A stretch of 25,533 bases of DNA from a virus. Of this stretch, positions 1 to 25,533 are shown piece by piece. Within the stretch, counting starts at the first letter, position 1. Each line of letters opens with the position of its first letter. Below the pieces are notes generated by a model. The model worked only from the letters and a program-made list of their open reading frames with translations, made no database searches and was not told where the DNA came from. The translations under genes and the position numbers were made by a program. Location of the stretch: positions 1 to 25,533 of the IMG/VR virus record IMGVR_UViG_3300005664_000075; one strand, written 5' to 3'.

Positions 1-93
1 ACCGCAGGCAGCAAGACAACCCGTGCCAGGAGCGCAGCAGCGAAAAAGCCCGATGGCAATGATCTGCTGAATGAACTGGAGGGGCTGGAGTAA
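1..93 (+). CDS. C-terminal end of an unknown protein (partial, cut by window start)
   Basis: The first 30 codons of the window read open in frame 1 and end at TAA 91-93. The visible tail is Ala/Lys/Arg-rich and then acidic, ending in NELEGLE. A basic low-complexity stretch followed by an acidic tail is common in small phage DNA-binding or structural proteins, but this is too little to assign a function. It lies 36 bases ahead of the next gene on the same strand, which supports it being the end of a real gene in the early operon. Confidence 0.5.
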   Translation, partial: TAGSKTTRARSAAAKKPDGNDLLNELEGLE

Positions 94-129
94 CACTCAC
101 TTTCCCTTAACCACTCTCAAGGAATCATC

Positions 130-396
130 ATGAAAAAACCAGCTGCATTTTCTCGCTTTCACATGCTCATGGCTATGGCTCAAGCCATGGCTTCCAACAT
201 GGATATCACTTTCGGCCAAGCTCTGGCTTCGCAAGGCGGGTACCATTCCCGCGGCAAGGGGAAGGGAAGCCGAGTGCCGAGCCATACTAACTACGGTCGC
301 AGCAAGTACAAGCCGCATCAGGGTTCTGGGGAGATCGCGCGCCGTGCTGCACAGATCTCACGCGGCCAGCTGTCCCCCGTGCATCGAGCCAGTTAA
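130..396 (+). CDS. Small basic hypothetical protein, 88 aa
   Basis: The ATG at 130 follows an AAGGA Shine-Dalgarno sequence at a good distance (119-123). The protein starts with a Met/Ala/Phe-rich segment (residues 1-32, with several Met and His). It continues into a Gly/Lys/Arg/Ser-rich basic tail (about 38-88, e.g. HSRGKGKGSR). There is no clear membrane segment and no motif I recognise. The strong positive charge would fit nucleic-acid binding, but that is inference only. It is the last gene before a structured 192-base noncoding gap. Confidence 0.6.
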   Translation: MKKPAAFSRFHMLMAMAQAMASNMDITFGQALASQGGYHSRGKGKGSRVPSHTNYGRSKYKPHQGSGEIARRAAQISRGQLSPVHRAS

Positions 397-429
397 TTCG
401 AGCCTAGCTACCAAGGGCATTCACAAGGG

Positions 430-533
430 TGCACATTGAATCTTACAAGTCGCGCCTGACTAGCGCAGAGTACGGCCGGAGTTAGTCGCCCGGTGTCGGC
501 GTCCGCAGAGGATTCAGTGAGATTCAATGTGCA
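430..533 (+). repeat. Perfect 14-bp inverted repeat closing a structured noncoding segment
   Basis: The arm TGCACATTGAATCT (430-443) is the exact reverse complement of AGATTCAATGTGCA (520-533). With G-U pairs the helix can extend to about 427-445 with 518-536. Between the arms, GACTA (458-462) can pair with TAGTC (483-487), giving an inner hairpin. The whole unit sits in the 192-base gap (397-588) between two + strand genes and contains no credible gene. It could be a structured RNA leader, a small RNA or a protein-binding palindrome; the sequence does not decide which. Confidence 0.65.
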
Positions 534-553
534 TCTACCCAGGTGCCTTTTCA

Positions 554-580
554 GCTACGCTCCTGTAGCGCATAACAGGA
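554..580 (+). promoter_or_regulatory. Two mutually exclusive hairpins at the ribosome-binding site of the 589 gene
   Basis: GCTAC (554-558) pairs with GTAGC (565-569). Alternatively TCCTG (561-565) pairs with CAGGA (576-580), which contains the Shine-Dalgarno AGGA for the ATG at 589. The two hairpins share base 565 and cannot form fully together, so one conformation would expose and the other hide the ribosome-binding site. The pairing is seen in the sequence; a switching role is inference, and five-base helices can occur by chance. Confidence 0.35.
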
Positions 581-588
581 AATTTATC

Positions 589-1002
589 ATGGCACGTTTG
601 ACACTTTCCGAGCAGCTGTCCGCAGCCCAAGAAACCATCGCTAAATTGCAGGCGGAAGCTGCGCAAGACAAGCAGCTGCTCGCGCAGTATGCAGGCAGCC
701 TCGAACTGCTGCGCAGTCAGCTGGCCGCCCTCCGAGACGACGCAACGAAGCTTGCCGAAACCCGCGAAAAACTGGCTGCCGTGGAAAAGGAACTGGCATC
801 TTCCAAGAGCAGTTGCACTTACTTTACCTCCGAAAAAACACGCGCAGAAGGCGAGCTGGAGCAAGCCCACGCAGTTCTCGACGGTGTCGAAGGCGCCCCC
901 GCCCGTGAATACGACATGGACTACGGTAAGGGCAAGCGCAACGTTGTCACCCGTCTGGCGGGGGCCTTCCTGGCCATTGCGAAGAACGGCGGTGCAAAAT
1001 GA
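589..1002 (+). CDS. Coiled-coil hypothetical protein, 137 aa
   Basis: I chose ATG 589 because CAGGAAA (576-582) is a suitable ribosome-binding site. The frame is open back to a GTG at 493, but that extension would code through the inverted-repeat region. Residues about 3-100 form an almost unbroken Leu/Ala/Glu/Lys heptad-type helix (SEQLSAAQETIAKLQAE and onward), so a long coiled coil is likely. The last part, with KGKRNVVTRLAGAFLAI, is short and partly hydrophobic. The product probably oligomerises; its role is unknown. Its stop overlaps the next start (ATGA at 999-1002), so the two are translationally coupled. Confidence 0.75.
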   Translation: MARLTLSEQLSAAQETIAKLQAEAAQDKQLLAQYAGSLELLRSQLAALRDDATKLAETREKLAAVEKELASSKSSCTYFTSEKTRAEGELEQAHAVLDGVEGAPAREYDMDYGKGKRNVVTRLAGAFLAIAKNGGAK

Positions 1003-1331
1003 CCCAAGCAAAGCGCCCCCGTAACATGCTCTCCGCCAAGGATGTCTTCCGCCTCAACCTGTGGTGTGGGCAGAACAAGGACTCCTTCACCGGACGCACA
1101 CGTGAGCATATCGCAGCCCAGGCCTCCCAGGACCTCGGCATTGAATGCACTGTCGGTAACCTTATCGGAGCCTTGAAGGTCAACGATATCCACCTCAGCC
1201 CCCGTCGCGATAACACCACCACCGACCGCGTGCAGATCCTGGCTCGTGAACTGGAAAACCTGTTCGTTGCCTTGGGGCAGCAGGTCCCTAGCAGCGTCCA
1301 CGCAATCGCAACCAGAAGGAAGCCCTCATGA
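999..1331 (+). CDS. Hypothetical protein, 110 aa
   Basis: This gene begins with an ATGA overlap to the coiled-coil gene and ends with an ATGA overlap to the nuclease gene, so it belongs to a coupled string. The protein is soluble and mixed in charge. Residues about 30-70 (TGRTREHIAAQASQDLGI and onward) look like a helical fold of the size of a small winged-helix or helix-turn-helix domain, and residues 71-95 are another helix. I do not recognise the family. A DNA-binding or nuclease-accessory role would suit the location but is only a guess. Confidence 0.7.
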   Translation: MTQAKRPRNMLSAKDVFRLNLWCGQNKDSFTGRTREHIAAQASQDLGIECTVGNLIGALKVNDIHLSPRRDNTTTDRVQILARELENLFVALGQQVPSSVHAIATRRKPS

Positions 1332-2359
1332 CCCGTCCCATGTTCCCCCACACTTTCGACAGCACCATGCTGGCAGCCTTCCGCTCCTGCCCGCAGAAGA
1401 TGTTCCGCACTTACGTGCAGCATTGGAAGCCGAAGACCGAATCCGTCCACCTAGTCGCTGGTGGCGCCTTCGCCAAGGGTATTGAAGTCGCCCGCAAGGT
1501 CTATTTCGAAGGCCTCTACCCTGCCTACGGCCGCTTCCATCACGAAGACGGTGGCGAGTACAGCAAGCAACTCGAAGGCGACCTCGCCTGGACACCCGGC
1601 GCCAAGGGCGACAAGGAAGTCGCAGAGGCCGAAGGCTTGCGCGCCCTCATGATTGCCTATGGTGACTTTGAGTGCCCAGCCGACTCCGCCAAGTCCCTCG
1701 AACGCACCGCCGGCGCCCTGGAGTTCTACTTCGACCAGTACCCCCTCGACACTGACAGCAAGATCCCTGTCACCTTCGTCGACGGCCGTCGTGGCATTGA
1801 GTTCTCCTTCGCCCTCCCGCTGGGCGTCAACCACCCAGTCACCGGCGACCCGATCCTCTACACTGGCCGGGCTGACATGATCGCCGAGTTCGCAGGCGGC
1901 ATCTACATCGTTGACGAGAAGACCACTTCCAGCCTCGGCGCATCCTGGTCCCGCCAGTGGGAAATGCGTGGTCAATTCACCGGCTATTGCTGGGCGGCCA
2001 AGGAATCCGGCATCCCTGTCTCTGGCACCATTATCCGCGGTGTGTCCATCCTCAAGACCAAGTACGATACCCAGGAAGCCATCACCAACCGCGCGCAGCA
2101 CGAAATCGACCGCTGGAAGTTCCAGTCCGAGCGCGATATCACCCGGGCCATCGCCATGTGGAAGGAAGGCTATTGGGACTACGCCCTGGACGGCGCCTGT
2201 GCCGAGTACGGCGGCTGCAGCCTCGTTGACATCTGCAAATCCCCGAGCCCGGAAGACTGGCTGCCGATCCGCTTCGAACAGCGCGTGTGGGATCCACTTG
2301 CCCGGAAGCAGCTGACCGTGCAGGAGTGGGAAGATAGCTGGAATCACGTGAGCAGCTGA
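1328..2359 (+). CDS. PD-(D/E)XK nuclease, Cas4/AddB/RecB-like, with probable 4Fe-4S site
   Basis: A 343-residue protein of the RecB/Cas4-like nuclease class. The N-terminus has the usual S-x(5)-CP pattern (S12 to C21-P22). The active-site core shows GRAD with D183 and then VDEKT with D196 and K198, the (D/E)-x-K motif. A helix with Q and Y (RGQFTGYCW) follows, as in this family. Near the C-terminus C291-x5-C297-x5-C303, together with C21, matches the split cysteine set that holds a 4Fe-4S cluster in AddB and Cas4. The likely role is exonucleolytic processing of DNA ends to give single strands for recombination. It has an AAGGAAG ribosome-binding site and lies just upstream of ATPase and ssDNA-binding genes, which fits a phage recombination module. 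The nuclease class is confident; direction and substrate are not known. Confidence 0.85.
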   Translation: MTRPMFPHTFDSTMLAAFRSCPQKMFRTYVQHWKPKTESVHLVAGGAFAKGIEVARKVYFEGLYPAYGRFHHEDGGEYSKQLEGDLAWTPGAKGDKEVAEAEGLRALMIAYGDFECPADSAKSLERTAGALEFYFDQYPLDTDSKIPVTFVDGRRGIEFSFALPLGVNHPVTGDPILYTGRADMIAEFAGGIYIVDEKTTSSLGASWSRQWEMRGQFTGYCWAAKESGIPVSGTIIRGVSILKTKYDTQEAITNRAQHEIDRWKFQSERDITRAIAMWKEGYWDYALDGACAEYGGCSLVDICKSPSPEDWLPIRFEQRVWDPLARKQLTVQEWEDSWNHVSS

Positions 2360-2673
2360 TGCCCGCCCACTACTTCCTCGGCTCCCGCCTATTCGCCAGC
2401 TCCCCTCTCCCAGTCCTCTGGGACGATTTGACCCGGGCGGAAAATTCCCTCGTCTTCATCTGCCCCACCTGCGGCGATGCCTGGGGGCGGGTGTCCGAGG
2501 AAGGCAAGCCCTGGCTCCCAGTCCGCCGGGGGTGCCGCAAGCACCCTTGGGCTGACAGCGTCGGGGGATCATTCATCGCGCCCTGGCGCAAGACATACAA
2601 CGAACTCCCGCCGGAAGTTCTCCTGTATGAAATCGAAATCCGGCTTAAGTTTTCCAAGGAACAATCACCATGA
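2359..2673 (+). CDS. Small zinc-binding protein (CxxC...CxxH), 104 aa
   Basis: The start codon overlaps the nuclease stop (TGATG at 2357-2361). The protein contains C35-P-T-C38-G and then C59-R-K-H62, a classic four-ligand zinc set with a 20-residue spacer. The rest is Trp/Pro-rich and ends in a helix (PPEVLLYEIEIRLKF). No family beyond a zinc ribbon/finger is recognised. Its coupling to the nuclease and to the MazG-like gene (ATGA overlap at 2670-2673) suggests a helper in early nucleic-acid metabolism. Confidence 0.75.
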   Translation: MPAHYFLGSRLFASSPLPVLWDDLTRAENSLVFICPTCGDAWGRVSEEGKPWLPVRRGCRKHPWADSVGGSFIAPWRKTYNELPPEVLLYEIEIRLKFSKEQSP

Positions 2674-3167
2674 ATGAAAAGCAAGCACTGAGAGACGCCT
2701 GCGGCCTCGGCCAAACGGCCAACCCAGAAACCGCCGTCGAACGTCGCCGTCGCCTGCGCGACGAACTCGCCCGTGAAGAAGCGCACGAGAAGGTCCACGC
2801 CCAGATGGCCGACGAGATCCGCAACTCCCTCTTCACCATCCAGCCCACCTTGCACGGCATGTTCGGCACCATGCAGTCCATGACCTACCAATGGAACGCG
2901 CATCAGGGTTTCTGGGACTCTTCCAACAAGGGCGAGAAGATCGCTCTGATGCACTCCGAACTCTCGGAAATGCTGGAAGCCGTCCGCAAGCACAATGGCC
3001 CGTCCGAGCACATCCCCGCTTTCACCGCGGAAGAGGAAGAGCTCGCGGACCTGTTCATCCGCGGCTTCGACTACGCCGGTGCCCACGGCCTCCGCCTGGC
3101 CCAAGCCATCGTGGCCAAGATGGACTTCAACCTCAGCCGCCCGTACAAGCACAACAAGACCTGTTGA
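2670..3167 (+). CDS. MazG-like nucleotide pyrophosphohydrolase
   Basis: A 165-residue protein with the hallmark of all-alpha NTP pyrophosphatases: E97-x2-E100 with E103 in HSELSEMLEA, then E124-x2-D127 in EEEELAD. These acidic residues bind the magnesium ions that hydrolyse NTPs to NMP and pyrophosphate. The ending NLSRPYKHNK also matches the conserved Arg-Pro-x-Lys-His tail of phage MazG-like proteins. Residues 1-50 are a charged helical extension. It has a strong AAGGAA ribosome-binding site and an ATGA overlap with the previous gene. Phage enzymes of this class are thought to clean the nucleotide pool or lower alarmone levels; which applies here is unknown. Confidence 0.85.
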   Translation: MNEKQALRDACGLGQTANPETAVERRRRLRDELAREEAHEKVHAQMADEIRNSLFTIQPTLHGMFGTMQSMTYQWNAHQGFWDSSNKGEKIALMHSELSEMLEAVRKHNGPSEHIPAFTAEEEELADLFIRGFDYAGAHGLRLAQAIVAKMDFNLSRPYKHNKTC

Positions 3168-3174
3168 TTTTCGC

Positions 3175-3203
3175 TTGACCCCTGGGGCCTAGTGCCCCAT
3201 CAT
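3175..3203 (+). promoter_or_regulatory. Candidate sigma-70 promoter with embedded inverted repeat
   Basis: TTGACC (3175-3180) and CATCAT (3198-3203) are 17 bases apart, a 5/6 and 4/6 match to the -35 and -10 consensus. Inside the spacer TGGGGC (3183-3188) and GCCCCA (3194-3199) form a perfect 6-bp inverted repeat with a CTAGT loop that could be an operator. This is one of the few real gaps (3168-3244) in the early operon and sits just ahead of the ATPase gene. Promoter activity is inferred. Confidence 0.4.
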
Positions 3204-3244
3204 CCAACCTCCTCAACACGCCGCCCGGCGATACAGTGACACTT

Positions 3245-4135
3245 ATGAGCACTCCATCCCCCCTCGTCCCTAGCCAGCCAACTGCCGTCGCCGCCGCCTG
3301 GGAAGTCACCAAGCCTACCCTCTCGGGCTTCAACGTCCTGTTGATGGGCCCTTCCGGCACCGGCAAGACCCACTCCCTCGGCACCCTTGTCGATTCCGGC
3401 CTCAAGGTCTTCTACCTCGCCATGGAATCCGGTATGGAATCCTTGATGGGTTACTACGCCGACAAGAAGATGCCGATTCCGGAAAACCTCCAGTGGCACG
3501 TCCTCAAGTCCCCGGACACTTCGTTCAGCGACATGATCGACAATGCCCGCAAGATCAACACGATGAACCTGGAATCCCTGGCCAAGATGAACGATTCCAA
3601 CCGCTCCCGCTACAACCAGTTCATCAGCCTCTTCGAAGCCCTCAACAATTTCCGCAGCGATCGCAACGGCGAGTCCTATGGTGACGTGACCAACTGGGAC
3701 ACCGATTGCGTCCTCGTCATCGACGGGCTGACTGGTATCTGCGCTGCAGCCCTCTCCCTCGTTGTCGGGGGCAAGCCTGTCCGCAGCCAGTCCGACTGGG
3801 GCATCGCGCAGCAGCAAGTCGAAACCCTCCTCCGCAAGCTCTGCGACGGCTGCAAGTGCCACTTCGTCCTCTTGTCCCACTTGGAACGCGAAGTCGACCC
3901 CGTCCTCGGCGGCATCAAGCTCATGGCTTCCGCCCTGGGCAAGGCCCTGGCCCCGAAGCTTCCTGCCATGTTCTCCGATGTCATCTTGACATGCCGTGAG
4001 GGTAACAAGTGGCACTGGGATACCGCCAACGCCCAGGCCGACCTCAAGACCCGCAACCTCCCGATCACAGGTAACCTCGAACCGGACTTCCGTGCGATCG
4101 TCCGCAAGTGGACTGCCCGCAAAGAGGCTTCTTAA
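3245..4135 (+). CDS. P-loop ATPase, Sak4-like single-strand annealing/recombinase candidate
   Basis: The 296-residue protein has Walker A G35-PSGTGK-T42 and Walker B VLVID with D160. The pattern VLLSHLERE follows, a sensor-type motif found in RecA-like phage ATPases (AAA_24/Sak4 type). Sak4 proteins bind ssDNA and promote annealing in phage recombination. Neighbours support this: a RecB-like nuclease upstream and a DUF669-like ssDNA-binding candidate immediately downstream. An in-frame GTG at 3236 is an alternative start. Neither start has a good Shine-Dalgarno, and I prefer ATG. The protein could instead be a generic AAA ATPase; ATP binding itself is secure. Confidence 0.8.
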   Translation: MSTPSPLVPSQPTAVAAAWEVTKPTLSGFNVLLMGPSGTGKTHSLGTLVDSGLKVFYLAMESGMESLMGYYADKKMPIPENLQWHVLKSPDTSFSDMIDNARKINTMNLESLAKMNDSNRSRYNQFISLFEALNNFRSDRNGESYGDVTNWDTDCVLVIDGLTGICAAALSLVVGGKPVRSQSDWGIAQQQVETLLRKLCDGCKCHFVLLSHLEREVDPVLGGIKLMASALGKALAPKLPAMFSDVILTCREGNKWHWDTANAQADLKTRNLPITGNLEPDFRAIVRKWTARKEAS

Positions 4136-4145
4136 CCTCCCGGGC

Positions 4146-4234
4146 TTGACACCTTCCCATTCAAGCTCCAAACTCATTCTCCCCGGGGGCGTCGGTTGTC
4201 AACTGGCCTTCACCCCCTTCCACTCTCAGTTGAC
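4146..4234 (+). promoter_or_regulatory. Candidate promoter and downstream 8-bp inverted repeat before the ssDNA-binding gene
   Basis: A perfect TTGACA (4146-4151) is followed after 17 bases by CAAACT (4169-4174), a weak -10. Downstream, GTCAACTG (4198-4205) is the exact reverse complement of CAGTTGAC (4227-4234), 21 bases away, ending shortly before the ATG at 4255. The repeat could be an operator or a leader hairpin. The gap (4136-4254) contains no gene. Confidence 0.35.
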
Positions 4235-4254
4235 TTTCCAGAAAGCAGATCATC

Positions 4255-4707
4255 ATGTCTCAATTCGATCCGAACCAGTTCCTCGACATGCAGTTCACCG
4301 AAGCCAACGACACTGTCATCATCAACCCTGATGATGGCGAGTATCAGGCTCAAATCGAGAAGATCGACTTCCGCCCCTGGCAGTCCAAGTCCGATCCCTC
4401 GAAGGCGGGCCTCGCTCTCGACATCACCTGGGAACTCCAGTCCGAAGCCGCACGCCAGAAAACCGGCCGCGACAAGGTCACTGTCCGTCAGGGCCTGATG
4501 CTGGACATGCTGTCCAACGGTGGCTTCGACATGGGCAAGGGCAAGAACATCGGCCTGGGTCGTCTGCGCGAAGCCGTCGGCCAGAACATCGGCGGTCGTC
4601 CCTGGACGCCGAGCCAACTGGTGGGCCAAATGGCCAAGGTGCTGGTCAAGCAGCGCGTTGACGGTGACAGCATCTACGTTGATGTGAAGGGTGTGACGAA
4701 GCTGTAA
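4255..4707 (+). CDS. DUF669-like protein, probable ssDNA-binding protein
   Basis: The 150-residue protein starts FDPNQFLDMQFTEAND and has DGEYQAQIEKIDFR followed by LALDITWEL. This pattern resembles the DUF669 family, which often accompanies Sak4 or ERF recombinases. The alternating beta-rich segments fit a small OB-like fold. It probably coats ssDNA during replication or recombination together with the upstream ATPase; this comes from family resemblance and position. The start at 4255 is preceded by AGAAAG. The stop codon lies in the loop of a 6-bp hairpin (4697-4713). Confidence 0.7.
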   Translation: MSQFDPNQFLDMQFTEANDTVIINPDDGEYQAQIEKIDFRPWQSKSDPSKAGLALDITWELQSEAARQKTGRDKVTVRQGLMLDMLSNGGFDMGKGKNIGLGRLREAVGQNIGGRPWTPSQLVGQMAKVLVKQRVDGDSIYVDVKGVTKL

Positions 4708-4863
4708 GCTTCGCAAAGACAGGCGGGTTCGATTCCCGCTCGCTGGCCGAGGTTTGGGGAGAAGTGCGGTTCAATTCCGAGAAGTGGGCTTGGTAGCCCA
4801 TATGGCCCGCAGTCCGACAGTGCGTTACCTGTCGGCGTTTCCGATAGCAGGTCCCCGCCTGCT
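4697..4863 (+). other. Cluster of five hairpins in a noncoding region, including a tRNA T-arm look-alike
   Basis: Five stem-loops follow one another: CGAAGC/GCTTCG (4697-4713, over the stop codon of the previous gene); GCGGG-TTCGATT-CCCGC (4723-4739); TGGGCT/AGCCCA (4785-4800); CCGACAG/CTGTCGG (4814-4835); AGCAGG/CCTGCT (4846-4863). The second has the exact geometry and loop of a tRNA T-arm, and the first can also be drawn as a tRNA-type anticodon loop with GTA. No matching acceptor stem or D-arm exists upstream, so a complete tRNA is not supported. The only ORF here (4754-5113) looks non-coding. A structured RNA, a tRNA remnant or a replication/attachment element are all possible. Confidence 0.5.
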
Positions 4864-5115
4864 GCCGCAAGCGTTCCGGGCATCGCCCAGTAAACAAATC
4901 GAGGCTATTGCCCGTATGATTCCAGTAATAACTAAAACCCGTTCGGGCATAGATCGGCGCATAGGCGATTTTCCCGCCCCCGGGTATAGTCACCCCTCCC
5001 CCGCTATCCGCGCGCAATGCGCGGCCATTCCACGCGGTTCCCGGGCCTCTCCCCTCCCCGTCACCACCCCCACCCGGCCTAACCCCCCGGGCCTTTGCAC
5101 TTCAGGAACTTAACC
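4864..5115. other. Noncoding stretch before the methyltransferase gene: AT-rich patch, hairpin and C-tracts
   Basis: About 250 bases without a credible gene. It includes a locally AT-rich patch (about 4890-4940, with AGTAATAACTAAAA), unusual in this GC-rich window. It also has a 6-bp hairpin CCGCGC/GCGCGG (5008-5024) and a pyrimidine-rich stretch. From 5051 to 5088 five C-runs (4, 4, 5, 3 and 6 long) are separated by 1, 7, 1 and 7 bases. That fits the canonical G-quadruplex pattern on the - strand and an i-motif on the + strand. TATAGT (4985-4990) resembles a -10 box but has no good -35. An origin or regulatory leader is possible but unproven. Confidence 0.4.
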
Positions 5116-6528
5116 ATGCAGACCATCAAGCTATCCAATATCGTCATCAAGCCAAACCGCCAGCGGCAAGAGTTTGACCCAGTGCATATCTGCGAACTCC
5201 GCGAGTCTATCGAGAAAAACGGCCTCTTGCACCCTCCCGTCCTCCGCCAGGAAATCATCGACGGCACCATGCGTATGGTTCTTGTCGCTGGCGAATCCCG
5301 CCTCAAGGCCATCACGGATATCTTCGACCTCGACGGGGAGTTCCTGCACGATCTCAAGATCTTCCGCGACGGCATGGTGCCTTACAGTGACATCGGCGAA
5401 CTCGATGAGCTGGCTGCGGAAGAAGCCGAACTCGACGAAAACCTCAAGCGTCGTGATCTGACGTGGCAGGAAAATGCCGATGCCCATTCACGCCTGCACA
5501 AACTCCGTGCGCGGCAAAAGGGTGCCGCCCTGGCCAAGGAAATTGCTGACCTCCCGCCGGAAGAACGGCAAGCCGCCGTCGCCAAGTCCAAACCCCACAC
5601 CATCGCTGACACTGCCACCGAACTCTTCGGCCGATCCGACGGCGCCTACCAGGACACCGTCCGCAAGGAAGTCATCGTCGCCCAGCACCTCTCCAACCCT
5701 GCCATCGCCAAGGCCAAGTCCGTTGACGAAGCCTTCAAGATCCTCAAGAAGGAAGAGCAACGCGCTGCGAATATCGAACTCGCGAAGACAGTCGGGGCTA
5801 CCTTCAACGCCGATTGCCACACCCTGCTCAATCAGAGCTGCATCGAGTACATGTGGGACGTGACCAAGCGTCAGTCCCCTGACGAACTCTTCGATGTCAT
5901 CCTCACCGACCCACCTTATGGCATGGACGCCGACAGTTTCGGCGACGGCGCTGGCAAGCTCTCCGGCATCGAGCATCACTACGACGACTCCATGGAATCC
6001 TGGCGCAAGCTCATGACCGAGTGGACCGCCCTGTCCTATCAAGTCTGCAAGCCTCAAGCCCATGCCTATGTCTTCTGCGACTTCGACAACTTCCACGAAC
6101 TCAAAGCAATGATGCAGAAGGCCGGCTGGTATGTATTCCGCACACCTATCATCTGCCACAAGATCAACTCCGGTCGAGTACCGCTCCCTGATCAAGGACC
6201 CCGTCGTCAGTACGAGATCATCCTCTACGCGATCAAGGGAAAGAAGCCTGTCACTCACATCTATCCCGATGTCTTATCAGCTACTGCAGACGATAACATG
6301 TCCCATGGAGCCCAGAAACCGGTTGCCGTTTTCCACAATCTCCTGCAGCGCAGTATTAAACCCGGCGACCGCGTGTTCGACGGATTTGCTGGTTCCGGGA
6401 CCATTTTCGAAGCCGCCCACTCTCATCAATGTTACGCGGTCGGCTGTGAGATCAACCCAGACTATTATGGGATGGGGCTGCGCCGAATCCAAGGTCTGAA
6501 AGCTCTGGAACTCCCTGCTCTGCTATAA
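5116..6528 (+). CDS. ParB-like domain fused to a beta-class N4/N6 DNA methyltransferase
   Basis: I chose ATG 5116 because CAGGAA (5103-5108) is a good ribosome-binding site; a TTG at 5095 is in frame. Residues 1-110 form a ParB/Srx-type domain with the box GESRLKA (59-65). A helical linker spans about 120-240. The C-terminal half is a methyltransferase with catalytic DPPY (D265-Y268) and, later, the AdoMet-binding FAGSGT (424-429). Motif IV before motif I marks the beta class of amino-methyltransferases. The enzyme likely methylates adenine-N6 or cytosine-N4 in phage DNA, perhaps to evade host restriction, with the ParB part aiding DNA recognition. No cognate restriction enzyme is nearby, so it seems to be an orphan enzyme. 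Its stop overlaps the next ATG (TAATG). Confidence 0.85.
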   Translation: MQTIKLSNIVIKPNRQRQEFDPVHICELRESIEKNGLLHPPVLRQEIIDGTMRMVLVAGESRLKAITDIFDLDGEFLHDLKIFRDGMVPYSDIGELDELAAEEAELDENLKRRDLTWQENADAHSRLHKLRARQKGAALAKEIADLPPEERQAAVAKSKPHTIADTATELFGRSDGAYQDTVRKEVIVAQHLSNPAIAKAKSVDEAFKILKKEEQRAANIELAKTVGATFNADCHTLLNQSCIEYMWDVTKRQSPDELFDVILTDPPYGMDADSFGDGAGKLSGIEHHYDDSMESWRKLMTEWTALSYQVCKPQAHAYVFCDFDNFHELKAMMQKAGWYVFRTPIICHKINSGRVPLPDQGPRRQYEIILYAIKGKKPVTHIYPDVLSATADDNMSHGAQKPVAVFHNLLQRSIKPGDRVFDGFAGSGTIFEAAHSHQCYAVGCEINPDYYGMGLRRIQGLKALELPALL

Positions 6529-6686
6529 TGCACAACGAGCACGTTTATCTTTACTTCCGATGGCGGCGATGGGTTGCACTGCAAACCTCCCGCCTGATGG
6601 CAGCTACTTTCTACGCCCAGTGGGCGGAAGACGAAAGATCCAAACAATGCAAGTACGACCAACCGGCCCTGCCCCGGCCAAAATAA
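6528..6686 (+). CDS. Small overlapping ORF, 52 aa, unknown function
   Basis: ATG 6528-6530 overlaps the methyltransferase stop (TAATG) and the frame stays open to TAA 6684-6686, which itself overlaps an in-frame polymerase ATG at 6686. The predicted peptide is Trp/Arg/Tyr-rich (FRWRRWVALQ) with an amphipathic acidic middle and a Pro-rich tail. The double TAATG arrangement is the coupling style used elsewhere in this operon, which favours a real gene. However, it is short, has no good Shine-Dalgarno of its own and overlaps the polymerase N-terminus. It may be a coupling ORF rather than a functional protein. Confidence 0.45.
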   Translation: MHNEHVYLYFRWRRWVALQTSRLMAATFYAQWAEDERSKQCKYDQPALPRPK

Positions 6687-9016
6687 TGATCGTCGGCGAA
6701 GCCCCCGGTGAACGTGAAGTCCACGAAGGTATCCCCTTCGTCGGCTACGCCGGCCAGGAACTCTCCAAGATGCTCGCGGAAGCTGGGATCAATCGCAACG
6801 AGTGCTTCCTGACAAACGTCTGCCGCGTCCGCCCGCCGGGTAATGACATCGGCGCTTTCGTAGCCATGCGGAAGTCCGATATCACCCCGCAGCATGGCCT
6901 TATCCGGGACAAGTACGTCATGCCCCCAGTTTGGGACGGCCTCGAAGCTCTCACGCGAGAGATCGAAATGGTCAGGCCAAACGTCATCATCGCCTTCGGC
7001 AATCTTGCCACCTGGGCCTTGACAGGAAATTGGGGCATCATGTCCTGGCGAGGTTCCGTTCTCGAATGCGACCTCAAGCTTTCCCTGGACTACAAACCCA
7101 AGGTCGTCCCCGCCTACCATCCATCTGCCGTCATGCGGCAATGGTCCTGGCGGCAGATCGTTGTGCATGACCTGCGCAGGGCGAAGACACAAGCCAGTTT
7201 CCCTGGCATTCTCCGGCCGGATTATCAATTCATAACGCGGCCGAGTTTCGAGCAGGCACAGTACTACCTGACCCAGCTCATCACCCAGGTCGAAACCTCC
7301 AAGACCAAACTCTCTGTCGACATCGAAACCCGGGCAGGCCACATTGCCTGCATTGGCATCGCTTGGACCCACCTCAACGCCATTTGCATCCCACTGATGT
7401 GCGTCGAGCGGCAGGACGGTTACTGGTCCGAGGACGAAGAACTCGCCATCTACCAGCTCACCCAACGTCTCCTAACCCACCCCAATGCCGAAGTCGTCGG
7501 CCAGAATTTCCTTTATGATGCTCAGTATTTCTACCGTCATTTGCACTACATCCCACGCTTGGTTCGGGACACAATGCTTGCCCAGCACACCTGCTTCTCA
7601 AACATGCAAAAGGGCCTTGACTTCCTCTCTTCCATGTACTGCGATCACCACGAGTTCTGGAAAGACGAAGGAAAGGAATGGGATGAAAAAACCGGAGAAG
7701 ACCAGCTCTGGGTGTACAACTGTAAAGACGCTGTCATCACCTACGAGGTCGATACAGTCGAACAGCGCAACGTAGACTTGATGGGGCTGCGCGAGGTTCA
7801 CGACTTCCAGCAGAAGCTCTTCTGGCCGGTGCTTCGCACCATGAACAGAGGCATCCGTGTCGACCACGCCAAGCGCGCGGAATTCGCCATGACCCTGTTC
7901 AACGAAATCGCCCAGCGGGAAACATGGCTCAATGACGCCCTAGGCTTCCCTGTCAACATCAAGTCCCCCAAGCAAATGAAGGAGTTGTTCTATGAGCAGT
8001 TTGCCCAACGACCGATCACTTCCCGTAAAACAGGAACTATCACCTGCGACGATGAGGCCCTTGGTAAGATTGCTGATCGTGAGCCTTTGCTCAAACCTGT
8101 TGTCAGGAAGATCCAGGAACTCCGGTCTCTTGGCGTGTTCCTCAGCACATTCATCAACGCTCCTCTCGATATTGATGGAAGAATGCGCTGCAGTTTCAAC
8201 ATCGCTGGGACGGAAACATACCGTTTCAGCTCTTCAACCAATGCGTTCGGAACTGGGCTCAATCTGCAGAATATACCTAAGGGTGGGGGAAACGACGAAC
8301 TCGAACTTCCTAACGTTCGTAGTCTCTTTATCCCCGATTCCGGATGTACCTTTTTCGACATTGACCTTAGTTCAGCTGACCTACGAATCGTTGTTTGGGA
8401 GGCTGATGAACCGGAAATGAAGGCCATGCTCCGGGAGGGGCTGGACCCGTACACCGAAGTTGCGAAGGAATTCTATCATGACCCAAGTCTCTCGAAAAAG
8501 GACCCACGCCGGCAATTGTTCAAGGCATTCTGCCACGGAACCAATTACCTTGGTACAGCTAAGGGGCTTGCCGAGCGGCTTGGCCTGTCTGTATCTGAAG
8601 CCGAAAAGACGCAAAAGTGGTATTTCAGCAAGTTTCCTCGAATCAAGCGCTGGCAGGACGATCTCAAGGATCAGGTCACTAAGCGCCGCATGGTGGAAAA
8701 CGTCTTCGGCTATCGCTGCTACTTCTTCGACCGCATCGAAGGGACGATCTTCAACCAAGCAGCGGCGTGGATCCCGCAATCGACCGTTGCCTGCCTCATC
8801 AACCGAGCCTATGTTGAAATCGACAGGACAATGCCGGAAGTGGAAATCCTCTTGCAGGTCCACGATTCCCTGGCGGGTCAGTTCCCGACCAATGGCGGTG
8901 AGCAGACGGCGGCCCGGATCGTGCAAGCGGCTGAAATCGCTTTGCCTTATTCCGATCCGCTGATCATCCCGATCGGCATTAAGACCTCAACCCGCAGCTG
9001 GGGAGATTGCGACTAA
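6647..9016 (+). CDS. Fusion of a UDG-like domain and family A DNA polymerase with 3'-5' exonuclease
   Basis: The 789-residue protein has three parts. Residues 1-185 are uracil-DNA-glycosylase-like: GEAPG at 17-21, IPFVG at 29-33 and HPS from H158. The usual family 4 Fe-S cysteines before RPP and further on are not present. Residues about 215-370 are a DnaQ-type proofreading exonuclease: D225-I-E227, D291 in GQNFLYD, and Y357-x3-D361. Residues about 400-789 are the polymerase: motif A D573 (DLSSADLR), motif B R622-x3-K626-x3-H630-x3-Y634, and motif C H739-D740. This is the likely replicative polymerase. The start is uncertain: in-frame ATGs lie at 6560, 6647 and 6686. I prefer 6647 because VRPTGPAPAKIMIVGEAPG looks like the natural beginning of the domain. 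The stop overlaps the next start (TAATG). Whether the UDG-like domain excises uracil is unknown. Confidence 0.9.
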   Translation: MQVRPTGPAPAKIMIVGEAPGEREVHEGIPFVGYAGQELSKMLAEAGINRNECFLTNVCRVRPPGNDIGAFVAMRKSDITPQHGLIRDKYVMPPVWDGLEALTREIEMVRPNVIIAFGNLATWALTGNWGIMSWRGSVLECDLKLSLDYKPKVVPAYHPSAVMRQWSWRQIVVHDLRRAKTQASFPGILRPDYQFITRPSFEQAQYYLTQLITQVETSKTKLSVDIETRAGHIACIGIAWTHLNAICIPLMCVERQDGYWSEDEELAIYQLTQRLLTHPNAEVVGQNFLYDAQYFYRHLHYIPRLVRDTMLAQHTCFSNMQKGLDFLSSMYCDHHEFWKDEGKEWDEKTGEDQLWVYNCKDAVITYEVDTVEQRNVDLMGLREVHDFQQKLFWPVLRTMNRGIRVDHAKRAEFAMTLFNEIAQRETWLNDALGFPVNIKSPKQMKELFYEQFAQRPITSRKTGTITCDDEALGKIADREPLLKPVVRKIQELRSLGVFLSTFINAPLDIDGRMRCSFNIAGTETYRFSSSTNAFGTGLNLQNIPKGGGNDELELPNVRSLFIPDSGCTFFDIDLSSADLRIVVWEADEPEMKAMLREGLDPYTEVAKEFYHDPSLSKKDPRRQLFKAFCHGTNYLGTAKGLAERLGLSVSEAEKTQKWYFSKFPRIKRWQDDLKDQVTKRRMVENVFGYRCYFFDRIEGTIFNQAAAWIPQSTVACLINRAYVEIDRTMPEVEILLQVHDSLAGQFPTNGGEQTAARIVQAAEIALPYSDPLIIPIGIKTSTRSWGDCD

Positions 9017-10242
9017 TGACCCGCCACTACGACGACTGGCTCAAGGCTTTCATGTCCTACGCCTCCTTCGGGGAAGCCCCTCAACGGATGTATTTCTGGG
9101 CGGGGGTATCAGCAATTGCGGGCGCGCTACGCAGAAAGGTTTGGATAGATATGGCATATTTCAAGTGGTATTGCAACATGTACATTTGCTTCGTTGCGCC
9201 GCCTGGAATCGTCAGCAAGTCAACAACCGCCGGTGTGGCGATCAACCTGCTCCGGCAAGTCCCCGATATCAAGTTCGGTCCGGATGTTGTGACTTGGCCC
9301 GCTCTCGTCTCGGCGTTCGCGGATTCCCTGGAGTCCTTCGAATACGATGGTGCGTATTGGCCGATGTCTGCGATGACCCTGGAAGCCTCTGAGTTCGGCA
9401 ATCTCCTCAACCCGCAAGATAAGGAAATGGTCGATCTCTTGGTATCTCTCTGGGACGGGAAGCAGGGCAGTTTCGACAAGAAGACAAAGCACTCCGGTTC
9501 CGATTCCGTCCAAAACCCCTGGATCAACCTGATCGCCTGCACCACGCCAGCTTGGATCGCCGGGAATTTCCCTGAATACATGATCGGCGGTGGCTTCACT
9601 TCCCGAACTGTATTCGTCTACGCCGATCAAAAGGCCAAACATGTCGCCTACCCAGACGATGATGTGCCAGCTGATATGCTGGAGACCGAACGGAAACTGG
9701 TCGAAGACCTGACCCATATAAGCCGAGCTCTCGCTGGCCCCTACGTGCTGACAAAAGAGGCCAAGGACTGGGGCAAAATGTGGTATCAGGAACATTACAG
9801 CCAGCGTGCCGCCAATCTCGATCCTGACCGTTTTGGTGGCTATATCGCCCGGAAGCAGACCCATATGCACAAGCTCGCTATGGTACTAGCGGCTTCCGAA
9901 TCCGACAACATGACCATTCAAAAGGAGCACCTTGAAATCGCCTACACGATGCTAACTGACCTCGAACCTGACATGCAGTTCGTCTTTTCGAAGATTGGCC
10001 GTAGTGACGTTTCCCTGCACATCGAACGCTTGGTCAATTACGTCCACTCACGCGAGCGCGTTCCCTTCTCGGAAGCCTACCGCTACGTCCACACCTGTTT
10101 CCCTTCCATGCGGGAGTTCGAGGACGCGCTAGCCGGGTGCGTTCGAGCCGGTTACATCATCATGCAACAGGGAGGCGGTGACCATTTTCTGGTCAAAGGC
10201 AAACCGCTCCCGAGCGCGCAAAATGGCGCGATAGTGACCTAG
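9016..10242 (+). CDS. DUF3987-like phage replicative helicase/primase-helicase candidate
   Basis: ATG 9016 overlaps the polymerase stop and has GGGGAG upstream. The 408-residue protein starts with a helical region and MYFWAGVSAIAGALRRKVWI, a pattern seen in DUF3987-type phage replication proteins. CFVAPPGIVSKSTT follows, an atypical P-loop: P63-G64 and K68-S69-T70 are kept, but the glycine before lysine is serine and the loop is one residue longer than GPPGxGKS. EASEFGNLL (around residue 120) resembles the conserved acidic segment of the family. The C-terminal 80 residues resemble a small winged-helix domain. The position directly after the polymerase supports helicase or helicase-loader work at the fork. 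The family link is moderate, and ATPase activity is uncertain given the altered loop. Confidence 0.65.
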   Translation: MTRHYDDWLKAFMSYASFGEAPQRMYFWAGVSAIAGALRRKVWIDMAYFKWYCNMYICFVAPPGIVSKSTTAGVAINLLRQVPDIKFGPDVVTWPALVSAFADSLESFEYDGAYWPMSAMTLEASEFGNLLNPQDKEMVDLLVSLWDGKQGSFDKKTKHSGSDSVQNPWINLIACTTPAWIAGNFPEYMIGGGFTSRTVFVYADQKAKHVAYPDDDVPADMLETERKLVEDLTHISRALAGPYVLTKEAKDWGKMWYQEHYSQRAANLDPDRFGGYIARKQTHMHKLAMVLAASESDNMTIQKEHLEIAYTMLTDLEPDMQFVFSKIGRSDVSLHIERLVNYVHSRERVPFSEAYRYVHTCFPSMREFEDALAGCVRAGYIIMQQGGGDHFLVKGKPLPSAQNGAIVT

Positions 10243-10251
10243 AAGCAAAAA

Positions 10252-10273
10252 GGCCGGGGATAGCACCCCGGCC
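10252..10273 (-). terminator. Strong intrinsic terminator between the two convergent gene blocks
   Basis: GGCCGGGG (10252-10259) and CCCCGGCC (10266-10273) form a perfect 8-bp stem with a 6-base loop. On the - strand the stem is followed by CTTTTT-type sequence (AAAAA at 10247-10251 on +), giving a classic rho-independent terminator for the late operon. On the + strand it is followed only by GATTT, so it may also stop early transcripts, but less efficiently. It lies exactly between the stop codons at 10242 and 10292. Confidence 0.85.
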
Positions 10274-10291
10274 GATTTACTTGCCCCTTCC

Positions 10292-10564
10292 CTACTCCGC
10301 GAAACTCGCCAGCCACTGCTTGAGTGAGCTGAAATTTGTTGCGAATAGCAGCAAGGCTCCGATAGCGATGCTATTCAGCATCCTCCGTATAGCCTTCCCA
10401 GACTGCTTGTCGAACCAGGCTGTAACCGCTCCTTCGACAGCCTCCGCCACCTGCGGGGAGTTCAGGGCTTGGATAAACCCCTCCTTAATCGCTTCCACAA
10501 GCTCTTCCTGGCTTAGCGTAATGCGGACCGATTTTCGGTTTTCTGTTGTATCCTGCAGTGACAT
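10292..10564 (-). CDS. Small single-span membrane protein, 90 aa (holin or other lysis candidate)
   Basis: The start has a strong AAGGAG ribosome-binding site. The protein has a charged N-terminal half with an amphipathic helix (SQEELVEAIKEGFIQAL). A basic segment (KAIRRM) is followed by one hydrophobic span at residues 63-79 (LNSIAIGALLLFATNF type) and a short tail. It is the last gene of the late operon, just before the terminator, where lysis genes often lie. A one-span protein with the span near the C-terminus could be a holin-like or tail-anchored protein, but no lysis motif is diagnostic. Function is therefore open. Confidence 0.7.
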   Translation of the reverse strand: MSLQDTTENRKSVRITLSQEELVEAIKEGFIQALNSPQVAEAVEGAVTAWFDKQSGKAIRRMLNSIAIGALLLFATNFSSLKQWLASFAE

Positions 10565-10586
10565 AAGAACTCCTTATCCAGACTGA

Positions 10587-10979
10587 TTAAGTACCAATGG
10601 GGTAAGCCGGTTGCGAGGGGGTTTCCGGCGGCTCGCCAACTTCATCGGAACGGATTATGGCGCGTAAAATTGCTACATAATCTTGCCAGTCTGCCGGAAA
10701 AGTGACGCCTGCCTTAAAGCAGCGAAAAGCTACTTTGTCTGTTATGATAAGCGCGTCCAAGGCTGAGGATTTAGCCAGTTTCCAGCGCCGCACAGGAGAA
10801 TCGGTACTGGTAACCAGCATAGGCATCCCACCGTCACCAGCGACAATTTCTTGGGCCAAACTGCGATTTTGCAAGGCCTTATAAAGTTCGTCCGGAACGC
10901 CCACAGTATCTTCCGGGATCTCGCTATGCACAGAGGCGTGAAAAAAAGCCCCTGTAGAAGGTTGGTAAAAGTAGTCCAT
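10587..10979 (-). CDS. Tail fibre assembly protein (phage tail fibre chaperone family)
   Basis: The 130-residue protein begins YFYQPSTGAFFHASVH and continues with IPEDTVGVPDELYKAL. This is the typical N-terminal pattern of tail fibre assembly proteins: a 'fake product' domain followed by 'x-Ile-Pro-x-Asp ... Leu' and a short helix. The second half, with WQDYVAILRAIIR, matches the C-terminal helix of this family. It lies directly downstream of the fibre gene, 5 bases apart, as expected for a chaperone that helps the fibre fold and trimerise. The ribosome-binding site is GGGAAG. Confidence 0.8.
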   Translation of the reverse strand: MDYFYQPSTGAFFHASVHSEIPEDTVGVPDELYKALQNRSLAQEIVAGDGGMPMLVTSTDSPVRRWKLAKSSALDALIITDKVAFRCFKAGVTFPADWQDYVAILRAIIRSDEVGEPPETPSQPAYPIGT

Positions 10980-10984
10980 TTTTA

Positions 10985-11791
10985 TTACTTCCCATAGGCT
11001 AGGTAATAGATGCTTGAGTTACTGGCGTTACTGGAGTCGTGTTGGAAGCCTGAGGTAGAGACCGACCCGACACGGCAGGTAGAGTAGATACCACTTCCGG
11101 CCGTAGAGGTGGCCATCACCCCGTAGCAGGCAGTAGGAAAGGCCAGGGCGAATGTAGGAGAGGAGTAAGAGGAGGCCGCCCCCCAAGCCACCATAAAACC
11201 ACCGAGCCAGGAAGGGAACTTCACGTAACCATTCGCCCCGAAGCTAGAAGCAAACCCGAGGCCAAGCAGCCCGCGAATCCACTGAGGTGTGGCCGCTTTT
11301 GTGGCGGAAGTACTTACATAGGTCCCATCACTTGCGGTAGTCTCCAAAGCGGGGACAGCGGTGTCCATCTGGGACTTACGCACCAGTCCGTTGGGGGTAG
11401 AGGCGTCATCAGTACGATAAGGCCCATCAGCAGTGCTGACAGCGAACTCCTCCACATCATTAATGCGGATTTTCAGCAGGTTGTTTGTGCGGTCATAGCT
11501 GAGGTAATCCTTGTCGTCGAATTTCTGCACAGGATTGCCGCTAACCAGCAAAGATGTGAAAAAGGAGTCGACAGAAAAAGATGTAGCTGTGACATCCTGG
11601 GCGTCAATGTCCAGAAAAGTCATAGCATCGGTAATCGTACTCTGCCCGTCTCTGGCGACACAGTTGCTCAAGGCCGTTGCCAGATCATTGATGACGGAGT
11701 TGAAGTAACTCGCCCGAATCTTTGTCCCGGCTACAGCTGGAAACGTAGGTGGGGAGGGGGGAGAGTAAGTCCCAGAACCATTAAAGGGCAT
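10985..11791 (-). CDS. Short tail fibre/receptor-binding protein with gp53-like C-terminal domain
   Basis: A 268-residue protein. Residues 1-50 (rich in Pro, with SPPSPPTFP) look like a virion-attachment segment with a helix (ASYFNSVINDLATAL). The middle (about 55-125) is beta-rich fibre-like sequence. The C-terminus from about 186 (GYVKFPSWLGGFMVAWG ... FPTACYGVMAT) matches the pattern of the gp53-like C-terminal domain of tail fibres, a small sandwich that probably contacts the receptor. Many Ser/Asn residues lie near the end (HDSSNASNSS). The following gene encodes a fibre assembly chaperone, which supports the call. The fibre is short, so it may be one of two adhesins. Its 5' leader closely resembles that of the capsid gene. 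Confidence 0.8.
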   Translation of the reverse strand: MPFNGSGTYSPPSPPTFPAVAGTKIRASYFNSVINDLATALSNCVARDGQSTITDAMTFLDIDAQDVTATSFSVDSFFTSLLVSGNPVQKFDDKDYLSYDRTNNLLKIRINDVEEFAVSTADGPYRTDDASTPNGLVRKSQMDTAVPALETTASDGTYVSTSATKAATPQWIRGLLGLGFASSFGANGYVKFPSWLGGFMVAWGAASSYSSPTFALAFPTACYGVMATSTAGSGIYSTCRVGSVSTSGFQHDSSNASNSSIYYLAYGK

Positions 11792-11814
11792 GATATACCT
11801 CGTTCGCGTTATCC
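11789..11814 (-). promoter_or_regulatory. Conserved leader/ribosome-binding element of the tail fibre gene
   Basis: Read on the - strand, the element is GGATAAC, four bases, ACGAGGTA, one base, ATC, ATG. The same element precedes the major capsid gene (21309-21334), matching at 21 of 26 positions. ACGAGG is the Shine-Dalgarno. No other late gene in the window shows this extended match. It may mark high-level translation or a late promoter element. Confidence 0.45.
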
Positions 11815-11832
11815 CGGGTTAATACGTCCGGG

Positions 11833-13929
11833 TTACTTTTTACCTGCCTCAGCCCCGGTTGCCGTACCGACAACTGTTGCCAGAGACTGCGCCGTTGTCT
11901 TCGACACCGTGGGCTCCTTGCCCATCTTGATGAGCACATCCACACCTTCGGGGGTGTTGAGCAGCTTGTCCATGAAGGAATAAGCGTCGTGGTTCAAAGC
12001 ATCATCAATGGCTTTGAATGGCTGGCGGACAGGCTGCATCATGCTGAAATTTCCGATGCCGCCGAAGATACGGCTCCGGCTGGCTTCTTCAAGTTGCTGC
12101 GGACTGGTGCCAGCGACAGGACCAGGACGACGCGCAGCTGCCGACACATACTTCATCATGTTCTGCACGCCATTCAGAAATGAGGCGTCGGGCAGTCCTT
12201 GACTCCGTGCCAGCGCTACCAGCGTATCCCGCAAGCCCTGCTGAGCCTTGGGATCCTTGACGAAAGCTGCTTCCAGATTCCCAGCTGTGTGCTCGGACAG
12301 GCGGCCGCCTTGCTGCTTGGTAGCCGTGGCAAGTTTATTCGCCAGCCACGTCTTGGCAGCGTCCTGAAACACTTCCGCCTGCCCGGAATTGCGCAGGGAC
12401 TTTTCCAGGGTCAGGATGTCACTCGACTTTGCCCCTGGCAGGGTTCCGTTATCAAACACGCTGTTCAAGCGGCTGACGACTGCTTCCTTATCAGCCTGTG
12501 CACCAGCCGTTCCCGCCAGCCGCCCGACCACGCTCTTCTTCAGCGGGTCCACGACGTTCTGGGAAACTTGGCTGTAGATGGTATTGGCAGCTGCGACTGG
12601 AATCGACTTCGTCCCAAGCTGCTGGTACAACCGATCGACCAAGAACTTCATCTGCCCCTGCTCCTTCGGGTCCAGGGGATTCAGGGTATTCTTAATACCA
12701 CCGCGGAAGCTGTCAATAGCCGCCTTGATATCCGTTGCCTGCGTGCGTGGGGCGCCATTAGCTGAGCTCTTGAGCAGCTCCTCTTTCAAAGCCAGAGCCT
12801 GCTGTGCGACCTTCGGACTCACCCCAGCCGAATTCACGAAGCGGTCGATCGTGTTTCCGAATTCCTTCGGTGCGGACACACCAAGGTCACCGCCAGCATT
12901 GTACAGGGGGCTTGTCAGGTTTGTTCGGGCTTGTTTGACATCCTGGATGACTTTCGTCGTAGCGCCTTGGACGTTGTTGGCGGCTTCCTGCGGGGTCAGC
13001 ACCTTGCCGGGGAGCTGTGAGATCTCCAAGCCCGCGCCAGTGCTGGTAACGCCGGGTTGATTGTGCAGGGTTTCTGCAGTCATCTTCCCGGCTCGGTTTT
13101 GCGCCAGTGCCCTGACCATCTCGTCAATATTGCTGCCCTTCGGCATTGCCTGGGAAAGGTTGAGCGGCACCCCAGCGGCTTTAGATTCGCGCATCAATGC
13201 CTGAGCATCGCGCAGCTGTGCCTCCGTACTGCCTTGTGTAGCCTCGCGGACAAGATCAGCTCGGGTAGTCTTCGGGGCCATAGCAGCAGAGGTCAGGCCA
13301 CCGCCGAGCAAGCCGCCGAAGATACGCGTAATCGGGTTATCCCCGAAGATGTCAGCAGCGGCTTCACTGCTCATGGAGCTGATAGCACTGGTGGTCATAT
13401 TGCGCAGAAGACCTGCGCCAGCAGACGCAGGGCTCGTCAGGGCCCCTGCGGCGCCTTCGATACCGCGCGCAGCATACTTTTCGCCGGTTGTCTGTGGCTG
13501 CATACCAAGCTTGCCGACATCCGCCAGGGGCTCCCCAGAGGAATGGGCAGAGTACCGCTGAGGGTCCGTAGCCATGCCAGCCGAAGCCGCCATCGCCGGC
13601 AGCTGCAGCAGCCCTCGAGCGATAGCCGAGGCACCTTGGCCTGCGTAGTACTTCGCCTTGTCAACAAACCCACCGGTCTCAGCTTTCGCTTTCGCGATAA
13701 CGTCCTGCCGCTTGCTGATCTCCGCATCAAGGGCATCCAGTTCCGGGCTCGTGGCATCGAACAGCCATCGACCCGGCCCACGAGCTTTCGTAGCCGATTC
13801 AAAGACCTGCTTTCGTTGCGATTGCAGACCCATCAATTCAACCTTCGCTTGGACAGCTTGTCTCAGCTCTGGCGAAGGGTTATCTGGAAGGTCAATCTTT
13901 GAGCCGTCTGGCATCTGTACGACTGGCAT
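11833..13929 (-). CDS. Large internal virion/DNA ejection protein candidate, 698 aa
   Basis: It begins MPVVQMPDGSKIDLPDNPSPELRQAV, a pattern common at the start of podovirus internal or ejection proteins. Residues about 20-90 are charged helix. Three Gly/Ala-rich hydrophobic segments (about 95-120, 156-176 and 203-218) could insert into or cross a membrane. The remainder (220-698) is mostly long helices rich in Ala, Gln, Asn and Lys with no transglycosylase or peptidase motif that I can see. Proteins of this kind are ejected with the DNA to form a channel across the envelope. It lies between the other ejection-type gene and the fibre gene; AAGGA precedes the start. The functional call rests on size, composition and position. 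Confidence 0.65.
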   Translation of the reverse strand: MPVVQMPDGSKIDLPDNPSPELRQAVQAKVELMGLQSQRKQVFESATKARGPGRWLFDATSPELDALDAEISKRQDVIAKAKAETGGFVDKAKYYAGQGASAIARGLLQLPAMAASAGMATDPQRYSAHSSGEPLADVGKLGMQPQTTGEKYAARGIEGAAGALTSPASAGAGLLRNMTTSAISSMSSEAAADIFGDNPITRIFGGLLGGGLTSAAMAPKTTRADLVREATQGSTEAQLRDAQALMRESKAAGVPLNLSQAMPKGSNIDEMVRALAQNRAGKMTAETLHNQPGVTSTGAGLEISQLPGKVLTPQEAANNVQGATTKVIQDVKQARTNLTSPLYNAGGDLGVSAPKEFGNTIDRFVNSAGVSPKVAQQALALKEELLKSSANGAPRTQATDIKAAIDSFRGGIKNTLNPLDPKEQGQMKFLVDRLYQQLGTKSIPVAAANTIYSQVSQNVVDPLKKSVVGRLAGTAGAQADKEAVVSRLNSVFDNGTLPGAKSSDILTLEKSLRNSGQAEVFQDAAKTWLANKLATATKQQGGRLSEHTAGNLEAAFVKDPKAQQGLRDTLVALARSQGLPDASFLNGVQNMMKYVSAAARRPGPVAGTSPQQLEEASRSRIFGGIGNFSMMQPVRQPFKAIDDALNHDAYSFMDKLLNTPEGVDVLIKMGKEPTVSKTTAQSLATVVGTATGAEAGKK

Positions 13930-13938
13930 GGGGATTCC

Positions 13939-15309
13939 TTAACGGCTAAGCCATTCCTGCACGCTCATGACGCCAGGGGCAGTTTTTCCCGTGGGGGCGG
14001 GGACTCCGGCGGGTGTCCGGGGCTTCAGCAAGGGGCTGTTGAAAGTCACGTAGCTTCCTTCATCACTGGTGAACAGATCCTTCGGCAGGGAGTAACTACC
14101 CCACCGCGGGGCTGGGTATTGGTTGGCGATCGCGGAAGCCCCGGGAGTCTTCTTGACCTCGTCGAACTGCTTCCGGGAGTCTACAAGCGTATTGTGCCCG
14201 GCCATCATCGCCAGCCCCGCTGCGTGTTGGATAACTTCCGGTGTCAGGTTGATGTTCCCCGCCGAAGCTTCCTTCAAGAACAGGATATCCGCGTCCGAGA
14301 ACGAACCTTTCATCTTCTGCCCGGCTTCCAGGGCATTTGTCGCCATATCCTTCATCAGGGCCTGCGTCTTCGCGGCGGCATCCGGGCCAGCAAAGCCCAA
14401 TTTCGTCGCGAGAGAGGCCACGCCGGTTCCAGCTCCCGCGCCAAATCCTTGGATCACTTGAGGATCTTTGGAAAGCTGCATAATTCGATTCCCAGTCTCA
14501 ATCATGCCGCGACTGGACTGCATTTGCTCCCGCAGTGGGCCCAGCAACTTCACCGAGTTCTCGATAGCGGCCTTGTTCCCTTGCGTGTCGATGTTGATGG
14601 TCTGGCCAGATCCCATGGGGATGGTTTCATTGGTGCGGGTGTTTTTGCGCACCAGCATCGGGCGGCCATCGGCTCCTGTGATAACATAAGGATCAGTCCA
14701 GCTATCTTGTTGTTTCGCCGAACCCTTCAGTCGGCTGGGGTCGAGTGTAAGCGCGGCCTCTTTTGTAGAGTCCGGAGTGAACTTCCCCTCACCAGCGAGT
14801 TTCAACAGCTCAATCGGAGTCAGGGAAGACTTGCCCTGATTCTGCAGGTCCATCTTTCCGAGTTCCTGCAGTGGGGCGATGCCGGATGTCAGAGCTTGGA
14901 TAGCAGCACGCCGCGGGTCCGGTGCAACCGCTTCCGTCAGATTCCCAGAAATCTGCCCCATTTCAGGGTTAGTTGGGTCAGCTGGTAAAGGGCCTACCAT
15001 AGGCACAGCTGAGGCACCTTCTCGCGTAGCAAAATACTTTTCCATTCCGTCAGCAAGCATAGAGTTGTACTTACTGCGAAGTTCCGCCCCACTGGTCTGC
15101 ACCTCATCCTGCATTTTCTTTGCAAGTAGGGCATTGATAATTGGGGAAACAGCTCCCAATAGACCAGGACTGACGTAATGCCCACTGACCATTTGGCCTT
15201 GCTGCGGGGTCCGAGCCTGCTGCATGAGCATCTCCGCCAATTGGCGTTTTTGGTCCAATTGCTCCTGAGATCCGGTGAGATCAAACGGAAGTGTCATGGG
15301 CTGACTCAT
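13939..15309 (-). CDS. Internal virion/ejection protein candidate, 456 aa
   Basis: The 456-residue protein has a Gln-rich N-terminal helix (EQLDQKRQLAEMLMQQA). A segment VSPGLLGAVSPIINALLA (about 47-64) resembles those near the N-terminus of many podovirus internal proteins. The central part is a long helical region (LLGPLREQMQSSRGMIETGNR and onward) with a small Gly/Ala-rich stretch, and the C-terminus is Pro-rich, ending VQEWLSR. No enzymatic motif is visible. It has a GGAGG site and starts with an ATGA overlap to the gene before it. It is most likely one of a set of two or three ejected proteins. Confidence 0.65.
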   Translation of the reverse strand: MSQPMTLPFDLTGSQEQLDQKRQLAEMLMQQARTPQQGQMVSGHYVSPGLLGAVSPIINALLAKKMQDEVQTSGAELRSKYNSMLADGMEKYFATREGASAVPMVGPLPADPTNPEMGQISGNLTEAVAPDPRRAAIQALTSGIAPLQELGKMDLQNQGKSSLTPIELLKLAGEGKFTPDSTKEAALTLDPSRLKGSAKQQDSWTDPYVITGADGRPMLVRKNTRTNETIPMGSGQTINIDTQGNKAAIENSVKLLGPLREQMQSSRGMIETGNRIMQLSKDPQVIQGFGAGAGTGVASLATKLGFAGPDAAAKTQALMKDMATNALEAGQKMKGSFSDADILFLKEASAGNINLTPEVIQHAAGLAMMAGHNTLVDSRKQFDEVKKTPGASAIANQYPAPRWGSYSLPKDLFTSDEGSYVTFNSPLLKPRTPAGVPAPTGKTAPGVMSVQEWLSR

Positions 15310-16295
15310 GGGCGGCCTCCAATGTCAGAATAATTCACCATCAAATACCCGCTGGGGTGTGCCTGGACGGAATCTGGATAGACAGAGGCAACTTCGTCTG
15401 CCATGTACCCTCGTTCAGATTTCCCACCTATCGTATATTCATATACAGACAGTCCACTAGAGGACGTACCGACACGGCGAATATTTGATTTCAAGCGGCG
15501 ATCGCTGAAAGCATACATAGCAGCGGCAGCCAGTGAAGCTGCTGTGCCCATATTAGCAGAGGTTTGTGCGTTAGCGGCATTGGTACCGCCGAGATCGGCT
15601 TGATATTTCTGCATGAGGGCGCTGGCTAGATCTGGCGTTGTGCCTGTGTTCAAAGATGTGGGTTGAGTGCCATTAGCAGCGGCCAGCAGACTAGCGATGC
15701 GGCTAACAGTATTGGTCTGAGCGGACTCTGCACCGATGGTGGCGTTATTGGCGGCTGTCGCGTAGGCACCTTGCTGAGTTTGGCGCAGGTTACGCAGTTC
15801 TCGGTCATAGGCCTCGGACCCAGGAGCCAGACCTTGATTCTGCAGCTGCGTTTCAAGGGCCTTTGCCTGATCCCCAAAGTTCTGATCTAGGTACTGAATC
15901 TGCTTACCGTAGATAGCATCAGCTACAGCCTTTGACCCCCCGGAAAGACCGGAAAGCTGATCCGTTACAGCCTGCCCCGCTCCCAGCTGCCCCTGCACTT
16001 CAGTGTCATACAACTTCTGTTGCTCAGGTGACAGTGTCGTTTTCCGCATGTAATCCCCTAACTGAGGATTATTCGGGTCCGCCCCCGGACGTAAAGTCCA
16101 TTCCACAGACCCAAAAGGGCCGCTTTCGTTAAAGCGACTGACGTTAGTGGTCTGCATAGCCGCTTTTGTCAGGTCGGGGGACTCTGGGGAATCTTGCTTT
16201 CCAAACATACCGCCAAGACTTTTAGCTGCCACTGGTATTGCCACGGGCCCTGGTATGGAGGAAGTTTTAACCAAAGAGGTAAGAGAGTCACCCAT
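15306..16295 (-). CDS. Internal/tail protein with short S74-like C-terminal domain, 329 aa
   Basis: I chose the ATG at 16295, which follows AAAGG at a good distance, over a GTG three codons upstream. Residues 1-60 are linker-like, and 90-215 are helical and Gln/Ala-rich (a probable internal virion protein body). Residues about 264-329 resemble a minimal Peptidase_S74 chaperone: S264-D-RRLKSNIRRVG, then GLSVYEY, RGYMADEVASVYPDSV and VNYSDIG. In full-length S74 domains the Ser before Asp is the self-cleavage residue and the domain trimerises the preceding fibre. Here only about 65 residues remain against roughly 100-150 usually, so cleavage is uncertain. It overlaps the gene upstream by 8 bases and the one downstream by ATGA. 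Confidence 0.7.
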   Translation of the reverse strand: MGDSLTSLVKTSSIPGPVAIPVAAKSLGGMFGKQDSPESPDLTKAAMQTTNVSRFNESGPFGSVEWTLRPGADPNNPQLGDYMRKTTLSPEQQKLYDTEVQGQLGAGQAVTDQLSGLSGGSKAVADAIYGKQIQYLDQNFGDQAKALETQLQNQGLAPGSEAYDRELRNLRQTQQGAYATAANNATIGAESAQTNTVSRIASLLAAANGTQPTSLNTGTTPDLASALMQKYQADLGGTNAANAQTSANMGTAASLAAAAMYAFSDRRLKSNIRRVGTSSSGLSVYEYTIGGKSERGYMADEVASVYPDSVQAHPSGYLMVNYSDIGGRP

Positions 16296-16728
16296 TTTCA
16301 GCACCTTTATGCGGTTGCAGCCATTTGCAGTGTTCCTTGCGCATGACGAATACGATCAAATCACCTTGTGGGTGCGCGTCTTTCAGCACAGCTTCCTGCT
16401 TAAACCCAAGGCGTTTGTTGAACTCTACAGCGGCTTCGTTGGAGGAAGCAACCATCCCGGTGATACGCTTGACTTTCAGCTGCTCGAAGGGGTAGTGAAA
16501 GATGAAACGCAAAAAGTCCCGGGTTGGCCAGGACTTTCCGGGGACCGAGGCTATGTGAGCCCCGATATTCGCGCCGTTGTAGCCTTCGTAGATAACACCT
16601 GCCATGATACCGGTGTCTACGGAAAAGAGACCAACTGTAGTGCTGGTCGCCGGGGACCATACAGTCCCAACTCGACTGGCAACCCAGGGCCCAACGGCAC
16701 TGTCATGACCAGTGAGGATGTGTCTCAC
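16288..16728 (-). CDS. GNAT-family N-acetyltransferase
   Basis: I chose the GTG at 16728, which forms a GTGA overlap with the preceding stop and has CGGAGG upstream; an in-frame ATG at 16770 lies deeper inside the neighbour. The 146-residue protein has the GNAT pattern: a beta strand GVIYEGY, a region for acetyl-CoA (GKSWPTRDFLRFIFHYPFEQ) without a strict Q/RxxGxG/A, then VKRITGMVASSNEAAVEFNKRLGF (N97, LGF 107-109) and QEAVL. This is the typical RimJ/RimL-like end. It transfers acetyl from acetyl-CoA to an amine; the substrate is unknown. Its place among virion genes suggests modification of a virion protein or of a host factor, but this is inference. Confidence 0.85.
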   Translation of the reverse strand: MRHILTGHDSAVGPWVASRVGTVWSPATSTTVGLFSVDTGIMAGVIYEGYNGANIGAHIASVPGKSWPTRDFLRFIFHYPFEQLKVKRITGMVASSNEAAVEFNKRLGFKQEAVLKDAHPQGDLIVFVMRKEHCKWLQPHKGAENG

Positions 16729-18290
16729 AGTACGCCTCCGAGCTGAAAGACGAAGTCTGTTGATGACCATGCAATGGTAGCATCACTGGAGGATGCCTGC
16801 AAGCCTAGTGCTGCTGCGAAGAAAGGGTTACAGGGAACTGTGGCCCAATTACGAGAAGTTTCTCTGTCCGACGCCCATTCGGCGGAGTCCCAGAGTGCGT
16901 CAGTAGCATCCCACTCGTAGCCGGCAGAGCTTGCAGAAGCGGGGGCAGATAGAAAGGAAGAAAGTGCGAAATCCGGGTCCAGGCTCAAACTCAAGTTTAC
17001 GCTGCCAGAAGTGGAGATCGTGGGGCGTATCAGGGAAGAGTGCTTCTGCTGCCCCCTGGAACGGAAATAGTTATAAGCTTGCCGAGCATTGCCTTGAATA
17101 GCCTCGCCGAAGTCACTGGTACCTGTCCAAGCTTTTGCGACATTGGTAAGGGAGGCGAAATAGAGCTGCTTGTCGAATACAAGCCAATCGTTCGCGTAGA
17201 TTCCTTGAAACTTACACCAAGCTCCGGTGATGGAGTTCATGACATACTGCTCGGAGTAGTCAGTTGAGATGGGAACGTTGACGAGAACGAAACTGCCTTG
17301 TGGAAACACGCAGACACCCCAGCCGGAGTTGCCGCCGTAAAGGCTTGCGGATTCCGTGAAGGCAGTGTCGATCTTCGCTGTGAGGGACTGTGCGCGGTCA
17401 ATAGTGGCCGATTGCAGGGCCTTTGACATTGGGAACAGGCCGTTCTGGGAGAGGATCAAGAGATCACCGCCGTACTGGGCGAAGCAGTTCAGCCCAAGAG
17501 GCTCCCCTATGTAGTACAACCCGACTTTGGCGAAGGTCGAAGAGCTGGCTGGATCCGTGCCTTTGTACACGGCAACCTGCCCTTTAGAGGACATGAAGAC
17601 AGTGTAGTCGTCCGCACCGTCGCCGCCGTCGATCGTCCATGACGCCATGGCGGTCAGATGCCCGCCAAGTGTGAATACTTCACCAAGCGGGAATTCCGTG
17701 AGAGCACCACCGATGGAAGCCGCCGGCAGGTACCAAGCAGACGTAGAATTCTTCTGCACGAACCACAGCCTGCGCTTCAAGACAGCCACGTATGAGAGGG
17801 AGGTCGTAGCCAGCCCGGTGATGGCAGGTGTAGTCGTGCCGTCGATAGAGGCCCAGGAAGTGCCATCGTAGAGCTTTAACTTGTCCGTGCCGTTAACTGC
17901 TACGAGATACGTGCCGCCCGCTACGGAAATGTTTGTGTGAATGAAGAATCCATTTGTGCAGGTGTCTACGGAAGCCCCAACCGCTCCACTGGAAGTTACT
18001 GAATAGATGTCGGTGCTGGTAGCGGCAAACAGCTTTTCCGTGGACGGGCCGTTCCAGTCCAGGAGTGTCAGTGGTTCCGAAGCAAACCCGGTGGCCCAAT
18101 CAGCACAGCCCTTTCGCAGAACCACATCCGAGGCCATTGGGTACCAGTTTTCCAGGATAACCGCATCGGTTTCCTTCATATTGGCCAAAGGATCTCGGGC
18201 ATTCCACCCGCCCACCGGGGGCGGCAGGGAATAAGTAGAGGCCTTCTTGAGGCCTCTTGATGCACGTTTGATGGCTGGTTGGCGGATCAT
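16725..18290 (-). CDS. Tail nozzle / DNA stabilisation-type protein, 521 aa
   Basis: I chose ATG 18290, which overlaps the preceding stop (ATGA) and follows GGAA; a TTG at 18302 is an alternative. The 521-residue protein is rich in beta strands, Gly, Ser, Thr and Trp. It starts with a basic N-terminus and PPPVGGWNARDPLANM, then AVILENWYP, which resembles the opening of podovirus tail nozzle or P22 gp10-type stabilisation proteins. Repeating strands such as KLKLYDGTSW, RLWFVQKNSTSAWYL and QVAVYKGTDP suggest a beta-propeller-like body. It likely plugs or extends the short tail below the adaptor. The call rests on pattern, size and position after the adaptor gene. Confidence 0.7.
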   Translation of the reverse strand: MIRQPAIKRASRGLKKASTYSLPPPVGGWNARDPLANMKETDAVILENWYPMASDVVLRKGCADWATGFASEPLTLLDWNGPSTEKLFAATSTDIYSVTSSGAVGASVDTCTNGFFIHTNISVAGGTYLVAVNGTDKLKLYDGTSWASIDGTTTPAITGLATTSLSYVAVLKRRLWFVQKNSTSAWYLPAASIGGALTEFPLGEVFTLGGHLTAMASWTIDGGDGADDYTVFMSSKGQVAVYKGTDPASSSTFAKVGLYYIGEPLGLNCFAQYGGDLLILSQNGLFPMSKALQSATIDRAQSLTAKIDTAFTESASLYGGNSGWGVCVFPQGSFVLVNVPISTDYSEQYVMNSITGAWCKFQGIYANDWLVFDKQLYFASLTNVAKAWTGTSDFGEAIQGNARQAYNYFRSRGQQKHSSLIRPTISTSGSVNLSLSLDPDFALSSFLSAPASASSAGYEWDATDALWDSAEWASDRETSRNWATVPCNPFFAAALGLQASSSDATIAWSSTDFVFQLGGVL

Positions 18291-19006
18291 GATACGTTCC
18301 AATTTCCAGATGGGACGAAGATTCCAGGCTGAAAGTCCGTAGCCCCGCCGTCCATCATAAGTGTCGGTTTGGTGGCATCACGGGAAGCGAGATCGGCCCC
18401 CATAGCCTCGTAACGATTGAACTCTTCTGCGTAGTCGAGCCCCTTTTCAGCCTTCCACTTCCAACGCAGTCCAGCAAGGAGCAGCTTATCATCCAGCAAG
18501 AAAACGTCAGTATCAGCCTGAAACGAACTTTGCAGGGAACCGTCTTCTGCCATAATGCACAGAGTCGTAAAGGCCTCGAAGACACAATTATGACCCGCAG
18601 CTGCCGGGGGACTGAACAACAAGCGATCACCGCGTATGCGGTATTTGTAGAAAGGCCCTGTCGTCGGGAGTGCCTTAATTGCCTGCCATTTTGAGCCTGT
18701 CATCGGCCCGAAGATCGGCAACCGCAGAGTGCGATTGAAGATAGTCTGCTGAGAGATTTTATTGAAAGCGGCCCGACTGAGCCCCATGACGCTGAAGATA
18801 TCCCCTTGGTCTTCGCCAGAGGATGTGGTAAAGAGAACTTCCTTTGCCAATGTCTGCCACTCCCACCGCATTGTGATGTCTTCACAGACTTCATTCAACA
18901 TGGCGATGATTTGCAGAACTTGCGTGTCCGGACTGGAAATCGCGTAGGAAGGACGCGTAAGACCAGTTCGATCACAGAAAGTTTGGGCAAAGGCTAGGAG
19001 GTTCAT
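18287..19006 (-). CDS. Tail adaptor / head-tail connector protein, 239 aa
   Basis: The 239-residue protein has an N-terminal helical part (AFAQTFCDRTGL, LQIIAMLNEVCEDITMRWEWQTL) and a beta-rich centre (FYKYRIRGDRLLFSPPAAAGHNCVFEAF). The C-terminal helix (GLDYAEEFNRYEAMGADL) completes the arrangement of P22 gp4/T7 gp11-type adaptors, which form a 12-fold ring between portal and nozzle. No Shine-Dalgarno is visible; the start lies only 6 bases after the previous stop, so reinitiation is likely. It overlaps the nozzle gene by ATGA, in the expected order. Confidence 0.75.
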   Translation of the reverse strand: MNLLAFAQTFCDRTGLTRPSYAISSPDTQVLQIIAMLNEVCEDITMRWEWQTLAKEVLFTTSSGEDQGDIFSVMGLSRAAFNKISQQTIFNRTLRLPIFGPMTGSKWQAIKALPTTGPFYKYRIRGDRLLFSPPAAAGHNCVFEAFTTLCIMAEDGSLQSSFQADTDVFLLDDKLLLAGLRWKWKAEKGLDYAEEFNRYEAMGADLASRDATKPTLMMDGGATDFQPGIFVPSGNWNVS

Positions 19007-19012
19007 GATTGA

Positions 19013-19657
19013 TTACAGCTTAGAGGCGCCGGAATTAGGAACCTTGGGGTCGACGCCGGTGGTCTGTGGGAGGTCCAGCTTGGCCAGCAAGGGGGCAAAC
19101 TTTTCCAGCTGCTCCGTCAGTGAATCTACCCGCAGTTGCAAGTCAGCGTTCTGCTGCTTGAGCGCGGCAACCTCTTCGGCCCGAGCGCCGGAGCCGCCAG
19201 CAGCTGCCATCCACTCAACTGCGCGATTCTTGAGAGAGCGGGCTCCCATACCGAGGCGCGCCAGGACCTCTTCGTTCGCAGCGGCGAGATCTTCGATTGT
19301 GCGGACACCGCCGGCGAGCAGGGTTTTCACCTGTGCAGGGCTTGCTGCTGGCCAATTCACGATCGCGTGACCGTTTTCAGGGATCTCATTCCCTTCCTTC
19401 CAGATCCGGTAGCGGGTCTTGAAGCCATCGAGCCAGACAGGGTTGAAGCGATCTTCGCGGACCTGTTGTTCCAGGTGGGGAAACCACTCATCCACCACTC
19501 GTTCGATACGGTCCTTGGAACCTTGCGGAGTGATGATTGCGTAATCGACGTTCTTGACGGAGTACACGCCAGTTTCGATGGTCTTCGCCCGGTCTTCCTC
19601 AGCACGCACCTCGAAGGTGACATACGGAGGACGGGCTTCTGCGACTGCAATGCTCAT
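19013..19657 (-). CDS. Helix-hairpin-helix / coiled-coil protein of the head gene cluster, 214 aa
   Basis: The N-terminal 100 residues are mixed alpha/beta (PYVTFEVRAEED, YAIITPQGSKDRIERVVDEWF). Residues 107-150 have the form of a helix-hairpin-helix unit (LLAGGVRTIEDLAAANEEVLARLGMG). Residues about 156-195 form a coiled coil (EEVAALKQQNADLQLRV). GGGGAAG precedes the ATG. The position between capsid/decoration and adaptor genes suggests a virion or assembly role; HhH units often touch DNA or other subunits. I do not know a specific family function. Confidence 0.7.
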   Translation of the reverse strand: MSIAVAEARPPYVTFEVRAEEDRAKTIETGVYSVKNVDYAIITPQGSKDRIERVVDEWFPHLEQQVREDRFNPVWLDGFKTRYRIWKEGNEIPENGHAIVNWPAASPAQVKTLLAGGVRTIEDLAAANEEVLARLGMGARSLKNRAVEWMAAAGGSGARAEEVAALKQQNADLQLRVDSLTEQLEKFAPLLAKLDLPQTTGVDPKVPNSGASKL

Positions 19658-19709
19658 GATGACTTCCCCAGGAAGTTAAAGGGTTGAAGATATGTTGTAG
19701 GAGACCCCC

Positions 19710-19767
19710 AAAAAACCCAGGACCGGCCGGGAACCCCCAACCCTAAGCCCTGGGAAACGCCCTGGGG
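19710..19767 (-). terminator. Terminator-like double hairpin after the decoration gene
   Basis: On the - strand CCCAGGG-CGTTT-CCCAGGG (19767 to about 19748) can fold into 6 pairs around an A-A mismatch. It is followed by a GC hairpin with CCCGG and CCTGGG (19731-19716) and a run of six T (19715-19710). A hairpin plus T-run is the form of an intrinsic terminator. It lies in the largest gap of the late block (19658-19781) and would reduce transcription from capsid genes into tail genes. On the + strand the segment shows a direct repeat GCCCTGGG twice, four bases apart. Confidence 0.55.
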
Positions 19768-19781
19768 AGGCGGAACGTTTT

Positions 19782-20264
19782 TTAGCCGTTGCCGTTGGCG
19801 CAAGGACGGGCCAGCTGCGCTGTAGCGAAACCGGCGGACGGGGTGCCATCAGCGGTCTTGAAACGCATACAGTCGATCTTGTCGGTCGCAACGACGGCGT
19901 CGTCCAGGGTGCCGGCAGTTGCAGTCAGGTAGCATGCGCCGCCTGCGGCAACTGTGCCAGCCTTGACGATGGCAGAACCAGCGATCTGGTACCAGCCATA
20001 CTGACTGGCCACGTTGGCCGACATGGCGATGGCGACAGGGCCGCGATCATTGGCCACAGCACGCTTGGTCGTGTTGGCGTAAGTGTCGTAAATGACCGCT
20101 TCGCCGACAGCCGTCGAGGCCAGGCCCTTGAGGTAGATGAACTCGCCTTCGCCGTAGGTTGTGTCGTAAGCGTGGGCGCGGGTGCCGATCGGATGGTTCT
20201 GAACGGTGGAGGTGACTGCGATGTCCTGCAGGCCTGCCTTGGGATCTGTGAACTTGTAAGCCAT
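19782..20264 (-). CDS. Head decoration (cement) protein, 160 aa
   Basis: This small beta-rich, Ala/Gly/Thr-rich protein follows the capsid gene. Patterns such as GEGEFIYLKGLASTAVGEAVIYD, GPVAIAMSANVASQYGWYQI and ACYLTATAGTLDDAVVATDKI are those seen in phage capsid decoration proteins encoded next to major capsid genes. It likely binds the capsid surface after expansion to stabilise it. It has a TGGAGT ribosome-binding site. A hairpin between it and the capsid gene may lower its transcript or stabilise capsid mRNA. Confidence 0.75.
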   Translation of the reverse strand: MAYKFTDPKAGLQDIAVTSTVQNHPIGTRAHAYDTTYGEGEFIYLKGLASTAVGEAVIYDTYANTTKRAVANDRGPVAIAMSANVASQYGWYQIAGSAIVKAGTVAAGGACYLTATAGTLDDAVVATDKIDCMRFKTADGTPSAGFATAQLARPCANGNG

Positions 20265-20291
20265 GATGTGACTCCAGAGAAAGTGAAACGA

Positions 20292-20319
20292 GGCCGCGTT
20301 ATTGGTGGATAACGCGGCC
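20292..20319 (-). repeat. Perfect 11-bp inverted repeat between capsid and decoration genes
   Basis: GGCCGCGTTAT (20292-20302) and ATAACGCGGCC (20309-20319) are exact reverse complements with a 6-base loop. On the - strand it is followed by TCGTTTCAC, a weak T-run, so it is either a partial terminator or a stabilising hairpin at the 3' end of capsid mRNA. Confidence 0.75.
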
Positions 20320-20327
20320 GTGTTGCA

Positions 20328-21311
20328 TTAGGCCTTCATGACGCCTTGCAGGTGACGGTTCGAGCACTCCATGTTGCCCATCCAGAGGATAGGCACCACG
20401 GCGGCGTCCTGGTTGTAGGGCTTCAGCTCGTCCATGATCTCCAGGTCGGCATCCGAGTGGACAACCAGATCCAGGTAGTTCGTGTTGAGGAAGTAGCCGT
20501 GGTTGGAGGGGATGCCGGAACCGCCGTCGAAGATCACGTCAGCGTTCTTGTACTTCAGCTCGACGAAACCGCCGTTGGCCTTGGCACCCTTGGAGCCGTC
20601 AGGCGTGTAGCGCTTGATCGAGGTCTGGGACTGCTCGAAGAACGTGAAGTAGGTGTTGTCCATCACGATCAGGTCAGGCTTGTCATCACCACGAACCAGA
20701 GACAGCCACAGGGGCAGCATCAGGGATTCGATGGTCGAGGCCGATGGGGTGATGGCACCACCGCCCTGCAGAGGGGCTGCAGCGGACTGCACCTGCGACT
20801 TCCAGAACGTCCAGGTCGAGGAGTCGATACCACCAACGGTACCTGTACCGGCATCGGACACCAGAGCCTGCAGGCCGTTGATCTGGTTGGGCAGGGTGCC
20901 GTCGCTGTACACGTCGACAGAGAAGTTGTTCTTGAACGTGCGGATCGCATTCTTCATGCGAGCCTTGACCAGGTTGACAATGCGGGAACCGCCGCTGTTG
21001 ACGCGGAGTTCCATACCGCTGGCGACCACGTTGACCGCGATCTGGCGCCATTGGTACTCAGCCGAGCTGATCACGTCGCTGGCGCCGATGTTCAGCACAT
21101 CGTAGCCAGAGTAACGCTGGTAGGTGTTGTTCGCTGCGTAGTCCAGAGGCGTGACGATGGTCAGACCGCCGTCTTCCTTGCGATAACCGCCATTGTCGTA
21201 GATGCGACGCAGCAGGGCATTGTTGTTGCTGATGTTGTCCTTGATTTCCTTCGAGTGCTTGCGGAAGGTCGTGGACACCAGTTCGGTGAAAACTGCATTG
21301 GGAGAAGCCAT
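20328..21311 (-). CDS. Major capsid protein
   Basis: The 327-residue protein begins with an N-terminal helical arm (FTELVSTTFRKHSKEIKDN). DGGLTIVTPLDYAANNTYQRYSGYDVLNI follows, a pattern strongly typical of a podovirus/siphovirus capsid family. The middle has KARMKNAIRTFKNNFSVDVYSDG, and the C-terminus has KPDLIVMDNTYFTFFEQSQTSIKRY and GYFLNTNYLDLVVHSDA, also typical for capsid subunits of HK97-like fold. Its place after scaffold and before decoration supports the call. The leader matches that of the tail fibre gene. I see no protease gene; cleavage of the coat is not evident. Confidence 0.9.
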   Translation of the reverse strand: MASPNAVFTELVSTTFRKHSKEIKDNISNNNALLRRIYDNGGYRKEDGGLTIVTPLDYAANNTYQRYSGYDVLNIGASDVISSAEYQWRQIAVNVVASGMELRVNSGGSRIVNLVKARMKNAIRTFKNNFSVDVYSDGTLPNQINGLQALVSDAGTGTVGGIDSSTWTFWKSQVQSAAAPLQGGGAITPSASTIESLMLPLWLSLVRGDDKPDLIVMDNTYFTFFEQSQTSIKRYTPDGSKGAKANGGFVELKYKNADVIFDGGSGIPSNHGYFLNTNYLDLVVHSDADLEIMDELKPYNQDAAVVPILWMGNMECSNRHLQGVMKA

Positions 21312-21334
21312 GATTTACCTCGTGAAGGTTATCC
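21309..21334 (-). promoter_or_regulatory. Conserved leader/ribosome-binding element of the capsid gene
   Basis: The element reads on the - strand as GGATAAC, four bases, ACGAGGTA, one base, ATC, ATG. GGATAA is also the last codon and stop of the scaffold gene. The fibre gene carries nearly the same element (11789-11814). ACGAGG is the Shine-Dalgarno. Confidence 0.45.
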
Positions 21335-22366
21335 GCGTGATTTGATCGCGGAAAGTGTTTCGTTCAGGGTGTCATCAATGCTGCCAAGTGGGCCGGCTGT
21401 ACTGCCGCTGCGTGGGCGCGCTTTGACGTTTGCAGCGGTCGCCTTACGGGCCGCTGCGGCACGAGCCTCCGCTTCTGCCTTCGCTGCTGCAGCTGCCTCC
21501 GCTTGTTGGCGGGAGACTTCATGCGCGCGGGTGACAGGATTGGCCCAGACGGCCTGTTCGTAAGCTTCTTGCAGTGTTGCTGCAACTCCGCTTTTGATCA
21601 GATTCGCCATCTGAGGGGCGACGGTCTCGAAGTGAGAATTTTTCGGATCTGAGGCGAACTGGGTAATTTCCCGTTCGTAGGCAGCTCGCTTGTCGGCCAG
21701 TTTTGCCTGCTCATCGCTCGATAGTTTGGACTGTACAGCATTGAGCTGCGTTTGCAAGGCCTGGACTGTCGGATCGACATAGGGGGCTTCGATTGCCAGT
21801 TGATTCAGGTCAACCTTGTAGTCCTGAGCGATAGCGCGGAAAAAAGCGGCCTTTTGCTCAGGGCTGCCAGTGGAGAGGGCCACGTGGGCTTGGAGGAGGG
21901 AGCCAACTTGCTTGACTGGGTCGAGGCCGGCAGCGGACAGCATCGGGATGTAGGGCTCCATGACGGTTTTCAGGGAACGGCCGAAAGCGGCATTTTCCTT
22001 GTAACCTTCGATGCCCTGCATGATGTCCTGTTCTCGCTTGAGGACTTCCTTTTGCGCCTCAATCGGGAGGTTTGCCCAGACGGCCTTGGCCTCTTGCCGC
22101 CAAGTGACGGGGGGCGTCAGCGCAGTGGGAACTGCGGAAGTAGGATCTGCCGGAGCTGCGCCGGCAGGCTGCGCAGGTGCCGCAGGAGTGCCGCTAGTCT
22201 GGCTGGTAGAAGTACCAGTGCCAGTATTACCAGCAGGATCAGCAGGTGTCGTGTCGTCATGAGTGACCTCCAGATTGACGTCATCATTGTCGTCCGAACC
22301 GAAACCCAGGCCTTCGGAGATATCCCCCAAAGCGCCGTCCATGTCAAATTCCAAATCCCCAGGCAT
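21329..22366 (-). CDS. Scaffolding protein
   Basis: The 345-residue protein is highly charged and largely helical, as scaffolds are. The N-terminus is acidic (residues 1-40). Residues 40-85 form a Pro/Ala/Thr/Gly linker. A long helical body follows (TWRQEAKAVWANLPIEAQKEVLKREQDIMQGIEGYKENA, which matches the phage scaffold pattern). The C-terminus is an Ala/Glu/Lys helix and a basic segment (AANVKARPRSG) likely to bind coat. It is directly upstream of the capsid gene with TGGAG before its start. It would guide procapsid assembly and then leave. Confidence 0.85.
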   Translation of the reverse strand: MPGDLEFDMDGALGDISEGLGFGSDDNDDVNLEVTHDDTTPADPAGNTGTGTSTSQTSGTPAAPAQPAGAAPADPTSAVPTALTPPVTWRQEAKAVWANLPIEAQKEVLKREQDIMQGIEGYKENAAFGRSLKTVMEPYIPMLSAAGLDPVKQVGSLLQAHVALSTGSPEQKAAFFRAIAQDYKVDLNQLAIEAPYVDPTVQALQTQLNAVQSKLSSDEQAKLADKRAAYEREITQFASDPKNSHFETVAPQMANLIKSGVAATLQEAYEQAVWANPVTRAHEVSRQQAEAAAAAKAEAEARAAAARKATAANVKARPRSGSTAGPLGSIDDTLNETLSAIKSRG

Positions 22367-22378
22367 AGAAAACTCCAG

Positions 22379-22798
22379 TTAAGCGCTTTGGCGCTCGAAA
22401 GATACGTCGAGTCCTTGTTCCATTTCCGCAGCGAGTTGCTCTCGCTTCCGGGCAGGCAGGGACTCAACGAGCTGCTCTGCGGTTTGTTCGATTTGTGCCT
22501 CGAAGGCAGCGTCTTGTTGTGCGCGGAAGGAAGCGGCTTGCCGAGTTTCCCCGGGTTCGAGGACACGGCAGCCGTGCTTCTTGAGGTTCTCTTCGTGGGC
22601 GCGTCGGCCTTCAATCCAGGCGCCCGAGACCGGGCACTCATAGCCTTGATAGTCCCCGCGCACGACAGGAGCTTCAAGAACCCGATTCATATGCGTGCCG
22701 TCAAGTGAGCAGGCTTCGACTTCATCCAGCTCGGCAATCTTTTTGAAGACAGGCTGCTTTGTCTGGCACTTCGGGCATTGATAGGTGTAGAGCGGCAT
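22379..22798 (-). CDS. FmdB-type zinc ribbon protein, 139 aa
   Basis: It starts MPLYTYQCPKCQ with C8-x2-C11, the opening of FmdB-type zinc ribbons. The second knuckle is altered: instead of CxxC there is C30 with H36 in CSLDGTHM. Later GYECPVSGAW has one more Cys. The C-terminal half is helical and charged. The start overlaps the portal stop (TGATG at 22800-22796) and has AAGGACA upstream. Such small zinc ribbon genes are often found between portal and scaffold in podoviruses, but their role is unknown. It may be a head assembly factor or regulator. Confidence 0.75.
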   Translation of the reverse strand: MPLYTYQCPKCQTKQPVFKKIAELDEVEACSLDGTHMNRVLEAPVVRGDYQGYECPVSGAWIEGRRAHEENLKKHGCRVLEPGETRQAASFRAQQDAAFEAQIEQTAEQLVESLPARKREQLAAEMEQGLDVSFERQSA

Positions 22799-24915
22799 CA
22801 GGTCTGTCCTTGTGTCTTGGGTGGGCGGGGATTCGCTGAGGCTACCTTAGCCCGGGCCGTTACCAACGTGGCTTCAGTCTTCGCAGCAAGTTCCTTCATT
22901 TTCAAGGTGTGGGCAAGGATATCAAACTCTCGTTGCCTTTGCAATGCTTCCATTTCAAGTTGATGAACTTGCTGCTTGAGGGCCATGTCCATTTGAGCGA
23001 GTTGGACTTCTTGCTCGCGGGCCTTGGCATCCCCAGCCATTTCCATCTGCAGGCGTTGCATTTCCATCTGCGCCTTTTGGGCATTCGGGTCAGGCTTCGG
23101 CTGCGGTTGCTGCATGGCGTTGATCTGCTCTTCTACCTCGTTGCCGAATTTGAAGCGACGGACAATCACCATCATCATGGACTTGGCAGCGTCGAATGGC
23201 ATGGTGCCGGATTCAATCAGCGGGCCGATGCCGTTGAGGAACTGTGCCAGGGCGTTGAGGAGTTCGCCGATGTCCTTCTTGTCTTCGGTAGCTTCAGCGT
23301 CGATAGTCGAATTGGTTTCAATGTCGATGCGATAGCTGCGCTGGAGATCGTTTTTCAGCAGGGCCAGGATATCAGACCAAGACGGGCCGGAGAGGACTTT
23401 TGCCAGTTCCGGTGGCACAGGTTGCCCGGCTTGCTGCAATTGCATAGCCTGCATCTGGATCTGCTGCTTTTGATCACCAGTGGGAATCGGCAGCCCCGTC
23501 ATACCCTGGAGTGTCTGCGGATGCAGCTTGCTCATGGCGATTTCCGTCATGATCCGCAGGGAATCACGGGCGTAGCGGGCAACCTCCTTTTGGGCGCGTT
23601 TCAACCGCAGGGTGCCCCATTGGTTTTTCAGCTCCTGCGCACCGAGCGTTTCGCTGGCTTGAGAACTCCCACGCATGATGTCGGCGATGCCAGTGATCTC
23701 GTAGATCGTCTGTTTGACTTGATTGCGCTGGAGGTAGAGCTGCTGCAGGACAGGGATGATGTCCTTGATCGGAAACAGCCAGACGGACTTGTCCAGCCCA
23801 CCGCCACCGCCAGAACCGTACAGGGCGGCGACATTTTGAGCCGGGATGAGGGTATTGTCGTCAGCTTCCAGGACCTTGTCGATACCATCGACACTGCCGT
23901 CATACATACCGCGGACCTTCAGTGCCGCGATGAGTTTATTGATGCGAACGGTGACTTTGTTCAGTTCCTTGGCCTGCTCCTCGTACATAGCGTAGAGGGG
24001 GACTGGGGTCAGGGAAGTGATCTTTTGAACAAAGGTCAGGGGCTTCGGGCAGGGGAAGAAGCCGGACAGGCCGAGAGGGTCATCGACAGGGGGCTTGAGG
24101 AAGTCGTCCTGGAAGTTCGGGGAGGCGAAGTAGACCTTTTTCGTGGCCTTGTCCCAGATCTCATAGACAGGGGCGACTTTGACGTTGGCCATACCGGCCT
24201 TGTCGCGGTTACTGTTGCCTTCATCGCCGGAGGAATTTTCCTGCAGGGAGGCGAACTCAACCCGAGCTGCGATAGCTGCGCCGAAGTTCTTTTCGACCTC
24301 TTCCTTGTCCATGAAGTGCTCGCGGGACACCCAGGGGACGTCCTTCCACTTCTTCGCATAGCCGTGTAGGAAGCGATCCCAGGGGACCTCCTCGCCACAG
24401 ACCTGCTCGCCTTCGACGCTCTCATAGCCGGGGGGTTCAGCGGACTCGGTATCGACGCCAGTAGCAGCCGTTTCCGCATTTTCCGCTGCCTGTTCCCTGA
24501 CCGTTTCGAAGCTGGCATCGTACTTGAACCAAGTCACGCCACGCCCGGGAACGAGGGCTTCCAGGACGGCGGATTTCATCAGCTCATCGAAGGTGGCATA
24601 GGTAGCCATGCCGTCATCGAGCAGGTACTCCAACGTGCGCTGCGTTGCCTTGGAAGCCAGACCTCCGAGGGGGTCGGGATCCTTGAAGCGCCGCTGCACT
24701 ACAGGACGGGGCGTGCTGTTGTACAGAGCCGGGGCGAGCGTTTCCGTGTTCGAGTACAGGATGTTGAACTGATACTCGGCCTTCTTCTCTGCCTCGAACA
24801 ATGCAGTGATGCGAGAGCCTTCCTTACGGAAATCCTTCTCCCGCTTCTGCGCTTGCTGGATCTCATCCAACCACGTCTTGACAGAAGGGCTCACAACGGT
24901 GTCTTGATTGTCCAT
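22798..24915 (-). CDS. Portal protein (large podovirus type), 705 aa
   Basis: The 705-residue length is close to that of the P22-like portal. The N-terminus is charged helix (WLDEIQQAQKREKDFRKEGSRI). EYQFNILYSNTETLAPALYNSTPRPVVQRRF follows, a strong portal pattern. The clip/wing part contains GRGVTWFKYDA, VPWDRFLHGYAKKWKDVPWVSREHFMDKEEV and the stem-type segment QIYEITGIADIMRGSSQASETLGAQE. Residues about 612-690 form a long coiled coil rich in Gln, Met and Lys, like the barrel of large portals. It forms the 12-fold DNA gate of the head. AAGG precedes the start. Confidence 0.9.
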   Translation of the reverse strand: MDNQDTVVSPSVKTWLDEIQQAQKREKDFRKEGSRITALFEAEKKAEYQFNILYSNTETLAPALYNSTPRPVVQRRFKDPDPLGGLASKATQRTLEYLLDDGMATYATFDELMKSAVLEALVPGRGVTWFKYDASFETVREQAAENAETAATGVDTESAEPPGYESVEGEQVCGEEVPWDRFLHGYAKKWKDVPWVSREHFMDKEEVEKNFGAAIAARVEFASLQENSSGDEGNSNRDKAGMANVKVAPVYEIWDKATKKVYFASPNFQDDFLKPPVDDPLGLSGFFPCPKPLTFVQKITSLTPVPLYAMYEEQAKELNKVTVRINKLIAALKVRGMYDGSVDGIDKVLEADDNTLIPAQNVAALYGSGGGGGLDKSVWLFPIKDIIPVLQQLYLQRNQVKQTIYEITGIADIMRGSSQASETLGAQELKNQWGTLRLKRAQKEVARYARDSLRIMTEIAMSKLHPQTLQGMTGLPIPTGDQKQQIQMQAMQLQQAGQPVPPELAKVLSGPSWSDILALLKNDLQRSYRIDIETNSTIDAEATEDKKDIGELLNALAQFLNGIGPLIESGTMPFDAAKSMMMVIVRRFKFGNEVEEQINAMQQPQPKPDPNAQKAQMEMQRLQMEMAGDAKAREQEVQLAQMDMALKQQVHQLEMEALQRQREFDILAHTLKMKELAAKTEATLVTARAKVASANPRPPKTQGQT

Positions 24916-24923
24916 GATAGGCC

Positions 24924-25349
24924 TTACGGGCAGATTGTTTTCATGTAGTCATTGGACAGGGAGAAGTCTTGCTGCAACTTCCACTTGTCATGCCACCAAA
25001 CGGCGTAGACCTGTGGGTCACAGATGCCGCCAGCTTTATACTTCCTGAGCGCGGAGTTGGCATCCTGCAATTTAAGTCCTCTGCCCCACACCCAGGAAGC
25101 TGCGTTAGCGACCTCTTCCGTACAGTGGTCTGTGCGGCAAGCAACTATATTGATACGCTTGCCGCACATCCAGGCAGCCCATGTACCGAGAGGGTTCTGG
25201 CGAAAAGATATCGCAAAGGGGTCAGAGGGACTGCAATCGAGCTGCTGGGCGTGGGCAGTGCCCAGCACCAGGGCCGCAGCAGTGGCTGCGATGATCGCTG
25301 CGCGCGCCAAGGCGGGCCGCCATCCGAACGGCGCGTCATTCGTGCGCAT
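24924..25349 (-). CDS. Exported cysteine-rich protein of unknown function, 141 aa
   Basis: I place the start at the ATG 25349, where GGTGG lies just upstream; an in-frame ATG at 25358 is also possible, and farther starts overlap the neighbour gene. The N-terminus has the Sec signal pattern: basic region, hydrophobic core (residues about 13-30) and AHA-QQ cleavage after A34. The mature part has six Cys (39, 62, 71, 76, 110, 140), consistent with three disulfides, and many Trp. No family recognised. It is encoded between a small head-cluster gene and portal, 8 bases before the portal start. A periplasmic role, for example superinfection exclusion, is conceivable but not shown. Confidence 0.7.
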   Translation of the reverse strand: MRTNDAPFGWRPALARAAIIAATAAALVLGTAHAQQLDCSPSDPFAISFRQNPLGTWAAWMCGKRINIVACRTDHCTEEVANAASWVWGRGLKLQDANSALRKYKAGGICDPQVYAVWWHDKWKLQQDFSLSNDYMKTICP

Positions 25350-25524
25350 GGCCACCATCCGCGCAGCACGCAGCCCACACAACAGGCTGGCCATCGTGGC
25401 TGACGATGTCAACCCAGCCCACTCGCTCGTATTCATCGGCTTGATCATCGCTGAGCGCAACTTGACCTGTACGGTGCCACACTTCACCCACCAGGATGGG
25501 CTTGATGATTTCAACGGTTTTCAT
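25336..25524 (-). CDS. Small hypothetical protein of the head gene cluster, 62 aa
   Basis: The protein begins MKTVEIIKPILVGEVWHRTG followed by VALSDDQADEYERVGWVDIV, a pattern frequent in small phage structural-cluster proteins: a strand, a Gly turn, and a helix with Asp/Ala. It ends in a Cys/His tail (CCADGGHAHE). AGG is seen upstream of the ATG at 25524. It overlaps the exported-protein gene by 14 bases. No function is known; small proteins of this look are often found between terminase and portal. Confidence 0.65.
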   Translation of the reverse strand: MKTVEIIKPILVGEVWHRTGQVALSDDQADEYERVGWVDIVSHDGQPVVWAACCADGGHAHE

Positions 25525-25533
25525 GATCAGCCT

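What the first reader, a model, noticed from the sequence alone, without database searches (positions are those of the whole stretch)
24924..25349. Exported six-cysteine protein encoded next to portal
A clear Sec signal (AHA-QQ) followed by a small Trp-rich domain with six cysteines is odd in a head-assembly operon, where products remain cytoplasmic. It would reach the periplasm and fold with disulfides. It may protect the infected cell (superinfection exclusion), inhibit a periplasmic enzyme or aid lysis.
Basis: partly seen in the sequence, partly recalled or inferred. Interest (0 to 1): 0.6.

Follow-up and report, generated by a model that had tools for sequence, protein, structure and literature searches.

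The report
Exported six-cysteine protein in phage adsorption cassette
A bacterial virus carries a small gene for a secreted, probably disulfide-stapled protein of an unknown family, placed next to the enzyme with which the virus probably attacks host surface sugars, so it probably alters or blocks virus attachment to an infected or lysed cell, though this is not shown.

Summary
On the minus strand, 24924-25349 encodes 141 aa with a Sec signal (AHA|QQ) and a 107-aa mature part with six cysteines and seven tryptophans. Two IMG/VR homologues exist, in a sister phage (L004) and in a phage with an unrelated portal (L003). Both keep the signal, all six Cys and six Trp. Codon changes against L004 are 47 silent to 11 replacing. 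No Pfam, PHROG, NCBIfam, PADLOC or PDB-sequence match was found; structure models are too weak to use.

A contig overlapping the window end by 122 identical bases gives the order: terminase, 575-aa NodB-like virion-type protein, 62-aa ORF, six-Cys gene, portal. In about 76 relatives the terminase-portal gap is usually empty. Small exported Cys-rich proteins appear there only behind a glycan esterase-like gene. L003 also has the gene directly behind a GDSL hydrolase.

Best reading: an exported accessory of an exchangeable adsorption cassette, most likely blocking receptor or adsorption, as T5 Llp or T4 Spackle do, but unrelated to them by any test run. Export and disulfides are inferred from sequence; function is inferred from position only. 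Interesting, but an orphan of unproven function.

The parts
24924..25349 (-). CDS of the exported six-Cys protein, 141 aa, stop included
   Evidence: purifying selection; homologues
25248..25349 (-). Sec signal peptide, residues 1-34 (a TTG start at residue 14 would give a 21-residue version), predicted cleavage AHA|QQ
   Evidence: read by eye, heuristic; SignalP not available
24927..25247 (-). mature domain, 107 aa, Cys at precursor positions 39, 62, 71, 76, 110, 140; low-confidence model beta-beta-beta-alpha-alpha-beta-alpha-alpha
   Evidence: mean pLDDT 53 and 59
25336..25524 (-). 62-aa ORF upstream, overlapping the six-Cys start by 14 nt; no family match
   Evidence: the same first residues on contig L041
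25527..25533 (-). last bases of the upstream 575-aa virion-type gene (NodB-like motifs), which lies almost wholly on contig L041
   Evidence: 122-nt exact overlap with L041; ORF 2461-4188 of L041; motifs
22798..24915 (-). portal protein, directly downstream
   Evidence: phrog_12082, E 4.5e-169
20328..21311 (-). major capsid protein, further downstream, same strand
   Evidence: phrog_9953, E 4.5e-81

Best explanation
A Sec-exported, non-lipidated, disulfide-stapled small protein of a new family, carried as the last gene of an exchangeable adsorption cassette (virion glycan deacetylase/esterase plus exported accessory) inserted between terminase and portal. Most likely mechanism: made late with the virion genes, it crosses the inner membrane, folds with three disulfides in the periplasm, and acts on the host envelope so that the same phage no longer adsorbs to the infected cell or its debris, i.e. 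a superinfection-exclusion or progeny-protection factor matched to the neighbouring receptor-recognition enzyme. Shown here by sequence: a conserved coding gene, a signal-like N-terminus, invariant Cys, and its position behind esterase-type genes. Inferred: export, disulfides, late expression, action on adsorption.
For: Signal, six Cys and six Trp kept at 56% identity under purifying selection. Immediate neighbours upstream are hydrolases with virion-type N-termini: L004 has two SGNH-like genes (GDS...DGVHP in one, degenerate GMS...LND in the other), L003 a GDSL hydrolase (phrog_6102, E 1e-22; Pfam Lipase_GDSL_2 below cut-off), and the window's own phage (via L041, 122-nt exact overlap) a protein with FDAS and HTWSH NodB-type motifs. 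The L041 and L004 appendages share their first ~35 residues and then differ, as swappable appendages do; L056 and L004 show the same for another N-terminus. Of about 76 terminase-portal intervals, a small exported Cys-rich gene is present in 4 of 5 with a glycan-esterase gene and 0 of 71 others (2 of 3 versus 0 of 12 after collapsing sisters and keeping only intervals with cargo, Fisher p 0.03). The L050/L055 protein in that slot is a different or very distant sequence. Literature: SE proteins are small, exported, sit with receptor-binding genes, and also stop adsorption to lysed cell fragments (PMC9586334; PMC8594841); virion SGNH deacetylases govern adsorption (PMC8471582).
Against: Only three family members, two of them sisters. 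The slot statistics rest on 2-3 independent lineages and were tabulated by hand. Known SE proteins are mostly expressed early; this gene lies among late genes. Receptors for esterase-bearing phages are often polysaccharides, which have no periplasmic face to block. No homology to any known SE protein was found. The NodB reading of the 575-aa protein rests on motifs: Pfam gives no NodB match, and comparison with the L113 deacetylase gave nothing significant.
Confidence: 0.36

Rival explanations
1. Cognate partner of the virion esterase: an exported inhibitor or 'immunity' protein that binds the phage's own glycan deacetylase/esterase (as T4 Spackle binds the gp5 lysozyme) to protect the infected cell's surface or keep progeny from being trapped.
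For: Repeated adjacency to esterase-type genes in two unrelated phage lineages; Spackle precedent for an exported, disulfide-containing inhibitor of a virion enzyme (PMC7677548).
Against: The three neighbouring enzymes are not alike (NodB-like, degenerate SGNH, GDSL; L003 versus L004 E 0.41), so one conserved inhibitor would have to fit different folds. The esterase acts outside the cell, the protein is expected in the periplasm.
Confidence: 0.15
2. Host-directed moron: a secreted protein that changes the infected or lysogenised host's envelope or protects it from outside enzymes (lysozyme-inhibitor style), carried in a permissive cargo site and with no tie to adsorption.
For: The terminase-portal gap carries varied cargo (PhoD-like in L034, beta-rich exported protein in L062). 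The mature protein has a CX4C loop with an internal His, as recalled for the lysozyme inhibitor Ivy.
Against: Ivy (PF08816) gives no match; a PDB profile search finds no inhibitor of that kind; no promoter or operon of its own was identified; always behind a hydrolase gene.
Confidence: 0.2
3. Lysis accessory: a periplasmic regulator or helper of lysis (antiholin or spanin-like role).
For: Exported and late by position; related SGNH genes sit beside lysis cassettes in other phages (Shewanella QDWS, Rhizobium RHph_N2); T4 RI is a periplasmic antiholin with a cleavable signal (PMC8385771 abstract).
Against: No lipobox, no transmembrane anchor and no coiled coil as in spanins; no holin or endolysin next to it; a small TM protein sits at the far end of the late genes in the window, L004 and L003 phages.
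Confidence: 0.13
4. Ordinary orphan gene with another exported role, or no selected export role, carried by chance next to the portal.
For: Only three members known; L050/L055 resemblance is not significant (SW z 2.5-3.1; profile search finds nothing).
Against: Strong purifying selection and invariant Cys, and presence in two phage lineages.
Confidence: 0.16

Closest known systems
T5 Llp / T1 and phi80 Cor / Rtp45 receptor-blocking lipoproteins
   Same: Small phage-encoded exported proteins; Llp has a disulfide; such genes accompany the receptor-recognition locus and stop adsorption to infected cells and lysed fragments (PMC9586334, PMC8594841, PMC12685063)
   Different: They are lipoproteins with a Cys at +1, mostly early, and target protein receptors. 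Here no lipobox, six Cys, late-operon position, glycan-esterase neighbours, no sequence match
T4 Spackle (gp61.3)
   Same: Signal peptide, soluble periplasmic mature protein of about 75 residues, disulfide, acts in superinfection exclusion by inhibiting a virion enzyme (PMC7677548)
   Different: All-helical with one disulfide and an early gene; the present model (weak) is mixed beta/alpha, with six Cys; no sequence match in the PDB search
Virion SGNH/GDSL and NodB polysaccharide deacetylases (e.g. Aristophanes gp41, G7C-type tailspikes)
   Same: The neighbouring genes look like these: N-terminal anchor plus hydrolase domain (PMC8471582)
   Different: They lie between terminase and portal rather than at the end of the tail genes; they are the neighbours, not the protein itself

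Membership tests
Llp/Cor-type SE lipoproteins | Type II signal with lipobox and Cys at +1 | tested here: not met
   Residues after the predicted cleavage are QQLDC in all three members
Llp/Cor-type SE lipoproteins | Encoded with the receptor-binding gene | tested here: inconclusive
   Adjacent to virion-type esterase genes, whose role in adsorption is inferred
Llp/Cor-type SE lipoproteins | Blocks receptor binding | not testable with these tools
   Needs an experiment; host unknown
T4 Spackle | Sequence or fold similarity to Spackle | tested here: inconclusive
   No PDB sequence match at E<=10 other than UVR8 noise; model too weak for fold comparison
Ivy lysozyme inhibitors (PF08816) | Match to the Pfam model | tested here: not met
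   No match in the window, while the control genome E. coli matches
Exported disulfide proteins (general) | Signal peptide plus conserved even number of Cys | tested here: met
   disulfide formation itself not tested
Spanins | Lipobox or TM anchor with coiled coil | tested here: not met
   No Cys at +1, no TM segment after the signal

The most novel reading that the evidence does not exclude
A phage cassette that pairs a virion surface-glycan deacetylase/esterase with its own secreted, disulfide-stapled antagonist or receptor-masking protein, exchanged as a unit between unrelated phages: a superinfection-exclusion device for sugar receptors, where none of the known receptor-blocking lipoproteins could work.
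Probability: 0.15. Interest if true: 0.65.

Novelty: new variant of a known kind. Interest (0 to 1): 0.42.

Why it matters
Exported small phage proteins are hard to find because they share no sequence; PMC9586334 remarks that many unknown small phage proteins may serve superinfection exclusion. A positional rule (exported Cys-rich gene behind a virion glycan esterase in the terminase-portal gap) would make them findable, and would give a candidate for exclusion in phages that use sugars rather than proteins as receptors.

Tried and rejected
Family searches with the protein and its homologues: Pfam (best Peptidase_C23, E 0.12, noise), PHROGs (E 0.097, noise), NCBIfam, PADLOC: nothing. tblastn in phages and plasmids: nothing significant. 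Genome scan with the three-member profile: no relative. PDB by sequence and profile: UVR8 beta-propeller hits at E>=1.3, rejected as Trp-rich noise. AlphaFold models from 3 and 5 sequences: pLDDT 53 and 59; Foldseek best E 1.2 (PDB) and 0.23 (BFVD); VIA best Z 3.9; no fold is claimed. Distant homology with the L050/L055 exported protein: shuffling z 2.5-3.1, hhalign prob 4%, not in the profile search at E<=10; kept as possible only. An extra member by DNA pattern: only the two known contigs. Host by prophage search with the portal: none. Ivy-like loop: rejected.

Full report
Observation. The ORF is at the stated coordinates on the minus strand. The product is MRTNDAPFGWRPALARAAIIAATAAALVLGTAHA|QQLDC...ICP: a Sec-type signal, then 107 residues with six Cys and seven Trp. 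The nearby late proteins carry few Cys (capsid 1 of 327, portal 2 of 705, scaffold-like 0 of 345), except the Zn-ribbon protein. SignalP was not available, so the signal is read from its n/h/c pattern, which all homologues repeat.

Conservation. Scans of IMG/VR gave two homologues. L004 (39.8-kb contig, portal 89% identical) has a 125-aa copy, 90% identical in the mature part. L003 (33-kb contig, an unrelated phage with a Head-tail_con portal, PF12236) has a 129-aa copy, 56% identical in the mature part. All six Cys and six Trp are invariant. Window versus L004: 47 silent and 11 replacing codons of 107. In L004 and L003 the start is ATGA-coupled to the upstream gene exactly at the signal, so translation without a signal is unlikely.

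Neighbourhood. The window is a 25.5-kb virus record. Contig L041 (IMGVR 3300005664_004616) overlaps its right end by 122 identical bases and shows what lies upstream: a TerS-like ORF, TerL, a 575-aa gene, then the 62-aa ORF, the six-Cys gene and the portal. The 575-aa protein begins with the same ~35 residues as the 434-aa SGNH-like protein of L004 (E 9e-17) and then carries FDAS and HTWSH, motifs of NodB deacetylases. Pfam does not confirm this, so NodB is an inference. L004 has TerL, the 434-aa GDS...DGVHP protein, a 535-aa protein with degenerate SGNH motifs, six-Cys, portal. L003 has portal, a 491-aa GDSL hydrolase (phrog_6102, E 1e-22), six-Cys, 70 aa, scaffold-like protein and capsid.

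Slot survey. A TerL scan gave 80 loci. In most, TerL abuts the portal; where it does not, the gap holds virion-type cargo: GDSL hydrolases (L056, Pfam E 2e-12; L050/L055, phrog_8480 E 5e-36), a polysaccharide deacetylase (L113, PF01522 over the cut-off), a PhoD-like protein (L034) and beta-rich proteins. L050 and L055 carry, between their GDSL gene and the portal, another exported small protein (130 aa, ALA|Q, 4 Cys). A small exported Cys-rich gene is thus in 4 of 5 intervals with a glycan esterase-type gene and 0 of 71 others; after collapsing sister pairs and keeping only intervals with cargo it is 2 of 3 versus 0 of 12 (tabulated by hand). L003, with different virion genes, is a third case of such adjacency, outside this count.

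Are the two exported families related? A colinear alignment shares G-x-W, HCT..[IV].N and K....DP, but shuffling gives z 2.5-3.1 and profile search finds nothing. If they are related, C39 and C62 are missing together in L050/L055, which would suggest that they pair. This is a conjecture.

Fold. AlphaFold models from three and five sequences reach pLDDT 53 and 59, too low for fold claims; the searches gave nothing.

Mechanism. The position suggests an accessory of the adsorption cassette. Receptor-blocking proteins are known to be encoded with receptor-binding proteins (PMC8594841) and to stop adsorption to infected cells and lysed fragments (T5 Llp, PMC9586334). T4 Spackle is an exported disulfide protein that inhibits a virion enzyme (PMC7677548). 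Virion SGNH deacetylases control adsorption, and pretreating cells with one blocked its phage (PMC8471582). I therefore put an adsorption-blocking role first (0.36), with the moron (0.2), esterase-partner (0.15) and lysis (0.13) rivals behind. Nothing here tests function. The gene is not a member of the Llp/Cor lipoproteins (no lipobox) nor of Ivy.

Novelty. A new family of three with no database match; as a kind of thing it is close to known exported exclusion proteins, hence a new variant of a known kind. Interest is moderate: the positional rule is testable but rests on few lineages.

Noticed in passing
L050:3157-3549 and L055:10795-11187: A second exported small Cys protein (130 aa, 4 Cys) between a GDSL hydrolase and the portal, possibly a very distant relative.
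   Followed up: partly
L062:3024-3995: 323-aa beta-rich protein with a signal-like N-terminus in the terminase-portal gap: an exported or decoration-type protein in a head operon.
   Followed up: no
L024:2590-2865: 91-aa exported eight-Cys protein upstream of sugar-modifying genes (epimerase- and methyltransferase-like by eye) and terminase.
   Followed up: no
L041:2461-2580, L113:9484-, L034:2592-, L055:9517-: Gap proteins with different bodies share a short N-terminus around GYPxGxSL (statistically shown only for L041 versus L004), which looks like a common virion anchor peptide.
   Followed up: partly
window 6560-9016: 818-aa ORF that by eye fuses a uracil-DNA-glycosylase-like N-terminus to a family A DNA polymerase.
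   Followed up: no
window 5095-6528: 477-aa ORF that by eye fuses a ParB-like N-terminus to a DNA methyltransferase (DPPYG motif).
   Followed up: no
window 16728-18302: Matches phrog_5107, annotated amidase, at E 4.8e-116, but no Pfam match; the corresponding gene in MW202489 is named phage stabilization protein, so the amidase label is doubtful.
   Followed up: no
window 16291-16770: Acetyltransferase-like gene (phrog_4470, E 1.6e-38) within the tail gene cluster.
   Followed up: no
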